The notes beneath the pieces are model-generated. The model did not search any database, was not told where the DNA came from, and worked only from the letters and a program-made list of their open reading frames with translations. From positions 310,001-374,000 of the forward strand of contig JAUSCD010000012.1 of the NCBI GenBank assembly GCA_030651695.1: a DNA stretch of 64,000 nt, read 5' to 3'. Within the stretch, counting starts at the first letter, position 1, and each line of letters starts with the position of its first letter. This DNA is from Pseudohongiella sp. (GTDB lineage Bacteria; Pseudomonadota; Gammaproteobacteria; Pseudomonadales; Pseudohongiellaceae). The position numbers and the translations under genes were made by a program. Positions 1 through 64,000 of this stretch are shown piece after piece.

Positions 1-36
1 AACCCTTTCTCAACCCCCAAAACTGAAGGAGTCCAA

Positions 37-1311
37 TTGGCAGCCCGTATCCGTGTCGCGCTGGCGACTGGCATGATTGTGTTTGTTTGCTACCTTGGCT
101 GGCAGCAGATCCCTGCACCGCTGCCTGCACAATGGTCGACTGCTGAACTGGCACTTCTGCATAACCTGTCACTGGACAGTCTGCCACCATTGCCGGCTGA
201 CCCGGGAAATGCCGTTGCGGACCATCCGCTGGCGAGACAAATGGGTCAACTTCTGTTTTTTGATACCCGGCTCAGCGCCAACAATGAAGTCTCCTGTGCG
301 ACCTGCCACCAACCCGACAAAATGTTTACTGATGGCCGCGCGCTGGCAGTTGGTCTGAGTCAGGCCGATCGCAACAGTATGGGGCTGGTGGGAGTTGCTT
401 ACAGCCCCTGGTTATTCTGGGACGGGCGTAAAGACAGCCTGTGGTCGCAGGCGTTGGAGCCACTGGAAAATCCACTGGAACATGGCAGCAATCGGGTGCA
501 ACTGGCGCGACTGGTCCTGACTGATCCGGTATATAGCGAGTACTACGATGCATTATTTGGCATTGACACCGGATTTCTGACATCGATTACGGACAAAAAT
601 CATATTCCTGCCGCATCGCCATCAGGCGATGCGCAATTAAAAGCCAATTGGGATGGTCTCTCTCCACAGGACCAACATGCAGTCAACATTGTTTTCAGCA
701 ACATAGGCAAAACACTGGCGGCCTGGTTAAGGCAACTCACACATACGCCCTCGGTTTTTGATAAGTATGTTTCACGACTCGCTACTGGTCCGTCGCTGGT
801 TCAGGAGAATACATTAAGCAAAGAGCAGCTGGCAGGGCTCAGGCTGTTTATCGGAAAAGCCCAATGTGTGAACTGCCACAATGGTCCGCTTTTTACCAAT
901 AACTCGTTCCATAATACGGCCGTTCTCAGCGCGCCCGGTATACAACCGGCAGCGGGGCGGTCTCAGGGGTTAAGATTGGCGCAATCGGATATTTTTAATT
1001 GTCTTGGCCCTTATAGTGACGCCAAACCATCACAGTGTCAGGAACTGCGTTTTGCACGCGGAGGCGACGAAATGATTGGCGCACAACGCACCGCCAGTCT
1101 GCGCAACCTTGCAGCGACGGCGCCCTATATGCATGCTGGTCAGATCACAACACTGGAGGACGTTATCAATCACTACAACAGAGCGCAGATCGCGGTTATC
1201 GGACATAACGAAGCAAAACCTCTCGCCTTGCGCGCTGTTGAAAAAAGACAACTGCGGGCTTTCCTGGACAGCCTGAATGGCGGCGTTACTACTGAAGCGG
1301 ATTCCATGTGA
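37..1311 (+). CDS. Diheme cytochrome c peroxidase / MauG-family protein
   Basis: Membrane-anchored periplasmic diheme protein of the bacterial cytochrome c peroxidase/MauG family, which reduces peroxide or oxidises partner substrates. Two CXXCH haem sites are visible, CATCH at residues 87-91 and CVNCH at 277-281, the usual two-domain spacing. An uncleaved-looking hydrophobic anchor spans residues 5-24. The start is TTG with AAGGAG five bases upstream. No stop codon lies in frame between base 1 and 37, so an upstream start cannot be excluded, but the anchor and SD favour 37. The gene overlaps the cry-DASH gene by four bases, implying translational coupling. Peroxidase versus MauG-like oxidase activity cannot be decided from sequence alone. 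Confidence 0.88.
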   Translation: MAARIRVALATGMIVFVCYLGWQQIPAPLPAQWSTAELALLHNLSLDSLPPLPADPGNAVADHPLARQMGQLLFFDTRLSANNEVSCATCHQPDKMFTDGRALAVGLSQADRNSMGLVGVAYSPWLFWDGRKDSLWSQALEPLENPLEHGSNRVQLARLVLTDPVYSEYYDALFGIDTGFLTSITDKNHIPAASPSGDAQLKANWDGLSPQDQHAVNIVFSNIGKTLAAWLRQLTHTPSVFDKYVSRLATGPSLVQENTLSKEQLAGLRLFIGKAQCVNCHNGPLFTNNSFHNTAVLSAPGIQPAAGRSQGLRLAQSDIFNCLGPYSDAKPSQCQELRFARGGDEMIGAQRTASLRNLAATAPYMHAGQITTLEDVINHYNRAQIAVIGHNEAKPLALRAVEKRQLRAFLDSLNGGVTTEADSM

Positions 1312-2630
1312 TTACAACACTGTACTGGATGACACACGACCTTCGTCTTGACGACAATCCTGCATTGGTGCGCGCAGCCTGGAGCAATCGCTTGTTGTGC
1401 GTGTTTTGTGTAGATCCAAGATGGTTCTCTGCGCACCGTTATCATGTCAGCTCAATGGGTGATCATCGCTGGCAGTTCCTGCAGCAAAGCCTGGACAATC
1501 TGAACCAACAACTGAAGCCGCTGAAACAACATGTATTGATCGAGTTTGGGTATCCCGAGCAACAACTGGCCGCGCTGGTGGTGAAGCGCGGCATCACAAG
1601 ACTGGTCTGCAGCCGTCAATTCGGGTCCGACGAGCGCGCGGTGCTCGACAGCCTGGCGAAACGGCTTCCCGCGCTCAAAATTGAGGAAGTAGACACCTAT
1701 ACGCTATTTGATCTCAAGGATCTGCCCGTCGGACTGGAGGAAACCCGCTCATCGTTTTCCGGTTTCAGACGCAAGGCTGAACAATATCCGGTTCCCATGC
1801 CTCTTGAAGCTCCGCACACATTACCTGCGTCGTTGGTGGACCCGGCACAATCCAGCTTTCCCGATAAATTACCAGAATGGGCCCCGGCCTCCGCCAATGA
1901 TGCGAGTCTGTTTGGCGGCGGCGAAACCACCGCTAAAATCCACCTGAAAAAATACTTTTCCGGTGATCTGCCGCGTCACTACAAAGACGTCCGCAATGAA
2001 CTGGACGGCTGGGAAAACTCTTCAAAAATGTCTGCCTGGCTAAACCAAGGCTGTCTGTCAGCGCGCCGTCTTAAACTCACACTTGATCAGTATGAAACAA
2101 ACCACGGAGCCAACGAATCCACTCAGTGGCTATTTGTTGAGTTGCTGTGGCGCGAGTACTTCCAGTGGCTGGCGCTGGAAATCGGCAAACAGCTGTACCG
2201 CTTTAAAGGAATGGCAGGACGCTGTCCGCTGACCTGTGTGCATCCGGAGCGTTATCAAAAATGGTGTAATGGCACCACGCCTTTTCCGCTGGTCAACGCC
2301 TGTATGCGCCAGCTCAAACAAACAGGTTATCTGTCGAATCGCGGCCGTCAGATCGCCGCCAGTTGTTTTGTCAACGAACTCGGCCTGGACTGGCGTTATG
2401 GTGCCGCCTGGTTTGAACATCAACTGATAGATTACGATGTGGCTGTCAATTGGGGTAACTGGCAGTACATAGCAGGCGTGGGTGTTGACCCACGCGGCGG
2501 CCGACATTTTGATCTGGACAAACAGACTGAGCTGTATGATGCTGACGGCAGCTATCGCGCGCGCTGGGCGCCAGGGGTCACAGATAGCGTGCTGGACTCA
2601 GTTGATGCCGCTGACTGGCCTATTGCCTGA
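1308..2630 (+). CDS. Cryptochrome/photolyase, DASH type
   Basis: FAD-dependent blue-light photolyase-family protein. Cry-DASH proteins repair cyclobutane dimers in single-stranded or looped DNA. The N-terminal photolyase domain (YWMTHDLRLDDNPAL, residues 5-19) would hold the antenna pigment. The C-terminal FAD domain carries the DASH-like blocks LSNRGRQIAASCFVNELGLD, YDVAVNWGNWQYIAGVG and DPRGGRHFDLDKQTE. The 440-residue length fits the family. The GTG start lies inside the stop of the peroxidase gene (GTGA overlap), so the two genes are co-translated. Pairing with a diheme peroxidase suggests a shared photo-oxidative stress role, which is inference. A class I CPD photolyase is the alternative, but the block signatures favour DASH. 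Confidence 0.88.
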   Translation: MITTLYWMTHDLRLDDNPALVRAAWSNRLLCVFCVDPRWFSAHRYHVSSMGDHRWQFLQQSLDNLNQQLKPLKQHVLIEFGYPEQQLAALVVKRGITRLVCSRQFGSDERAVLDSLAKRLPALKIEEVDTYTLFDLKDLPVGLEETRSSFSGFRRKAEQYPVPMPLEAPHTLPASLVDPAQSSFPDKLPEWAPASANDASLFGGGETTAKIHLKKYFSGDLPRHYKDVRNELDGWENSSKMSAWLNQGCLSARRLKLTLDQYETNHGANESTQWLFVELLWREYFQWLALEIGKQLYRFKGMAGRCPLTCVHPERYQKWCNGTTPFPLVNACMRQLKQTGYLSNRGRQIAASCFVNELGLDWRYGAAWFEHQLIDYDVAVNWGNWQYIAGVGVDPRGGRHFDLDKQTELYDADGSYRARWAPGVTDSVLDSVDAADWPIA

Positions 2631-2683
2631 TCACCGGAGACCATCAGGCGATTCCAACCCATCCCACATTGAGGGTCGCAATT

Positions 2684-3598
2684 TTGTTAAAGCGGTTTGC
2701 ACCATTATTGCTCGCAACAGTTCTTGTTTTCAGCGCCAGTGCCACGCACAACAGCCTGGCTGATGAGATGCCATGGCAAGGTGTACCCGGTGCAAAAGGG
2801 CATATTGTAATGGTGGGCGGTGGTCCGCGCCCGGACAGTGTCATGCGTCATATTCTGCAACTTTCCGGTGATAACAGTATGCTGGTTATCCCCATGGCCT
2901 CTGCCACACCACAACAAACCGGCGACGCTCAGGCTGCGCAATTTCTCGAACTCGGAGCAGCCAGTGCAGCGGCCTTGGTGCTGCAATCGGAAGATCTGGA
3001 TAATACTGAAATTGCTCAGCGCATCGCATCTGCAAAAGGCATCTGGTTCAGCGGTGGCGATCAGAACCGCCTGATGGAGGCCTTGGGCAATGGTGTATTA
3101 CTGGCGGCTGTGAAACAGGCCTATCTGGATGGCGCCGTGATCTCCGGAACCAGCGCAGGAACCGCCGTGATCAGTCGTTCCATGATCACTGGCGACGAAC
3201 GGTTTCCGGCCGAAGACAACAACTTTGCAGTGCTGATCGAAAACAACGTGGTGACTACCCCTGGCATTGGTTTGCTGAACAACATGATTGTTGATCAGCA
3301 CTTTGTTATGCGCAGCCGGCTAAATCGTCTGATAAGTGTGTTGATAGATACCCCGGAGTCTCTTGCCGCAGGCATCGATGAAGCCACAGCTTTATGGATA
3401 CAGCCGGACGGCGTGGCAGAAGTGCTCGGAGAAAGCCAGGTTATCTTGCTGCAGGAGTCAGGCGGAACAGACAACCAGCAACTAGCAGACAGTCCACGTT
3501 TGCAGGCCGCCCGGGATATCCGCCTCAGTGTGTTACCGCCGGGCAGCCGGTTCCGCATTACTGACAGCGAAATTGTCGATATCAGCTTGCCGGATTGA
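2684..3598 (+). CDS. Exported cyanophycinase-like peptidase, S51 family
   Basis: Serine peptidase of family S51, which includes cyanophycinase and dipeptidase E. The nucleophile motif GTSAG is at 3146-3160, and MVGGG and SGGDQNRL match the family's conserved glycine loops. A signal peptide (hydrophobic run ending near SASATHNSLA) indicates export. The frame is open from a TTG at 2669, but the TTG at 2684 has GAGGG eight bases upstream and gives a cleaner signal peptide, so it is preferred. The likely substrate is cyanophycin or another beta-aspartyl peptide. No cyanophycin synthetase is in the window, so a scavenging role is inferred. The 3' end overlaps the convergent GNAT gene by 17 bases. 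Confidence 0.8.
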   Translation: MLKRFAPLLLATVLVFSASATHNSLADEMPWQGVPGAKGHIVMVGGGPRPDSVMRHILQLSGDNSMLVIPMASATPQQTGDAQAAQFLELGAASAAALVLQSEDLDNTEIAQRIASAKGIWFSGGDQNRLMEALGNGVLLAAVKQAYLDGAVISGTSAGTAVISRSMITGDERFPAEDNNFAVLIENNVVTTPGIGLLNNMIVDQHFVMRSRLNRLISVLIDTPESLAAGIDEATALWIQPDGVAEVLGESQVILLQESGGTDNQQLADSPRLQAARDIRLSVLPPGSRFRITDSEIVDISLPD

Positions 3599-4163
3599 TT
3601 ATTTTTGTCATGCATCTGTGTTTGATACCGACTTCCGTAAATATCCCGCCCACCGACTGATAACCACAGGCTTTGTAGAACGACTCCGCACTCACCCGGG
3701 CATGTAGCTCAATCAGTCTGGTGCCTTCAGACGACATTATTTTTTCAACTTCAGTTATCAGTTGCTGGCCCAACCGCTGCCGCTGGTAACTTGCATCTAC
3801 CGCCATCTGCCTAAGTTTCACACAGCCGGCGGCCAGCGGCACAATCACCACACAAGCCAGCAAGGTGTCGGTTTTCTGGTCGACGGACCAGATTGAGAAG
3901 TGCCTTTGATTTACTTCCACACTCAGGTTTTCATTCCACAGATTGAGTCCCAATGGTTCTCGCAATACACGGTGGCGAAGTTCCAGCGTGCGTTTGTAGG
4001 CTTCAGTGCCGTAATCAGTTTCCCGGAACTCGCGACGAACAGGCAAAAGCTGCTGCCGGTTGTCTGCCGGCCCGCCGGCACGGCGCTGCCAGCTTTCGTT
4101 CACCACCTCCGCACAATCCTCGACGGCTGACGGGCGGCGGTTTTTATCTGACGTTTTTGCCAT
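3582..4163 (-). CDS. GNAT-family N-acetyltransferase
   Basis: Probable acetyl-CoA-dependent N-acetyltransferase. The GNAT core is recognisable in the C-terminal two thirds: LRQMAVDASYQRQRLGQQLI is the acetyl-CoA pyrophosphate-binding motif A (pattern Q/RxxGxG/A, here RQRLGQ). It is followed by IELHARVSAESFYKACGYQSVG, the motif B end of the fold. The 193-residue protein has about 50 extra N-terminal residues rich in charge; a later start inside these is possible because the SD in front of 4163 is distant. It is convergent with the S51 peptidase gene. Substrate unknown. Confidence 0.75.
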   Translation of the reverse strand: MAKTSDKNRRPSAVEDCAEVVNESWQRRAGGPADNRQQLLPVRREFRETDYGTEAYKRTLELRHRVLREPLGLNLWNENLSVEVNQRHFSIWSVDQKTDTLLACVVIVPLAAGCVKLRQMAVDASYQRQRLGQQLITEVEKIMSSEGTRLIELHARVSAESFYKACGYQSVGGIFTEVGIKHRCMTKIINPAS

Positions 4164-4320
4164 GCTTTGCGAAATTTCCTGCTCAAACGAGCGTTATGAC
4201 ACTTGTGGATTGCTGGTGAACCGATATTCGAGTACGCCTGTCATGAAGGCAATTATGCCATGCCCGGTATTCTGGCCGGAGCGCAGCAGATGGTGTGCCT
4301 TACGCCCCCACTTACAGCTT

Positions 4321-5646
4321 CTAGGCAAGCAACATACCAGAGAGCAATGTTGCGATACCCAGAAAGGCAAAAAAGCCGACGATGTCGGTGACTGTAGTCA
4401 GAATAATAGACGAAGCCTGCGCTGGATCCTGGCCAAACTTGACCAGCACAATGGGCACAATCGCACCAGCGAAACCGGCAGCAATCATCGCCAGGACCAT
4501 TGCTGAACAAATGATCAATACCAGGCCGACCGACTGGCTCCAGATAAACACACCTAAACCACACGTCAGCGCGATGGCGATGCCATTCATAAAACCAACA
4601 CGAACCTCCTTGAACATCACCCTGAACCAGTGCCTGACAGTAATCTCACGCAGGGCGAGTCCGCGCATGGTAACCGCAAGCGCCTGCGCGCCAGCATTAC
4701 CTGACTGACCCGCCACCACAGGCAACAAAACCGCCAACGCTGTGAAACTTGCAATGGTACTTTCAAACAGTCCCACAACGGACGCCGCTAAAAACGCAGT
4801 GATCAGATTGATCTGCAACCATGGCATACGCTTTTTTACAGCAAACCATGAACCGGACAAGGCGCGTTCGTCACGGCTGGCACCGACCATCGCCAGCACA
4901 TCCGATGACATATCTTCCTGCGAAACCTGAACCAGACTGGCGTGATTGATAATACCCAGCATGCGCTGATCGATGTCCACCACCGGCAAATCCAGCAATT
5001 GAAGACGCTCAAACAAGTCAGAGATTTCGTCTTTGCCAGCGGTGCTGGTCACTGCCGCAGTGACGGGCTGGGAAATTTCAGAAAGTGTGACACCGGGCTC
5101 TGAAATTGCAATATCCTGAAGATGAACTTTGGCAGTGAGACGCCCATCGGCATCCACCAGAAAAATACCGCGCGATGTTTTCAATTTTGTTTTGCGCAGA
5201 ATTTTAAGTGTTTCCGCAACCGTAAGGTGGCTATGAAAACTCCATATGCGCGTATCCATCAAACGCCCGGCACTGCCCTCCGGATAAGTCATCAGTGTTA
5301 TCAGCTCATTGCGCACCGACTCCTGCAATGTCTGCAGCACTGTTTCCAGATCAGTTTTACTGAACTGGCCAAGCATGCGTACAGTGTCCTGCGGAGGAAG
5401 CTCTGTAAGTAATTCAACAATATGCGACTCTGGCAGGAGCCGCACCAACGCCGCAGCAGATCCCGGCAGCAAATATGTCCACATTGGCAACAATACATAA
5501 ACCGGTTGCTGGCTGATGATTTCGGCAACATCCGTTGCAGGCATGGTCTCAATCTTTAATGCAGCTTCCTGCGGATACTCCAGCAAAAATCTGCGTGTCA
5601 GCGCGGCGTCTACAGGATTGACTTCCTCTGCCATATCAGTCGCCAT
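4321..5646 (-). CDS. mgtE: Magnesium transporter MgtE
   Basis: Mg2+-gated Mg2+ channel of the inner membrane. It has an N-terminal helical MgtE-N domain (about residues 15-130), a CBS pair (about 135-255) and five membrane helices (about 275-440). The conserved pore/loop segment VVAGQSGNAGAQALAVTMRG and the C-terminal FGQDPAQASSIILTTVTDI are textbook MgtE. Length 441 is normal. The ATG at 5646 has GAGG nine bases upstream and overlaps the preceding gene by 11 bases, so translation is coupled to a second, soluble MgtE-N/CBS protein. It is the last gene of a three-gene unit with an MscS-like channel. Confidence 0.93.
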   Translation of the reverse strand: MATDMAEEVNPVDAALTRRFLLEYPQEAALKIETMPATDVAEIISQQPVYVLLPMWTYLLPGSAAALVRLLPESHIVELLTELPPQDTVRMLGQFSKTDLETVLQTLQESVRNELITLMTYPEGSAGRLMDTRIWSFHSHLTVAETLKILRKTKLKTSRGIFLVDADGRLTAKVHLQDIAISEPGVTLSEISQPVTAAVTSTAGKDEISDLFERLQLLDLPVVDIDQRMLGIINHASLVQVSQEDMSSDVLAMVGASRDERALSGSWFAVKKRMPWLQINLITAFLAASVVGLFESTIASFTALAVLLPVVAGQSGNAGAQALAVTMRGLALREITVRHWFRVMFKEVRVGFMNGIAIALTCGLGVFIWSQSVGLVLIICSAMVLAMIAAGFAGAIVPIVLVKFGQDPAQASSIILTTVTDIVGFFAFLGIATLLSGMLLA

Positions 5647-6568
5647 TGATTACTACCTCAGGAGCCTTGCGGGGTCCGGTAAATTGAGGATCAGTACTGT
5701 GTGATTCGTTACCCGGTGAATCGCCCTGCTGCCATTCAACTTTTGCTCCCTCACTATTATTCACGGAAGACAAAGCCAGCAAACCGGAAGCGCTGGATAC
5801 CATTGCGGAGCCAAGCTGTGCAAGTAGCGAGTCCCCCGGCGCAGCTCTCTGGGCCGGCTGACTGGCCTTCAACGCGGAGCGCAGTGTTGTGCGGCTCAAA
5901 GTTCCTAGATAGGTACCCTGACTGCTGCGCACAGGAAGAACACTGTGGCTATGCCAGTCCTGAGAGCTTTTAGCCATCTTCAGACTCATCTCGGCGGGGA
6001 GTGGTGTGACACTTCTGTCCATAAGCTGCCCCAGTTCTGTTTCAGCCGGACTCAGGAGCAGCACATCAAGCGTCACGACTCCCACAATATGATGTTTCTT
6101 ATCAATAACGGTCAGACTGCATCCAAAAGGCAGCTCAATCTTTTTTAACAACGCCAGACATTCCCAGGCGCTGAGCTCGTCAAAAAAATGCGGCGTCGAC
6201 ATATCCATCCATGCACCAACCGTGTTGTCCTGATATTCAAGCGAGAGCGCCAACGGTTTGGCTAACTTGGCCGGCAAAGCCTGTAATAACTCAACTCGCC
6301 GGTCAGGCAATTGCAAGCGCAGCAGTGCAGCAACGCTCTGGTAAGACAGCTGAGCAAAAATTGCGACGTTTTTTTCCAGCGGCATTAAATCCATAATCCG
6401 CGCAGCAGGCCAGGTTTCCATACTCTGAAGCACCGGCGCTAATGTGCGAACCGGCACTTCGCCGAGATAGCTGGCGGCCTGCTCTGACGTTAACGCTTGC
6501 AATACACTGGCAGCTGCCTGTGGTTTGCTGGCCAGAAAATTGAGGCTGAGCGCATTAAATCTGTTCAT
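5636..6568 (-). CDS. Soluble MgtE-N/CBS-domain protein without transporter domain
   Basis: A 310-residue protein that resembles only the cytosolic half of MgtE. An N-terminal run of helical repeats (about residues 25-130, e.g. ASYLGEVPVRTLAPVLQSME) matches the MgtE-N superhelical domain. A CBS-pair-like region follows (about 135-245, SLTVIDKKHHIVGVVTLDVLL). No transmembrane helices follow; instead there is a 60-residue Ser/Gly/Pro-rich tail. It overlaps mgtE by 11 bases and the upstream mscS-like gene by 14. In MgtE these domains sense intracellular Mg2+ and close the pore, so a trans-acting Mg2+ sensor or heteromeric gating subunit is a reasonable inference. It is probably not a decayed transporter, since the frame is open and tightly coupled. 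Confidence 0.75.
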   Translation of the reverse strand: MNRFNALSLNFLASKPQAAASVLQALTSEQAASYLGEVPVRTLAPVLQSMETWPAARIMDLMPLEKNVAIFAQLSYQSVAALLRLQLPDRRVELLQALPAKLAKPLALSLEYQDNTVGAWMDMSTPHFFDELSAWECLALLKKIELPFGCSLTVIDKKHHIVGVVTLDVLLLSPAETELGQLMDRSVTPLPAEMSLKMAKSSQDWHSHSVLPVRSSQGTYLGTLSRTTLRSALKASQPAQRAAPGDSLLAQLGSAMVSSASGLLALSSVNNSEGAKVEWQQGDSPGNESHSTDPQFTGPRKAPEVVINGD

Positions 6569-7382
6569 CTTTCAGTTCCCGGGTAATGACGCTGAAAGAT
6601 TGTTCCATGCATAAGCTGGCGGGAATCAGCCTGCGTCCTTCCGCTGTTTCCAGTACCAGTCCGGTGCTGCTGAACTCCAGCACGCGACCACGATCACCTC
6701 CGATCTCGACAATCTGGCCCTGTCGCACCAATTGTTTGAGGTGCCGCACAGCAATCAGGTTTTGCACCATCAGCCTGGCCCCGAGCCCGAATGCCAGGGA
6801 GAAACCAGCCAGAACGGCCGCAAATCCAATAGCCAGCAAAATGACCAGGAAACTGACGTCAACTCCGATCTGACCCAGACCGATCACCACACCAATGATC
6901 AGAAACGAGATCTGGGCAATTTGCCCGAATAACGCGGCACGCGAGATATCCGCGGTTGATGCTGCGTGCTGAACAAGATGCCGGGCGATGGTCCCAAGGA
7001 TATAGCTGCTGATGATGATCAAGCCGCCAGACACCAGTGAGGGTACAAAGACCACCAGACGATCCAGCCATGCGGCTGCCGCGGAGAACCCAACCAACCC
7101 GACGGCAATCGTGACAGACACCAGCATCGTGGACCAGAACACTACAAAACCCAATAACTTCTCAGTCGCGTTGGATATCCTCACCATATGCAGAGTCGAA
7201 CCGTGCAGCTGTCTGTCCAGCAAGGCATTCAAGGTACGAATCAGCCTGATAATGACCATGCGCAGAAATCGCGCAAGCAGCCAACCGGCAAATAGCAGAA
7301 GAATGCCGCCAATGACATTGGGCAAATGCGCGACGATGATCGAGAGCACTTCCATGGTCTGTTGCTGAATTGATTCGAACAT
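6555..7382 (-). CDS. Small-conductance mechanosensitive channel, MscS-like
   Basis: Inner-membrane channel-like protein of the conserved-TM-helix/MscS group, 275 residues. Hydrophobic helices are at about residues 15-40, 75-100, 110-132, 150-170 and 175-200. The last has the Ala/Gly-rich pore-helix look (AAVLAGFSLAFGLGARLMVQNL). A short beta domain follows (IVEIGGDRGRVLEFSSTGLVL). The large MscS C-terminal vestibule is absent, as in the small-channel subfamily. It is first in the unit with the MgtE-like genes, with 14-base overlap. A role in ion release under osmotic or Mg2+ stress is inferred from context. Confidence 0.8.
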   Translation of the reverse strand: MFESIQQQTMEVLSIIVAHLPNVIGGILLLFAGWLLARFLRMVIIRLIRTLNALLDRQLHGSTLHMVRISNATEKLLGFVVFWSTMLVSVTIAVGLVGFSAAAAWLDRLVVFVPSLVSGGLIIISSYILGTIARHLVQHAASTADISRAALFGQIAQISFLIIGVVIGLGQIGVDVSFLVILLAIGFAAVLAGFSLAFGLGARLMVQNLIAVRHLKQLVRQGQIVEIGGDRGRVLEFSSTGLVLETAEGRRLIPASLCMEQSFSVITRELKDEQI

Positions 7383-7571
7383 GCTGTGCAGGTTCCTGAT
7401 AGTTATCGGTTAGTGACCGGCAAGTCGATCCGGCATCACTTGTGCTGCTGACAAACTGAAAATATGCACATGGCAGATGCCAGGCTTACCGGAAAAACCT
7501 GATCATCCGGGCAATTAAGGCGAGGCTTGACCCAACATAGGCTGGCGTCAGTATACGCGAGGGTTGTTTGC

Positions 7572-7841
7572 ATGAAACTGCTTGTTCCCGGTATTTTTAT
7601 TTTTGTCATGGCACTGTCAACTTCAGCGCTGCAAGCCCAGCCACGGGCGCTGGAGGAGGCACTTGCCGATGGCGCTGTTCAGGCAGCACTGCAACAGATA
7701 AGTGACAGCCGGCTGCAGGCAGCTCAGCATTTGGTAGAGATAGGTGGCATTGTTTCCCCTTCCGGGCAGGAGCACGAAACTGCTGACTGCCATCACTATT
7801 GGCAATGCCCGCGCCCGGTAGATTTCAGTCGTCGTGCTTGA
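7572..7841 (+). pseudogene. N-terminal fragment of an M20-type metallopeptidase
   Basis: The frame begins at ATG 7572 with GAGGG nine bases upstream. It encodes a clear signal peptide (hydrophobic run ending SALQA) followed by LQAAQHLVEIGGIVSPSGQE, which reads as the start of an M20-type peptidase catalytic domain. Resemblance stops near base 7780. The last 20 or so codons are unrelated, and the frame ends just after running into the 3' end of the convergent symporter gene. Metal-binding and dimerisation domains, normally more than 300 further residues, are missing. The simplest reading is a deletion that removed the rest of the gene. A short exported protein is possible but less likely. Confidence 0.65.
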
Positions 7842-8976
7842 TCTGCTCATCCAGCAGCACAGCCAGAGCGCCGTCGCAGGTGACATTACACGCCGTACCA
7901 AAACTGTCCTGAGCCAGATACAGCGCAATCATCAGTGCCAGCGCACTTTCACCAAAGCCCAGCATACTGCCGAGCAGACCCACGGCTGACATCACCGCGC
8001 CGCCCGGCACACCAGGCGCCGCCAGCATCACTACACCCAGGGTCAAAATAAACGGCAGCATCAGAGAAATTGGCGGTATCTCCAGATTGGACTGCATGCT
8101 GATTACAGCCACCGCGCAGCTCACAATAGTGATGGTAGAGCCGGACAAATGCACGGTAGCAAACAGAGGCACGGTAAAGTTCGCAACATCTTCGCTGACG
8201 CCATTGTTTTTGCTGCACTGCAAAGACACCGGGATAGTTGCAGCACTGGACATAGTGCCAAGTGCCGTAAAATAGGCTGGCAGCATATTGCGCATCAACG
8301 CCACCGGAGAACGACCGGCGCGCATACCCGCCAGCACGAACAGCAGGGTGATCCACAACCAGTGCAGTACCACTGCCATAGTCAGTACGATCGCAAAACT
8401 GCGCAGCGTGACAAATACTGTACCGGCAGCAGCCATCTCGGCAAATACACCTGCAATGTATACCGGCAACATCGGGATGATGGCTTTGATCAGTAACCAC
8501 TGGATCACGTCACGACCCTGATCCGACACCTGCTGCAGTGATTGCGAGCCGGTTGCAGCAATACCCAGACCAAAAACAAAAGCCAGCAACAACGCTGTCA
8601 TCACGTTAAATATCGGTGGCACGGTCACAGAGACATAGGGCAACAGGACCAGCGCCTGACCAGCATCAAACGCTGCACTGGGACTGGTCAGGGCCGGCAC
8701 CACCAGTGCTGCCACAACAAACGTCAGTGTCCCTGCCAATAGCGTTGAGACATACGCCAACCCCAATGATCGCCCCAGCAATTGACCGGACTTTTGTGGT
8801 AACGCCGCAATACCGCTGGTTATAAAAAACAGAATCAGTAAAGGGATGGTGAAAAACAGCAATTCCGCAAACAGTGCTTTTACGGTGATCAGAATCCGGG
8901 TGATCCATTCTGGCGCAAACAGACCCAGCAAAATTCCCAACGTAATACCAGCAATCAGTTTTATTATTAGCTTCAT
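7825..8976 (-). CDS. Dicarboxylate/amino acid:cation symporter, DAACS family
   Basis: Secondary transporter of the glutamate/aspartate/C4-dicarboxylate family (DAACS), inner membrane, about eight membrane helices plus re-entrant hairpins. The serine-rich hairpin motif appears as TMSSAATIPVSLQCSKNNGV. The second hairpin region AAPGVPGGAVMSAVGLLGSMLG and the C-terminal substrate-site segment QDSFGTACNVTCDGALAVL are also family-typical. The frame is open to 9042, but the ATG at 8976 starts directly with the MKLIIKLIAGI first helix and is preferred. Length 383 is near the family's lower range. Substrate not assignable from sequence; ion coupling is probably Na+ or H+. Confidence 0.85.
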   Translation of the reverse strand: MKLIIKLIAGITLGILLGLFAPEWITRILITVKALFAELLFFTIPLLILFFITSGIAALPQKSGQLLGRSLGLAYVSTLLAGTLTFVVAALVVPALTSPSAAFDAGQALVLLPYVSVTVPPIFNVMTALLLAFVFGLGIAATGSQSLQQVSDQGRDVIQWLLIKAIIPMLPVYIAGVFAEMAAAGTVFVTLRSFAIVLTMAVVLHWLWITLLFVLAGMRAGRSPVALMRNMLPAYFTALGTMSSAATIPVSLQCSKNNGVSEDVANFTVPLFATVHLSGSTITIVSCAVAVISMQSNLEIPPISLMLPFILTLGVVMLAAPGVPGGAVMSAVGLLGSMLGFGESALALMIALYLAQDSFGTACNVTCDGALAVLLDEQIKHDD

Positions 8977-9025
8977 ATACCAAGGTCCGTTCTCAAATTT
9001 CTGGTGGGTTAACGCTGACTGACAG

Positions 9026-9403
9026 TCACGCGGATCGGGCAAACAGGTGATTGCGCCGTTTGTATTGCACAGTCAGCCATACAAACAGAATCAGCAACAA
9101 CAGGCAAACCGGCTCAAAGGCAACACCCAGAATGTCGCGGTAGGCTTTGGACCAGAACAAAGCGAAAAACAAGTGGCAACACAACAACACCCCACTCCAG
9201 AACAACAGCAGCTTGGCCCATAACTGGCCGCTGAATCCGTACCAGGCGATATTGCCCAGCACCAGCGCTGCAGCAAGTTGTGTCGTGGGGATTATGTAGT
9301 GTCGACCAATCACAAAACTTTGCAGAACAGCCAGTAACAGGCCGATCGTAGCCAGCGCAAGGATCAGCTCAAAGGTATTTGACAAGGAAATGCGGGATTT
9401 CAT
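9026..9403 (-). CDS. Small four-helix membrane protein of unknown function
   Basis: I do not recognise a family. From the ATG at 9403 (AAGG about nine bases upstream) it encodes 125 residues with four hydrophobic segments at about 10-30, 38-55, 60-80 and 95-115. The sequence ends in a basic C-terminus (QYKRRNHLFARSA). It lies just upstream of the symporter gene on the same strand, 49 bases from that gene's preferred start, so cotranscription is likely. The open frame extends to 9451, but those residues look non-hydrophobic and lack an SD. Confidence 0.6.
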   Translation of the reverse strand: MKSRISLSNTFELILALATIGLLLAVLQSFVIGRHYIIPTTQLAAALVLGNIAWYGFSGQLWAKLLLFWSGVLLCCHLFFALFWSKAYRDILGVAFEPVCLLLLILFVWLTVQYKRRNHLFARSA

Positions 9404-9550
9404 CGGGCAGCGCCTTTTGTTTTTATGTTGGCAGAATACTATCACGGGCAAAGTCGCCGCTGCATTGTGTCCTCACCGGCACTGGATTATGATCAAAGTA
9501 CACAAAACATAAGCCGCAGCATATCAAAGCGGTACTCCGGGGAACTCATC

Positions 9551-10801
9551 ATGCGCACCACAGCTATCAACAATTTGTTGCGTCACACCGCTCTGACCTC
9601 TGCATTACTGCTGGGCTCAGGGCTGTTGTTGGCGCAGAACGACAGCTCCATAACAATGATTGATTCTGCCGCGCTGGGCATCACCAGCGCCGAAATCGCC
9701 AGCATCAAAGCTCAGATGCAAGCCGCTGTTGATGGCGGCCATATCGCCGGCGCACTGGTTCTGGTGGGAAACAAAGAGGGTATCGCCATGCTGGAAACCG
9801 CTGGCACTCAGGGCCCGGGGGATGCCACACCAGTGGATGAGCAAACCATTTTCCGTATCTACTCCATGACCAAACCTATCGTCAGCGTGGCGGCAATGGA
9901 TATGGTAGAAGACGGCTTATTGTCAGTTTCCGATCCGGTTGGCAAGTACATACCCGAATTCAACAACATGCTGGTTGTAAACAATGAAACCGGCGAGACC
10001 GCCCCTGCGCAAAACGTCATGACTATCGAACATTTGCTGACCCATAAATCGGGACTGATCCAGGCTATTTTTTCACCCGACACCGAGCTGGGTAAATCCT
10101 ATGCCGAGCTGATCCCTGGTGACGGCAGCCTGACCAATCTGGAAGTTGCACAACGCCTTGGCAAACTGCCGCTGTTTTTTGAACCGGGTGCTGCCTGGCA
10201 TTACGGACACTCCACCGATGTGCTCGGCGCCGTGATGGAAGTGGCTGCCGGCCAGCCACTCGACACCATCCTGAACGAGCGTATTTTTGAGCCCCTGGGC
10301 ATGGATGAAACCACATTCTATGTGCCCGCCTCCAAAGCCTCGCGTATAGCAGAGCCTGTGCACGGCCAGATGTCTGACAACACCATTGAACGTCCGCAAC
10401 TGTCCGGCGGTGGCGGTCTGAATGCGACCACGGAAGACTACGTGCGTTTTGCACAGATGTTGCTGCAAGGCGGCGAGTACCGCGGCGCACGTATTCTGGA
10501 ACCCGAAACGCTGGCCCTGATGCAGGAAAAACGCATTACGCCTGATGTATCGCGCGAGTATTTCTTCTACGGTAATCGCGGCGACTGGAGCATGGGTTTC
10601 CACCTGCAGCCTGTTGACCCCGACAAACCCGACGGCGCACACAACTTCGGCTGGCGCGGGATAGGTGGCACGTTGTTCTTTGTTGATCCCGCAAATGAAT
10701 TTTTTATGATCTACATGGAGCAAAAGCGCGGCGGCCCGCGTGGTGCACCGTTTGACAACAGTACGGCTCAGCGGGTGGTTTATGAGGCTGTTTTGAACTA
10801 G
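9551..10801 (+). CDS. Exported serine hydrolase, beta-lactamase/class C esterase family
   Basis: Beta-lactamase-fold hydrolase (EstB/PBP4-like) with a signal peptide (residues 1-29). The catalytic SxxK is SMTK at residues 105-108. The Tyr motif is in WHYGHSTDVLG, and the downstream block GGGGLNATTEDYVRFAQMLL matches family patterns, as does the C-terminal FGWRGIGGTLFFVDP. The ATG at 9551 follows GGGGAA; an upstream in-frame extension to 9425 has no signal character. Such enzymes usually hydrolyse esters or amides rather than beta-lactams, so the substrate is open. A second unrelated-looking paralog is at 37010-38257. The AlbA-domain gene follows 31 bases downstream. Confidence 0.85.
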   Translation: MRTTAINNLLRHTALTSALLLGSGLLLAQNDSSITMIDSAALGITSAEIASIKAQMQAAVDGGHIAGALVLVGNKEGIAMLETAGTQGPGDATPVDEQTIFRIYSMTKPIVSVAAMDMVEDGLLSVSDPVGKYIPEFNNMLVVNNETGETAPAQNVMTIEHLLTHKSGLIQAIFSPDTELGKSYAELIPGDGSLTNLEVAQRLGKLPLFFEPGAAWHYGHSTDVLGAVMEVAAGQPLDTILNERIFEPLGMDETTFYVPASKASRIAEPVHGQMSDNTIERPQLSGGGGLNATTEDYVRFAQMLLQGGEYRGARILEPETLALMQEKRITPDVSREYFFYGNRGDWSMGFHLQPVDPDKPDGAHNFGWRGIGGTLFFVDPANEFFMIYMEQKRGGPRGAPFDNSTAQRVVYEAVLN

Positions 10802-10832
10802 CACACGAGTCAATCAGCTCTGGCAGGACGCT

Positions 10833-12311
10833 ATGATCACGGACGACATTGCACAGATCATCAGGCAACCGGAAGGCAAGCAGCTTGAATTCAAGCGGGA
10901 CTTGTCTTCACCGCAGCCGCTTATCAAATCGCTGGTCGCCTTTGCCAATACCGCAGGCGGCCAGCTGTTCATTGGTATCAGTGACAGCGGCGAAATCATC
11001 GGAGTGGATGACCCGCTAAGCGAAGAAGAACGCCTCTCCAACCTGATCGCTGACAGCATCAGTCCCAGATTGCTACCCAGCATTGAGCTGCTGACGGTGG
11101 AAGGCAAAACCCTGCTGTGCGTCGAAGTTTTTCTCAGTAGCTCCCGACCACATTTTCTGAAGGCCGTTGGACCGAACCAGGGCGTCATGGTGCGTATCGG
11201 ATCCAGCAACCGTCAGGCTGATCCACAGTTGATTGCCGAGCTGCAACGTCAGGCTGCAGGTGAAACGTTTGATGCCATGCCCATGCCTGAACTGAGTCTG
11301 AGTGACCTGGACATGATTGCCATGCAACAACAGTTTGGCGCCGACAATCCACTCGACGAACAAAAACTACTGACATTAAAGTTATTGGTACGCCACCAGG
11401 GCCGCATGGTCCCAAGCAAAGGCGCCGTCCTGCTGTTCGGCAAACAGCGTACCCTTTACTTTGATGATGCATGGATTCAATGCGGCCGCTTCCGGGGTAC
11501 CGAAAAAGTAGACATTTTCGACCAGACCGAGTTGCATGATTCCTTGCCCCAAACGGTCGACAGCATTGAGCTTTTTCTTAAAAAGCATGCCTTTAAAAGC
11601 GCTGAATTTATCGGCATGCGCCGCACTGACCACTGGAGTATCCCGCTTACCATCCTGCGTGAAGTCATTGTTAACGCCTTGGTGCACAGTGATTATTCGC
11701 AGCGCGGCTCACCTATTCGCGTTGCATTTTTTGATGATCGTATTGAGATTGAAAGCCCTGGCATGTTGATGCCGGGCATGACAGTTGAAGACATGAAACG
11801 CGGTGTGTCTATGATCCGCAATCCGGTGATTGCACGCGTGTTTAAAGAGCTCAAGCTGGTGGAGCAATGGGGCAGCGGCGTCAAACGCATTTTTGCAGAT
11901 GCAGCGGCGCGGGGGCTGCCAGAGCCACGTATAGAGGAAATCGCCAATCGGTTGCGGTTTATTGTGCCACTCGCATCCTCAGTGACCGTTCAATCCCAAG
12001 GCTTAAGGTCACTGGGTCAGTCTGAAAACCCAGAACGGCTAGAGTCACGGCCAGAGTCACGGCTAGAGTCACGGCTAGAGTCACGGCTAGCAGCACGCGT
12101 AGTTGTCTTGCTGCAAGAAAATGCCAAGGGCAAAGCCACTCTCGCCCGCGAGCTGGCGCATAAAACAGTCTCAGGCGAACTCCACAAACAAATCAGGCGC
12201 CTGATGTCTGCAGTGATCATAGAAATGACCCTTCCTGACACCCCCAACAGTCGCCTGCAAAAATACCGGCTAACCCCAGCAGGTCAGCAATTGGTCAAGG
12301 ATCTGAAATGA
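10833..12311 (+). CDS. AlbA_2/Schlafen-domain putative transcriptional regulator (AAA_4 type)
   Basis: The N-terminal Schlafen AlbA_2 domain (about residues 12-125) shows EFKRD, FANTAGGQLFIGI and VEVFLSSSRPHFLK. The middle is a GHKL-like C-terminal domain (about 240-360) with REVIVNALVHSDYS and a FFDDRIEIESPG strand. A winged-helix-like tail (TLARELAH, YRLTPAGQQLVKD) closes the 492-residue protein. Proteins of this type are annotated as DNA-binding regulators or RecG-like helicases; helicase function is doubtful because no helicase motifs are visible. Just before the wing, codons 402-420 consist of an in-frame tandem 12-bp repeat giving LESR units. AGGA lies five bases before the ATG. A decayed phage antirepressor starts right behind it, so the pair may be mobile-element derived. 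Confidence 0.8.
   Translation: MITDDIAQIIRQPEGKQLEFKRDLSSPQPLIKSLVAFANTAGGQLFIGISDSGEIIGVDDPLSEEERLSNLIADSISPRLLPSIELLTVEGKTLLCVEVFLSSSRPHFLKAVGPNQGVMVRIGSSNRQADPQLIAELQRQAAGETFDAMPMPELSLSDLDMIAMQQQFGADNPLDEQKLLTLKLLVRHQGRMVPSKGAVLLFGKQRTLYFDDAWIQCGRFRGTEKVDIFDQTELHDSLPQTVDSIELFLKKHAFKSAEFIGMRRTDHWSIPLTILREVIVNALVHSDYSQRGSPIRVAFFDDRIEIESPGMLMPGMTVEDMKRGVSMIRNPVIARVFKELKLVEQWGSGVKRIFADAAARGLPEPRIEEIANRLRFIVPLASSVTVQSQGLRSLGQSENPERLESRPESRLESRLESRLAARVVVLLQENAKGKATLARELAHKTVSGELHKQIRRLMSAVIIEMTLPDTPNSRLQKYRLTPAGQQLVKDLK
12036..12090 (+). repeat. In-frame 12-bp tandem repeat, 4.6 units
   Basis: Unit CGGCTAGAGTCA at 12036, 12048 (one C for T change), 12060 and 12072, plus a partial unit to 12090. 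Twelve bases keep the reading frame, so copy-number change would alter the length of the Leu-Glu-Ser-Arg linker between the GHKL-like domain and the winged helix without stopping translation. Confidence 0.9.
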
Positions 12312-12320
12312 ACACCGCAA

Positions 12321-12800
12321 GCCCTCAGCAGTCAATTGGTGACAAATTCTCACCGGTTTAAAATGACGGCATCTGACGGAAAACAAAAACTTACCGATGC
12401 CGCCACCGCCTGAACCCTGCTGCGGCTGATACATTCGATCCTCAGCCTGAAAGCTGAACCCATCAAACTCTGGCTGGCCAAAGCGGGTTGCGAGCGCATG
12501 CAGGAGCTGGCAGAGCAGGCACTATCGCTAAATGGTGCCCGGGAGACATTGCAAGAACACGGCCGCAGTGAGAAGTGGATTCAACATCGCATGATGGGTC
12601 AGGAAACCCGCAACAAGCTCACTGACTATTGGTCAAACCATGACATAAAGAAGGGATCAGAGTTTGCCATTCTGACCAACATCATTCATCAGGAATGGAC
12701 TGAAGTTAGTGTCAAAGAACACAAGGAGTTAAAAGAGCGCAAGAGTCAGAAAAGGTTATTCTACGAGACAATCTTTTGCTGGCACTGTCAAAAAAGTTAG
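12321..12800 (+). pseudogene. Remnant of a BRO/DinD-like phage antirepressor, C-terminal half
   Basis: Reading one frame across 12321-12800 gives QLVTNSHRFKMTASDGKQ, then LTDAATA, an internal TGA at 12411-12413, then TLLRLIHSILSLKAEPIKLW, GRSEKWIQHRMMGQETRNKL and ILTNIIHQEWTEVSVKEHKE. I recognise this as the C-terminal domain of BRO-N/antirepressor proteins, often labelled DinD-like. The DNA-binding BRO-N domain upstream is absent, the frame is interrupted by the TGA, and resemblance ends around 12735 before the usual C-terminus. The piece after the stop (from ATG 12498) is still open for 100 codons but has no SD. Family recognition is from memory, not a search. Confidence 0.7.
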
Positions 12801-12816
12801 TTAGAAATAATTTTCA

Positions 12817-12857
12817 ACCACTTCAGTTGTAAAGTAATCCTTTACAACTGAAGTGGT
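12817..12857. repeat. Perfect 18-bp inverted repeat with 5-base loop
   Basis: ACCACTTCAGTTGTAAAG at 12817-12834 is the exact reverse complement of 12840-12857, separated by TAATC. No T-run follows on either strand, so it is not a standard intrinsic terminator. It sits between the antirepressor remnant and the sigma-54 promoter, about 167-207 bases upstream of the predicted transcription start. That distance is typical for enhancer-binding activators. It could equally be a mobile-element end or a cruciform-forming leftover. Confidence 0.85.
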
Positions 12858-12997
12858 GACCAGCCCACATATTCATTCGGGCATCAATTCAGCAGAGTTG
12901 GTCAATAGCGCTAACTATTCCGCATCTTCACGATATAACCCCTTTCCTCAATCTTTAAATAGATCATAACAATTTGTTTTTATTAACAATAAAAACA

Positions 12998-13013
12998 TGG
13001 CACCAGTCTTGCT
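12998..13013 (+). promoter_or_regulatory. Sigma-54 promoter of the adaptor/ABC export operon
   Basis: TGGCACCAGTCTTGCT matches the -24/-12 consensus TGGCAC-N5-TTGCW exactly, with GG at -24 and GC at -12 in the correct register. Predicted start of transcription is near 13024, leaving a leader of about 98 bases before the ATG at 13122. It is the only promoter of this class noticed in the window. It implies control by an unseen enhancer-binding activator. Confidence 0.75.
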
Positions 13014-13121
13014 ATTTTTCTGTTCATTGCTGCTGCCAATCTCCGGCAAACCCCCTTTAAACCATCAGCAAACTCACAACGTCCAAAGGACAAGTGCACA
13101 CCCACAACAGGCAGAAACAGA

Positions 13122-14396
13122 ATGAAAATAAGCGACACCTCATCACAGGACGTGATGTTGACCCCACAAAACCACAATCGGGTCTGGATACGGCTGATTG
13201 TCTCATTGCTTGTTGTTGTGATTGCAGGCTGGTTTGCCACACCGATGGTGCAACGCTGGGCTCAGGCAGAAGAATCAGTATCCGCCAGCAGACTGCGCAC
13301 GGCCGCGGTTGCTCGCGGCGACTTTGTGCGTGATGTGACTGTGCAGGGCCGTGTTGTCGCAGCGGTGAGCCCGACTCTGTATGCAAGCCAGAACGGCACC
13401 ATCACCTTTGCCGTTGAAGCGGGTGACAGTGTCAGCGAAGGCGACGTGCTGGCCAATATCGACAGCCCGGAAATGCGCAACAGTCTGCTACAGGAACAAT
13501 CCCGCCTGAATTCATTGCTGGTTGAACTGGACCGTCAGCGCATCAGCTCACAACAGGAACAGCTTGAAAACCAGAAGTCGCTCGATTCAGCCAGCATTGC
13601 TTTAAAAGCCGCACTGCGTGAATTGGATCGTGTCCAGCGCGCATTCGAACTTGGAGCGGTCAATGAGGTTGAACTCGATCGCGCCAGGGACAATCTGGAA
13701 ACATCGGAGGTGCTGCACAAACACGCGGAGCTGGATTTTGCGCTCGACATAGACCGTCTGAATTTTGAGCAACAGACGCGCCGCCTTCTGGTTGAGCAGC
13801 AGCAGTTGCTGGTCTCCGATCTTGAGCGCCAGGTCAATGAGCTGACCCTGATATCACCGGTCACCGGTATTGTCGGCAATCTTCTGGTGAGCCAGAAAAC
13901 CAATGTGGCGCGCAATCAGCCTGTACTCAGCGTGGTCGATCTCACCGCCTTTGAAGTAGAAGTTCAGATTCCTGAAGCCTATGTCGGAGACCTTGCCATC
14001 GGCATGGCCGCTGAAGTGCGAACCGGCACCATTGCACATGCTGCCACGCTGGTGGCTGTGTCTCCGGAAATTGTTTCCAATCAGGTCAGTGGCCGTCTGC
14101 GTTTCAGTGCAGCTGCGCCTGACAGTTTGCGGCAGAACCAGCGCCTGACCACTCGCATACTGCTGGAGGAAAAGCAGGATGTGGTGATGGTCCCGCGTGG
14201 CCAGTTTGTTGAAAGTGGGAATGGCCGTATTGCCTACGTCGTTCGCAATGGCATCGCCTATCGCACTCCGATTGTCATGGGCGCAACCAGCCTCAGTCAT
14301 ATTGAAATTCTGGAAGGACTCGCACCGGGCGACACCATTGTGGTGTCCAGCACCGATATGTTCAACAGCGCGGATACTGTGCTGATCAATAATTAA
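13122..14396 (+). CDS. Periplasmic adaptor protein (HlyD/MacA-like) of an ABC export system
   Basis: Membrane fusion protein that would bridge inner-membrane ABC permeases to an outer-membrane channel. One N-terminal membrane anchor spans residues 22-45. A lipoyl/barrel-sandwich half follows (TITFAVEAGDSVSEGDVLANI, residues 91-111), then a long coiled coil (about 125-245, many Leu/Glu/Gln heptads). The second lipoyl half is LISPVTGIVGNLLVSQKTNVARNQP, followed by beta-barrel domains ending VPRGQFVESGN and an ILEGLAPGDTIVVSS closure. Length 424 is normal. It leads a four-gene unit with an ATPase 13 bases downstream and two FtsX-type permeases. Expression is probably sigma-54 dependent. Confidence 0.88.
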   Translation: MKISDTSSQDVMLTPQNHNRVWIRLIVSLLVVVIAGWFATPMVQRWAQAEESVSASRLRTAAVARGDFVRDVTVQGRVVAAVSPTLYASQNGTITFAVEAGDSVSEGDVLANIDSPEMRNSLLQEQSRLNSLLVELDRQRISSQQEQLENQKSLDSASIALKAALRELDRVQRAFELGAVNEVELDRARDNLETSEVLHKHAELDFALDIDRLNFEQQTRRLLVEQQQLLVSDLERQVNELTLISPVTGIVGNLLVSQKTNVARNQPVLSVVDLTAFEVEVQIPEAYVGDLAIGMAAEVRTGTIAHAATLVAVSPEIVSNQVSGRLRFSAAAPDSLRQNQRLTTRILLEEKQDVVMVPRGQFVESGNGRIAYVVRNGIAYRTPIVMGATSLSHIEILEGLAPGDTIVVSSTDMFNSADTVLINN

Positions 14397-14408
14397 GGAG
14401 CAATACTC

Positions 14409-15098
14409 ATGCTGAAAATGAATCAGATCAATAAAGTCTTCCGCACAGAAGTTGTAGAGACTCACGCTCTCAGGAATTTTTCATTACATGTGCAAGAGGG
14501 CGAATTTGTGACCATCACCGGGCCTTCCGGTTGTGGCAAAACCACCTTTCTGAATCTGGCCGGCCTGCTGGAGACTTTTACAAGCGGACAGTATGTTCTG
14601 GATGGTGAAGATGTATCGCGACTCGGCGACTACCAGCGCGCCAAGGTGCGCAACGAAAAGATTGGTTTTATTTTTCAGAGTTTCAATCTGATGCCTGACC
14701 TGAACCTGTTTGACAACGTTGATGTGCCGCTGCGTTATCGCGGTATGCGCGCAGCGGAACGAAAACTCCGCATAGAAAAAGCCCTGGACTCTGTGGGTCT
14801 GCTGTCGCGCAAAAATCATCTGCCGTCACAACTTTCCGGCGGACAACAGCAGCGCGTCGCCATTGCGCGAGCACTGGTGGGCGAGCCTCGTTTTCTGCTG
14901 GCAGACGAGCCTACAGGAAATCTGGACTCCAACACCGCCAGTGGCGTGATGGAATTGCTGCACGAAATAAACGCCGCCGGCACTACCATCATAATGGTGA
15001 CACACGACCCGTCGCTGGCAACACAAAGCCATCGCAACGTTCACATCCTGGACGGTCAGGTGCAAAGCGATAACACCAACCATGTTAAAGCTGCCTGA
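14409..15098 (+). CDS. ABC transporter ATP-binding protein, MacB/LolD type
   Basis: Nucleotide-binding subunit of 229 residues. Walker A is GPSGCGKTT (about residues 38-46), the Q-loop is FIFQSFNLMPDLNLFDNVDV, the signature is LSGGQQQRVAIARAL, Walker B is RFLLADEPTGNLD and the switch is VTHD. The LADEPTGNLD form is the hallmark of the MacB/LolD/FtsE class that drives mechanotransmission rather than classical transport. AAGGAG precedes the ATG. It lies between the adaptor and two permease genes and must energise both. Substrate unknown: antibiotic, peptide or lipid export are all possible. Confidence 0.92.
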   Translation: MLKMNQINKVFRTEVVETHALRNFSLHVQEGEFVTITGPSGCGKTTFLNLAGLLETFTSGQYVLDGEDVSRLGDYQRAKVRNEKIGFIFQSFNLMPDLNLFDNVDVPLRYRGMRAAERKLRIEKALDSVGLLSRKNHLPSQLSGGQQQRVAIARALVGEPRFLLADEPTGNLDSNTASGVMELLHEINAAGTTIIMVTHDPSLATQSHRNVHILDGQVQSDNTNHVKAA

Positions 15099-15116
15099 CA
15101 GCGCGGAGAGTATTCT

Positions 15117-16424
15117 ATGTTCTTGTACTACATACGCCTGAGTCTGCTCAGCTACAAACGCAATCCCGTCCTGAGTTCGTTGATGGTACTGGCGATTGCA
15201 ATTGGCGTAGGCGCCTACATGGTTATCTTTACACTGAACTATGTTATGGGTGGTGATCCTATCCCCCATAAAAGCAGTCAGCTGTATCACGTGCAGTTTG
15301 ACTACGGTGATCCTGCGTTTACAGACTTTGAGCCTCCACCCCAGCTTACCTACATCGATGCTACTGCCCTTCTGCAAGCCACTGTTGAACATCCCCGCAG
15401 CGCCAGCTCGAAGTTTGTGGCTGTGCTGGAGCCTCCGGGAGAAGAGCTGCGGCCGTTTTATGTGAACGGACGCGGTAACGCTGCGGACTTTTTCCCCATG
15501 TTTGATATCCCATTTCAATACGGCGGCGGTTGGGATAGACGTGCGGATGACACCCAACAACTGGTAGTTGTCTTGTCCAATGAGCTCAATGAACGACTTT
15601 TTGGAGGTGCAAACTCTGTTGGTCAGACAATAGTGATGGATGGACTCAATTTTACTGTCAGCGGAGTTCTTGACCGATGGTCACCAGCGCCAAAGTATTT
15701 TGACGTTAACAACGGTGCCTTTGATCCTATGGAAGAGGCGTATATTCCATGGTCACTGATTGTCGGTCAGGAAATGCGCCGCTCGGGCAATACCAACTGC
15801 TGGAAAGCCTTTGAAGGCAATTCCTTTCAGGCATTCCTGAATGCCGAGTGTGCCTGGATTCAATTCTGGGTTGAGTTGAATACCGCAGACGAACATGCAG
15901 AATATCTGAATTTTATTAATAACTACGCTGCCGAACAGAAACAACTTGGTCGCATGCCAATGCAGATTGAAAAGCGTCTCTACGATGTTAATGAATGGAT
16001 GATTCTGAATGAAGTGCAGCCGGATGAAACACGAATTCTGACTGCGCTGGCGGCGATGTTACTGGCGGTATGTCTGCTCAATACAGTGGGGCTGTTGTTG
16101 TCGAAATTTCTCGGAAAGTCATCGGAAATCGGTGTTCGACTGGCACTGGGCGCACATAAACGCTCGCTGTTCACCCAGCATGTGATTGAAGCAGGTGTCA
16201 TCGGTGCACTTGGAGGAATTCTTGGGCTCGGTGTTGCGGCGCTCGGCCTTGAAGGCATCAGGATTCTTCTGGGGGACATGATGACCAACGACTGGATGCA
16301 GCTGGATCTGAGAGTGACCTTCATCACCATCTTGCTGGCGATTGTCAGCACCATCCTGGCTGGTATGTATCCGATATGGCGGGCTTGCAATATCAATCCT
16401 GCCAGTCACCTGAAAACACAATAA
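15117..16424 (+). CDS. FtsX/MacB-type ABC permease, first of two
   Basis: Inner-membrane permease of 435 residues with one N-terminal membrane helix (about 18-40), a large periplasmic MacB-PCD domain (about 45-295) and three C-terminal helices in an FtsX domain (about 300-430). The FtsX block carries the characteristic segment SSEIGVRLALGAHKRSLFTQ. The paralogous permease follows 20 bases downstream, so the complex is probably a heterodimer. The periplasmic domain contains four visible cysteines, two of them in NTNCWK and NAECAW, which may form a disulphide. Confidence 0.88.
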   Translation: MFLYYIRLSLLSYKRNPVLSSLMVLAIAIGVGAYMVIFTLNYVMGGDPIPHKSSQLYHVQFDYGDPAFTDFEPPPQLTYIDATALLQATVEHPRSASSKFVAVLEPPGEELRPFYVNGRGNAADFFPMFDIPFQYGGGWDRRADDTQQLVVVLSNELNERLFGGANSVGQTIVMDGLNFTVSGVLDRWSPAPKYFDVNNGAFDPMEEAYIPWSLIVGQEMRRSGNTNCWKAFEGNSFQAFLNAECAWIQFWVELNTADEHAEYLNFINNYAAEQKQLGRMPMQIEKRLYDVNEWMILNEVQPDETRILTALAAMLLAVCLLNTVGLLLSKFLGKSSEIGVRLALGAHKRSLFTQHVIEAGVIGALGGILGLGVAALGLEGIRILLGDMMTNDWMQLDLRVTFITILLAIVSTILAGMYPIWRACNINPASHLKTQ

Positions 16425-16444
16425 ATGGTATTGAGGACTTTCCG

Positions 16445-17656
16445 ATGGAAATTGGACCAATCTACAGGGCTCTGATGCGCAACAGGCTAGGTGTCATTCT
16501 TATCGCGGCGCAGATCGCATTTACACTCACTGTGATCGTAAATGCGGTGTACATCATTAATGATCGCGGTGAGCTTATGGCCAGACCCAGTGGCACCGAC
16601 GAAGCGAATCTGTTTTTTATCAACAATATCGGTTATGGCGACACTTACAATGAAGCGGTGGTCAGTGCAGAAGATCTGGATATGATCAGACAACTCCCGG
16701 GTGTGACAGCTGCAACGATTATCAATGCCATACCGGTCAGTGGCAGCGGCTCTTCAACCGGAATGGCAACGGTTGCAGGACGGATCGAGGGCGTTGTTCC
16801 TACCGCTGTCTACACGGTGGATGAACAGGCGCTCTCGACACTGGGTGTGGAACTGGTCGCCGGTCGTGACTTCACGGCGACAGACGTTCGCTACCGGAAC
16901 GACTCCATCGCACGCGGTGACAATGAAATCATTATCACCGTCGCCATGGCTGAAGCTTTGTTTCCCGGAGAAGGTATGCAAGCGGTTGGCCGCACGATAT
17001 ACGACGTCAACCAGAACGCCTCTGTCATAATTGGTCTGGTGGCAAGGTTACAGGCGCCGTGGCCGCAATCGAGCTTCGTGGAAAACTCGATGTTGATTCC
17101 TGAAGTGTATATAGACAACAGTGCGATCTATCTGGTGCGCACAGAGCCCGGTCAACGTGACCGGCTGATGGTGGAGGTCGAGGAACGTCTGGCTGCGAGC
17201 GGTCATTCCAGGATCCTGCGCAATAATCGCTCGCTGGAAGAAAGAAGAGCCGAGAGTTACCGCATTGACAGTGCAATGTCGACCATCCTTGTTGCAGTGA
17301 TCGGAACCCTCATGTTTATCACTGCCATGGGCATTGTTGGACTGGCTGTCTTCAGTATCAATCGCCGCCGCAAGCAGATTGGCACAAGACGGGCACTGGG
17401 TGCCACCCGGCCAGATATTCTTCGCTACTTCTTGCTGGAGAACCTGTTGATCAGCACTGTGGGGGTCGTTGCGGGAGCTGTGCTGGCAATCGCATTCAAT
17501 CTTTTCCTGGTACAGAACTTTGATATGTCACGCATCGATTGGTACTACGCTCCTGCCGGTATGGTAGTGCTTTTGATTCTGGGCCAACTGGCAGTCATTG
17601 GGCCCGCGATCAGCGCCACACGGATCTCCCCGGCTCTGGCAACGAGGTCGATCTGA
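16445..17656 (+). CDS. FtsX/MacB-type ABC permease, second of two
   Basis: Second permease of the export complex. From ATG 16445 (AGGA about eight bases upstream) it has 403 residues; an in-frame extension to 16376 overlaps the previous gene and lacks an SD. Layout is one N-terminal helix (about 12-35), a periplasmic domain (about 40-275) and a three-helix FtsX domain. The block NRRRKQIGTRRALGATRPDILRY is split by 'IGTRRALGA', the canonical FtsX loop. It differs substantially from the first permease, consistent with a heterodimeric transporter. It is the last gene of the sigma-54 operon. Confidence 0.87.
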   Translation: MEIGPIYRALMRNRLGVILIAAQIAFTLTVIVNAVYIINDRGELMARPSGTDEANLFFINNIGYGDTYNEAVVSAEDLDMIRQLPGVTAATIINAIPVSGSGSSTGMATVAGRIEGVVPTAVYTVDEQALSTLGVELVAGRDFTATDVRYRNDSIARGDNEIIITVAMAEALFPGEGMQAVGRTIYDVNQNASVIIGLVARLQAPWPQSSFVENSMLIPEVYIDNSAIYLVRTEPGQRDRLMVEVEERLAASGHSRILRNNRSLEERRAESYRIDSAMSTILVAVIGTLMFITAMGIVGLAVFSINRRRKQIGTRRALGATRPDILRYFLLENLLISTVGVVAGAVLAIAFNLFLVQNFDMSRIDWYYAPAGMVVLLILGQLAVIGPAISATRISPALATRSI

Positions 17657-17673
17657 CGGTTCGTCTGATCCTG

Positions 17674-17703
17674 TTACGCAGGCGCCTGAAGGCGCTTGCG
17701 TAA
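17674..17703 (+). terminator. Stem-loop after the export operon
   Basis: TTACGCAGGCGCC and GGCGCTTGCGTAA pair over 13 positions (one G-T wobble) around a TGAA loop, 17 bases after the permease stop. No T-run follows, so efficient intrinsic termination is uncertain; it may stabilise the 3' end of the operon mRNA instead. Confidence 0.5.
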
Positions 17704-17763
17704 AGCCTTAAAGCAGAGCAATATCGCTCCGGTTATCAAAAAAATAAAAAGACTGGAGCTTAT

Positions 17764-19140
17764 ATGACGGTATCAACTTCAGCTGCCGCGGCGGCTGCCC
17801 CCATCGATGATCATACCCGCGCCAATATGCGCAAGGTTGCGCTGACCTCTCTTGCTGGCACCTCCATAGAATGGTATGACTTTTTCCTCTATGGCACAGC
17901 GGCAGCGATTGTTTTCCCTATCCTGTTCTTCCCTGCCGACATGCCCCCGATGGTGGCACTCCTTGCTTCATTCAGCACCTTCGCCGTAGGTTTTCTGGCG
18001 CGCCCTCTGGGCGGCATTATCTTCGGTCACTTCGGTGACCGGGTAGGCCGGAAGAAGGTGCTGGTCGTTGCCCTGCTGATGATGGGTGTGGCAACCACAT
18101 TGATTGGCTTGTTACCTACCTATGCGCTTGTGGGGCCTCTGGCACCTATTCTGCTGGTGGTGCTGCGCTTCGTGCAGGGTCTTGCAATTGGCGGGCAGTG
18201 GGGCGGCGCCATGCTGCTGGTCACTGAAACTGCGCCGGCTGGCAAGCGCGGATGGTATGGCGCCTTTGCACAGGCCGGCGCGCCAATCGGCGTGATACTG
18301 GCAAACCTGGCGTTTCTGCTGATCAGTTTCACTGTTTCTGATGAAGCCTTTATGAGCTGGGGCTGGCGCATTCCATTTATGGCCAGCGTTATCCTGATCG
18401 GCATCAGCATGTATGTGCAACTGCATCTGGAAGACACACCCGCCTTTAAAGAACTGGAGCGTCTGAAACTGGAACGTCAACGCGCTGGCCTGGCGCCGGA
18501 AAAAGTTGTTGTCCAGCGCTCGCCTGTGCTGGAGGCACTGCGTCTTTACCCCAAACGTATCATGCTGGCGGCCGGAGCATTCCTGTCCATACAGGTGACG
18601 TTCTACATCATGATTGCGTTTGTGGTGGCTTATGGCAGCAGCGCAGCCGGCGGCATTGGCATGTCACGCGACACCATGCTGGCTGCTGTTCTTATCGCAT
18701 CCACCTTACAGATTCCATTTCAGTTCTGGGCGGCACACTATTCTGACACTCACGGCAGACGCGGCATTTTTATGCTGGGCGCCTTGTTGACCGGTTTATG
18801 GGGTTTTGCCTTGTTCCCGCTCGTCGACACCGGCAACTTTGTGTTGATCACTCTGGCCATCACCATGGGTCTGGTGTTTATGGGTCTTCAGTACGGCCCG
18901 CAGGCTGCATTTTTTACAGAACTGTTTTCCACCAAAGTTCGTTACTCCGGCGCCTCTCTGGGTTATCAGATCGGTGCCATTGTGGGCGGTGCACTGGCAC
19001 CCACCATTGCGGTACTGCTGTGGAACCAATACGGTATTTTTTACGTGTCGGTGTACATCATGGTGGCGGCGCTGGCGACGCTGTGGTCTGTCTGGATGCT
19101 GACTGAAACACACGGCACCGACATTCACGCAACAGAATAG
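17764..19140 (+). CDS. MFS transporter, metabolite:H+ symporter (MHS) family
   Basis: Proton-coupled uptake carrier of 458 residues with 12 predicted helices. The signature loop between helices 2 and 3 is GHFGDRVGRKKVLV (residues about 89-102). The N-terminal SLAGTSIEWYDFFLYGTAA is the standard MHS opening shared by ProP, KgtP and ShiA. The helix 4-5 region RFVQGLAIGGQWGGAMLLVTE is also diagnostic. Substrates of this family range over osmolytes, dicarboxylates and aromatic acids; nothing here fixes it. The gene stands alone between the export operon and a strong terminator. Confidence 0.9.
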   Translation: MTVSTSAAAAAAPIDDHTRANMRKVALTSLAGTSIEWYDFFLYGTAAAIVFPILFFPADMPPMVALLASFSTFAVGFLARPLGGIIFGHFGDRVGRKKVLVVALLMMGVATTLIGLLPTYALVGPLAPILLVVLRFVQGLAIGGQWGGAMLLVTETAPAGKRGWYGAFAQAGAPIGVILANLAFLLISFTVSDEAFMSWGWRIPFMASVILIGISMYVQLHLEDTPAFKELERLKLERQRAGLAPEKVVVQRSPVLEALRLYPKRIMLAAGAFLSIQVTFYIMIAFVVAYGSSAAGGIGMSRDTMLAAVLIASTLQIPFQFWAAHYSDTHGRRGIFMLGALLTGLWGFALFPLVDTGNFVLITLAITMGLVFMGLQYGPQAAFFTELFSTKVRYSGASLGYQIGAIVGGALAPTIAVLLWNQYGIFYVSVYIMVAALATLWSVWMLTETHGTDIHATE

Positions 19141-19157
19141 CGGCGGCTTGTCATAAC

Positions 19158-19197
19158 AAAAAAGCCGGACAGCCTTGATGGCGTGTCCGGCTTTTTT
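19158..19197. terminator. Bidirectional intrinsic terminator
   Basis: AAAAAAGCCGGACA at 19158-19171 pairs perfectly with TGTCCGGCTTTTTT at 19184-19197. The GC stem is flanked by an A-run and a T-run, so it can stop transcription from both strands. It separates the MHS transporter gene from the convergent PEBP gene. Confidence 0.92.
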
Positions 19198-19243
19198 GTG
19201 AACCGCCATCTCTGGCGGTCAACCTCCTGGGCGCGCCAGACGG

Positions 19244-19852
19244 TTACTTCTGTTCGTAGTGACCCATCAGCATGCCAGTTGCCAGTACATGACCATCAAT
19301 CGCTTCCAGCAACTGCTGCTTGTTTAAACCAACAGGCAGGTTCAAAGCGGCATCCAGCGCGTAAATGCGGAAGTGGTAAGCATGCAGTTTGCCATCAACT
19401 GGTGGGCGTGGACCAAAATAACCGGTCTGACGGATACCGTTGACGCCATTGATCATACCATCCAGGCCGGCCACACCGCTGACCTCAGCATCTTTGGTCA
19501 GGCCAGCTGGCAGTTCAGCAGCATCGGCAGGAATGTTGTACGCCACCCAATGCACAAACGGTTCCGGCGTTGGCGCAACCGGGTCGTCCATTACCAGTGC
19601 CAGCTGTACAGTTCCTGCAGGCAGATTACTCCAGGTAATTTGAGGTGCAGTATTATCTCCATAGGCGGTATTTGCCAATGGCACGGTGCCATGGTGGTCA
19701 AACGCGGAACTTGCCACTGTGATGGTGTCGGCCATGTCTGCGGTGAGAGCGGCCTGACTGAATAACAGCCCGCTTACCAGACCAAGGCATAACGTCGTTG
19801 AGAGAGCAGTTGAGCGAAAAATTGAGCGAAACAATTGCGTTTTTATTTTCAT
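19244..19852 (-). CDS. Exported YbhB/YbcL-type (PEBP) protein
   Basis: Phosphatidylethanolamine-binding-protein fold, bacterial YbhB/YbcL group, often called Raf-kinase-inhibitor-like; the bacterial function is poorly known. The anion-site strand LALVMDDPVAPTPEPFVHWV contains the conserved DDPDAP-type motif and HW. GYFGPRPPVDGKLHAYHFRIYAL is the second conserved block. From ATG 19852 (GGAGAG five bases upstream) the protein has 202 residues with a signal peptide of about 38 residues, so it acts outside the cytoplasm. The frame extends to 20029 but those residues are not plausible signal sequence. Confidence 0.85.
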   Translation of the reverse strand: MKIKTQLFRSIFRSTALSTTLCLGLVSGLLFSQAALTADMADTITVASSAFDHHGTVPLANTAYGDNTAPQITWSNLPAGTVQLALVMDDPVAPTPEPFVHWVAYNIPADAAELPAGLTKDAEVSGVAGLDGMINGVNGIRQTGYFGPRPPVDGKLHAYHFRIYALDAALNLPVGLNKQQLLEAIDGHVLATGMLMGHYEQK

Positions 19853-20052
19853 GAGGACTCTCCGGGTAGGGATGGGATAAGCAGAAACTCTGACCCGGCC
19901 GAGCATAAGGCAGGCCCGGGGCCAACTCAACTGCAACACGACAGGATGAGCAGCCATCCTGACCACAAGATTGCACAAAGACAGCAGAGCAGGTAGAGCC
20001 GGGGCTGAATTTCTGTCTTGCTCACGCATGATGGCCGTGACAGACTGCCGCC

Positions 20053-21873
20053 ATGTCAGAAGCCAACACTATAACAGGCGATACCCCTGCCAAAAGCCCC
20101 CCGTCACCCAGCCCCTGGAAGACATTGTCGCAGGTTATTCCATTTGTAAAACCGTACACGCGGCAAATGATCGTCGCCACTCTGGCGTTGCTGTTTACAG
20201 CAGCCATTACGCTGGGCCTGGTGCAGTACGCCCGTATAATTGTTGACGCCGGTTTTGTGGCTGGTTCCGCACAATCGCTGGGGCAGGCGGTACTGGCTTT
20301 CCTGGTGGTCTCAGTGCTGCAGGCACTCGGCACCTTTGCGCGCTTCTACTGGGTTTCATGGCTTGGCGAGCGAGTAACCGCTGACATACGTAAAGCCGTA
20401 TTTAATCACTTGCTGCAAATGCATCCGTCCTATTTTGAAGAAAACATCAGTGGCGAGATTCAGTCCCGCATCACCACCGATACCACGCTGCTGCAAACTG
20501 TCATCGGATCATCGGCTTCAGTTGCCTTGCGAAGCTTTTTGCTGGTGCTTGGCGGTATTGTTTTTCTGTTTATCACTAACCCGCGTCTGACCAGTGTTGT
20601 GCTGATCTGTATTCCACTGGTCATCGGACCGATCGCATTTTTTGGCCGTCGCGTTCGCAAACAATCACGTCGCACACAAGACCAGATTGCCAACGTCGGC
20701 GCTTACGTCGGCGAAAGCCTGCATCAGATCAAAACCGTGCAAGCCTACAATCATCAGGACGAAGATCAGCGCCTGTTCTCCGGGCATGTGGAGTCGGCGT
20801 TTCAGGTATCACTGACTCAAATACGCTCGCGGTCGCTGATGATAGCGCTGGTGATGACGCTGGTATTCGCTGCGCTGGCAGTCATGATCTGGGTGGGCGG
20901 TCAGGATGTGATCAGCGGCCGCATGAGTGCCGGCGAATTGACGGCCTTTGTTGTGTATGCCGTGATGGTTGCTTCCTCGGTGGGCGCCATCAGCCAGGTG
21001 ATAGGAGATTTGCAGCGCGCTGCAGGAGCAACCGAGCGATTGATGGAACTGTTGCAGGCAGAAACCCGCATCAAAGCGCCAGAGTCCGTTCTGCATCTGC
21101 CACGCCCGGTGCGAGGCGAGCTTGTGCTGCGCGATGTCTTTTTTAATTATCCCAGCCGGCCGGAACAGGCCGCACTGAATGCCTTGATGCTTGAAATCCC
21201 CGCCGGCAGCAGCCTGGCACTGGTCGGCCCATCAGGTGCCGGCAAATCCACGGTGTTTGAATTGTTGTTGCGCTTTTATGACCCGCGCGCCGGAGAAATT
21301 CTGATCGATGGCGTGGATATCAGGCATCTCGATCCGCTGGAACTGCGCCAGCAGATGGCTCTGGTGAGCCAGCAGCCTGCGCTTTTTACCGGTACTGTGA
21401 TGGAAAATATCCGTTATGGTCGTCCTGATGCCAGCGATGCGGATGTGATGGCCGCCGCCGAAGCGGCGTTCGCAAGCGAGTTTATCGAAAGCCTGCCAGA
21501 TACCTGGAACAGCCACCTGGGCGAGTCCGGCATCCGGCTCTCAGGCGGACAAAAACAGCGCCTGGCCATCGCCCGGGCAATATTAAAAGATCCGCGCATC
21601 CTGTTGCTGGACGAAGCGACCAGCGCGCTGGACGCTGAAAGCGAACGCAAGGTGCAACTGGCCATCGAGAAACTGATGCCGGGCCGCACCACCATTATCA
21701 TTGCACACAGGCTGGCCACGGTACGAAACGTAGACCGTATTGCGGTGATGGAGAAAGGTTGCGTTATTGCCCTTGGAAAACACGAAGAGTTAATGCTCAA
21801 CAACGAGCTGTATGCCCGTCTGGCTGCCTTGCAGTTCAATCAGACCAGCCGGTCCGATGGAACTGCTGCTTGA
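20053..21873 (+). CDS. ABCB-type exporter with fused membrane and ATPase domains
   Basis: Half-transporter of 606 residues, homodimeric in the inner membrane. Six membrane helices lie within residues 35-320. The ATPase domain is about 350-590: Walker A GPSGAGKSTVFELLLRFYDP, Q-loop ALVSQQPALFTGTVMENIRYG, signature LSGGQKQRLAIARAI, Walker B RILLLDEATSALD, switch IIIAHRLATV. It belongs to the MsbA/multidrug-like bacterial ABCB group; lipid flipping or drug efflux are both plausible. The coding sequence ends 63 bases before the preferred start of the diguanylate cyclase gene, so they may be cotranscribed. Confidence 0.9.
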   Translation: MSEANTITGDTPAKSPPSPSPWKTLSQVIPFVKPYTRQMIVATLALLFTAAITLGLVQYARIIVDAGFVAGSAQSLGQAVLAFLVVSVLQALGTFARFYWVSWLGERVTADIRKAVFNHLLQMHPSYFEENISGEIQSRITTDTTLLQTVIGSSASVALRSFLLVLGGIVFLFITNPRLTSVVLICIPLVIGPIAFFGRRVRKQSRRTQDQIANVGAYVGESLHQIKTVQAYNHQDEDQRLFSGHVESAFQVSLTQIRSRSLMIALVMTLVFAALAVMIWVGGQDVISGRMSAGELTAFVVYAVMVASSVGAISQVIGDLQRAAGATERLMELLQAETRIKAPESVLHLPRPVRGELVLRDVFFNYPSRPEQAALNALMLEIPAGSSLALVGPSGAGKSTVFELLLRFYDPRAGEILIDGVDIRHLDPLELRQQMALVSQQPALFTGTVMENIRYGRPDASDADVMAAAEAAFASEFIESLPDTWNSHLGESGIRLSGGQKQRLAIARAILKDPRILLLDEATSALDAESERKVQLAIEKLMPGRTTIIIAHRLATVRNVDRIAVMEKGCVIALGKHEELMLNNELYARLAALQFNQTSRSDGTAA

Positions 21874-21936
21874 CGATTGTGGCTGAGATGGTTAGCGTGT
21901 GGGCCGAACAATCTCCTGACTCAAAACTGCTTAGGC

Positions 21937-23517
21937 ATGGGCTTTGAAATGACTTTGTGGATACTACCCTCACTTTTCGGCACGATTATCAGCCTGATAG
22001 TGGCCAGAAAGGCAGAGAGGGGTATGCGTCCGCCTGCAGGTTTCTACCTTGGCCTGATGTCAATTCTCATTGCCTGGTGGTGTTTTACGCAATTGGCCAG
22101 CCTGCTGTGGATCAATCAGGATTACCGTTATTTTCTGGCTAAACTGCAGTACCTGGCAGTTTGTTTTGCACCCGTTCTGTGGCTGTTTGCTGCCTTGAGC
22201 TTTTCCGGCTATCACAATTTTGTAAAACGCTGGCGCCTTCTTTTCTGTGTCATACCAGTCATAACCCTGATACTCGCGTTCACCAATGAGTTCCACCACC
22301 TCGTCTGGCAATCATTCAACATCGTTCCCGGTGATATACGTCTACAAATAGAATACGGCCCCTGGTTTGAGGTTTCAGCCGTCTATGCTTACGCGGTAGT
22401 GCTGACAGGAACCCTGATGATGGCCTTTCGTATCGGCGTGACACGTCGCTACTGGTTTCAGTTACTGGTGGCAGTGGCGGCGCCACTGGTGGTGATTGGT
22501 GTCAACCTGCCATTTATTATGGGTATAAACTGGTTGCCTATCGATCCCACGCCAACCGGATTTGCGATTGCCAACGTGTTGCAGGCACTGGCCATCAGGA
22601 GGGGATTGTTCATGGTTGTGCCGGTTGCGCGGCGCAACACCATGGACAGCATCAGCGATGGGGTTATTGTTATTGACGATCTGGGCAAAGTCGCTGACCG
22701 TAATCCGGCTGCTGAGAAAATAATGGGCGTGCACGCCTTGCAGATTGGCAATCAGTTAAGTGAATTCCTGCCTTCTGATATTGAGCTCGATCAGGATATT
22801 GCCCAGGAAATACGCACGTTTGATGGTCGCTGGCTGGATCTGCGCACTACCAAAGTAATCGACCACGACGATCACGTACTGGGCCAGGTTGTGCTAATCC
22901 GTGACGTCACTGTTGAGCGCGATACACAAGAGAGTCTGATCCGCACACAAGAGGCATTGCAGGCGCTCAATAAACGTCTGGCCGAGCTGGCACAAACCGA
23001 CGAACTGACAGGAATTGCCAACCGACGCTGCCTGTTTGAAGCGCTGGAAAAGGAATGGGCGCGCAGCACACGCTATGGTCGCCCGCTATCGCTGATCGTA
23101 CTGGATTTTGATGATTTCAAGAGTGTGAACGATAATTACGGACATCAGGTTGGAGATGAGGTACTTGCCCGCGCCTCGTCGGTCCTGAAACACATCATCA
23201 GGCCGCAGGATCTTGTAGCCCGACATGGCGGCGAAGAGTTCGCCGTGTTGTTGCCGGAAACGTCAGGACCTGCGGCTGCCGAAGTCGCCTCGCGCATCCA
23301 CGCTGCGCTTGCAGCCATTGACCACCCGGATAACGAAAACCAGACTTTCACAGTCACCGCGAGTGTGGGTGTTGCAACCCGCAATGAAGGAGACCACGCT
23401 CCTGACACATTGATGGCGCACGCCGATCAGGCCATGTACCAGAGCAAAAACTCCGGACGTAACCGCATCAGTATCTATCAAGGCGGGTTGCGGCAGTTTG
23501 GGCCCGTTGAGCCATAA
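21937..23517 (+). CDS. Membrane diguanylate cyclase: 7TM sensor-PAS-GGDEF
   Basis: Makes cyclic di-GMP. The N-terminus has seven hydrophobic helices (residues about 5-225) resembling the histidine-kinase 7TM sensor domain. A PAS domain follows (SDGVIVIDDLGKVADRNPAA to GQVVLIRDVT, about 240-345), then a coiled-coil linker and the GGDEF domain (about 370-515). The active loop reads GGEEF, and RPQD sits exactly five residues before it, so the product-inhibition I-site is intact. TDELTGIANRR and LDFDDFKSVND are the expected nucleotide and metal elements. ATG 21937 gives 526 residues; ATG 21949 and an extension to TTG 21877 are alternatives. Confidence 0.87.
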   Translation: MGFEMTLWILPSLFGTIISLIVARKAERGMRPPAGFYLGLMSILIAWWCFTQLASLLWINQDYRYFLAKLQYLAVCFAPVLWLFAALSFSGYHNFVKRWRLLFCVIPVITLILAFTNEFHHLVWQSFNIVPGDIRLQIEYGPWFEVSAVYAYAVVLTGTLMMAFRIGVTRRYWFQLLVAVAAPLVVIGVNLPFIMGINWLPIDPTPTGFAIANVLQALAIRRGLFMVVPVARRNTMDSISDGVIVIDDLGKVADRNPAAEKIMGVHALQIGNQLSEFLPSDIELDQDIAQEIRTFDGRWLDLRTTKVIDHDDHVLGQVVLIRDVTVERDTQESLIRTQEALQALNKRLAELAQTDELTGIANRRCLFEALEKEWARSTRYGRPLSLIVLDFDDFKSVNDNYGHQVGDEVLARASSVLKHIIRPQDLVARHGGEEFAVLLPETSGPAAAEVASRIHAALAAIDHPDNENQTFTVTASVGVATRNEGDHAPDTLMAHADQAMYQSKNSGRNRISIYQGGLRQFGPVEP

Positions 23518-23518
23518 T

Positions 23519-24271
23519 CTATCTGGAAAGTTCATAAATACACATATTGACGGTCGCTGCCAGATTAAGTGAATCGATCTGGCCGGTGCCGGTAATGGTG
23601 TACGCGGTAGCGCCCGTTTGCTGCAGCACATCGGCTGGCACACCACGCGCTTCGTTGCCAAATATCAGGCAATCTGTCTTTTGGAAGTCCGCTGAGCGCA
23701 AACTCTCTCCGGTCATATCCATACACACCGGATATCGGAATTGCTGCCTGATTGTTGAGATATCAACATCAACCATCAGCGGCACATAAAATATCGCGCC
23801 CATACTGCTGCGTACTACTTTGCCATTAAACGGGTCAACGCAGCCGGGACTCAGCAAACAGGAAAAACCCCCAAACCAGGCCAATGTGCGCAAAATGGTG
23901 CCGAGATTGCCCGGGTCCTGAACTTCATACAGATACACTGCGCGACGCGATATGCCAGCCGGAGTGAGGGTTTGCTCAGAGGGTCGCTGCAGGGCAACTG
24001 TTGGTATGCGCGCTATAATACCTTGGGGCGACCTGGTTTCACTGAGCTGTTGCATAACACGTTCGCTGACCAGGTGTTTGTGGAACCGGGTGTCCCACTC
24101 AGCATAGGCATCGGTGACATACAACTCGCTGGCCTGCAGCGCCGGATTTTTTGACGCGGCTTTTTCCAGCTCCAACACCAGATGCTCACCTTCAGCCAGA
24201 AAGCATGCAAACTCTTCACGATATTTTTTTTGCTGAAGTTTTTTTACATCATCCACTTTCATACGCTGCAT
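23519..24271 (-). CDS. SpoU/TrmH-family RNA 2'-O-methyltransferase
   Basis: SPOUT-class RNA ribose methyltransferase. The three knot motifs are present: motif 1 VQDPGNLGTILRT, motif 2 CLIFGNEARGVP and motif 3 DSLNLAATVNMCIYE. The N-terminal substrate-binding domain begins KKLQQKKYREEFACFLAEGEHL, as in 23S rRNA enzymes of the RlmB/TsnR type. Length 250 is typical. The start overlaps the stop of the COG2509 gene by one base (TGATG), so the two are coupled. Target nucleotide unknown. Confidence 0.88.
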   Translation of the reverse strand: MQRMKVDDVKKLQQKKYREEFACFLAEGEHLVLELEKAASKNPALQASELYVTDAYAEWDTRFHKHLVSERVMQQLSETRSPQGIIARIPTVALQRPSEQTLTPAGISRRAVYLYEVQDPGNLGTILRTLAWFGGFSCLLSPGCVDPFNGKVVRSSMGAIFYVPLMVDVDISTIRQQFRYPVCMDMTGESLRSADFQKTDCLIFGNEARGVPADVLQQTGATAYTITGTGQIDSLNLAATVNMCIYELSR

Positions 24272-25896
24272 CAGTGTCGTCCCTGTCCATCTGCCAGCAT
24301 GGCGGTTGCCAGAGCTTCAGCTACTTTAATACCGTCTACTCCTGCAGACAAAATACCGCCGGCATAACCGGCGCCTTCACCGGCAGGATAAAGCCCGCGC
24401 GTGTTCAGGCTCTGCAAAGTGGCGTTGTCCCGCGTAATACGCAACGGAGATGACGTACGGGATTCAATGCCTGTCAACACCGCATCAGCACGATCAAAAC
24501 CCCGAATCTGACGACCAAACACCGGCAACGCTTCCCGAATGGCCTCAATGGCATATGACGGCAAAGAAGGTGCCAGTTCGCCCAGACGAACACCGGGCTT
24601 GTAGGAAGGCACTACCTCGCCAAATTCGGAAGAAGGTTGGGCTTTAATAAAATCACCCACCAGTTGGCCGGGTGCGCAGTAGTCGCTGCCACCGAGTTCA
24701 TAAGCATGGGACTCTAACGCTTCCTGTAATGCGAGCCCCGCCAGAGGGCCGCCCGGAAAATCCTGTTCAGGGCTGATACCCACAACGATACCGGCGTTTG
24801 CATTGCGTTCATTGCGGGAATACTGGCTCATGCCATTGGTAACCACACGTCCAGGTTCGGAGGTAGCGGCCACCACCGTTCCACCCGGACACATGCAGAA
24901 ACTGTAAACGGCCCGGCCGTTTCTGGCGTGATGCACCAGTTTGTAATCAGCAGCACCCAGCGCCGGGTGTCCCGCATATTTCCCCAGACGTGCTTTATCA
25001 ATCAATGACTGCGGATGCTCAATGCGGAACCCCAGTGCAAAAGGTTTGGCTTCCATAAACACGCCTCGCTCATGCAGCTGCCGGAAGGTGTCGCGTGAGC
25101 TGTGACCTAAAGCAAGAACCACATAACGGCTCTGAAGTTGCGTGCCATCTGCGAGTGTTACGCCCTCAATACGGCCGTCACGGATCATAAAGTCACTGAC
25201 ACGAGCGTTGAATCTGACTTCACCACCCAGCGCACGAATTTCCTCACGCATACTGGCAACCACGCCGGTCAGACGAAACGTGCCTATGTGCGGCTTGCTG
25301 ACAAACATGATTTCTTCAGGAGCGCCAGCTCGCACAAATTCCTGCATGACTTTGCGCCCGTAGAATTTCGGGTCTTTTATCTGACTATACAGTTTTCCAT
25401 CGGAAAACAGACCGGCACCGCCTTCCCCGAACTGCACATTTGACTCGGGCGTCAGAATATTATTGCGCCATAAAGCCCAGGTGTCCTTGGTACGTTGGCG
25501 CACATCGGTGCCACGCTCGAGCACAATCGGTTTGAAGCCCATTTGCGCCAGCGTCAGTGCGGCAAACAGCCCACAGGGACCAAAACCTATAATCAGAGGT
25601 CGTTCACTCAGATTTTCTGGTGCAGAGGCGACAGGATAGTACGCAGTGTCTGGTGACAGCCTGACGTGATTATCACCAGCCAGACGCTCGAGAATCTGCT
25701 GCTCGTTTTTCGCAGCCAGATCGATGATGTACACAAACGTGATTTCCGTGTTCTTTTTACGCGCATCATAGCTGCGCTTGAACACACTGAAGTCCACAAG
25801 ATCGCTGTCGGCGATACCAAGACGGCGGGTGATGGCCTGACGCACAGCTTCAGGCGGATGATCAAGTGGCAAGGCCAACTCGGTAATACGGATCAT
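24271..25896 (-). CDS. FAD-dependent dehydrogenase, COG2509 family
   Basis: Flavoprotein of 541 residues with an extra N-terminal domain (residues 1-95) before the dinucleotide fold. The FAD site is [21 protein letters not shown] (starting near residue 100), with ERGTDVRQR for the ribose and [19 protein letters not shown] behind. The C-terminal [22 protein letters not shown] closes the flavin pocket. This family is widespread but its reaction is not established to my knowledge. It is cotranscribed with the SpoU methyltransferase. It diverges from rlmE, with about 165 bases between starts. Confidence 0.85.
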
Positions 25897-26061
25897 GGAT
25901 ATATCCTGGCCGGTGTCTCCGGCAGAGGTTTTAAAACCGGATTCGGCTCTGGTGTCCTGCTTCGCACAGACTCCTGTTGCCGCACCACGGTTTTGGAAGA
26001 TGGGGATATGCTATGCTTTTGTCCTCACAAAGTCACCCGCACGCAGGAAAGACCACCTACT

Positions 26062-26682
26062 ATGGCCCGCTCTAAAAGCAGCAAACGCTGGCTCGATGAA
26101 CACGTTAACGATCCTTATGTGAAAAAGGCTCAAATTGACGGTTATCGATCCCGAGCCAGTTATAAACTCCTTGAAATAATTGAAAAAGATCGACTTATTC
26201 AGCGCGGAATGCTGGTGCTGGATCTGGGCTCGGCGCCAGGCGGCTGGTCTCAGGTGGTAGCACCATTGGTTGAGCCCAGAGGACGGGTGATCGCATCCGA
26301 CATACTGCCAATGGACTCTATCGCTGATGTCGACTTCATCCAGGGCGACTTTACCGAACAGCTGGTATTTGACCAGATTCTGGAAAAACTCGGCGGGGCC
26401 AAAGCTGATCTGGTCATGTCCGATATGGCTCCCAATATCAGCGGAGTGGATGCTGCTGATCAGGCGGCCTCCATGTATCTGGTAGAACTTGCGCTGGATA
26501 TGGCGCGCCAGGTGCTAAAACCCGGCGGCAATTTTGTGACCAAAGTGTTCCACGGTGAAGGTTATGACGACTACGTAAAAGATGTGCGCACCAGTTTTGA
26601 TAAGGTGGTGGTACGCAAACCGGACGCGTCTCGCGCACGCTCCAGAGAAGTTTATCTGGTAGGGCGTGGGTTCAAGGGCTAA
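26062..26682 (+). CDS. rlmE: 23S rRNA U2552 2'-O-methyltransferase RlmE (FtsJ/RrmJ)
   Basis: SAM-dependent methylation of the A-loop uridine of 23S rRNA in the large subunit. The catalytic tetrad K35-D121-K161-E196 is all visible (RASYK, SDMAP, VTKVFHG, SREVYL). The SAM loop is [14 protein letters not shown]. Length 206 matches E. coli. The open frame reaches back to 25666 over the neighbour's 5' end, but ATG 26062 with AGGAAAG upstream gives the family N-terminus. The usual partners yhbY upstream and ftsH downstream are not here; a convergent ggt follows. Confidence 0.94.
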
Positions 26683-26724
26683 AACCGGAAGCCCTTGTCG
26701 TGATCTGATGTTTTTGATCAGGTC

Positions 26725-28443
26725 TCAGTAACCAACCGCCGCACCATCACCTGAACGCGAATCTGCGGCACCATGGAACAAACCATTTTCGCGATCTATG
26801 AAGATCCCCATTGCTGAACCCTGCACACCACGCACGCTGGTGGTGTGGCCCATGGCCTCATACAAACGAATGGTGTCCGGTGAGAACATGCGGCCTTCCA
26901 TGCTGGTGGTATCCGGCAGCCACTGGTGATGGATACGCCCGGCTTCCACCGCTTCTGCGACATTCATGCCGTGGTCAATCACGTTTACAATCGCCTGCAT
27001 GGTGGTGTTGATGATGGTGCGCCCACCGGGGCTGCCAATCGCCAGCACTGGTTTACCATCTTTGGCCACGATGGTCGGTGACATGCTGGACAACATGCGT
27101 TTTTGCGGCGCGACCAGATTCGGGTTGGTACCAATCTGTCCGTTGCGATTAGTGACACCCGGCACTGGATTAAAATCACCCATCTCATTGTTAAGAAGAT
27201 ACCCGCCACCTTCGGCAACAATACGTGAGCCGTAACCGTTCTCCAGTGTGTATGTCAGCGATACCATGTTGCCGTCTTTATCCACAACCGAGAAGTGAGT
27301 GGTCTCTTCACTTTCGTAGATATTGCCGAACTCACTTTCATCACTGATGGAGGCCTTGTCAGGATCAATGCTGGCGCGCAAAGATGCGGCATGTTCTTTG
27401 CTGATCAGACGATTGACTGGCATATCCGGATTAAAGTCCGGGTCACCCAGATACTGGGCGCGATCGGCATAACTGCGACGCATGGATTCGGTCAGCAGGT
27501 GCAGATATTGCGCGGAATTATGGCCGGCAGCAGCCAGATCAAAACCTTCCAGAATATTTAACATCTGAATGATGCCCACTCCACCGGAGCTGGGTGGCGG
27601 CATGCTGACAATCTCGTATCCGCGGTAAGTGCCACGTACCGGCTCGCGCTCTACGGCTTCGTATCCGGCCAGGTCTTCTTCAGTCATGATGCCGCCGTTT
27701 GCCTGCATGAATGCGGCCAGCATGCGCGCGTTCTCACCTCTGTAGAAACCATCACGGCCTTCGTTCTGAATGCGCTCCAGCGTACGTGCCAGATCCGGCT
27801 GTTTCCAGGTGTCGCCCAACTGGTACGGTGTGCCATCGGCTTTCAGAAATACAGCCGCTGAAGAGGGGAACTGATCCCAGAAACTTTGGTTGGAACGGAA
27901 ACCGCTGAAAAGGGCATAAGTAATTGGAATTCCATCCCGCGCCAGTGCAACCGATGGAGCTACCAGATCCGCCCAGGGCAGGTTGCCCAGCCTCTGGTGC
28001 GCCAGATAGAGCCCGGCCACAGTACCGGGAACACCCACCGAAAGGAAACCACGATGCTGCATGTTGGTGCTAAGACCATCAGCGCCGACATACATACGCT
28101 CTGTCGAGCCGGCAGGTGCTTTTTCACGGAAATCGAAGGTGGTCGCATGACCGTCATCGCCATGATAAACAAGGAACCCGCCGCCACCAATGTTGCCAGC
28201 CGTTGGCCAGGTCACCGCCAATGCCAGCGCGGTTGCTACCGCGGCGTCCACTGCGTTGCCGCCTTGTTTAAGGATATCAACACCCACATCGGATGCCAGA
28301 CGCGAGGCGCTGGTCACTATGCCGTTCTGGACGCGCAGGGGTGTACGTCCACCCTCAGCAAACAGCGCAAGTGGTAATAACAACGCCAGCGTGGCTACCA
28401 GCGAACGGGCAAAAACTGATTTTCTGAAAACAGCTGTATTCAT
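26725..28443 (-). CDS. ggt: Gamma-glutamyltransferase, exported
   Basis: Periplasmic enzyme that cleaves glutathione and other gamma-glutamyl compounds; Ntn-hydrolase that self-processes into two subunits. A signal peptide covers residues 1-29. The processing/nucleophile threonine is residue 381 in EETTHFSVVDKDGN. The substrate loop is YTLENGYGSRIVAEGGGYLLNNEMGDF broken at 'GYLLNNEMGDF', and SSMSPTIV and GSPGGRTIINT supply the Ser pair and oxyanion site. Length 572 is normal. It stands alone between convergent rlmE and the aminotransferase gene on the same strand. Likely roles are glutathione salvage and peptide nitrogen supply. Confidence 0.94.
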   Translation of the reverse strand: MNTAVFRKSVFARSLVATLALLLPLALFAEGGRTPLRVQNGIVTSASRLASDVGVDILKQGGNAVDAAVATALALAVTWPTAGNIGGGGFLVYHGDDGHATTFDFREKAPAGSTERMYVGADGLSTNMQHRGFLSVGVPGTVAGLYLAHQRLGNLPWADLVAPSVALARDGIPITYALFSGFRSNQSFWDQFPSSAAVFLKADGTPYQLGDTWKQPDLARTLERIQNEGRDGFYRGENARMLAAFMQANGGIMTEEDLAGYEAVEREPVRGTYRGYEIVSMPPPSSGGVGIIQMLNILEGFDLAAAGHNSAQYLHLLTESMRRSYADRAQYLGDPDFNPDMPVNRLISKEHAASLRASIDPDKASISDESEFGNIYESEETTHFSVVDKDGNMVSLTYTLENGYGSRIVAEGGGYLLNNEMGDFNPVPGVTNRNGQIGTNPNLVAPQKRMLSSMSPTIVAKDGKPVLAIGSPGGRTIINTTMQAIVNVIDHGMNVAEAVEAGRIHHQWLPDTTSMEGRMFSPDTIRLYEAMGHTTSVRGVQGSAMGIFIDRENGLFHGAADSRSGDGAAVGY

Positions 28444-28570
28444 GACAACCTCTTTATTTTTGTAAGCGAATTTGTGCCCGTTGCATCAGCTTCAGCGCTG
28501 CTTTTATTCAACGGGTTCACATTGATGGGTAGTTGTCATTAATTCTTATTTTTGGTGTTGCGTACTTATA

Positions 28571-29428
28571 CTACTTTGATGCTGCTTCGGCCAGCAACGC
28601 GGCTATGTATCTGGCACGCAGATCCCGCGTCACCGGCCCTGGCTGGCCGTTGCCTATAGCATGTCCGTCTACGCTCACAATCGGCAGTACCAGACTGCTG
28701 GCATTGCTCAGGAAGGCCTCATCCGCTGATTTGGCTTCTTCAATGGAGAACGCACGCTGCTCCAGTTTAAACCCGCCCTGTTCCGCCATCTCCACCAGCA
28801 CCCGGCGCCGGATGCCAGGCAGAATGCTATTCGACAGAGCACGTGTAATCACGGTTCCGCTTTTGACGATATACGCCGTGGAGGAAGCACCTTCGGTAAC
28901 AAACCCGTCTTCTGTCATCCAGGCTTCAAAGGCACCAAGTTTGGCGGCCTGCTGTTTGGCCATACACTGTGCCAACAGGTTCAGCGACTTGATATCACGA
29001 CGTTTCCAGCGCAGATCTTCGGTCGACACCACCGTCACACCGGTTTCAGCCAGCGGGCTTTGCAGAATTGATTTGTGCGTCGGGTAGGCCATCAGTGAAG
29101 CTTTGGTGTCTTTGGGGAAGGAAAAATCACGTTCGGCGATGCCACGGGTGACCTGCACGTACACCATGCCTTCCTCCACATTGTTGCGGCTGATCAATTC
29201 GCGCAACATTTGCAGATATTCCGCTTCCGAACACGGCCAGGCGATTTCAATTTCTGCCAGACTCCTGCGCAGACGCTGAACGCCATACTCTTCATCCACC
29301 AGCTTACCGCGAATGATGGGGATGACCTCGTACACACCGTCACCAAACAGATACCCGCGATCAAACACGGAAATTTTTGCATCCGCCTGTGGCAGATACT
29401 CACCGTTAACATAGACAATCCTGCTCAT
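28571..29428 (-). CDS. Class IV PLP aminotransferase (D-amino acid aminotransferase-like)
   Basis: Fold-type IV PLP enzyme. The opening VYVNGEYLPQADAKISVFDRGYLFGDGVYE is broken at FDRGYLFGDGVYE, the usual family block. The PLP lysine is in RRDIKSLNLLAQ. ASSTAYIVKSG and ILPGIRR form the cofactor phosphate region. From ATG 29428 (GAGG just upstream) the length is 285 residues, matching D-alanine aminotransferase better than branched-chain enzymes. The absent arginine-rich IlvE specificity pattern supports a D-amino-acid role, but 4-amino-4-deoxychorismate lyase is another possibility. The leader just upstream carries an imperfect 14-16-bp repeat. Confidence 0.85.
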   Translation of the reverse strand: MSRIVYVNGEYLPQADAKISVFDRGYLFGDGVYEVIPIIRGKLVDEEYGVQRLRRSLAEIEIAWPCSEAEYLQMLRELISRNNVEEGMVYVQVTRGIAERDFSFPKDTKASLMAYPTHKSILQSPLAETGVTVVSTEDLRWKRRDIKSLNLLAQCMAKQQAAKLGAFEAWMTEDGFVTEGASSTAYIVKSGTVITRALSNSILPGIRRRVLVEMAEQGGFKLEQRAFSIEEAKSADEAFLSNASSLVLPIVSVDGHAIGNGQPGPVTRDLRARYIAALLAEAASK

Positions 29429-29458
29429 TACCCTCACCTGCACCTGAATGTTTTTTGC

Positions 29459-29516
29459 CTGCTTGTGTTTAACTGCCTGTTTTTCTAACTGTCTGTTTTC
29501 AACTGCTTGCCTTTTA
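29459..29516. repeat. Four imperfect 14-16-bp tandem units upstream of the aminotransferase gene
   Basis: Units beginning CTGCTTG, CTGCCTG, CTGTCTG and CTGCTTG at 29459, 29473, 29489 and 29503, each ending in a T-rich stretch and A. They occupy the 5' leader of the minus-strand aminotransferase gene, 31-88 bases before its start codon. Function unknown. Confidence 0.6.
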
Positions 29517-29670
29517 CTGCATGCGACCAGCTGCATGCTGCCGCGCCCTGTGTAGCTGCTTCGCTGAAGAATGTCAAAAAATACACGGGCACCGTAATAT
29601 TTCTGCAAACAATTTTTTGCCTGAACACGGCATGCTATTTGTCAGAAGCGGGAACAAAATAAATAATTAA

Positions 29671-29694
29671 AAAAGGGAGCTTGCGCTCCCTTTT
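29671..29694 (-). terminator. Intrinsic terminator ending the small transcription unit
   Basis: GGGAGC and GCTCCC pair around a four-base loop; on the minus strand the stem is followed by TTTTTTAATTATTT, a good U-run. On the plus strand only four T residues follow. It lies about 175 bases beyond the 25-codon ORF and isolates that unit from the aminotransferase gene. Confidence 0.85.
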
Positions 29695-29716
29695 CTTCGG
29701 ACTTTTCATCGTGCTT

Positions 29717-29740
29717 TTCTTAATACATTTCTTAATACAT
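29717..29740. repeat. Two perfect 12-bp tandem copies
   Basis: TTCTTAATACAT occurs twice head-to-tail at 29717-29728 and 29729-29740, inside the 3' part of the small minus-strand transcription unit, 23 bases before its terminator stem. It may be a simple slippage duplication. Confidence 0.8.
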
Positions 29741-29868
29741 TTTTAACGCATTGTCTTACATTTACTTACGTTTTTTCGTGATGCATGGCTCCAACGGAAC
29801 CGGCTCAATTCAGCAGGAATTTTCAGGTTTTCACCGGAAAAAACGAGGCTTTCAAGAGCGGAGTGTTA

Positions 29869-29946
29869 TCAAAACAGAAGGGCGTTACTCCCAGCTTTCT
29901 TAATACCACCAACATCCATTGAAACCGTGAACATACCACTAGACAT
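29869..29946 (-). CDS. 25-residue small protein or leader peptide with perfect Shine-Dalgarno
   Basis: Unrecognised small ORF. The ATG at 29946 is preceded by AGGAGGTGATCC, fully complementary to the 16S rRNA 3' end at ideal spacing, the strongest SD in the window. The peptide begins MSSGMFTV, has a central DVGGIKK and ends SNALLF before TGA. It has only one acidic and two basic residues and no cysteine. A TTGACA box at 30016-30011 lies upstream and an intrinsic terminator downstream, so it fits a self-contained RNA of about 320 bases. It could be a small membrane or regulatory protein, a peptide precursor, or the coding part of a dual-function RNA. It lies 103 bases after the acid phosphatase stop. 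Confidence 0.6.
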   Translation of the reverse strand: MSSGMFTVSMDVGGIKKAGSNALLF

Positions 29947-29987
29947 TGGATCACCTCCTCGCTTCTTCTCAGTTGAACATGACAGAA

Positions 29988-30016
29988 GAGTAATCCTCCG
30001 GTTCGAACACTGTCAA
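29988..30016 (-). promoter_or_regulatory. Candidate sigma-70 promoter of the 25-codon ORF
   Basis: On the minus strand a consensus -35 TTGACA is at 30016-30011, followed after 17 bases by TTACTC (29993-29988), a weak -10. The DNA upstream (30020-30045) is AT-rich, as an UP element would be. The -35 is convincing and the -10 is not, so the exact start is uncertain. Confidence 0.45.
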
Positions 30017-30049
30017 CAATTTATTTAAACAATTTATACGCGATTCACC

Positions 30050-30901
30050 TCAGGGTTGAGAAGGTCCTTGCCACGCAGATCGTGCTGCCGCAGCTCTGAG
30101 AATCTCACGATTGGCGTCAGTGGCAGGCGGTTCAGACTCTCCGAAGATAGCAGCCAGCCAATGCCCGTCGGTCGGATTTGGAAACAGTATGTATTCGATG
30201 CCAAACAGATGGCTGTCTTCTTCCATTGCTGCGATACGTCCGTCAACGTCACCACGAATATAGTATTTGCGACGGAAATCATTCAGGTTGTCACCCAGCA
30301 TGACTACAACCTCGTGGGTCTGCATGATTTCGTCCTGGCGTATTTCCTTGTTGGAGGACTCGCGCAGCGCGGTGACATGTTGCTCATTGACTTGCGGGGC
30401 ACCTATGCTGCGCAGATTGGACATGGCGATTTCCAGGGTCGGATCGCCCTGATCACGGCTGGTGACATAGAACACGTCCACATTGCTGTCGGCGCAGAAT
30501 TTCAGAAACTCCAGTGCGCCCGGCGCGGCAGTCACCAGATCCTGCGCGATCCATTCGTCCCACACCGGATCTTCAAAAAAGTCTTTGTTGCTGTTCACCA
30601 GATAGCCCCAGTAACTCAGCACATGCAGTATGGTGTCATCGACGTCGGTGATCACTGCCAGCGGTTTGCTGCCAACACGACGCTGCGCCAATGCGTTTTC
30701 CACATGCAATCGCGCAATATTAAAACCCTGATGGTACAGCGCGCGGTATTCTGCCGAAGTTTGTTTCCATGCCAGTGCATACAACAGGGAATTGCCATGG
30801 GCAGACTCATTGGCATTCTGACTCCATGCAGGCTGTGCAGCCAATATGCCAGCCAGCAGCACTGGCAGTAAAACAGCGGACAAGCGACTGAGTGCGGACA
30901 C
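30050..30901 (-). CDS. Exported HAD acid phosphatase, class B/P4-like (subfamily IIIB)
   Basis: Non-specific phosphomonoesterase of the HAD superfamily. The nucleophile motif is AVITDVDDTILHV (first Asp nucleophile, second Asp acid/base), with YVTSRDQ as motif II. MLGDNLNDF is the Mg-binding motif IV. The GTG at 30901, with GGAGG six bases upstream, gives 283 residues and a clean signal peptide ending QPAWSQ; the frame extends to 30949 without an SD. No lipobox cysteine follows the signal, so it is probably soluble periplasmic rather than a lipoprotein like e(P4). It lies 13 bases from the NhaC stop on the same strand, so likely one transcript. Confidence 0.85.
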   Translation of the reverse strand: MSALSRLSAVLLPVLLAGILAAQPAWSQNANESAHGNSLLYALAWKQTSAEYRALYHQGFNIARLHVENALAQRRVGSKPLAVITDVDDTILHVLSYWGYLVNSNKDFFEDPVWDEWIAQDLVTAAPGALEFLKFCADSNVDVFYVTSRDQGDPTLEIAMSNLRSIGAPQVNEQHVTALRESSNKEIRQDEIMQTHEVVVMLGDNLNDFRRKYYIRGDVDGRIAAMEEDSHLFGIEYILFPNPTDGHWLAAIFGESEPPATDANREILRAAAARSAWQGPSQP

Positions 30902-30914
30902 AATAAACCTCCGG

Positions 30915-32318
30915 TCAGGTGAATTTTTTACGTAGCAGACCAATACCAAAGGCCGCCATCGAAATCGAAATCAGTGGGTTCATATAATTAAAAAATGCAT
31001 ACGGCAGATAATCCAGTACTGGCACGCCCAGAGTTGCTGAATAGAACGCGCCCGCAGTAGTCCACGGAATCAGAGCCGTGGTCATGGTTGAGCCTTCCTC
31101 GACAGAGCGCGACAGTACTGCACGGTCTATTTTTTTATTATCGTAGGCGCGCTGAAACAACTGGCAGTTAAGAATGATGCTGATATAGGCCTCGCCCATG
31201 GCCATGTTGCCGGCCAGTGATGCGGTAATTGTGCTGGCGATCAGACCCAGAGTTGAGCGTACTCTCGAGATAAAACCTTCCAACAGAGCTTTGAGGAACC
31301 CTGCCCGGAACAGAATGCCACCTAAAGCCAGCGCCAACAAAGACAACAGCAGCGTCCAGCTCATGCTGTACATGCCACCCCGGCCCAGCAGCTGATCCAG
31401 ACTGACTATGCCAGTAGTTCCCGGAGTATTCAGCCACAAGGCATCAATCACCACAACCGGATGCTGGCCCTGATAAAAAATTGCAATCAACATCGCCAGG
31501 ATGATACTGGCAGTCATGCTGATCTCAGCCGAATAACGTTTCACACTGAGCGCCAGCATCAACAGTAGCGGAAGCAGAGTGACAAACAGATTTAACTGGT
31601 ACTGGCTGGCAAGCGCCTCGCGGATGGCCAGAATCTCCTGGTCCGGCAGACTATTGTCTGCGAACCGCATCCCCAGAAACAGAAAGATCAACAGGCTCAG
31701 GACAAATGTCGGAGCCGTTGTATATAACATGGACCCTATATGGCGATACAGGCTGGTGCCCGCGCTCATGGCCGCCAGGTTGGTGGTATCGGATACCGGA
31801 GACATTTTGTCGCCGAAGGTTGCGCCGCACACGACCATGCCCGCAACCAGCGGCAGCGGAATGCCCATGGCGTCGCCGATACCGATCAGCACAACCCCCA
31901 GCGTGCCGGCGGTGCCCCAGGAGGTGCCAGTTGCCACTGACATAAGACTGCACAGAATGAGACCTGCCGCCAGAAACAAGGAAGGGCTCAGCAGATCCAG
32001 ACCGTGATAGATCAAAGAAGCGACGGTGCCGCTGTGCATAAAGGACGCAATCACCAGCCCGATAAGCAAGAAGATATAAATCGCGGGCAAAGCCTGCGTG
32101 ATACCTGCGCTCATCATGGAGCGAATATCGCTGTAGTGATAACCCAGAACACGGGCGTGAATACCGGTCCAGATCAGGCAGAAAAACATCAGGCTGTGCA
32201 GACTGAGGTTGTAGATAAACAAACCGAGGGAAATAATCAGCAGATTGCCGGTAAAACACAGAGCACTTTGCGTGAACCCGGGTGTATGAAGGTTCTGTTC
32301 GGTGTCTGTGTTTTCCAT
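30915..32318 (-). CDS. Na+/H+ antiporter, NhaC family
   Basis: Inner-membrane antiporter of 467 residues with about 11-12 helices. Two NhaC-diagnostic blocks are visible: MSVATGTSWGTAGTLGVVLI (about residues 124-143) and CGATFGDKMSPVSDTTNLAA (about 161-180), the latter with the acidic and polar residues of the ion path. A C-terminal repeat of the fold carries GNMAMGEAYISIIL and PWTTAGAFYSATLGV. Role: sodium expulsion and pH homeostasis, consistent with a saline habitat. Malate/lactate antiporters such as MleN belong to the same family and cannot be excluded. Confidence 0.87.
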   Translation of the reverse strand: MENTDTEQNLHTPGFTQSALCFTGNLLIISLGLFIYNLSLHSLMFFCLIWTGIHARVLGYHYSDIRSMMSAGITQALPAIYIFLLIGLVIASFMHSGTVASLIYHGLDLLSPSLFLAAGLILCSLMSVATGTSWGTAGTLGVVLIGIGDAMGIPLPLVAGMVVCGATFGDKMSPVSDTTNLAAMSAGTSLYRHIGSMLYTTAPTFVLSLLIFLFLGMRFADNSLPDQEILAIREALASQYQLNLFVTLLPLLLMLALSVKRYSAEISMTASIILAMLIAIFYQGQHPVVVIDALWLNTPGTTGIVSLDQLLGRGGMYSMSWTLLLSLLALALGGILFRAGFLKALLEGFISRVRSTLGLIASTITASLAGNMAMGEAYISIILNCQLFQRAYDNKKIDRAVLSRSVEEGSTMTTALIPWTTAGAFYSATLGVPVLDYLPYAFFNYMNPLISISMAAFGIGLLRKKFT

Positions 32319-32354
32319 CTTTTTATTCCTGTCCGCGCTGCCGCGCAGGCAGTG

Positions 32355-35300
32355 TTATACGTGTGAACCCCTGCCGGTTGCGCTAGCCGAATGAGCGTCG
32401 CGCACCAATGCCTGCTCGGCTTCATAATCCTGCTCGCCCAGAATATGATGGCGCGAGAAGTCATACAGAACCATATACAACGCAGGCACCAGGAACAGCG
32501 TAATGACTGTCGCAAACAATACACCAAAGGCGAGAGAGATCGCCATCGGAATAATAAAAAAAGTTGCCGGAGAAGGTGTGAACATCAACGGGACCAACCC
32601 GATGAACGTCGTAAACGAGGTCAGGAAGATCGGTCGGAAACGAGCGACACCTGCCGCTGCAACGGCATCATGGAGCGTTTTACCGGCTGCAACTTCGTTG
32701 TTTACATAGACGACCAGCACAAGGCTGGCGTTAACAACCACACCTCCCAAGGCCACCATGCCGATAATGGAGAAGAATACCAGCTCCGCCCCCATGATGA
32801 AGTGGCCCATGATGGCGCCAATGGCACCGAAGGGAATAACACTCATTATAATAAGGGGCTGGGTATAGGATTTCAGCGGTATTGCCAGCAGTGCATAAAT
32901 CAGCACCAGAGCCAGAGGATAGGATGCCAGCAGCGCGCCGAGAGATTCATTACGTTGCTCACCTTCGCCCCCGAGCACCAGTGTGACGTCGTATTCATCC
33001 GCCCAACGCTGACGGTATCCCGAGACTACTTCACGCGTCACTTCTTCAGGCGCGCTGATGGTCCGGTTTATGTCCGCGTTGACGGTAATAACACGCCTGC
33101 CATTTTGTCTGTTGATATTGGAATAAGAATTTCCCAATGACATGCTGGCGACACTGGACAAAGGCACTTCACCACCACTGGGTGTGCGCAACATGAGGTT
33201 TTCCAGATTACCAAGCGAGTTGCGCTCGTGTTCGGGGTATCGGACCATAACCCGCAACTCGTCGGTACCACGCTGAATACGCTGTGCTTCGGCGCCAAAA
33301 AATGCCTGCCTGACCTGACGTGAAACATCGTCCAGATTGAAGCCCAGCAAACGCCCCTCTTCCAGTAACTGCATCTGCACTTCCTGTTTGCCCGCCCTGA
33401 ATGAGTCTGAAATATCAAACACACCAGGATAACGTGCGATCACTTCGCGAAGCTCCGCCGTGACGCGTTGCAGGTTTTCTTCGCTGCGACCCTCAAGACG
33501 GAAACTAAGAGCCTGCCCGGTCGAGAAAGAGTCCGACACAAACGTCAGTTCCAGCGCATCCGGAATCAAACCGACTTTTGCGCGCCAGCGATCACGAATC
33601 TCATTGGCGCTGATTTTGCCGCGGTCATTGTAGCTGTGCAGAATCATCACTACTTCTGCAATATGACTGCCGCCTACACTCCCACGACCTGATGGCGGAC
33701 CACCCCGATTGACGCGACCACCAAGTGTGGTCAATGTGCGATCAACCACTCCCACTGCTTCAAGACCTTCGGTGGCCTGACGCACGGCCAGCTCTTGCTC
33801 AAGCTCGGCAACCAATTCATTGGCTGTGTATTCAAGTCGCTCCAACGCACGTTCTGTCAGCTCAACGGCCACGCCTTCCGGCATTTGCAGCGTGGCATAA
33901 ATCCGGTCACCTTCAACCGCTGGGAAAAACTGGAAGACAACGCGCCCACTTGCCAGCAAGCCCACGGTAATAATAATGACTGCCGTAGCACCTGCCCAGG
34001 TTGCGTAACGGTACTTGAGACATTTGCGAAGTGCCGGCTGATACACATTGCGGGCAAATCTTTCCATGCCACCAGACAAGCGCGTCTGAAAATTTTTCCA
34101 GACCTTGATAAAACGCATTTTCTCGATCGGATGAGGCGTGGCACGGCGATGAGCCAGATGGCCCGGAAGAATCAGTTGTGACTCGACCACGCTGGCAAAA
34201 AGACACAGTATGACAACGCCGCCGATAACACTGAAGAAGCCGCCCAACGGCCCTTCAAGCAAAAGCAAAGGCAGAAACGCCGCTACGGTAGTCAACACCC
34301 CGAAGATTACCGGCACGGATACTTCGTAGGTGCCCTGAATGGCGGCATCCTCTCTGCTCAGCCCTTCCTGTTCCAATACATAGATGCGCTCACCAACAAC
34401 GATTGCATCGTCAACGATAATACCCAGCACCAGAATAAACGCCATCATGGTGATCGAACTTATTGTGATATCAAACTGAGGGAAAATACTTAACGCTCCG
34501 AGAATGGCGATCGGAATACCCGCTGCAACCCAGATGGCAATACGAAAACGCAGGAACAGCGCCAGCACAATCAATACCAGTACAAAACCGGAGTAGGCGT
34601 TGCTGGCAACCGTATCGATACGTTCACGCAAACCGCGGGCATCGTCTGTCAGAATACTCAGTTCCATGCCCTGAGGCAGTTCCAGCTGTTTTTGCGCGGC
34701 GTATCTACGCACAGCTTCAGCCGAGCTGATGATATCTTCGTTGCCAACTCGGTAAACATCTACCGTCACTGCACTGCGGCCATTCACACGGGCACGCAGA
34801 TACCCTTCCTGAAAACCATCTCTGATCGTCGCGATATCGCCCAGACGCAGCCGTGAGCCATCGGGGTTGGTCCGTATGATTATGTCTTCATACTGCTCAC
34901 CGGTAGACAGCCGACCAACACTACGCAGCAATACATCTCCGCCAGGCGTACGCAACGTTCCTGCGGGAGCATCAATCGCGGTACGATCAATTGCCGTAGC
35001 GACCTGACTCAAAGTCAGGCCGTTTTGCCGGAGGGTCAGTTCTGATATTTCAACGGCAATTTCCAGCGGTCGTACATAATTGAGTTCGGCCCGGGATATT
35101 TCTGGCAGATCCAGCAGATCAAGACGGATTTCGTCGGCAATCTGCTTCAGTGTCATCTCATCTGTTTCAGCAATCAGTGCGAGTGATGCCACTGTGCCGG
35201 TCGGTGCAAACGAAGCCACAACAGGACGTTCGATATCAACAGGGAAATTGGCGATGCCATCAACTGCACTTTTGACTTCATTCAGGGAGCGATTGATATC

Positions 35301-35600
35301 TGCGCCAGCACGCATCTGCAATGTAGCCGCACATGCACCCTCGCGCGCCGTTGAGGTCATGCGCTCGACGTTTTCAACACGGGCCAGCGCTTCTTCGAGT
35401 ATCAGACAGACCGCTTGTTCCACTTCAGCGGGCGGCGCACCCGGGTAGGGCACATTGATCTGAATAGTGCCTGTTTCGATGCTGGGAAACTCTTCCTGGC
35501 GGGTATTGCTGTAGGCTGTGATACCACCGATGATCAACATAACCATCAGCAGATTGGATGCAACGGTGTTACGGACAAACCACGCAATGATGGGTCTCAT
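32355..35600 (-). CDS. RND efflux pump inner-membrane permease (AcrB/CusA superfamily)
   Basis: Proton-driven trimeric exporter of 1081 residues with two large periplasmic loops and 12 helices. The N-terminus PIIAWFVRNTVASNLLMVML, the pore/docking segment VNVPYPGAPPAEVEQAVC-like block, and GIIVDDAIVVGERI with the proton-relay Asp pair in helix 4 are all present. The second half shows MVALGGVVVNASLVLVVYVN. It is coupled by a four-base overlap to its adaptor gene. It belongs to the HAE1-like set that pumps hydrophobic compounds rather than metals, judging by the missing metal-binding Met pattern. No outer-membrane TolC-type gene is in the window. Confidence 0.92.
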   Translation of the reverse strand: MRPIIAWFVRNTVASNLLMVMLIIGGITAYSNTRQEEFPSIETGTIQINVPYPGAPPAEVEQAVCLILEEALARVENVERMTSTAREGACAATLQMRAGADINRSLNEVKSAVDGIANFPVDIERPVVASFAPTGTVASLALIAETDEMTLKQIADEIRLDLLDLPEISRAELNYVRPLEIAVEISELTLRQNGLTLSQVATAIDRTAIDAPAGTLRTPGGDVLLRSVGRLSTGEQYEDIIIRTNPDGSRLRLGDIATIRDGFQEGYLRARVNGRSAVTVDVYRVGNEDIISSAEAVRRYAAQKQLELPQGMELSILTDDARGLRERIDTVASNAYSGFVLVLIVLALFLRFRIAIWVAAGIPIAILGALSIFPQFDITISSITMMAFILVLGIIVDDAIVVGERIYVLEQEGLSREDAAIQGTYEVSVPVIFGVLTTVAAFLPLLLLEGPLGGFFSVIGGVVILCLFASVVESQLILPGHLAHRRATPHPIEKMRFIKVWKNFQTRLSGGMERFARNVYQPALRKCLKYRYATWAGATAVIIITVGLLASGRVVFQFFPAVEGDRIYATLQMPEGVAVELTERALERLEYTANELVAELEQELAVRQATEGLEAVGVVDRTLTTLGGRVNRGGPPSGRGSVGGSHIAEVVMILHSYNDRGKISANEIRDRWRAKVGLIPDALELTFVSDSFSTGQALSFRLEGRSEENLQRVTAELREVIARYPGVFDISDSFRAGKQEVQMQLLEEGRLLGFNLDDVSRQVRQAFFGAEAQRIQRGTDELRVMVRYPEHERNSLGNLENLMLRTPSGGEVPLSSVASMSLGNSYSNINRQNGRRVITVNADINRTISAPEEVTREVVSGYRQRWADEYDVTLVLGGEGEQRNESLGALLASYPLALVLIYALLAIPLKSYTQPLIIMSVIPFGAIGAIMGHFIMGAELVFFSIIGMVALGGVVVNASLVLVVYVNNEVAAGKTLHDAVAAAGVARFRPIFLTSFTTFIGLVPLMFTPSPATFFIIPMAISLAFGVLFATVITLFLVPALYMVLYDFSRHHILGEQDYEAEQALVRDAHSASATGRGSHV

Positions 35601-36754
35601 AACGCTTGCGCCAGTACAGGTGACTCAGCTACAACGTTGACACGCATGCCGTCAATGACAGCCTGAATTGGTGACAGACAGATGCGCTCGCCATCCTGCA
35701 ACCCGCCCTGTATCAGCACACGATCATTTTCCAGTCGCATGATATCGACTTCGCGGTACCAGAGCCGATTTTCGGTATCCACTACCAGCACACGATTATT
35801 GCCACGGATCACGTCGCGCGGCAGTGCAATAATGTTGTCCACCTGGCGCCCATGAACAGAGGCTTGCACATACAAGCCTACCGGTAATGGAATCTCCGAA
35901 GCATTCTGGTCAACACGGACAATCGCCTGCACTGAGTTGCTGGCAACATCGATACTGGCTTCCATGCGAACCAGGCGACCTTCCCAATGCTGAATGCTGT
36001 CGCCCAGACGCCCACTGATCATTACTTTAGGGGCGATGTCTGTCGGAAGCTCACCGCGCACACCCAGTGGGATGTCAAGATAGGACAACTGATTCAGTGC
36101 CAATGGCAGGCGCACTTCCACTTCATCTGCGCTCAGCAGCACGGCCAGTGCCTGACCGCGACCCACGTGCTGCCCCAGATCGATACTGGTACTTTCCACA
36201 ATGGTGGCAAAGGGCGCACGTATCTCACTTCGGCGCAGATCCAGCTCGGCCTGATTGACAGCGCCTCGTGCATCACGGACACGGCCGGCAGTATTATCAG
36301 CCTGACGCTGCAGATCTCTCAGCTGCGACTCGCTGATCAGCCTTTGAGTCGCCAGCGTGCTGTTACGCTCCAACTCTTCAGTGGCGTGCCTGGCGTCAGT
36401 TTCAGCCTGTGCCAAAGTCGACTTTGCACGCTCAAGGGCTGTTTCGTAGTCTGTGCTGTCAATACGCAGAATAACTTCGTCCGCAGCAAAATAGCCTCCC
36501 GCACGCAAGGACGGCGACACCCAGGACACCGGACCAGTTGCGGCAGCGGACAAACTGACACGCCGACTGGCCTGAACTCGCCCCTGAGAATTAACATCCA
36601 GCTGTATCGACTGCGATCTGACCGGAGTTACCCGCACGCTGGCTACCGCCTGTTCCGGCGGAACCGCCTCAAGACGCTGAGGTGTTCTGATCAGGACAAC
36701 AAAAACCAGCACAGCACCTAACAATATAGCGAGCGGCATAATCAAGCGTTTCAA
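35597..36754 (-). CDS. RND periplasmic adaptor (membrane fusion protein)
   Basis: Adaptor for the downstream RND permease, 385 residues. It has an N-terminal membrane anchor (residues 3-23), a barrel-sandwich half (VSWVSPSLRAGGYFAADEVILRI-like, about 75-97), and a helical hairpin (about 105-165). The second half is RAPFATIVESTSIDLGQHVGRG, followed by beta-barrel and MP domains. The start is TTG at 36754 with AGGTGAG upstream, and the stop overlaps the permease start as ATGA. It is the first gene of the two-gene unit. Confidence 0.9.
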   Translation of the reverse strand: MKRLIMPLAILLGAVLVFVVLIRTPQRLEAVPPEQAVASVRVTPVRSQSIQLDVNSQGRVQASRRVSLSAAATGPVSWVSPSLRAGGYFAADEVILRIDSTDYETALERAKSTLAQAETDARHATEELERNSTLATQRLISESQLRDLQRQADNTAGRVRDARGAVNQAELDLRRSEIRAPFATIVESTSIDLGQHVGRGQALAVLLSADEVEVRLPLALNQLSYLDIPLGVRGELPTDIAPKVMISGRLGDSIQHWEGRLVRMEASIDVASNSVQAIVRVDQNASEIPLPVGLYVQASVHGRQVDNIIALPRDVIRGNNRVLVVDTENRLWYREVDIMRLENDRVLIQGGLQDGERICLSPIQAVIDGMRVNVVAESPVLAQAL

Positions 36755-36914
36755 TTGGACTCACCTGCAGAAGATTAGAACAGTTGTTCGGTAAAAAGCG
36801 TTAGAACATCATAAACTTGAGGCATTCTGTCATCTGTTGGATACGCATAATATGACGATCAGATCACCCGAACGCTTTGTGCGCCGAATGTGTTACGAAT
36901 TTGCACATTTTTGC

Positions 36915-36953
36915 GAAAAAAACAAATGCTTTCTGCCCGAAAGGACAGAAAGC
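36915..36953 (-). terminator. Intrinsic terminator behind the NylB-like hydrolase gene
   Basis: GCTTTCTG and CAGAAAGC (outer stem, with CC/GG continuing after one mismatch around GAAA) span 36928-36953. On the minus strand the stem is followed by ATTTGTTTTTTT. It lies about 57 bases after the stop at 37010. The rest of 36755-37009 shows nothing else I can support. Confidence 0.75.
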
Positions 36954-37009
36954 CAAGTCGGTAGCAGGTATGCAGGGCTTGTTGCCTGTTTATTGGGAGG
37001 GGCTGCAGT

Positions 37010-38257
37010 TCAAAACGAAGCCTCAATCGCCTTGAACAGTGCATCGCGATGAGTCGCAAAGCGAGCGCCAGTAGCCTGAGGCCAGGCGCCCTGCACAACA
37101 ATAATGAGGTCTTCAGCCGGGTTGAAATAGATACCCTGGCCGAATATGCCGCTGGCACGGTAGGTGCCGTCACCATTGAGCCACCAAAGATAGCCGTAGT
37201 TATCACTGCCCGGTGACGCCTGTGTGGAATCTTTCATCCAGTTCTGCGGCAGTATCCCGGTACCATCCGGCAGCACGCCATTGCTCATGGCAAACATGGC
37301 CAGGCGGCCCCAGTCGCGTAAAGTGGCTGAAATACAACAGCCCCCAAGCTCTCCGGCATTGGGGCCGTGACTGATCCAGGTAGCATCACTTTCCATGCCA
37401 TAGGGTTTCCAGATCTTTTCTGTCAGATAAGCGGCAAGATTGTTGCCAATGGCGGCGCGTACGATGGCACCGGCAAGATTGGTTTCACCGGTATTGTAGT
37501 TGAAGCGCTCACCGGGCTCGGCGACTCTGGGTTTGCTACCCATAAACTGCATCAGTTGCAGCATGTCATTGGGAGAGGTGGCAACATCAGATTGCGGGTC
37601 AGCGTAGTTCTCATCCCATGCGGTGCCCGACGCCATCTGCAACACATGACGTACGCGCACACCATCGTAAGACGAGCCCTTTAACTGCGGCAAATAGTCG
37701 GTGACCATGTCTTCCACGCTGCCTATATAGCCATCAGTGATCGCGGCGCCGGTCAGCATAGACACCACCGACTTGGTCATGGAGAACGATACCCACAGAT
37801 GGTCTTCACGGTTACCCAGACCATAGGCTTCGTGCGCAATCTCTCCGTTTTTTAATACCAGCAGACCAGCGACGTGATTGTGGCGCATGAAGTCCTGCAG
37901 TGAATACTGCTGACCATCAACACTGTAGGCCAGATTTGAATAATCGACCGGCGCTTTGGGCAATACCCTGACATTTTCACCACGATTGATGTACCGCACC
38001 GGGCTTAACAGCGAAATATTACGGAATCCTGCTATCTGCTGATCTCCGGACCAAAACAGAATACTGCCGTCACGTGGCAGGTTTTGAATATCCTGTGCCG
38101 GGTCCAGCCAACGATTGGGTAGTTCGGATTCCGGTTGGGCAACCGCGCTGGTCGCCAGCACAACGGATAGCAAACAAACTGAAAGTTTAAGAAAAGTATC
38201 GCTTATTGCTACTGTTCCGTATGACAAAAAAGCCTGCCTGCATTTTGTTATTTTCAT
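37010..38257 (-). CDS. Exported serine hydrolase, NylB/beta-lactamase family
   Basis: Beta-lactamase-fold amidohydrolase or esterase, 415 residues. Catalytic SxxK is SMTK in VSFSMTKSVVSML, the Tyr motif is YNTGETNLAG, and GGCCISATLRDWGRLAMF plus YGYLWWLN match 6-aminohexanoate-dimer-hydrolase-like proteins. A signal sequence ends at VLATSAVAQ but is preceded by an unusually long 24-residue N-region, so export start may be later. GGAGCGG precedes the ATG. Nylon-oligomer hydrolysis should not be assumed; carboxylesters are the common substrates. Confidence 0.85.
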   Translation of the reverse strand: MKITKCRQAFLSYGTVAISDTFLKLSVCLLSVVLATSAVAQPESELPNRWLDPAQDIQNLPRDGSILFWSGDQQIAGFRNISLLSPVRYINRGENVRVLPKAPVDYSNLAYSVDGQQYSLQDFMRHNHVAGLLVLKNGEIAHEAYGLGNREDHLWVSFSMTKSVVSMLTGAAITDGYIGSVEDMVTDYLPQLKGSSYDGVRVRHVLQMASGTAWDENYADPQSDVATSPNDMLQLMQFMGSKPRVAEPGERFNYNTGETNLAGAIVRAAIGNNLAAYLTEKIWKPYGMESDATWISHGPNAGELGGCCISATLRDWGRLAMFAMSNGVLPDGTGILPQNWMKDSTQASPGSDNYGYLWWLNGDGTYRASGIFGQGIYFNPAEDLIIVVQGAWPQATGARFATHRDALFKAIEASF

Positions 38258-38300
38258 GGCCGCTCCGCTCGAAGAATAAACCGTGAACCAGACTACTCCA

Positions 38301-39785
38301 TCATTGCCATTCCTGCCACTGCAAGCCGGTCACGCGACCTGAATCGCCCTTATAATTTCCAAACCAGGTTTCAATGATGCTGGTAATGCCAGGAAATTTT
38401 TGATTCAGCTCAGCCAATGAGTGCACGTCTGCATAAACAGGGTCGTCAGTGAGGACCGCGAGCAGTTTGTCGTCTTTCTCGCCATTATCAACCATCACAA
38501 GATTGGCAAGCACACGAACACTTACCGATGCGCCACGTGGCAGGGCAGCACCCAAGACCAGAACATCAAGAGGATCGCCGTCTCCGCCTTCTTCTCGCGG
38601 CGCGAGTGTGCCAGGTAATGCGCCATAGTTGACCGGATACGGCAGGTATTGAATAGATCTCAGACGTGTAGCTCCGGAATCAGAAACAGGGTCTTTCTCA
38701 CGTTCCCATTCCAGCAACCCAGGGTGCTCTTTGTCCATCTGCCACTTCTGCACACTGCCAGCAGGAATTTCAATCACTGCGGTAAGGGCACCAGCTGGCT
38801 GGACAAGATCAAGAATGCTAGCGCGATCGCTAAAAACACCCAGCTCAGAACAGCCTCCTGCCACTGAACGCGCAGCCAATGCCAGTGCCAGTCGCCCGGG
38901 CTCACCGTCATCGCACAGCAGTTCTGCAATATCTTTTATTTTATCCGTTGCAAGCCGCCCCATGGCATCAGGTCCTTCACCTTCAGGACCTATGGCCGTT
39001 GCTGCTGGCAACGCCAGCATATGCCCACTCAGGCGCTCCAGCCAGCGCAGATAGGCCATTGGCGAATCCAGCGCGGGCACCCGCAGATGAGGCTGACTGC
39101 GGATATGCTGGGCCCAGTAAAACTCGGCAAAAGGCATCGCTGGCTGCGGTCGTTGCCAGATCAGATCACGGAGAAAGTACATGGCGGCGCGGTATGGATC
39201 ATTGGCCAGTGCTTCGCGCCCGAATCGCGCCGGAATCCGCTGACTGTCGATGGGCAGTCCCTCCGCGTTGTATAACCACGTAAGATTACTGTCTTGTAAC
39301 CATTGCCAGAACTCAGTGGGACTCAGTTGCGAGCGATCATGGGTAACCACCACTGCAACCTCAAGATCGGGGCCGAGCAAGTCAAAATCCTGAAATATAC
39401 TGAAGGTATGATGCCCGTCAGTCAGGTAAAGTCGTCCGCCTGGCCCTCTGACTGCTGTTTTCATGTCCTGTGGGCGGGTGCCAACAATATCTCCGGCGCT
39501 GCAACTGAAGCTGGCGGAATCACGGGGACTTGATTGCGGGCTGAAGCTGGCCTTGTCACCCTGGCCGCGGTTCTCGCAGAGATCATCAAATAATTTTTGC
39601 TGATCGATGCGATAACGCTGTAGCGTATAGTTGACCTGATCATGTGCGATATAAGCCTGTGTAGGATGCAAGGCGCTGATCGGAACCAATGCAATTTCAG
39701 GTTTCTGTGCAAGGTCTGTTTGCGCTAGCACGAGCGGCTGAAAACTGATGACACTTAACAATATGCAAAAACTTCGTTTGAACAT
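38301..39785 (-). CDS. Exported fusion: ParB-like (ParBc_2) domain plus inorganic pyrophosphatase
   Basis: A 494-residue exported protein in two parts. After a signal peptide (MFKRSFCILL to LVLAQ), residues about 30-170 resemble the ParB-like nuclease family ParBc_2, with RLYLTDGHHTFSIFQDF and the DGHHT motif near residues 123-127. Residues about 337-494 are a class I inorganic pyrophosphatase: VIEIPAGSVQKWQMDK, YLPYPVNYG, GGDGDPLDVLVL, MVDNGEKDDKLLAV and FGNYKG. Together they supply all the metal and phosphate ligands expected from the E. coli enzyme. ATG 39785 has GGAG upstream; the frame extends to 39845. A secreted PPase is unusual because PPi hydrolysis is normally cytosolic. It diverges from the sirtuin gene, 90 bases between starts. 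Confidence 0.8.
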   Translation of the reverse strand: MFKRSFCILLSVISFQPLVLAQTDLAQKPEIALVPISALHPTQAYIAHDQVNYTLQRYRIDQQKLFDDLCENRGQGDKASFSPQSSPRDSASFSCSAGDIVGTRPQDMKTAVRGPGGRLYLTDGHHTFSIFQDFDLLGPDLEVAVVVTHDRSQLSPTEFWQWLQDSNLTWLYNAEGLPIDSQRIPARFGREALANDPYRAAMYFLRDLIWQRPQPAMPFAEFYWAQHIRSQPHLRVPALDSPMAYLRWLERLSGHMLALPAATAIGPEGEGPDAMGRLATDKIKDIAELLCDDGEPGRLALALAARSVAGGCSELGVFSDRASILDLVQPAGALTAVIEIPAGSVQKWQMDKEHPGLLEWEREKDPVSDSGATRLRSIQYLPYPVNYGALPGTLAPREEGGDGDPLDVLVLGAALPRGASVSVRVLANLVMVDNGEKDDKLLAVLTDDPVYADVHSLAELNQKFPGITSIIETWFGNYKGDSGRVTGLQWQEWQ

Positions 39786-39875
39786 CAGCAAACTCCAACG
39801 CAACTCTGGTGTGCTCTGAAATAGCCCAGAGTACGACAGAGACATGACAATACTGTTACAAAACTGACGTAAACC

Positions 39876-40742
39876 ATGACATCAGCAACGAAACTTGCAG
39901 TACCCAACAACAACAACAACAGCCATGACATGCTGCGAATATTCCTTGAGCAACATCCTGATGTGCTGGTATTGACTGGAGCGGGTATAAGTACCGGATC
40001 CGGCATCCCTGACTACCGCGACAAAGACGGTAATTGGAAACGAAAACAACCCGTACAGCATCAAGACTTTATGCGCAGCCATGAAACACGACAGCGCTAC
40101 TGGGCACGCAGTCTGGTTGGCTGGCCGGTGATGCAGACCGCGCAGCCCAACGACGCCCACTATAGCCTGTCACTGCTGGAACAAAACGGGTACATAAAAC
40201 AGCTGGTTACACAAAATGTTGACCGTCTGCACCAGAAAGCCGGCAGTCACTCTGCAATAGACCTGCATGGCAGAGCAGATGAAGTCATTTGTATGCAGTG
40301 CAGTAAACGCGAGCCACGCGAATTGACACATGCGCGCTGCGCCGCAACCAACCCTGGATTCACTGGCCTGAAGGCCACCGCAGCACCGGACGGCGACGCA
40401 GATCTCGAAATCAATTTCGAAACGTTTGTGGTGCCTGAATGTCCTTCTTGTGGCGGCATACTCAAACCCGATGTGGTGTTTTTTGGCGACAATGTACCGC
40501 GCGCACGCGTTGATAGTGTTTTTAGTGCCTTGCACAACAGCAGCGCACTTCTGGTAATTGGCTCATCGCTGATGGTGTATTCAGGATTTCGTTTTGCACG
40601 CGAAGCGCATCTGAAGAAAAAGCCGTTGCTGATTCTTACACAAGGTAAAACCCGGGCTGATGATATTGCATCTGTCAAAATTGATGCCGAGATTGTTGAA
40701 ACATTGGCCAGAGCGACTCAGGCTCTGACCAGCGCTTCTTAA
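39876..40742 (+). CDS. Sir2-family NAD+-dependent protein deacylase (SIRT4-like, class II)
   Basis: Sirtuin of 288 residues. The NAD site is LVLTGAGISTGSGIPDYRD (G35-A-G-I-S39), TQNVDRLHQKAG follows, and the catalytic histidine is H131 in DLHGRADE. Zinc cysteines are C139/C142 and C189/C192. FFGDNVP and LVIGSSLMVYSGFR complete the fold. The block order fits the class II/SIRT4 group, whose members remove lipoyl, biotinyl or other acyl groups as well as acetyl. An (AAC)5 run codes for five Asn near the N-terminus (residues 11-15). No clear SD precedes the ATG; ATG 39930 is an alternative. Confidence 0.9.
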   Translation: MTSATKLAVPNNNNNSHDMLRIFLEQHPDVLVLTGAGISTGSGIPDYRDKDGNWKRKQPVQHQDFMRSHETRQRYWARSLVGWPVMQTAQPNDAHYSLSLLEQNGYIKQLVTQNVDRLHQKAGSHSAIDLHGRADEVICMQCSKREPRELTHARCAATNPGFTGLKATAAPDGDADLEINFETFVVPECPSCGGILKPDVVFFGDNVPRARVDSVFSALHNSSALLVIGSSLMVYSGFRFAREAHLKKKPLLILTQGKTRADDIASVKIDAEIVETLARATQALTSAS

Positions 40743-40748
40743 TTACGT

Positions 40749-41930
40749 TTACTGCCCGCCAGTGGTTGTAGTGGTTGCACCAGGCGCTGTGCTGCAGTCG
40801 TCGCACATCACATTAAAAATAGTGGCACCGGCTTCAAGACCAGCAAGCCAGTCGATAAATTTGGTGCCATTTACTTCGTATGTGTAAACCTCAGGCCTGA
40901 GCAGAATAGTGTGCATAGTGCCACCTGCCACATAATACCTGAAGCCGGAAACCGCGGCGCTGATCTCTGCGAGATTCTGCTCCAGCAAGGGTTGCAATGA
41001 CTGCACCGGCGTACCACCAAGCGCCAGGAACTGCTTCTGTACATCATCCTCGGCATTATCGTAAGAAGCATAGCGGATGTTGGCATTGTCCTGCGCGGCA
41101 GCGATATAAAGATGATGGAAGCTGAATTCATCTGCCGGAATCGAATTTATGTGCGTCAGATCGGCCACCACACGATCGGTTGCCCAGATATCGTAAGGGC
41201 TGAAATTGGCAAACCCGCGATAACCACCGGACGCATCCCCCAGTTGCGTTACTGCCGCGGCTGGATAATTCTGTGCAATTTTCACTGCATAAAACGGTGA
41301 CGGGATAGAGCCTGCACTCGACCCGGTGACAAAAATCTGCTGCGGGCTGAATACATGAGCAAAAGTCCAGTCCATGGCAGCACTTGCGTTGACCCAGCCA
41401 CGATGCTGCACATGCACAGCGTGTGCGGCATGCCCTTCAAGCGCGGGCGCCTGATGATGCTGTTCCGAGTCGCCAAGATGAACGTCACCGGAGCAGTAGG
41501 GGGCATACACAACTGTGTAATCTGCAAATGGGTTGGTCATCTGATCGAATGCAAGGATCCCGTGGGCACGCGCTGGATCAGTGTTGGTGAGATTGACCTG
41601 ATAACTCGGGCGCAGATCGGTGTCACAATTTGCGCCGTTCCAGCAGGCACCACCACCTTCCAGATAGAACATGAGTTTCCGGGGATCGCCTTGCTTTACA
41701 AAGAATTTGTATTCAGACCCGTCGGAGCAGACTGTGTCGCCTCCGGGCACCATCGTATTCCAGCCGGGTGTCAGATCCGAAAAATCTGCCAATAACGCAG
41801 GCGGCGCCCTGTCGTCGGCAAGCTGCGTCGCCGGCTCAGGCTGGCCGCAGGCGAACAGCAAAGCCAAAAATGCAAACATACTGATTCGTGCAATCCCTGA
41901 CCCGGTATTTTTATTGTTGCTGGCATGCAT
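40749..41930 (-). CDS. Pectinacetylesterase-like lipoprotein (PAE/Notum family)
   Basis: Serine carboxylesterase family that includes plant pectin acetylesterases, animal Notum and bacterial lipoproteins. The oxyanion region is MFYLEGGGACWNGANC and the nucleophile motif is VTGSSAGSIPSPFYA. The start of the enzyme domain is WNTMVPGGDTVCSDGSEYKF. A lipobox LLFAC places the mature protein on a membrane surface. ATG 41930 is preferred because AAGGTGAG lies just upstream; GTG 41939 would fall inside that SD. The C-terminus is a Thr-rich tail (TTTTTGG). Substrate could be an acylated polysaccharide or a polyester. Confidence 0.8.
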   Translation of the reverse strand: MHASNNKNTGSGIARISMFAFLALLFACGQPEPATQLADDRAPPALLADFSDLTPGWNTMVPGGDTVCSDGSEYKFFVKQGDPRKLMFYLEGGGACWNGANCDTDLRPSYQVNLTNTDPARAHGILAFDQMTNPFADYTVVYAPYCSGDVHLGDSEQHHQAPALEGHAAHAVHVQHRGWVNASAAMDWTFAHVFSPQQIFVTGSSAGSIPSPFYAVKIAQNYPAAAVTQLGDASGGYRGFANFSPYDIWATDRVVADLTHINSIPADEFSFHHLYIAAAQDNANIRYASYDNAEDDVQKQFLALGGTPVQSLQPLLEQNLAEISAAVSGFRYYVAGGTMHTILLRPEVYTYEVNGTKFIDWLAGLEAGATIFNVMCDDCSTAPGATTTTTGGQ

Positions 41931-42111
41931 GGAACTCACCTTTTAATCTGTCTTGTAGTCTGTCTGTTGTGTGCGGATTTTACGGTTGTCTCCCCACTAT
42001 TATTAACATACGATCGTGGGCAGCAACAGTGTCATCCGGCACTCAGAATACATCACGCAAACAAATACAAACCATTCACTGCTTTGATAAAGATAACAGG
42101 TGAACAGCTTT

Positions 42112-42432
42112 ATGCCCCGCATTACCCTGATTGAACACAACGGCACAGAACACACAATTGATGCAAAAAACGGCGACTCCGTGATGACAACGGCAATCAG
42201 GAACATGGTGCCGGGCATAGACGCAGACTGCGGCGGAGCCTGTTCCTGCGGTACTTGCCACGTATTTGTTGATCCGGCCTGGGTGGACAAAGTTGGTGAG
42301 GCAGGCCCTTTTGAAGAGCCCATGCTGGATCTGAATCCGGAACGCGCACAAAACTCCCGACTATCGTGTCAGATTGATATCAGCGATGAACTTGACGGGT
42401 TGGTTGTCCGCCTGCCCGAGTTTCAGTTCTGA
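42112..42432 (+). CDS. [2Fe-2S] ferredoxin, adrenodoxin/putidaredoxin type
   Basis: Electron carrier of 106 residues. Cluster ligands follow the vertebrate-type pattern C40-X5-C46-X2-C49 and C86 ([15 protein letters not shown] and SRLSCQI). The C-terminus LPEFQF resembles P450-partner ferredoxins. ATG 42112 follows AGGTGA; a GTG at 42100 lies within that SD. It is 33 bases upstream of the CYP153 gene, so it is almost certainly the redox partner of that P450. No ferredoxin reductase gene is adjacent. Confidence 0.93.
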
Positions 42433-42465
42433 TCAGGGCATTCTGCAATCAGCACAGAGGAAATT

Positions 42466-43722
42466 ATGGAAACTGTTGTCAGCAAACATACCAGCCGCAG
42501 TCTTGTTGGCCGCGATCCCTGGACCATTCCTTTGGAAGAAATAGATCTGGCACATCCCGGCATCTGGCAGGCCAACGAATACCTGCCGTTTCTGGCGCGC
42601 CTGCGTCGCGATGAGCCTGTACACTATTGTGCAAACTCCGCAGTGGGACCCTACTGGTCGGTGACGCGCTATCAGGACATCATGACCATGGAAGCGGCGC
42701 CACACATATTTTCCTCCGAGCCCACTATCGGGATAGTCGATGTGCTGCCGCAATATACATTGCCCATGTTTATTGCCATGGATCCTCCAAAGCACGACGA
42801 TCAACGCAAAACTGTCCAAGGAGTGGTAGCACCACAGAATCTTAAGAATCTTGAGGGCCTGATACGTCAGCGTGTGATCACCATTCTGGAGTCACTGCCA
42901 CAAGGCGCGACCTTTAATTGGGTCGATCTCGTTTCGCGCGAACTGACTACACAAATGCTGGCCACTTTGTTTGATTTCCCTTTTGAGGAGCGACACAAAC
43001 TTACCTACTGGTCTGATGTTGCCACGGCAATTCCGGGTGCAGGCCTGGTTAACAGTTATGAGGAAAGTTTTGAAATTCTTAAAGAGTGCCTGGCCTATTT
43101 TATGCGGCTATGGCAAGAACGGGCTGCCAGGGAACCCGGCAACGATCTGATCTCAATGCTGGCGCATGGCGAAGCAACCCGCAACATGCCACCTATGGAG
43201 TTTCTCGGCAATCTGGTGTTGCTGATCGTAGGCGGTAACGACACGACCCGTAACTCAATTACCGGTGGCGTGCTGGCACTGAATGAAAATCCGCAGGAGT
43301 ATCAGAAACTGCGTGAGAACCCCGCACTGATCCCATCCATGGTGTCAGAAATTGTGCGCTGGCAAACGCCACTGGCATATATGCGTCGGACCGCCAAAGT
43401 TGATACGGAACTGGGCGGGAAGAAAATTAAAGCCGGTGACAAGTTACTGATGTGGTATGCATCTGCAAACCAGGATGAAGAAGCGATAGAGCGCCCCGGC
43501 GAATTTATAATCGACAGGCCGCGTGTACGCCAGCATTTGTCGTTTGGCACGGGCATTCACCGCTGTATGGGAAACCGTCTTGCAGAGATGCAGCTGCGCG
43601 TGCTCTGGGAAGAAATCCTGCCACGCTTTGAAAAAATAGAAGTGATGGGTGAACCAACACGGATTTATTCCAGCTTCGTGAAAGGCTACACCGAGCTGCC
43701 TGTCAGAATTATTCCGCGATAA
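42466..43722 (+). CDS. Cytochrome P450, CYP153-type alkane hydroxylase
   Basis: Soluble class I P450 of 418 residues. The haem-ligand loop is FGTGIHRCMGNRLAE (Cys 367), the I-helix oxygen-activation motif is LIVGGNDTTRN and the ExxR is in SEIVRWQ. The blocks PMFIAMDPPKHDDQRKTVQ, LATLFDFPFEERHKLTYWSD and ITGGVLALNENPQEYQKLRE correspond closely, from memory, to CYP153A enzymes. Those hydroxylate the terminal carbon of medium-chain alkanes or fatty acids. The ferredoxin gene is directly upstream; the usual reductase and AraC regulator are not in view. The end overlaps the convergent S41 peptidase gene by 14 bases. Confidence 0.9.
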   Translation: METVVSKHTSRSLVGRDPWTIPLEEIDLAHPGIWQANEYLPFLARLRRDEPVHYCANSAVGPYWSVTRYQDIMTMEAAPHIFSSEPTIGIVDVLPQYTLPMFIAMDPPKHDDQRKTVQGVVAPQNLKNLEGLIRQRVITILESLPQGATFNWVDLVSRELTTQMLATLFDFPFEERHKLTYWSDVATAIPGAGLVNSYEESFEILKECLAYFMRLWQERAAREPGNDLISMLAHGEATRNMPPMEFLGNLVLLIVGGNDTTRNSITGGVLALNENPQEYQKLRENPALIPSMVSEIVRWQTPLAYMRRTAKVDTELGGKKIKAGDKLLMWYASANQDEEAIERPGEFIIDRPRVRQHLSFGTGIHRCMGNRLAEMQLRVLWEEILPRFEKIEVMGEPTRIYSSFVKGYTELPVRIIPR

Positions 43723-44917
43723 GTTGCAGAGCCCGCTCGAGAACAGGATCCTGACCATTACAGTGCTCACGGCACGGTAACACCTCGATATCAGGTGCTA
43801 CTCCAACACCCTCTATCTCGCCTGTGCCCGGTGTCGGGAAGGTATTAACTGCCACATATAAAAAGTACCGGTCATTCAGCAAACGGTTCATTCTTCCCGC
43901 CAGATAATATCCAGCCGTTGTTGAACCAAGCAACGTGCCCAGTTGATCGCGACGAACAACACCGGCTAATAATTCTTTACCACTGCGAACGGTATCGTCG
44001 ATCAGAAAATAAACCGGAATCGGCCGCTGCGCCAACATAAACCGGATCGAGGCCAGATACTCTTCGCTGGTGCCACCAAAACCACCTCGCAGATCGACAA
44101 TCAACGCATCGGCTTCGGCAACAGTAAAGCGTTCAATGGCTGCCTGAAAATCCTGTTGAATCTGATCACGTGCTGCCCAGATACGATAGTATGCGACCGA
44201 TTTTTCGCCGGCGCGGCTGTCAACACTAAAAGTCTGCGCTGATGCTGCAGAGGCATCAACAAACGCACGCATGATACTCTGCACTGGTGCCGTCACACTG
44301 AGGGTGCGGGATGTATTGCCATCAGAGGAGATCTCCAGCTGATTGTCTCCTTCAACAAATGCTGTCGGTGCAAACGGTTTTCCATTAAGGCTGATCAGCT
44401 CATCACCCGCTCTGATACCACCCTGCTCAGCAGATGACCCATTCAGCACATATGTGGCAAACCAGGCATTGTCGTGCCGGGTAGCCCAGATTCCGGGAAA
44501 CGGCAAGGTATAACCATCAAGACCATCGAAGTGAAATAAGGAGTTCAGCCCCCAGTAATCCAGATCCTGCGGTGAATAGACTGCAGTGTGGCTGGCTTCA
44601 AGACGTGACAGAAGAGCGTTGACGCGTTGAGTAACAGCATCAGGAGAATCGTCACATTCAGTAGACTCGACCGCATCTGCCACCTCAGAGGACCAGTTCA
44701 GACCGTTAAAACTGCGGTCGTAAAACTGCTCAGTTACTACACTGAGTATGACACTGGTATCTATCAATGGCTGACAACTATCATCCGAAGAAGCGGATTG
44801 CGCAAATGCCGGCGCAGAAGACAACATCAGCAACACCGGCACTGAAGCAGCCAACAGACAGGCAAAGATCAAACGAAAAAATCCCGGCCGGCTCACGCGA
44901 CTGCTTCTTGCACTCAT
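43709..44917 (-). CDS. Exported S41-family peptidase (C-terminal processing protease-like) with PDZ domain
   Basis: A 402-residue protein with a signal peptide (residues about 14-40 ending APAFAQ). A PDZ-like segment (SSAEQGGIRAGDELISLNGKPF) and an S41 core follow: DALIVDLRGGFGGTSEEYL and VYFLIDDTVRSGKELLAGVV, where the Ser of RSGKE is the likely nucleophile. GTLLGSTTAGYY is the downstream family block. Order is N-domain, PDZ, protease, as in Ctp/tricorn-like enzymes. Cysteines near the C-terminus (LPCREHCNG) may form a disulphide. It is four bases from the fabV stop on the same strand, downstream orientation, but separately initiated. Confidence 0.8.
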   Translation of the reverse strand: MSARSSRVSRPGFFRLIFACLLAASVPVLLMLSSAPAFAQSASSDDSCQPLIDTSVILSVVTEQFYDRSFNGLNWSSEVADAVESTECDDSPDAVTQRVNALLSRLEASHTAVYSPQDLDYWGLNSLFHFDGLDGYTLPFPGIWATRHDNAWFATYVLNGSSAEQGGIRAGDELISLNGKPFAPTAFVEGDNQLEISSDGNTSRTLSVTAPVQSIMRAFVDASAASAQTFSVDSRAGEKSVAYYRIWAARDQIQQDFQAAIERFTVAEADALIVDLRGGFGGTSEEYLASIRFMLAQRPIPVYFLIDDTVRSGKELLAGVVRRDQLGTLLGSTTAGYYLAGRMNRLLNDRYFLYVAVNTFPTPGTGEIEGVGVAPDIEVLPCREHCNGQDPVLERALQLIAE

Positions 44918-44920
44918 CTT

Positions 44921-46135
44921 CTACACCTCAGGTACAGACACCACTTCGAATTCGACTGCAGGTGATACGTCGGCTTCATAGTCTACATCACTGCGCTCAA
45001 AACCAAACAGCTTGAGGAACTCATGTTTGTAACCTTTGTAATCGGTTAACTGGAACAGATTGTCATTATTGACAATATCCCAGAGCTTTTTACATTCGGC
45101 CTGCACATCGTCGCGCAACTCTTTATCATCCAGACGGAAACGACCGGCATCATCGAGGTCAACGGACTGACCGTCGGTACGATAGAGCTGCTCAGTGAAC
45201 AATCGATTCAGCTGCTCTATGGTGCCTTCGTGCAGCCCCTTGTCCTTCATCACTTTGTACACCAGTGCGATATACAAAGGCATGACAGGAATCGCAGCGG
45301 ACGCCTGAGTTACCACAGATTTAAGAACTGCGACGTTGGCATAACCATCGTATTTGCTTCCGAGTTTGTCACCCAGCGCACGCGCTGCTCTGTCCAGATC
45401 CTCTTTGGCCTTGCCTAGAGCGCCGTGCCAGTAGATGGGCCAGGTCATTTCTGTACCGATATAACTGAAAGCAACAGTCTTGACTCCCTTAGCCAATACA
45501 CCAGCCTTGTCCAGCGCAGCCATCCAAAGTTCCCAGTCTTCACCGCCCATCACCTTGATGGTGTCGGCGATTTCTTCTTCAGTGGCGGGTTCAACTTCTG
45601 CGTGAATAATCTGATCCTTGTTAGTGTCGATGGCGGTGGACTTGTAGACTTCGCCAATGGGTTTTAACACAGAGCGTTTGACTTCTCCTGTGTCCGGCAA
45701 TTTACGCACCGGGGACGCCAGTGAATAAATCACCAGATCAACCTGACCCATATCCTGCTTGATGGCATCAATGGCCAGCGCCCGCACTTCATCAGAGAAA
45801 GCGTCACCATTGATGGATCGGGCATAAAGACCGGCTTTTTTTGCCTGTTCTTCAAACGCCCAGGAGTTGTACCAGCCCGCGGTACCGGGCTTGGTTTCTG
45901 TGGCAGGTTTTTCAAAAAATACAGCAAGAGTATCTGCCTTGTAACCAAACGCGGCGGTAATTCGCGCGGCCAGACCGTAGCCGCTGGAGGCGCCGATCAC
46001 CAATACTTTTTTCGGACCTTCGCGCTCGCCCACCGCTGCTTTTGTTATAGCGATCTGGTCAGCGACATTGTTGTAGCAGCCAACCGGGTGGGTTGTGGTA
46101 CAAATAAAACCGCGGTATTTTGGTTTGATAATCAT
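44921..46135 (-). CDS. fabV: Enoyl-ACP/trans-2-enoyl-CoA reductase FabV
   Basis: NADH-dependent last step of fatty acid elongation; FabV is the triclosan-insensitive enoyl reductase. The N-terminus [20 protein letters not shown] is diagnostic. The NADH loop is [16 protein letters not shown] and the catalytic pair is Y-X8-K in [11 protein letters not shown]. Length 404 matches the family. ATG 46135 has GAGGG seven bases upstream; the frame extends to 46372 over the preceding GNAT gene without support. It lies 28 bases after that GNAT stop, so cotranscription is likely. Confidence 0.95.
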
Positions 46136-46163
46136 ATTGTTCCCTCTTTCAAAAACTTCGTTG

Positions 46164-46652
46164 TCACAGGCTGCTGTTGGCAAAGCTGGTAAGCGCTTCG
46201 CCAGTAAGGCGGTACCCCGTCCACTCGCTTTGCGGGCGCGCGCCCAGCGATTCATAAAATTCGATTGCCGGAGTATTCCAGTCCAGTACATTCCACTCAA
46301 ACCGGCCACAACCTTTGGCGACGGCTTCACGGGCCAGATGGTGCAACAGGGCTTTACCAGCACCCAGACCACGGAATTCGGGTGACACGTAAAGGTCTTC
46401 CAGAAACAGCCCGCGCTTGCCCAGCCAGGTTGAATAGTTGAAGAAGTAGACAGCGTAACCGGCGGGTTTATTATCGACCAGACAAATGCTGGCGCTTACC
46501 GTGGATTCGGGCCCGAAAATGGAGTCCTCAATACCTTGCACGTCAGTTACCACTTCGTGCTCGGCACGTTCGTAGATAGCCAGCTCGCGGATAAAGTGAT
46601 AAATAAGTGCGGAATCTTCTGCAACGGCAGGGCGTATAACAATCGCTGTCAT
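46164..46652 (-). CDS. GNAT acetyltransferase, diamine acetyltransferase (SSAT)-like
   Basis: Acetyl-CoA-dependent N-acetyltransferase of 162 residues, close in pattern to spermidine/diamine acetyltransferases. The acetyl-CoA motif is [20 protein letters not shown] (R/Q-G-x-G-x-G/A present), then [19 protein letters not shown], the SSAT-like motif [15 protein letters not shown] matches the SSAT N-terminal helix pair. ATG 46652 has GGAG six bases upstream; ATG 46664 is an alternative. Polyamine, or aminoethyl compounds as in thialysine acetyltransferase, are likely substrates. Confidence 0.85.
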
Positions 46653-46713
46653 GTCTGGCTCCATGTTTTCAGAGTCGCACAGTTTAGTGGACAGACCTGT
46701 CAGAGGCCAGCAT

Positions 46714-48273
46714 TTACAGGCTGAATTCATGATGCACAGTCACCGCATCAACAAAACTTTGTTGGTGGCTGACCAGCACAAGCGCCCCCTGATAAGTTGC
46801 CAGACTGTTTGCCAACAGCTGGCGTGAATCCGCATCCAGATGGTTGTCCGGTTCGTCCAGCAACAATAGCTCCGGCGCTTCCTCCCCGCCGGCCAGCGCC
46901 AAAACAGCGACTTTAAGACGCTCACCACCACTAAGCGCAGCGACGGGCAACAGGGCCTTGTCTGCGGCCAGTCTCAGGCTCCCCAGCCAAGTTCGCCAGT
47001 CAGTCTCCGACCTGCCCGGAACCAAACGCATCAGGTTGCTGACAGCTGACGCGGCGGGGTCGAGCATGGACAGATGCTGATCCAGATACACCGCACCCGA
47101 ACAGCGACGGCATTCGCCATTTCTGAGTGGTAATAACCCGGCCAGCAGCTTTAGCAGGCTGGACTTGCCAGAACCGTTGCGCCCACTCAGACGCCAGCGT
47201 TCACCCTGCCTGACAGTCCAGTTCACCCGCCTCCCGGCTTTGCTGAATGGCAGTTCGACACCGCATAAGGTGAATACCACTTGCTGACCTCGCTGCACCG
47301 GCGGAAACGGCAATCGCTGGATGGTCAGCAGCTCACGCTGCACGCTTAACTGCTGTCGACTGGATTGCAGGGACTCCTCTTGCTGCTTGTGACGCACCTG
47401 TTCCCGGGCAAGACTGCGCTGCGCCTGATCGGCTTTGGCGTCGAGCAACAATTTGCCTTGAGAACCCTCTCGCCGGAGTTTTTCACCTTGCTGGCGGCGC
47501 CGGGTTGATTTTCGCAAGTTGTCCTGATGCTCCCGGACCAGCTGCCGGGTCTGTTTTTCCAGCCCATGGATGCGCCGTGCAAGTGCCTGCTCCTGCAGCT
47601 GCTGCCACATCTGCCAGACGGGATAGCTACCATGCACTGTCAATCCATGCTGATTCAACTCCAGAATTTGTGTGGCGAGACTGAGAAGTTCAGGGTCATG
47701 GCTTACCATTAACACCCCGCCGGCATGTGCTTGCAGACACTGCTTGAGCCATTGCTTGCCGTCAATATCAAGATGATTGCCAGGCTCATCCAACAACAGA
47801 AATGCATCTTTCCTGATAAATGCCGCACACAAAGCCAGCCGCACCCGTTCTCCGCCGCTCAGGCTTTCTGTCCGGGTATCCAGAGGCTTATAGAGTCCGG
47901 CTTGTTCCAGGATGGATCGCCACAAGGCTGGTTCATGCCAATGATCAGCCACTTTGTCCAGATCATCACCACGCGCGCAACCTTGGCCGATGCGCTGAAA
48001 ACACTCAAACAGCTCTGCCACTCCCAGTGCGTCCGCGATGCGTGGACCTGTGACCATCTGCAATTGATCCACCCGATATAGCCGGGCTGGACGCTGAACC
48101 TGTCCTTGTGTTGCAAGAATGTCACCTGACAGAACTTTGAGCAGCACCGATTTGCCAATACCGTTCACACCGGCCAGAGCTGTGATACCGGCGGACAAAG
48201 AAGCAGAGAGATTTGAAAACAAGACGCTGTGATTAAATTCCACAGCAAGATTTGAAAATGCCAGCGCAGACAT
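46714..48273 (-). CDS. ABC-F family ATPase
   Basis: Cytosolic twin-ATPase protein that acts on ribosomes, 519 residues. Domain 1 has Walker A AGVNGIGKSVLL, signature LSGGERVRLALC and Walker B FLLLDEPGNHLD. A lysine/arginine-rich linker of about 85 residues forms the P-site tRNA interaction region. Domain 2 has Walker A SGRNGSGKSSLL, signature LSGGERLKVAVL and Walker B LLLLDEPDNHLD. It is short, without the C-terminal extension of Uup or the arm of EttA, and no membrane segment. ATG 48273 has AGGGGG eight bases upstream. Ribosome rescue or antibiotic resistance is plausible; specificity unknown. Confidence 0.9.
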   Translation of the reverse strand: MSALAFSNLAVEFNHSVLFSNLSASLSAGITALAGVNGIGKSVLLKVLSGDILATQGQVQRPARLYRVDQLQMVTGPRIADALGVAELFECFQRIGQGCARGDDLDKVADHWHEPALWRSILEQAGLYKPLDTRTESLSGGERVRLALCAAFIRKDAFLLLDEPGNHLDIDGKQWLKQCLQAHAGGVLMVSHDPELLSLATQILELNQHGLTVHGSYPVWQMWQQLQEQALARRIHGLEKQTRQLVREHQDNLRKSTRRRQQGEKLRREGSQGKLLLDAKADQAQRSLAREQVRHKQQEESLQSSRQQLSVQRELLTIQRLPFPPVQRGQQVVFTLCGVELPFSKAGRRVNWTVRQGERWRLSGRNGSGKSSLLKLLAGLLPLRNGECRRCSGAVYLDQHLSMLDPAASAVSNLMRLVPGRSETDWRTWLGSLRLAADKALLPVAALSGGERLKVAVLALAGGEEAPELLLLDEPDNHLDADSRQLLANSLATYQGALVLVSHQQSFVDAVTVHHEFSL

Positions 48274-48468
48274 AAATGCCCCCTGTAACCCGAGTAAAAA
48301 CATCTTCAGTCACTGAATGACCAAAGCCTGGTTTGACCGTGAAACAAGGGCTTACTTCATTGGCAGGGCAACTCCTGATAAATTGCACAAAGTTTAATTC
48401 AACGTGGCCGGACCCGACAAGCCTGAATACCGTCTGCCCCACTCTGAATCAGACTGTTGATCAGACTG

Positions 48469-49758
48469 TTATTGTGCGCCCGACACCGGCGCAACGCCGG
48501 TGGATACATCCATGATCATCCGCGCCAGCAGATACAAACGCGGCTCGATGGAGTCCAGCAAAACATACTCAGCACTGCTGGTATGAGCACCAAAACCCTG
48601 CAGACCAAATCTCTCGATAACGGGCGCTTCGGTTTCGAGCGCCGCAAACGCTGCATCGGTACCACCCCCTTCGGCGCGCTCGCTTACAATCAGCTCACGG
48701 CCCAGCTCCGCGTAAATTGTCCTGGCGTGATCACTCAGCGCTCTGGAGGCGGGCGTCGCGGTCAGTGGTGGCCGCCGGTTCTCAAAGGTGACAACAACTT
48801 CTGTTTCCGGAATTAATTTATTTACAATCCGTTCCTGAATACGCCCCTGCAAGCGTTCGAAGTCTTCCACCCGCAACATACGGATATCACCGGTAGCCAC
48901 AGCTTTTTCCGGAATCACATTGCGATTGGTGCCAACCTGCGCGACTGTCCAGTTGAGTTTAAGCCCGGTTTCCTCTTCGGAAAGATTGGTGAGTTGCAGC
49001 ACCTGGTGCGCCAGTTCATAAAATGCGTTTCTGCCCATTTCAGGCGCAGCACCGGCGTGAGAAGCGCGACCTGTCACCGTCATTGTGGCAGCGCCTATGC
49101 CACTGGTGGCGAGTGTAAGTGAGTCACTGTTGATCCCCGCCGGCTCGACCGAAAATACCGCGTCGTGTTCTTTCGCCATGCGCGTGATGGTGGCGCGCGA
49201 TCCTGGTGAGCTGATTTCTTCATCGCCGTTGATCAGTACAGTCAAGGTGCCATAGTCGTCAAAACCAAGCTCCCGTAACATGGCTACAGTATGGATGATC
49301 ACCGCCACGCCCTGTTTGTCGTCGGAAATTCCAAGTCCGTAGGCGCGATTACCATCAATACGGAAAGGCTGATCCGCAATCATGCCGCGAATGTATACAG
49401 TGTCCATGTGCGCCATCAGCATGATTTTCTTATCGCCGGTGCCGGTAAAACGTGCATGCACCATACGACCAATACGCTCGGGCGTGTCAAACATCCGGTA
49501 TACGTCATCGCCGGCTTCCAGCAGTTCCACTTCACCGCCTAAAGCTGTCAGCTCTGCAGCGATCAACTCCGCAATCTGATCAAGCCCTTCGCGATCACCA
49601 CTGCCCGATTCAATGGAGACCAGTTTCTCCATAGTTTCAATCAATGGCATTTTTTGTGTGCCGGCTGCAGCCAACACCTCAGCATTCTGGGCGCTTGCAT
49701 ACGATGCAAACAAGAAACCCAATATAACTGCAGGTATCATTTTTTTTGACATTAACAT
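48469..49758 (-). CDS. Exported M20-family peptidase (glutamate carboxypeptidase-like)
   Basis: Zinc metallopeptidase of 429 residues with a signal peptide (residues about 7-23 ending SYASA). Zinc ligands lie in LMAHMDTVY, GISDDKQG, NGDEEISSPGS (catalytic Glu pair), SVEPAG and FGAHTSSAEY. The lid/dimerisation domain is VTGRASHAGAAPEMGRNAFYEL. The pattern follows carboxypeptidase G2-type enzymes that remove C-terminal glutamate from folate or peptides. It is a complete gene, unlike the fragment at 7572-7841. No neighbour overlaps. Confidence 0.88.
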   Translation of the reverse strand: MLMSKKMIPAVILGFLFASYASAQNAEVLAAAGTQKMPLIETMEKLVSIESGSGDREGLDQIAELIAAELTALGGEVELLEAGDDVYRMFDTPERIGRMVHARFTGTGDKKIMLMAHMDTVYIRGMIADQPFRIDGNRAYGLGISDDKQGVAVIIHTVAMLRELGFDDYGTLTVLINGDEEISSPGSRATITRMAKEHDAVFSVEPAGINSDSLTLATSGIGAATMTVTGRASHAGAAPEMGRNAFYELAHQVLQLTNLSEEETGLKLNWTVAQVGTNRNVIPEKAVATGDIRMLRVEDFERLQGRIQERIVNKLIPETEVVVTFENRRPPLTATPASRALSDHARTIYAELGRELIVSERAEGGGTDAAFAALETEAPVIERFGLQGFGAHTSSAEYVLLDSIEPRLYLLARMIMDVSTGVAPVSGAQ

Positions 49759-49775
49759 CTGGACTTCTCCGGGGA

Positions 49776-50066
49776 CTATTGGAGCATATTGTGCCTGCGC
49801 ATATAACGCATGGCCATTGGCATTTCCATCAGACTGTAGGTGATCAGACTGAACCAGAACCAGTTGACTGTTACCACCAACAGTGAAAAATCTTCTCCGC
49901 TGCCACTATACAATGAACCGGCTACGATAAGACTGATAAAGGTAGCCACCAGATCATTCATGATCAGTTTCTGCATATTGTTGCCTACCCAGCGCGGATA
50001 GACATACTGGTACGCAACCACAATCAGCACAACGTTCAGTAATAATATAATCAGTTCGGGACTCAT
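49776..50066 (-). CDS. Small three-helix membrane protein of unknown function
   Basis: Not recognised. A 96-residue protein with hydrophobic segments at about 4-22, 40-55 and 62-82 and a basic C-terminus RYMRRHNM. It ends 17 bases before the M20 peptidase start and begins 20 bases after the SDR stop, same strand, so it is probably part of a minus-strand transcript. No catalytic motif visible. Confidence 0.65.
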   Translation of the reverse strand: MSPELIILLLNVVLIVVAYQYVYPRWVGNNMQKLIMNDLVATFISLIVAGSLYSGSGEDFSLLVVTVNWFWFSLITYSLMEMPMAMRYMRRHNMLQ

Positions 50067-50086
50067 CTTGAGGCTCAGTTGCAGAA

Positions 50087-50842
50087 TCAGTTTCTGAGGT
50101 ATGACGCGCCGTTGGCGTCGATAATTGCCCCGGTCAGGTACGCCGTGTTATCACTGCAAAGATAGGCCACCAGATCTCCGATCTCTGATGGCTGCCCTAT
50201 GCGGCCGAGCGGACTTTGCGCAGCAACGTCTTCCCAGCCAGCTGCTCGTATACGCGGTGACGCGGTCGGCGTTTCAGTCCACCCCGGCGCCACAGCATAT
50301 ACATGTATACCTTGAGAACCCAGTGCCAGGGCCAGCGACTGGCTTGCAGAATTCAGTCCGGATTTTGCCGCCCCATACGCAGGCGCGTTGGGCTCGCCAC
50401 GGAAAGCACCGCGCGATGTGATATTTACAATCTTGCCGCTTTGCTGCTGAATCATGACTTTGCTTACCAGAAAAGCCAGATTCATGGGGGCTGTCAAATT
50501 CAAGTGCAGACATTGGGACCAGTCCTGCTGCCACTGCCCAAAGTCACCAGCGGATATATCCTGACGGATAAACTGGCCTGCAGCGTTCACCAGCACATCG
50601 ATACGGCCGTAGTGCCGGGCAACCTGACCTACCATGACCTCAGCCTGTGCAGCATTGGTAACGTCAGCCCGGAACGCCTTGTGTTCGCCCGGCCCCAACT
50701 CGGTCAGCAACTCCAGAGTCTCTGCTTCGCGGCTACGGTAATTGGCCGCGATCTGATACCCACTACGGGCCAGTGATATTGCACAAGCCCGACCAATGCC
50801 GCTGGCGGCACCGGTGACCAGAGCCACTTTTTTCTGCGTCAT
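50087..50842 (-). CDS. Short-chain dehydrogenase/reductase (SDR)
   Basis: NAD(P)-dependent oxidoreductase of 251 residues. The cofactor loop is ALVTGAASGIGRACAISLA, NAAG is in VLVNAAGQF, and the catalytic serine and tyrosine-lysine pair are NITSRGAF and PAYGAAKSG. The basic residue after strand 2 (NYRSREAE) suggests NADP preference. APGWTETP is the standard loop before the substrate helix. It overlaps the upstream GNAT gene by four bases (ATGA), so they are coupled. Substrate unknown. Confidence 0.88.
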   Translation of the reverse strand: MTQKKVALVTGAASGIGRACAISLARSGYQIAANYRSREAETLELLTELGPGEHKAFRADVTNAAQAEVMVGQVARHYGRIDVLVNAAGQFIRQDISAGDFGQWQQDWSQCLHLNLTAPMNLAFLVSKVMIQQQSGKIVNITSRGAFRGEPNAPAYGAAKSGLNSASQSLALALGSQGIHVYAVAPGWTETPTASPRIRAAGWEDVAAQSPLGRIGQPSEIGDLVAYLCSDNTAYLTGAIIDANGASYLRN

Positions 50843-51387
50843 ACTGAGGCCCCGTCTTGCTGATCAAACACAATTTGCCAGTAACCTACATTAAGCCATT
50901 GGCCTTGTTTAAACCCGATCTCATGGAATTCACCAATTTTTTTCATACCAAACTTTTCATGCAAAGCGATGCTGGCGGCATTCGGTAGCGCAATACCGCC
51001 TACTGCCGCATGGACACCACAGGCTTTCATGCGCGCAAACAGTTCTGCATACAAGATCGAGCCTATGCCACTACCTGACGCACCTGGTGCCGTATAAACC
51101 GTAATCTCAACCGAGTAGCGATACGCAGAGCGGGGTTTCCAGCGGGTTGCATAGGCATAACCAAGTAACACGCCATTACGTTCATAAATCACCCAGGGCA
51201 AATTGTACGACTGAACATCAGCGATGCGCTGCGCCATAGCCTCATCACTGACTGCCTGCTCTTCAAAAGTGATGACGCTGGTCTGCACATAGTGATTGTA
51301 AATCTCCGCGATTGCCCGGCAGTCATCTATCCTGACCGGGCGAATTGTTGCATGCATCTGCAAAGAGTCAGCGGTCACCGATGGCAT
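50839..51387 (-). CDS. GNAT acetyltransferase, phosphinothricin acetyltransferase-like
   Basis: N-acetyltransferase of the Pat/MnaT type, 182 residues. The family opening IRPVRIDDCRAIAEIYNHYV, the SVEITVYTAPGASGSGIGSIL acetyl-CoA region broken at GSGIGS, and NAASIALHEKFGMKKIGEF are visible. MnaT-type enzymes acetylate phosphinothricin, methionine sulfone or related amino acids. ATG 51387 is five bases after the MscS-like stop; an ATG at 51357 gives a start nearer the fold. The following SDR gene is coupled by ATGA. Confidence 0.82.
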   Translation of the reverse strand: MPSVTADSLQMHATIRPVRIDDCRAIAEIYNHYVQTSVITFEEQAVSDEAMAQRIADVQSYNLPWVIYERNGVLLGYAYATRWKPRSAYRYSVEITVYTAPGASGSGIGSILYAELFARMKACGVHAAVGGIALPNAASIALHEKFGMKKIGEFHEIGFKQGQWLNVGYWQIVFDQQDGASV

Positions 51388-51392
51388 AAGCG

Positions 51393-52301
51393 TTATTGCC
51401 CCGGCTCCGGATCGGTACGCAGGTCACTATCGGCTGCCTCAACCTTCTTTTCCGGTTTTTTGATGAAGTCATTGTGCTGGAACACGTCAGTCAAAATGGC
51501 CTGTTCGATAAATCCACGCTCCCCGGATTTGACCGGCACCCGAATAATCAAATGCAACTCCCCGGCAGTAGGTACCTGAATGGTCACTCTGGGATCCACC
51601 GACGGGATCTCGAGTCCACGCCGGATGCTGATGCGGTTCATGTATTTACGGACCTCTTCAAGATAAGAGGCGGAATGTCGTTTTGCAGACTGCAAAAAAG
51701 CCAGCTGTGCAGCGTGCCAGTCGTCTTCACGTTTAAACGGAACAGTGAAAACATGAAATACGTAATCATGTGTGAAACTTTCATTGATTACCGGCTCTGA
51801 GACAAACATGGCATTAGGTATCACCATGGTGCGCCCGGTACGCTGATGTGTGATCTTGCCGGGGCCAACCTCCATGATGGTAGTGGCCAATATATTCTGA
51901 TCAATTACATCACCACGAAAATCTTTGATCTGAATACGATCACCCAGATCGAAGGAATTTGATACCGTTTTCAGAATGGTGCCGATTACACATAAAATCA
52001 GCTCTTTGGTTGCCACTACAAACGCAACGGCAATCGCCACAATTGACAGTGCCAATGTACGCAGCTCTTCACCCCAGATCAGAATCAGACCTAACATCAG
52101 CAGCAACAGCAAACCGTTGCGTGACTGCACCATCCATTTACGACGCAATTCATTGGATGCCACACTGCGACGGATAAATCGTGACAACAGAGCGCGTAAT
52201 GCAATGATTACCATAAACAGAATGACCGAACTGGTAATCAGGCTCAGCATTGAATCAGACAATACAAAACTGGAGTACCAGGCCTGAATCTGTTCCATCA
52301 T
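51393..52301 (-). CDS. Mechanosensitive ion channel, MscS family
   Basis: Inner-membrane channel of 302 residues. Helices are at about residues 17-37, 60-78 and 83-112; the last has a hydrophobic pore-like run (VVATKELILCVIGTILKTVS). The MscS beta domain follows (FDLGDRIQIKDFRGDVIDQN, then VIPNAMFVSEPVIN) and an alpha/beta vestibule. The pore helix has fewer Ala/Gly steps than E. coli MscS, so gating may differ. The C-terminus is charged. It is the second channel of this type in the window, the other being at 6555-7382. It leads a minus-strand unit with GNAT and SDR genes. Confidence 0.87.
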   Translation of the reverse strand: MMEQIQAWYSSFVLSDSMLSLITSSVILFMVIIALRALLSRFIRRSVASNELRRKWMVQSRNGLLLLLMLGLILIWGEELRTLALSIVAIAVAFVVATKELILCVIGTILKTVSNSFDLGDRIQIKDFRGDVIDQNILATTIMEVGPGKITHQRTGRTMVIPNAMFVSEPVINESFTHDYVFHVFTVPFKREDDWHAAQLAFLQSAKRHSASYLEEVRKYMNRISIRRGLEIPSVDPRVTIQVPTAGELHLIIRVPVKSGERGFIEQAILTDVFQHNDFIKKPEKKVEAADSDLRTDPEPGQ

Positions 52302-52344
52302 TTTATTACATCCCCACCGGCGCGCTATGTATTGTCGTAAATGA

Positions 52345-53040
52345 TTATACGGCTGTTAACGCTGCCTTGACAGCCTGCTGCGCATGGATGACCGTAGTAT
52401 CGTACAAAGCGACGGCGGTATCACACTGATTCACCAACAAGGATATCTCCGTGCAACCCAGAATCACGGCTTCAGCTCCGCGCGCGCGCAGCTGATCTAT
52501 GATCGCCAGATACTGCAGACGCGACTCATCCCTGACCTGGCCCAGACAAAGCTCCTCATAGATGATGCGATGTACAGTGTCACGATCTGCTCGCTCCGGA
52601 GTGACAACATCCAATCCCCGGGCCAGCAGCCTTTCTTTGTAAAAAGCCTGCTCCATCGTAAAACGCGTGCCTAGCAGACCAACCGACCGTATACCGTCCA
52701 GCACCAAAACATCAGCAGTGGCTTCAGCAATATGCAAAATGGGTATTGCTATGCCAGAGGCAATTTCCGGGGCAACCTTATGCATGGTATTTGTGCAGAT
52801 CACCAGAAAATCGGCACCTGCTTTTTCTATCGACTGAGCAGCACGTGTCAGCAAAGTGGCGGCACTTTGCCAGTCACCTTTCATTTGCAGAGCTTCAATT
52901 TCTGCAAAGTCCACGCTATACAACACTATTTTTGCAGAGTGCAGCCCGCCGATCTCCTGTCTTATACCTTCATTAATAGCACGGTAATAAGTCTGGGTAG
53001 ATTCCCAGCTCATTCCTCCCAGTAGTCCTATTGTTTTCAT
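52345..53040 (-). CDS. Aspartate/glutamate racemase family protein
   Basis: Cofactor-independent racemase of the Asp/Glu/hydantoin superfamily, 231 residues. Both catalytic cysteines are visible in FLVICTNTMHKV and VILGCTEISLL. The N-terminus MKTIGLLGGMSWESTQTYYR matches the YgeA/RacX broad-specificity subgroup. These enzymes make D-amino acids used in cell-wall remodelling or signalling. It sits 13 bases from the hotdog-protein gene on the same strand. Confidence 0.9.
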   Translation of the reverse strand: MKTIGLLGGMSWESTQTYYRAINEGIRQEIGGLHSAKIVLYSVDFAEIEALQMKGDWQSAATLLTRAAQSIEKAGADFLVICTNTMHKVAPEIASGIAIPILHIAEATADVLVLDGIRSVGLLGTRFTMEQAFYKERLLARGLDVVTPERADRDTVHRIIYEELCLGQVRDESRLQYLAIIDQLRARGAEAVILGCTEISLLVNQCDTAVALYDTTVIHAQQAVKAALTAV

Positions 53041-53053
53041 TTGCTATCCAGGT

Positions 53054-53893
53054 TTAAGGCTCGCGCATCAGGTAAATTGCGCGTTGACTGATTGAACAAA
53101 CGCAGGAGCCATCATCGGCCCTGAACAGATTAAACTCACAATCTGCAAACTCATGCCCCTTCTTTTCAAACAGATTGACCACTCGCATCTCGCTGACAAG
53201 TTCGGTTCCAAGTGGTATGGATTGGAAGTTCTGCGACCAGGTTTCCAGATGAATCCACGGACTCATTTTCGCGACGGCTGCAAAGTGCCGGTTCGCACAA
53301 CCCAGCACAAATGAAAGATTGGCATAACCTCCACTGCCTGCTTTTTCGTCGGTACGATGCAGCGAAGACATCTGCGACTGTTCACGCAGATAAGTGGCCA
53401 TCTCGTGATCTGCAGACCACAGAAAACTTTTTGCCGGACAGCCGTAAGCTTTGAAAGCCTCCATTACCTCACGGCTTGCGACTGGCGCGACATAGTTCGC
53501 CCGCATCGCAATATCAGATCTTTGTACGGGGCAGGCGGGCGTCATGACCGGAAGGCTGATCAGGCCCTCGGCGCACACCCTGCCGCCGCTCAACAAAACT
53601 GCCTCACAGGAGTTTTCTGATGGAGTTACTGTCACCCGGAACTCATGCTCATCGTATAAGGGAGATCTTACGGTCACATGAGCGGCGCCGCGCTCGAGCC
53701 AGGGCAAGCCCCAGGCTTCAACGGCGGGATGAGCCAGATAGCAAGATACTGTGACACCAGGCACTAATGCGCCTGTGAAACCGTATGCCTTTGCCAACTC
53801 GTCTGAATGAATACGATTATCCGAATCCGGAACCTGATTAAAAGCTCTGGACTGCCAATTCACCGGATTCGTATAAATTTCTTGCCTGCCCAT
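53054..53893 (-). CDS. MaoC/hotdog-fold protein, possible acyl dehydratase
   Basis: A 279-residue protein with a MaoC-like opening: SDNRIHSDELAKAYGFTGALVPG, where the region D-N-R-I-H followed by AYGFTGALVPG matches the hydratase helix and loop. The rest is less conserved. From ATG 53893 (AGGA seven bases upstream) it starts with MGRQEIYTN. The frame runs back to 54094 over its neighbour without support. It is only one base from the neighbour's stop (TGATATG). Enoyl-CoA hydratase activity is plausible, but the catalytic Asp-His pair is not certain. Confidence 0.7.
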   Translation of the reverse strand: MGRQEIYTNPVNWQSRAFNQVPDSDNRIHSDELAKAYGFTGALVPGVTVSCYLAHPAVEAWGLPWLERGAAHVTVRSPLYDEHEFRVTVTPSENSCEAVLLSGGRVCAEGLISLPVMTPACPVQRSDIAMRANYVAPVASREVMEAFKAYGCPAKSFLWSADHEMATYLREQSQMSSLHRTDEKAGSGGYANLSFVLGCANRHFAAVAKMSPWIHLETWSQNFQSIPLGTELVSEMRVVNLFEKKGHEFADCEFNLFRADDGSCVCSISQRAIYLMREP

Positions 53894-53894
53894 A

Positions 53895-54365
53895 TCAGTC
53901 CTGCTGGCTTCTGGCAGCCAGATTCTCAACATACTTAACGAAATCCGGATCTTCTCCGCGCAGCAACCTTGGCAGATAGGCCCGAAAGTCACCGTTGCGA
54001 CACCATTCAGCCATGTAGTCTTCCCATGAGTTCCAACGCCTCGCCTGTTTCGCAGACATACGCTCTTCATACAATAGCAGATAGGCGCGCTCAAAAAGCG
54101 ACATCAGCATAGTAAGGATAATCAACTGACGCTCCAACTGTTCTTCATTCAATGAGGGTGTGGCGTCAGTTGAAAAAAGGCGCAGATCCGGATTCTCCAG
54201 CGCCACTTTCAGGAAGTCCTGATAGTTGTCGGACAGCAGCTGGTAGACCTCCTCTTCTTCGTTCTCGCGCTCTTTGCGCTGCTCAAACAAAAACACCGAT
54301 ATGGCCAGAGGCAGGCCTATCACCGTTACCATGTAGCTCAGATATTCCCAGATTTCCACTGACAT
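53895..54365 (-). CDS. Membrane-anchored protein of unknown function, DUF4760-like
   Basis: I cannot assign a function. From ATG 54365 it has 156 residues: one N-terminal membrane helix (about 10-28), then a charged region (QRKERENEEEEVYQLLSDNY), then a soluble helical part with FLKVALENPDLRLF and RRWNSWEDYMAEWCRNGDF. The layout resembles small single-helix proteins grouped under DUF4760. It is coupled to the hotdog gene, sharing a TGATATG junction, and diverges from the aldolase gene, 129 bases between starts. Confidence 0.65.
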   Translation of the reverse strand: MSVEIWEYLSYMVTVIGLPLAISVFLFEQRKERENEEEEVYQLLSDNYQDFLKVALENPDLRLFSTDATPSLNEEQLERQLIILTMLMSLFERAYLLLYEERMSAKQARRWNSWEDYMAEWCRNGDFRAYLPRLLRGEDPDFVKYVENLAARSQQD

Positions 54366-54494
54366 GATATGAGCTTCCTCAGTCTGTTTGTCTCTATGCG
54401 GGCAATATACAAACATGCCGATAGCCACACAAGTTGAAACCCGCGCGCCGACGCGTGACAATGACGGCAAATCCATTTCAGCGCCGGAGACAAT

Positions 54495-55262
54495 ATGACC
54501 GCCTCTACCCCCAGCACGGCAGACTTTCGCCCCTCACATATCAGCCAGGAAGAGTGGCTGGCACGCGTGGATCTGGCTGCCGCCTACAGGCTGGTCGCGC
54601 ATTTCGGCTGGGATGACCTGATTTTTACGCATTTGTCTGCCCGTGTTCCCGGAGGGGACCATCATTTCCTGATCAACCCTTACGGCATGATGTTCCATGA
54701 AATCACCGCATCATCACTGGTCAAAGTAGATCAGCACGGCGATATTGTGAGTGACAACGGCTACCGCATTAATCCGGCAGGATTTACCATCCATAGCGCG
54801 ATTCATATGGCAAAAGAAGATGCCGGTAGCGTGATGCACTTGCACAATCATGCGGGTACCGCTGTTTCGGCGCAAAAAGACGGACTGCTGCCAATCACAC
54901 AAACGGCGATGCTGGTCTACCCGCGTATTGCTTATCACGACTACGAAGGCGTGGCGCTCGATCTGGATGAGCGTGAGCGCATCGTCAAAGACCTGGGTGA
55001 CAAGGACGTCATGATTCTGCGCAATCACGGTACGCTTACCATCGGGAAAACGGTGGCAGAAGCGTTTACCCTGATGTATTTCCTCGAAAACGCCTGCGAG
55101 AAGCAAATCCGTGCGCAGGCTGGTGGAGAACTCAACTTCCCGTCACAGCAGGCAATTGAAACAACCCACAAGCAGTCAGCAATGCTGCCGCGTGTTGCGC
55201 CCCTGGTGTGGCCGGGATTGATCCGCCTGCTGGACAACAAAGACCCGGGTTACCGCTCATAA
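54495..55262 (+). CDS. Class II aldolase/adducin family protein
   Basis: Zinc-dependent aldolase-fold protein of 255 residues. The metal histidines are H115 and H117 in VMHLHNHAG and the later RNHGTL (about 176). The substrate loop DDLIFTHLSARVPGG is family-typical. The catalytic acid position of L-fuculose/L-ribulose-phosphate enzymes is not evident, which is common in the adducin-like group. Possible roles include sugar-phosphate cleavage or a decarboxylase-type reaction. It stands alone, convergent with the TPR lipoprotein gene. Confidence 0.85.
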   Translation: MTASTPSTADFRPSHISQEEWLARVDLAAAYRLVAHFGWDDLIFTHLSARVPGGDHHFLINPYGMMFHEITASSLVKVDQHGDIVSDNGYRINPAGFTIHSAIHMAKEDAGSVMHLHNHAGTAVSAQKDGLLPITQTAMLVYPRIAYHDYEGVALDLDERERIVKDLGDKDVMILRNHGTLTIGKTVAEAFTLMYFLENACEKQIRAQAGGELNFPSQQAIETTHKQSAMLPRVAPLVWPGLIRLLDNKDPGYRS

Positions 55263-55291
55263 CCCGGGCCTGCGTACTCAAGAAATAATGA

Positions 55292-56278
55292 TCACATTCT
55301 TGCCAGTTCGGCTTCTGCTGCAATATAACCAAAAGCAGACCATGATCGCCCTGTCAGCACGCGCTCGAATATCTGGCGCGCCATGACCGGATTGCCATTG
55401 ACCAGATACCAGTTGCCGACGCCGTAACCCTGCGTTGCAATAGTCAGGTCGTCAGCTGTTGTGGTATCCAGCAAACTTTCCGGCGTTGCCTGACCTTTGT
55501 ACATCAACATACGACGCAGGTAGGAATCGTTTTCAATGATGTCCATGTCCGCGCTTATGATTTCCAGCAGTGCCGCAGCCTCTTCAGTACGGTTCAGCCT
55601 CATCAGCGACATCCAGTACCAATCTGCAGTGGCGACAATTGAATCATCGTTGTCTGACACTTGCATACACTCTTCGTAGGCCCTTAGCGCACTTTCAAAG
55701 TCACCCTTCAGATAATGCGCAAGACCAAGGTGATACCAGACATTAAACTGAAGCGTACTGCGTGGCAGATTTTGGGCATTAGGTGCACCGTCAGGCTCGA
55801 TTTCATCGGGCTGACCCGCGAACAGCTCTGCCGCCTTTTCAAAATCGGCGATGGCCGCGTCCAGATTTCTCACCGTCACATATCGATGACCACGGTGGCG
55901 ATAGAAACGAGGATCTTCAGGAAAACGCTCCACACCCTGAGTAAAGGTGTTGATTGCATCCTGATACTGCCACAAATACGCCTGACGACGACCCACCCAG
56001 ATCAGCGCATCCGGACTGTCAGGGTTGGCAGCAAGTTCAGCATGCGCTGCCGCCAGATTGGCTTCAAGCTGTTCGCGGTTTGGAAATTCCATCTGGCGTA
56101 TCAGGGGAGCACCCAGAAAGGAAGTGGCCTCAACAGTGTCCGCTTCTGCCACCATGGGTTCGGCAACTGTCTGCCGAACTGGCGGCATGGATGTTGCGGG
56201 CTGATTGCTGGCGCCCTCATCACCGCCACAAGCGCTGAGTACGCCTGCAAGCAAAATAAAGGGAATAAACTGACGCAT
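55292..56278 (-). CDS. TPR-repeat lipoprotein
   Basis: A 328-residue envelope protein. The lipobox VLSACGGDE follows a short signal peptide. At least four tetratricopeptide-like helix pairs are visible: PDALIWVGRRQAYLWQYQDA, PRFYRHRGHRYVTVRNLDAA, VWYHLGLAHYLKGDFESALR and the block ending LMRLNRTEEAAALLEI. ATG 56278 starts right at the signal; the frame goes to 56386 without an SD. It is likely a scaffold or assembly factor. Its downstream end is convergent with the aldolase gene. Confidence 0.8.
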   Translation of the reverse strand: MRQFIPFILLAGVLSACGGDEGASNQPATSMPPVRQTVAEPMVAEADTVEATSFLGAPLIRQMEFPNREQLEANLAAAHAELAANPDSPDALIWVGRRQAYLWQYQDAINTFTQGVERFPEDPRFYRHRGHRYVTVRNLDAAIADFEKAAELFAGQPDEIEPDGAPNAQNLPRSTLQFNVWYHLGLAHYLKGDFESALRAYEECMQVSDNDDSIVATADWYWMSLMRLNRTEEAAALLEIISADMDIIENDSYLRRMLMYKGQATPESLLDTTTADDLTIATQGYGVGNWYLVNGNPVMARQIFERVLTGRSWSAFGYIAAEAELARM

Positions 56279-56389
56279 AGATAATTGTCCTTGTTGTAAA
56301 TGGGTAAACGCCCCTCCGACTAGCAAGGATAGTATCCGCAAGCATTGATACAAGTCCATTGCCGATTGCACCGGCAATGGCATCAAACG

Positions 56390-56695
56390 CTACTTGAAAA
56401 CCGGCCTGAAAAAACTACGCTCATGACTGATGATGCAACGTGTGTCATCGGCATATTTAAACGCAGCCCTGCACCCGATATCTTCAAAAGACTTCTGCCT
56501 GTAATCATCGTAATGCGTCAGGCTCTGGAAGCTGAACAGCACCATTGCAATGTTGCTGGCGCCTTCAGACGGCAGAAAGCATCCATGATGCTGGCCGCCA
56601 AATTTTTCTATCAGTGGAACCCATAATGTTACGTAGTGCTCGAATTCTTTGATTTTGTACGGATCAATCACATATTTGATGTGGCAGGTCACCAT
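56390..56695 (-). CDS. NIPSNAP-family protein
   Basis: Small dimeric alpha/beta-barrel protein of 101 residues, NIPSNAP family. Typical blocks are HIKYVIDPYKIKEFEHYVTL (opening), KFGGQHHGCFLPSEG, ALFSFQSL-like strand, and AFKYADDTRCIISHERSFF. ATG 56695 has GGAG eight bases upstream; an in-frame extension to 56725 lacks support. Function in bacteria is poorly known. It sits upstream of the TPR lipoprotein gene on the same strand with an 111-base gap. Confidence 0.85.
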   Translation of the reverse strand: MVTCHIKYVIDPYKIKEFEHYVTLWVPLIEKFGGQHHGCFLPSEGASNIAMVLFSFQSLTHYDDYRQKSFEDIGCRAAFKYADDTRCIISHERSFFRPVFK

Positions 56696-56762
56696 CTGTC
56701 GTTCTCCAGTAATGTTCACGTTCATATACGCATATACACCAACTTATGGAAGCCGCATCCAC

Positions 56763-56783
56763 TCCCCCCGAGTATGGGGTACC
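56763..56783. promoter_or_regulatory. Possible operator dyad CCCC-N7-GGGG
   Basis: The stretch contains CCCCCCGAGTATGGGGTACC; CCCC and GGGG arms flank a seven-base CGAGTAT spacer. It lies between the divergent NIPSNAP and exported-protein genes, about 80 bases before the latter's ATG. Low certainty: G/C-run dyads of this sort resemble LuxR-type response-regulator sites but I cannot name one. Confidence 0.3.
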
Positions 56784-56861
56784 TGTCAGGGTCTGCGGAC
56801 TTTAGTATCCAGCCCTGAAGCAACTACCAATCACAGCCGGATTGACAACAGGAGGCTCGGA

Positions 56862-57812
56862 ATGAAATCAGGGCGCATTTTAGCTTATGCATTTATCACA
56901 GCACTGGGTTTGAATGTCAGTGCACAATCCCATGCAACACCAACACCCGGCACCCCGGTCGGTCAGTCGCAGATCACACAAAATGTGGCAAAGCTGTTCG
57001 ATCTGGCGCAACAGGTGTTCCCGGAATTATTTTCAGGCGCCGGCGACTGGCATCTTTTTGAAGGATTCTATTACAAATACTTTGCCAATACCGGCACCTA
57101 TATTGGAATCAAAGAGAGTAATGTCTACCTGATGGGGGGACCGTTCGGAGGCGAGCCCATATCTCACGGACCAATTGCCGATGCCCTGACCATGCTCGAA
57201 GGTGCGCTGGCAGACTCGTCCGAACCGTTCAGGAATGTTGCAAAAGCGCTGAATGTGGGCGATCTGATTTCATATTTCGCCGAAGTCACTCTTGAGTATG
57301 GTGCCGGCGGCAACATACCCAAAGTCACCATCGCACTGGAATTACTGGGCCAGGAAGCCATCGATGGCGCTGCCTCAGACAAAGTAAAAGTCACAATATC
57401 CGGCGGTTCGCTCAACGCACCACAGTCGGTGCTTTTGTGGGTCAACGCGGAAGGGATAATAACCAGATACGATCAGAATGGGTTTGTAGTCGGCATGCCC
57501 CAATCCAACACATTTGGAACAGGCATTATCAGTGGAATGCTGATAGCACTGGCAGCAGCAGACAGCCCTATTGTCAAAGCAGCCATTGATGAGCAACTGT
57601 CCAGCAATGAAGCGGTTACTCAAAACATGGGAACTGGCAGCATCAGCGGAGTCCCGGTCAAGACCTTGTCTATACAGGTGGGCGCTACAGAGGGATCAAA
57701 CATTACAGGTGAACTGAGTGACTTTGGCTCTTTCTCGATGTTAACAAGCCTGCAGTCACAATTGGGATTCAGTGCGACTTCGTTTGAAATCAAACATGTT
57801 GTACTGCGGTAA
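56862..57812 (+). CDS. Exported protein of unknown function with a YKYF/YIGI domain
   Basis: Unassigned, 316 residues. AGGAGG lies seven bases before the ATG. A signal peptide ends near NVSAQSHA. Residues about 40-95 (KLFDLAQQVFPELFSGAGDW, then YYKYFANTGTYIGIKESNVYL) form a recurring module of secreted proteobacterial proteins that lacks a known function. The remainder (residues 100-316) looks beta-rich, with Gly/Ser strands and no cysteine or catalytic signature. It is isolated between divergent and convergent neighbours; a stem-loop follows. An adhesin or surface-bound role is only a guess. Confidence 0.65.
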   Translation: MKSGRILAYAFITALGLNVSAQSHATPTPGTPVGQSQITQNVAKLFDLAQQVFPELFSGAGDWHLFEGFYYKYFANTGTYIGIKESNVYLMGGPFGGEPISHGPIADALTMLEGALADSSEPFRNVAKALNVGDLISYFAEVTLEYGAGGNIPKVTIALELLGQEAIDGAASDKVKVTISGGSLNAPQSVLLWVNAEGIITRYDQNGFVVGMPQSNTFGTGIISGMLIALAAADSPIVKAAIDEQLSSNEAVTQNMGTGSISGVPVKTLSIQVGATEGSNITGELSDFGSFSMLTSLQSQLGFSATSFEIKHVVLR

Positions 57813-57836
57813 GCTGCAGGCTTGTACCGGATGACT

Positions 57837-57875
57837 TTAGTGGTTGCCGCTGAGGTTTCGCAGAGCAACCACTAA
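57837..57875. terminator. Stem-loop between convergent genes
   Basis: TTAGTGGTTGC at 57837-57847 is the exact reverse complement of GCAACCACTAA at 57865-57875, with a 17-base loop. It sits between the exported-protein gene and the convergent helicase gene. No T-run follows on either strand, so termination efficiency is unclear. Confidence 0.45.
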
Positions 57876-57898
57876 GACTTTACTGATCAGTCAATGTG

Positions 57899-60349
57899 TC
57901 AACTTTTTTTGATAGGAGCCCGGCGCTTGCCTTTGTCTTTATCAGCACGCACCTTGGGGCCACCGCGCTTTTTGTCTTTTGCTGCTTTGGTTGCAGCCGC
58001 ATCAGCGGTTCGGGCAGGGCGATCTTCAAATGAGCGTGGCGCAAATGTCGGTTCAACAAATGATTCACGTGCCGGACCGCGGTCAGAGGAACTGCGACGC
58101 GGAGCACCAGATTCAGGCCTTGGCTTGCGATCATACGAACCAGCTTCGCGGGCTCCCTCCGGGCGAGGACGTGACGGACGTTCCGCACCATCGGCAGGCG
58201 CTGCAAAGCTCTCGCGGCGTGTTGCAAAACCACCATCAGAGTTTGTGTAACGCGCAGGACGTGCAGTTGTTGAGCGTGATGGAGCACCGGCACGAGGAGG
58301 ACGTGAGGCGCCATCAAAATCTCTGCCTGCTGCCGGGCGAGCAGGACGCGAATCCTCTCTTGCTCCCTCTCGGGGACCAGAACGGAAACCTTCACGTGCA
58401 GGCCTGTCGTCACGATCACGGGAGCCGGAAGGCCGACCGCCTTCGCGATCAAATGACGGGCGTGGACCCCGCGGGCCGCGTGGCGATGTGCGGGCCTCTT
58501 CCGCAGCTTCTTCTTTGGTCATTTTTACAATGCCCAGCGGCTGATTGCACACACGCGTGCGCGACAGTGTCCTGAATACGTCTTCCGGCATACCTTCTGG
58601 CAGATCGATGGTGGTATGGCTGTCGTATATATTGATGCGACCGATGTAACGGCCCTCAATACCACCTTCATTGGCGATAGCGCCGACGATCTCTCGCGGC
58701 GTCACACCGTGTTCGTGACCAACCTGAATACGGAAGCGCTCCATACCAACTTCTTCGCCGTCTTCCGTTTGCGTGCGCTCACGGCGAACGCGGGGTTTCT
58801 CTTCACGTTCAGCAAATTCTTCTGCAAAAATGTCTTCCTGCGTCAGACGCGGGTGGGTATCGCGCATAGGCGGTTTGCTTCGTGTGGGACGTGGCGCTGG
58901 CGCGTCCTCAGAGTCAAATGATTCAGCGGCTTCTTTGCGGGGCGCGCGCGCTTTTGCTGGCGCAGCACCTGATGAGGCCGAGGGCGCTTTGCCATAACCG
59001 GATTCACTGGCGCCCACATCTTTCACGGACGGCTCAAGCGGACGATCTTTTTGCAGCAACCACGCCATAGCAGCTGCCGCGTCTTCCATTGAACATTCCT
59101 GCTCCTGACAAAACTCGGCAATCAGGGCGCGGAAGAAATCCAGATTGTCATTCATCAGCGCACCGGCGATGGTGTCTTTGAATTGCTGACTGCGACGCAG
59201 AATCAGATCACCACGCGTTGGCAATTCCATACGGGTAATTTTCTTACGTGTTGTACGCTCGATTGACTGCAACATACGCTGCTCTCGCGGCGCAACAAAC
59301 AGAATCGCTTTGCCGCTACGACCGGCGCGGCCGGTACGACCAATACGGTGGACGTAAGCTTCATTGTCATATGGGATGTCGTAGTTTACGACGTGGCTGA
59401 TACGCTCTACGTCGAGTCCACGTGCAGCAACATCGGTTGCCACCACAATATCAAGCTGACCATTTTTCAATTGCTCAACCGTGCGCGTACGCAACTGCTG
59501 ATTCATATCGCCGTTAAGCGCCGCGGCGGAAAATCCGCGCGCGTTCAATTTGTCAGCCAGCTCTTGTGTGCTGTTTTTTGTGCGCACAAAAATGATCATG
59601 CCTTCAAACTCTTCCACTTCCAGCATACGGGTCAGTGCGTCGAGTTTGTTGGTGCCTTGCACCAGCCAGTAAAATTGCTCGATATCGGCATTGGTACTGG
59701 TAGCGGTTTTGATTTTTACTTCAATCGGATTGCGCAGATATTTTTCTGCCACATGGCGAATCTGCGTAGGCATGGTGGCAGAGAACAGCGCAACCTGGCG
59801 ATCCGATGATGTCTGTTGCAAAATCAGCTCAACGTCGTCGATGAATCCCATGCGCAGCATTTCGTCCGCCTCATCGAGTACCAGTGTTTTAATGGTGCTC
59901 AGATTAAGTGAACGGCGATTCAGGTGATCGAGCAGACGACCGGGTGTGCCAACAACCACATGCACGCCACGCTTAAGCGCCTGCAACTGACGGCCCATTT
60001 CCTGTCCGCCGTATACTGGCAGCACATGGAAACCACGGATACCTTCCGCATACGTCTGGAACGCCTCGGCAACCTGAATCGCCAGCTCACGCGTTGGACA
60101 CAGCACAAGCGCCTGCGTTGACGGATTGCTCACATCAATTCTGGCCAGAATTGGCAATGCAAAAGCAGCAGTTTTACCCGTGCCGGTTTGTGCCATACCT
60201 ACTATGTCGTGACCTTCAAGCAAGGCTGGTATGGTTTCCTGCTGAATCGGCGAAGGTTTTTCATAACCCACACGCGAAAGCGTTTCTAACAGGAAAGAGG
60301 GGAGGTTGAGCTCAGCAAAGCTGAGATCCGGAGCGGAAGTCGTCGACAT
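57899..60349 (-). CDS. deaD: DEAD-box RNA helicase (DeaD/CsdA type) with long basic tail
   Basis: ATP-dependent RNA helicase of 816 residues. Motif Q is GYEKPSPIQQETIPALLEGH, Walker A AQTGTGKTAAF, PTRELA, TPGR, VLDEADEML (DEAD), SAT, and HRIGRTGR are all present in residues about 5-370. A linker and a DbpA-like RNA-binding domain follow (RFRIQVGHEHGVTPREIVGA to RVCNQPLGIV, about 545-615). The last 200 residues are Arg/Gly/Pro/Asp-rich and disordered, ending KGKRRAPIKKS. Role: ribosome assembly and cold adaptation. ATG 60349 starts the family N-terminus; the frame runs on to 60469. The tail is longer than in E. coli DeaD (629 residues). Confidence 0.93.
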   Translation of the reverse strand: MSTTSAPDLSFAELNLPSFLLETLSRVGYEKPSPIQQETIPALLEGHDIVGMAQTGTGKTAAFALPILARIDVSNPSTQALVLCPTRELAIQVAEAFQTYAEGIRGFHVLPVYGGQEMGRQLQALKRGVHVVVGTPGRLLDHLNRRSLNLSTIKTLVLDEADEMLRMGFIDDVELILQQTSSDRQVALFSATMPTQIRHVAEKYLRNPIEVKIKTATSTNADIEQFYWLVQGTNKLDALTRMLEVEEFEGMIIFVRTKNSTQELADKLNARGFSAAALNGDMNQQLRTRTVEQLKNGQLDIVVATDVAARGLDVERISHVVNYDIPYDNEAYVHRIGRTGRAGRSGKAILFVAPREQRMLQSIERTTRKKITRMELPTRGDLILRRSQQFKDTIAGALMNDNLDFFRALIAEFCQEQECSMEDAAAAMAWLLQKDRPLEPSVKDVGASESGYGKAPSASSGAAPAKARAPRKEAAESFDSEDAPAPRPTRSKPPMRDTHPRLTQEDIFAEEFAEREEKPRVRRERTQTEDGEEVGMERFRIQVGHEHGVTPREIVGAIANEGGIEGRYIGRINIYDSHTTIDLPEGMPEDVFRTLSRTRVCNQPLGIVKMTKEEAAEEARTSPRGPRGPRPSFDREGGRPSGSRDRDDRPAREGFRSGPREGAREDSRPARPAAGRDFDGASRPPRAGAPSRSTTARPARYTNSDGGFATRRESFAAPADGAERPSRPRPEGAREAGSYDRKPRPESGAPRRSSSDRGPARESFVEPTFAPRSFEDRPARTADAAATKAAKDKKRGGPKVRADKDKGKRRAPIKKS

Positions 60350-60479
60350 ATAAAAGGTGCCTGCAGGCGCGGGGAATTCATTAAAAGGGCGGCGATTATA
60401 CGCCAGAAGCCCCTGCGCGTACAGGCGGCGGTATTTGCCACGATTCCCGCGCGGTCGTCGTGGGCTCAATAGTCGCCTA

Positions 60480-61559
60480 TCAGGGTCTATTATTCAGGAA
60501 ATGCACCGCCTTGTCGGTAAAATCTGTAAACAAGCCATCCACCCCTGCCTCAAACAAAAATAACTCAAGCAGATGATCGAAGTCACGCGCGTAGGCAGGG
60601 ACCTGACCCTCGTCTGCGCGGAAAGTATAAGGATGCACCTCCAGGCCTGCTTCATGCGCATCGCGCACCAATGAACTTATCATGATGTTATCCGGCGTAG
60701 AGTCAGCGCTGATAATCATGCCTTTTTCAGGGCCTATGCCATCGGCAACCGCTGCCAGTTCGAGCATTCCGCCCGGCCTTGACATCCAGTAGTAAGAACC
60801 ATCATCGCCCATCAACTGGACCAGCTTCAATTCTATGCCAAGCGCAGGCTGGACCTCTTCTTTGACCCGTCGAAGCTCGGCAAACTCGAAAGTCTGCACA
60901 TAAACATTGCTGTCTTTACTGGTATAACCAAAGCGTTTGAGCTCGGACAACACGGCCATGCCTATGTCCTTGCCATGCTCGTGGTGGAAAGCCGGCGCTT
61001 TCAGCTCAGGGTATATTCCAACATCGCGACCAGTGGTGCGATTGAACCCCTGAATCACTTCCAGCTGCTCGGCAAAGGTATGAATCCTGAAATTGCCAAG
61101 CCACAACGGGAAGCGTTCCGGGTAAATCTTTTGTTCCTGCCCGCTGTCATCCAGACGATAACCTTCCGTAACGCTCAGGCTACGCAGCTCTTCCAGCGTG
61201 AAGTCGATGACATAGTGGCGCCCATCCTCGCGGGCACGGCCGGGAAATTTGTGACGCACATCCGAGTTGCGATCCAGCGTCAGATCATGCCAGACAACCA
61301 GCTGATCGTCCTTGGTCATGACAACGTCCTGCTCCTGAAAATCAGCGCCCATGGACATTGCCAGGACGGCTGCCTCCATTGTGTGCTCTGGCAGATAACC
61401 GCTGGCACCACGATGGGCGACCACTACTTTGTCAGCGGCATTGACCTGCGCATGCGCAGGATCCAGCAGAACAACATTTCCGACAATCAGACTCATCAGC
61501 AACACTCCGCCCAGACAGTGCCTGTTCTTGAGACTGGGCTTGATCGAAGAAGTAGCCAT
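60480..61559 (-). CDS. glpQ: Periplasmic glycerophosphodiester phosphodiesterase GlpQ
   Basis: Hydrolyses glycerophosphodiesters to glycerol-3-phosphate and an alcohol. The catalytic segment VVAHRGASGYLPEHTMEAAV has the two histidines; QEQDVVMTKDDQLVVWHD supplies the metal ligands and second histidine. Further GlpQ-type blocks are VIDFTLEELRSLSVTEGY and IGIYPELKAPAFHH. Length 359 equals E. coli GlpQ. A signal peptide (residues about 16-38, ending DPAHAQ) sends it to the periplasm. It likely feeds phospholipid-derived phosphorus and carbon to the cell, alongside the acid phosphatase. Confidence 0.94.
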   Translation of the reverse strand: MATSSIKPSLKNRHCLGGVLLMSLIVGNVVLLDPAHAQVNAADKVVVAHRGASGYLPEHTMEAAVLAMSMGADFQEQDVVMTKDDQLVVWHDLTLDRNSDVRHKFPGRAREDGRHYVIDFTLEELRSLSVTEGYRLDDSGQEQKIYPERFPLWLGNFRIHTFAEQLEVIQGFNRTTGRDVGIYPELKAPAFHHEHGKDIGMAVLSELKRFGYTSKDSNVYVQTFEFAELRRVKEEVQPALGIELKLVQLMGDDGSYYWMSRPGGMLELAAVADGIGPEKGMIISADSTPDNIMISSLVRDAHEAGLEVHPYTFRADEGQVPAYARDFDHLLELFLFEAGVDGLFTDFTDKAVHFLNNRP

Positions 61560-61678
61560 CAGTGTATTCCTTTTCCCGGTGAATGTTGACCGCCGCCTGA
61601 TTTGCGGCGGCCATTGCAGCCGCCACAGTCTGAATCAGTTATTTGTCGCCATCATGACAACACATTCTTGTGCCGGCA

Positions 61679-64000
61679 TCAATTACCGAGACGGTAACGC
61701 AGTTTTACCACCCACGTGTCCGTAATGCGCTGACTCCAGGTATCAAACAGCAGGTCCTGGTAATCTGCGCCCAGATCGTTCGGAAGATTGCTTCCGCGCG
61801 TATACACAACAAACAGATCAGACAATGGAGCAATCTCCCATCGGTATCTGGCCTGGAAGCTCATTCGGCTGACCGTGAAGTTATCGGTAGTTGCGTTAGG
61901 CTTGGCGACCGGAATCAGGTGCCGCACATCTGTCTGATCGATACTGAAGAACCTGTCTTCCTGCGCCTTGATACCCGTCCACTGTATTGCCAGCCTGAAC
62001 TGCTGTTTGGCTGTTATGAAATAGCTTGCATTCAACCTGGGAGCCCATTCGGTCGCTTCGAACGATGTCATGCGTGTGCCCCCGCGATGCACCAACCAGG
62101 CTTCCCGATCGCGATAACTGACATTCATCTCAGTCACAAACCGATCATTAGGCTGCCACTGGAATCCCGCGCTGTAATTGATGTTCGCAGGCCCCAGATC
62201 TTCTTCCGCGTTACCAATGCCAAAATTGTAGCTAAGCGGCCTGGAGCGATCGCTGGACCAGTTGGCATCATATGACCAGCGGTGCGGAATCTTGTAAGTA
62301 CCATTGCCACGGCTCAGGCGATCATCCACCCTGGCAGGAAAATAACGCACATTAAGATTAAGCTGGGTATTGTCGTTGAAACTCATGTTCTGGCCGGCAA
62401 ACAGGCCCAGACGAACCGGACGACCATCGCCATTCCACTGGTTGATGATGTTAAAACTACGTGTTCTCGAGCGATAAGCCGCAGACGCTGACTCGGTCAG
62501 GCTGAAGCGATAATCCAGCATCTGGTGATCATTGCGCTGCAGGTAGCCGACGTCGTTGATATCCAGCTTGTCGTCGAAAAATGTGCCGGTAAATGTGTGT
62601 TGTACCCCACGGGCCGGACGATAGTTGAGATCGAACATGGTGCCGCTGCCGGTGACACCGTCGACATCGCTGTGCAGAAGCTGACCATCAAACACCCATC
62701 GGGTATCTGCCGAGAAGTACGACACATCGACTCCGTTTACCGTGGCATCACGGCCAGGGTGCTGCAGCCGGGTGCCTATCCAGCCTATACCTCGGCGACC
62801 ACCGCCGCTGGTATCTTCGTACAACAGACGACCGATCGCAAAGTCACGCCCGGTTGCGTTTAACCGCACTGCGCTGCCGTCGGCTGCCGTGCCACGGATA
62901 ACGGTATCGTCTTCTGCAGCCAACAAGGTGCCGTACCGCCAGTTGCCTTGAGAGCCGGTCACTTTGACAGCCCCAAGCAGCTCGCTAGGCGAATTGCGAT
63001 CGGTGACGCTGGTCTGGACACCTGCCGGGATATCAAAAACCGGCGCAGCACCAATACGACGCGTATTCAGCGTAGTGATCGGGCCAAACGGACTGCCGTT
63101 GTTGCGCGGATGGGTGGCAAAGACATCCTGGCCTTCAATAAAGAAAGTCCGTTTTTCAGAGAAAAACGTTTCAAATGCACTCAGGTTAACCACCACTTCA
63201 TCCGACTCAACAGTTCCGAAATCCGGATTGATCGTGGCTGACAACTGAGTATTGGAATTCGGGCGCCAGTAAAGATCGGCGCCTGTACGATATTTTGTAT
63301 CATCAGACAGATTGTTGTGGGTCGCAGACGCATAAGGATAAAACGTGAACTGCGTGCGCGGATTGATACCGCTGAGCTCGAACTTCTGGAACGCGGACAG
63401 ATACTCCGGATTGGTGTTCGGCAGTGCTGGCCAGGACCAGGTTTCATTGCGGGAGGTCACCATACGCTCGGTATAGATACCAATTTGCCTGGTCTCACCG
63501 GCCTCCGGCAGCTGCATCATACCCCAGGGTATAAACATCTCGGTCGACCAGCCGTTGTCCAGTTCCTGCGTCACGGCGTCCCACGGACCATCCCAGTCAC
63601 GGCCAATCTGCTTCTCTGGCAAAATGGTGCCATCGGACAAAGTGCCACCCAGATTGATGCGTAGAAAATATCCGTATAGGCCCTGTCCTGATGTGTCGAT
63701 AGACAACACGTATCCATCCCGCTGTACCCCATCATCACGTGAGCTCATGCGCGCGACCAGCGTATCCGGATCCTGATAGTTCATAGCCCCGACATAAATG
63801 CCACGCTCGTTGTAAAAGATCCGCGTTTCAGTCCGCAGCGGAGCAGGTGCAAGCGTGTCGGGATTGATGACACGCATGCCGTCAAAAGCAGGAATACTTT
63901 GCCAGACAGATTCATTGAGAAAGCCGTCCAGCTGGATGTCGCCCTGATCACCGTCAATGCGGATCATCTGGACAACGCCGCTGGCCGTGGCGCGACTGGT
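61679..64000 (-). CDS. DUF5916/CBM9-like outer-membrane-associated protein, 5' end beyond window
   Basis: Partial gene: the coding frame is open to base 64000 and starts outside the window. The visible 773 codons begin with a CBM9-like fold (IRIDGDQGDIQLDGFLNESVWQ broken at GDIQLDGFLNESVWQ, then ERGIYVGAMNYQDPDTLVAR). A long beta-strand-rich part follows with TINPDFGTVESDEVVVNLSAFETFF broken at NPDFGTVESDE and FFSEKRTFFIEGQDVF, both typical of DUF5916. The C-terminal repeats of alternating hydrophobic strands end WVVKLRYRLGN, as in beta-barrel outer-membrane proteins. Function unknown; similar proteins accompany carbohydrate or peptide uptake systems. Confidence 0.8.
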   Translation of the reverse strand, partial: TSRATASGVVQMIRIDGDQGDIQLDGFLNESVWQSIPAFDGMRVINPDTLAPAPLRTETRIFYNERGIYVGAMNYQDPDTLVARMSSRDDGVQRDGYVLSIDTSGQGLYGYFLRINLGGTLSDGTILPEKQIGRDWDGPWDAVTQELDNGWSTEMFIPWGMMQLPEAGETRQIGIYTERMVTSRNETWSWPALPNTNPEYLSAFQKFELSGINPRTQFTFYPYASATHNNLSDDTKYRTGADLYWRPNSNTQLSATINPDFGTVESDEVVVNLSAFETFFSEKRTFFIEGQDVFATHPRNNGSPFGPITTLNTRRIGAAPVFDIPAGVQTSVTDRNSPSELLGAVKVTGSQGNWRYGTLLAAEDDTVIRGTAADGSAVRLNATGRDFAIGRLLYEDTSGGGRRGIGWIGTRLQHPGRDATVNGVDVSYFSADTRWVFDGQLLHSDVDGVTGSGTMFDLNYRPARGVQHTFTGTFFDDKLDINDVGYLQRNDHQMLDYRFSLTESASAAYRSRTRSFNIINQWNGDGRPVRLGLFAGQNMSFNDNTQLNLNVRYFPARVDDRLSRGNGTYKIPHRWSYDANWSSDRSRPLSYNFGIGNAEEDLGPANINYSAGFQWQPNDRFVTEMNVSYRDREAWLVHRGGTRMTSFEATEWAPRLNASYFITAKQQFRLAIQWTGIKAQEDRFFSIDQTDVRHLIPVAKPNATTDNFTVSRMSFQARYRWEIAPLSDLFVVYTRGSNLPNDLGADYQDLLFDTWSQRITDTWVVKLRYRLGN

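Follow-up and report, generated by a model that had tools for sequence, protein, structure and literature searches.

The 64,000-nucleotide stretch of Pseudohongiella sp. DNA analysed here (the window) carries, on its minus strand from 30016 to 29669, a small gene that looks like a member of a structured small RNA (sRNA) family of Alphaproteobacteria and, patchily, of Gammaproteobacteria. Judging from sequence comparison, we consider the chances about even that this unit encodes a structured sRNA that is worked as a switch by ribosomes. The parts shared by the family are a site complementary to 16S rRNA, an ATG/GTG-TCN start, a mini-ORF, a terminator, and a helix (P1) that links codons 3-4 with the bases preceding that terminator. 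A preliminary description of this locus had proposed a self-contained, unannotated and probably translated unit, a proposal that the sequence evidence upholds. The TTGACA, ribosome site, 25-codon ORF and terminator that it had assigned to the minus strand were all found in place (Table 1). Its judgement that the -10 element is weak also holds, and a consensus promoter scan of the window did not list the promoter of the sRNA unit.

Table 1. Elements of the sRNA unit and their positions in the window
Element	Positions	Strand	Remarks
-35 element TTGACA	30011..30016	-	in 14/14 loci L001-L014, at near-constant distance
Weak -10 element TACTCT, 18-base spacer	29987..29992	-	without entry in the consensus promoter scan
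5' stretch GTTCAACTGAG near presumed transcript start	29968..29978	-	TTCAAC frequent in alphaproteobacteria too
Ribosome site AGGAGGTGATCCA	29947..29959	-	13 nt complementary to the 16S rRNA 3' end of congeners
Mini-ORF, 25 codons + TGA	29869..29946	-	relatives keep length and frame, not peptide
P1 5' strand GUGGU, ORF positions +8 to +12	29935..29939	-	cross-class covariation
P1 3' strand AUCAC	29778..29782	-	cross-class covariation
P2 5' strand GGUUUCAAUGGA	29915..29926	-	within genus, too few changes for a covariation test
P2 3' strand UCCGUUGGAGCC	29787..29798	-	12/12 pairs possible with P2 5' strand, G-U counted
Hairpin GGGAGUAACGCCC in final ORF codons	29880..29892	-	sequence variable among congeners
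Intrinsic terminator	29669..29696	-	kept in 14/14 aligned loci

Among 14 loci of the genus (L001-L014), TTGACA lies 51-53 bases upstream of GGAGG in every case, and the Shine-Dalgarno sequence (SD), start codon and terminator are all kept. Loss of the ATG or SD, or a disrupted frame in relatives, had been named as what would count against the ORF; the comparison supports the ORF instead. What the preliminary description called an 'open 3' tail' is not empty, as the 3' strands of the conserved helix lie there, and its length is untypical of relatives. About 80 bases between the P1 3' strand and the terminator (within 29776-29691) are unique to the window among the 14 aligned loci, so that the long tail is atypical because of an insertion peculiar to the window. 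This insertion (29691-29776), absent from the 13 aligned relatives, holds short tandem repeats. In a comparison with locus L009 (positions 1287-1632), the stretch from the ORF stop to the second helix, P2, varied within the genus from fewer than 20 to well over 150 bases, as if this peripheral arm could expand freely.

The ribosome site was compared with 16S rRNA 3' ends taken from congeners (CTGGATCACCTCCTTA). The sequence GGAGGTGATCC occurs a single time in the 3.86-Mb genome of origin, at the sRNA unit; since the 16S gene should hold its complement, that gene is missing from the assembly. The complementarity to the 16S 3' end extends over 13 nt in the window and 16 nt in alphaproteobacteria, and the corresponding duplexes reach -26.8 and -30.8 kcal/mol. 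By one common measure, the window site reaches -21.7, whereas none of the 66 ORFs of at least 150 codons in the window does better than -12.8. In a search allowing one mismatch, where the start codon was not a criterion, ATG or GTG followed in 52/52 rows (20 GTG), a few of these rows being chance sites.

The length of the mini-ORF is tightly held. Among 104 non-redundant loci (<80% alike), 90 have an ORF of 20-28 codons. Dinucleotide shuffling (200 rounds) leaves on average 15.0 and at most 24 such loci, and reading in frames +1 and +2 yields 9 and 7 of 104, respectively. Four probably unrelated loci (L149, L152, L153 and L155) were excluded from this count. Stops at codons 8-20 are found at 13/2054 positions in frame 0, and at 83/2054 and 78/2054 in the other frames. 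The stop codon itself varies (TGA 70, TAA 46, TAG 42), and one clade (L182-L186) has 14-codon ORFs. The preliminary description had favoured a small protein or peptide precursor. This part is not borne out: relatives share the start, the frame and the length, but their peptides drift, the omega-like ratio to expectation being 0.91 over 39 disjoint close pairs. The codon-position bias that it had suggested looking for is missing as well, substitutions at positions 1/2/3 being flat (102/124/124) in these pairs. The motif GGAGCAGCCT, present in 57 loci, falls in frames 0/1/2 of 26-codon ORFs 7, 7 and 16 times, and Pfam and NCBIfam gave no match for the three peptides tried. The window's own group (L001-L030) has a ratio of 0.69, obtained from only 51 substitutions, and a weak constraint may act on the peptide there; purifying selection on the amino-acid sequence is otherwise not apparent in these ratios. 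Altogether, the comparison indicates that selection acts on the ORF as a reading frame and not on the peptide.

The genus fold consists of P1 and P2, which connect codons 3-11 with bases upstream of the terminator. In single-sequence folds inspected by eye, P1/P2 are found in 12/14 loci, the two without them being the window and L009. If the folded piece begins close to the presumed 5' end, P1/P2 are absent from the minimum-energy fold of the window and a large part of the SD is masked (mean unpaired probability 0.34); a longer piece of the window folds P2, with a z of -4.27. Outside the genus, the sequence of P1 changes, with strands CAUUG/CAAUG in one clade and AUGAG/CUCAU in Sinorhizobium. 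We compared base 3 of codon 4 with the base preceding UCAC in 86 of 160 loci, the script being unable to place P1 in the other 74: G faced C in 37/37 cases, U faced A in 24/39 and G in 7/39, and A faced U in 7/9. In alignment A1, 98.1% of the P1 cells are paired. Its 68 sequences come from 79 listed among 99 non-redundant loci, after exclusions for length, doubtful terminator ends and outlying sequence. Over the whole structure, A1 has 91 double-change cells; shuffles give 32.4 (0/500 reaching 91), slid controls never exceed 44, and alignment A2 is consistent with this covariation. The genus taken alone has little change to test, and its covariation is not significant (57/500 shuffles as high). 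A pseudoknot between the SD and an anti-SD inside the ORF was also considered and rejected as a general feature: it reached p<=0.05 in 12% of L031-L148, yet in 15/28 of L149 and later loci.

The distribution of the sRNA was followed with several searches. A DNA-level match was obtained in 27/56 genomes including the genome of origin, some of them at the terminator only. A scan of GTDB for GGAGGTGATCCAATGTCNRGTG returned at least 118 stretches; the titles among the matches listed (80 of 118) include Rhizobiaceae, Hyphomonadaceae, Stappia, Aureimonas, Rhodospirillaceae, Kiloniellales and Pseudohongiella, and also other alpha- and gammaproteobacteria. The sRNA also turns up in records with the titles Deltaproteobacteria, Klebsiella pneumoniae and Rhodoferax (L046, L048 and L105), and the title of at least L105 looks wrong. 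Among 299 genomes from the phylum, model R1 detected the sRNA in 65 (E 0.001), with one row each save two genomes with two. Some sequences in R1 came from a few of the genomes themselves, and among its rows several are marginal, four of them at 4.9e-4 to 8.7e-4. By family code, the sRNA was present in 14/14 genomes of f226, 12/13 of f222, 8/8 of f219, 11/12 of f216, 6/11 of f209 and none of f210, as counted by hand on the assumption of the same genome draw as in the one-mismatch search. One genome (G346) has two distant copies, L263 and L264, each with ribosome site, ORF and a CAU-type P1 start.

In the gammaproteobacteria at large the sRNA is rare, with 8/274 genomes of the class having it at no more than one mismatch. 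It was detected in 16/244 genomes of the window's order, the two weakest (L261 and L262) being without the conserved block. Two gammaproteobacteria of family f162 (L259 and L260) have a variant ribosome site, TAAGGAGGTGATCATATGTCGAG, followed by ATATG and an 18-codon ORF; AMSEGR stands near the end of both ORFs. The four loci of the gammaproteobacterial search that were left out of the ORF count look unrelated on reading. Two of them, from one genus (L152, positions 1148-1195, and L153, positions 1501-1548), have GGAGGTGATCCCATGTC, an 11-codon ORF and a terminator, with no recognised P1, and possibly constitute a separate short type.

Rfam entry RF01867, the Caulobacter sRNA CC2171, is the only named relative that we found; it is said to go back to Landt 2008. 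The window has no Rfam match at curated cut-offs, and two riboswitches, both located elsewhere, were all that 18 relatives yielded. With permissive settings, the window stretch matched SNORA26 (0.041) and MicX (0.14 and 0.25), none of them anywhere near the cut-off. The same search of Agrobacterium gave CC2171 at 2e-4, and this match opened the link between the family and RF01867. Nine loci (L158-L166), with a GTG-start mini-ORF, are above the RF01867 cut-off, and the CAUUG clade is RF01867; most other alphaproteobacteria fall below. RF01867 is filed as a plain sRNA, and the window copy fails its gathering cut-off; at E 0.001, neither the genome of origin nor the congener G009 nor G048 has a match. 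RF01867 resembles the window unit in its ribosome site, GUG/AUG-UC block, terminator and overall layout. Its closing helix, CAUUGUC/GACAAUG, has one strand close behind the start and the other shortly ahead of the terminator, like the P1 strands in the window, and alignment A1, on which P1 was assessed, includes both types. The window also has the RF01867 5' block GGAGGUGAUCC-RUG-UC. In PMC11701678, on Rfam 15, CC2171 is among the families that gained one covarying pair, and PMC5596092 lists a Mesorhizobium huakuii candidate, MH_s33, as RF01867, with a second span of 215 bases. A functional account of CC2171 was not found in the open-licence literature searched.

The relationship was also approached with a second set of models. 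Matches to model R2 are no clean test, because its alignment, A2, meant to be alpha-only, is not surely so: it includes L042, titled Gammaproteobacteria, and 13 loci of unseen title. In the window, R2 misplaced the P1 3' strand, probably owing to the insertion. Model R3, which replaces R2, was built from 28 titled alphaproteobacteria without CC2171-type members. The window came up as its only hit (1.4e-12), and R3 recovered 23/25 loci of the window's relatives (L023 and L027 were missed) and 5/5 of the CC2171-like loci given; R3 contains five base pairs only, its matches are mostly of sequence, much of it the 16S-complementary block, and its E-values are rough. L022 and L182 match R3 over the 5' block alone. 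In our view, a 5' block that had converged by itself would leave the combination of AGUGA/UCAC, ORF length and terminator unaccounted for, and the window unit is thus a distant relative of RF01867 that fails Rfam's own cut-off.

The Sinorhizobium meliloti copy (L256), where no gene is annotated, has an ORF of 23 residues with a pI of 4.18; it was read in strain Ak57 and has one extra A in the ribosome site. As described in PMC10117765, the S. meliloti protein SEP1 has 23 aa and a pI of 4.18 and is conserved in Rhizobiaceae. It gives a Western signal as a tagged fusion, has the top Ribo-seq translation efficiency of 54 new sORFs, and has a single peptide-spectrum match, below the authors' threshold (PMC10117765). 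From length and pI, we infer that SEP1 is probably the peptide of the S. meliloti copy. SEP1 was reported there as a small protein (PMC10117765), whereas it is read here as the probable by-product of an RNA worked by ribosomes. Another alphaproteobacterial RNA with a short reading frame is alpha_tmRNA (RF01849). A tmRNA was rejected as a candidate: no tRNA-like part is found by Rfam at the window locus, and alpha_tmRNA, present in 8 of 10 genomes, sits elsewhere in each of these 8. Pos19, rnTrpL and Spot 42 are likewise small RNAs with a translated mini-ORF, and PhrS and SgrS are dual-function sRNAs with one. Going by their descriptions, dual-function sRNAs and leader ORFs yield a peptide or a pairing seed as product, whereas frame and length are what is kept here. 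The 'dual-function regulatory RNA' also offered by the preliminary description pointed in the right direction.

The reading that we prefer, a switch worked by ribosomes, would operate as follows. An initiating 30S subunit covers the message to about +15 to +19. As P1 starts at +8, its 5' strand would be covered once a 30S subunit sits at the start site, so that loading and folding would compete; a ribosome at the start and a folded P1 would be mutually exclusive, and a very strong site may be required to outcompete the folding of P1. A ribosome reading the ORF would also open P2 and the hairpin within the ORF, and ribosomes travelling to the stop would hold the domain open. The ORF mostly terminates upstream of the P1/P2 3' strand. 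With ribosomes loading, the 3' half would be single-stranded; with none, P1/P2 would close. The sequence of the peptide need not matter, because 22-26 residues would stay inside the exit tunnel. Candidate outputs of a freed or hidden 3' half are pairing, protein binding or the stability of the RNA alone; the 3' half changes in sequence with P1 between clades, which argues against a single fixed target.

Several other explanations were weighed. The unit might be an ordinary dual-feature sRNA that base-pairs in trans, with an ORF that mainly protects or clears the RNA. This would suit a gene that stands alone between a promoter and a terminator of its own, single-copy in most genomes and without a conserved neighbour outside the genus, and the known relative CC2171 is filed as an sRNA. 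We nevertheless regard it as unlikely, as the P1 strands swap, no stretch beyond the ribosome site is fixed across clades, no common seed was seen, and the ORF length is too tightly held for an incidental ORF. A decoy or sink for 30S subunits, in which ribosomes would be captured by the 16S duplex and held by the structure beyond the start codon, would account for a complementarity of 11-16 nt that is unique in the genome and invariant among family members. Such a decoy needs neither an ORF of fixed length nor a stop, and one copy per genome would require a very high RNA abundance, which makes it quite improbable.

The main reading of the preliminary description, a micropeptide gene with the peptide as product, draws on the conserved ORF and very strong SD, on the translation of SEP1 in S. 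meliloti as reported in PMC10117765, and on the ratio in the window's own group. The ratio over all pairs, the flat codon positions, the occurrence of an RNA motif in three frames and the lack of Pfam or NCBIfam matches speak against it, and we hold it to be very unlikely. Least credible, with hardly any probability left to it, is an attenuator leader controlling transcription of a downstream gene. A mini-ORF is followed by a terminator, in 14/14 loci (L001-L014) the next ORF shares its strand, and S. meliloti does have translation-dependent leaders (PMC12218461). However, a conserved co-directional downstream gene was found inside the window's genus only: the next ORF is co-directional in only 44/93 of L031-L148 and 10/28 of L149 and later loci, and beyond the genus the largest neighbour cluster comprises at most eight loci.

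Going further, the family could, as a tentative proposal to which we give rather less than even weight, be a conserved sensor of free 30S subunits or initiation capacity, in which the ORF would be a dummy, the ribosome the ligand and the peptide waste. On this still speculative proposal, nearly all members of several alphaproteobacterial families would have such an RNA, and scattered gammaproteobacteria would have retained it. The Caulobacter sRNA entry and the S. meliloti micropeptide appear to show the same widespread RNA from two sides. In that case, translation itself, and not its product, would be under selection in a free-standing gene. This would also carry a warning, namely that conserved and highly translated mini-ORFs may lack working peptides.
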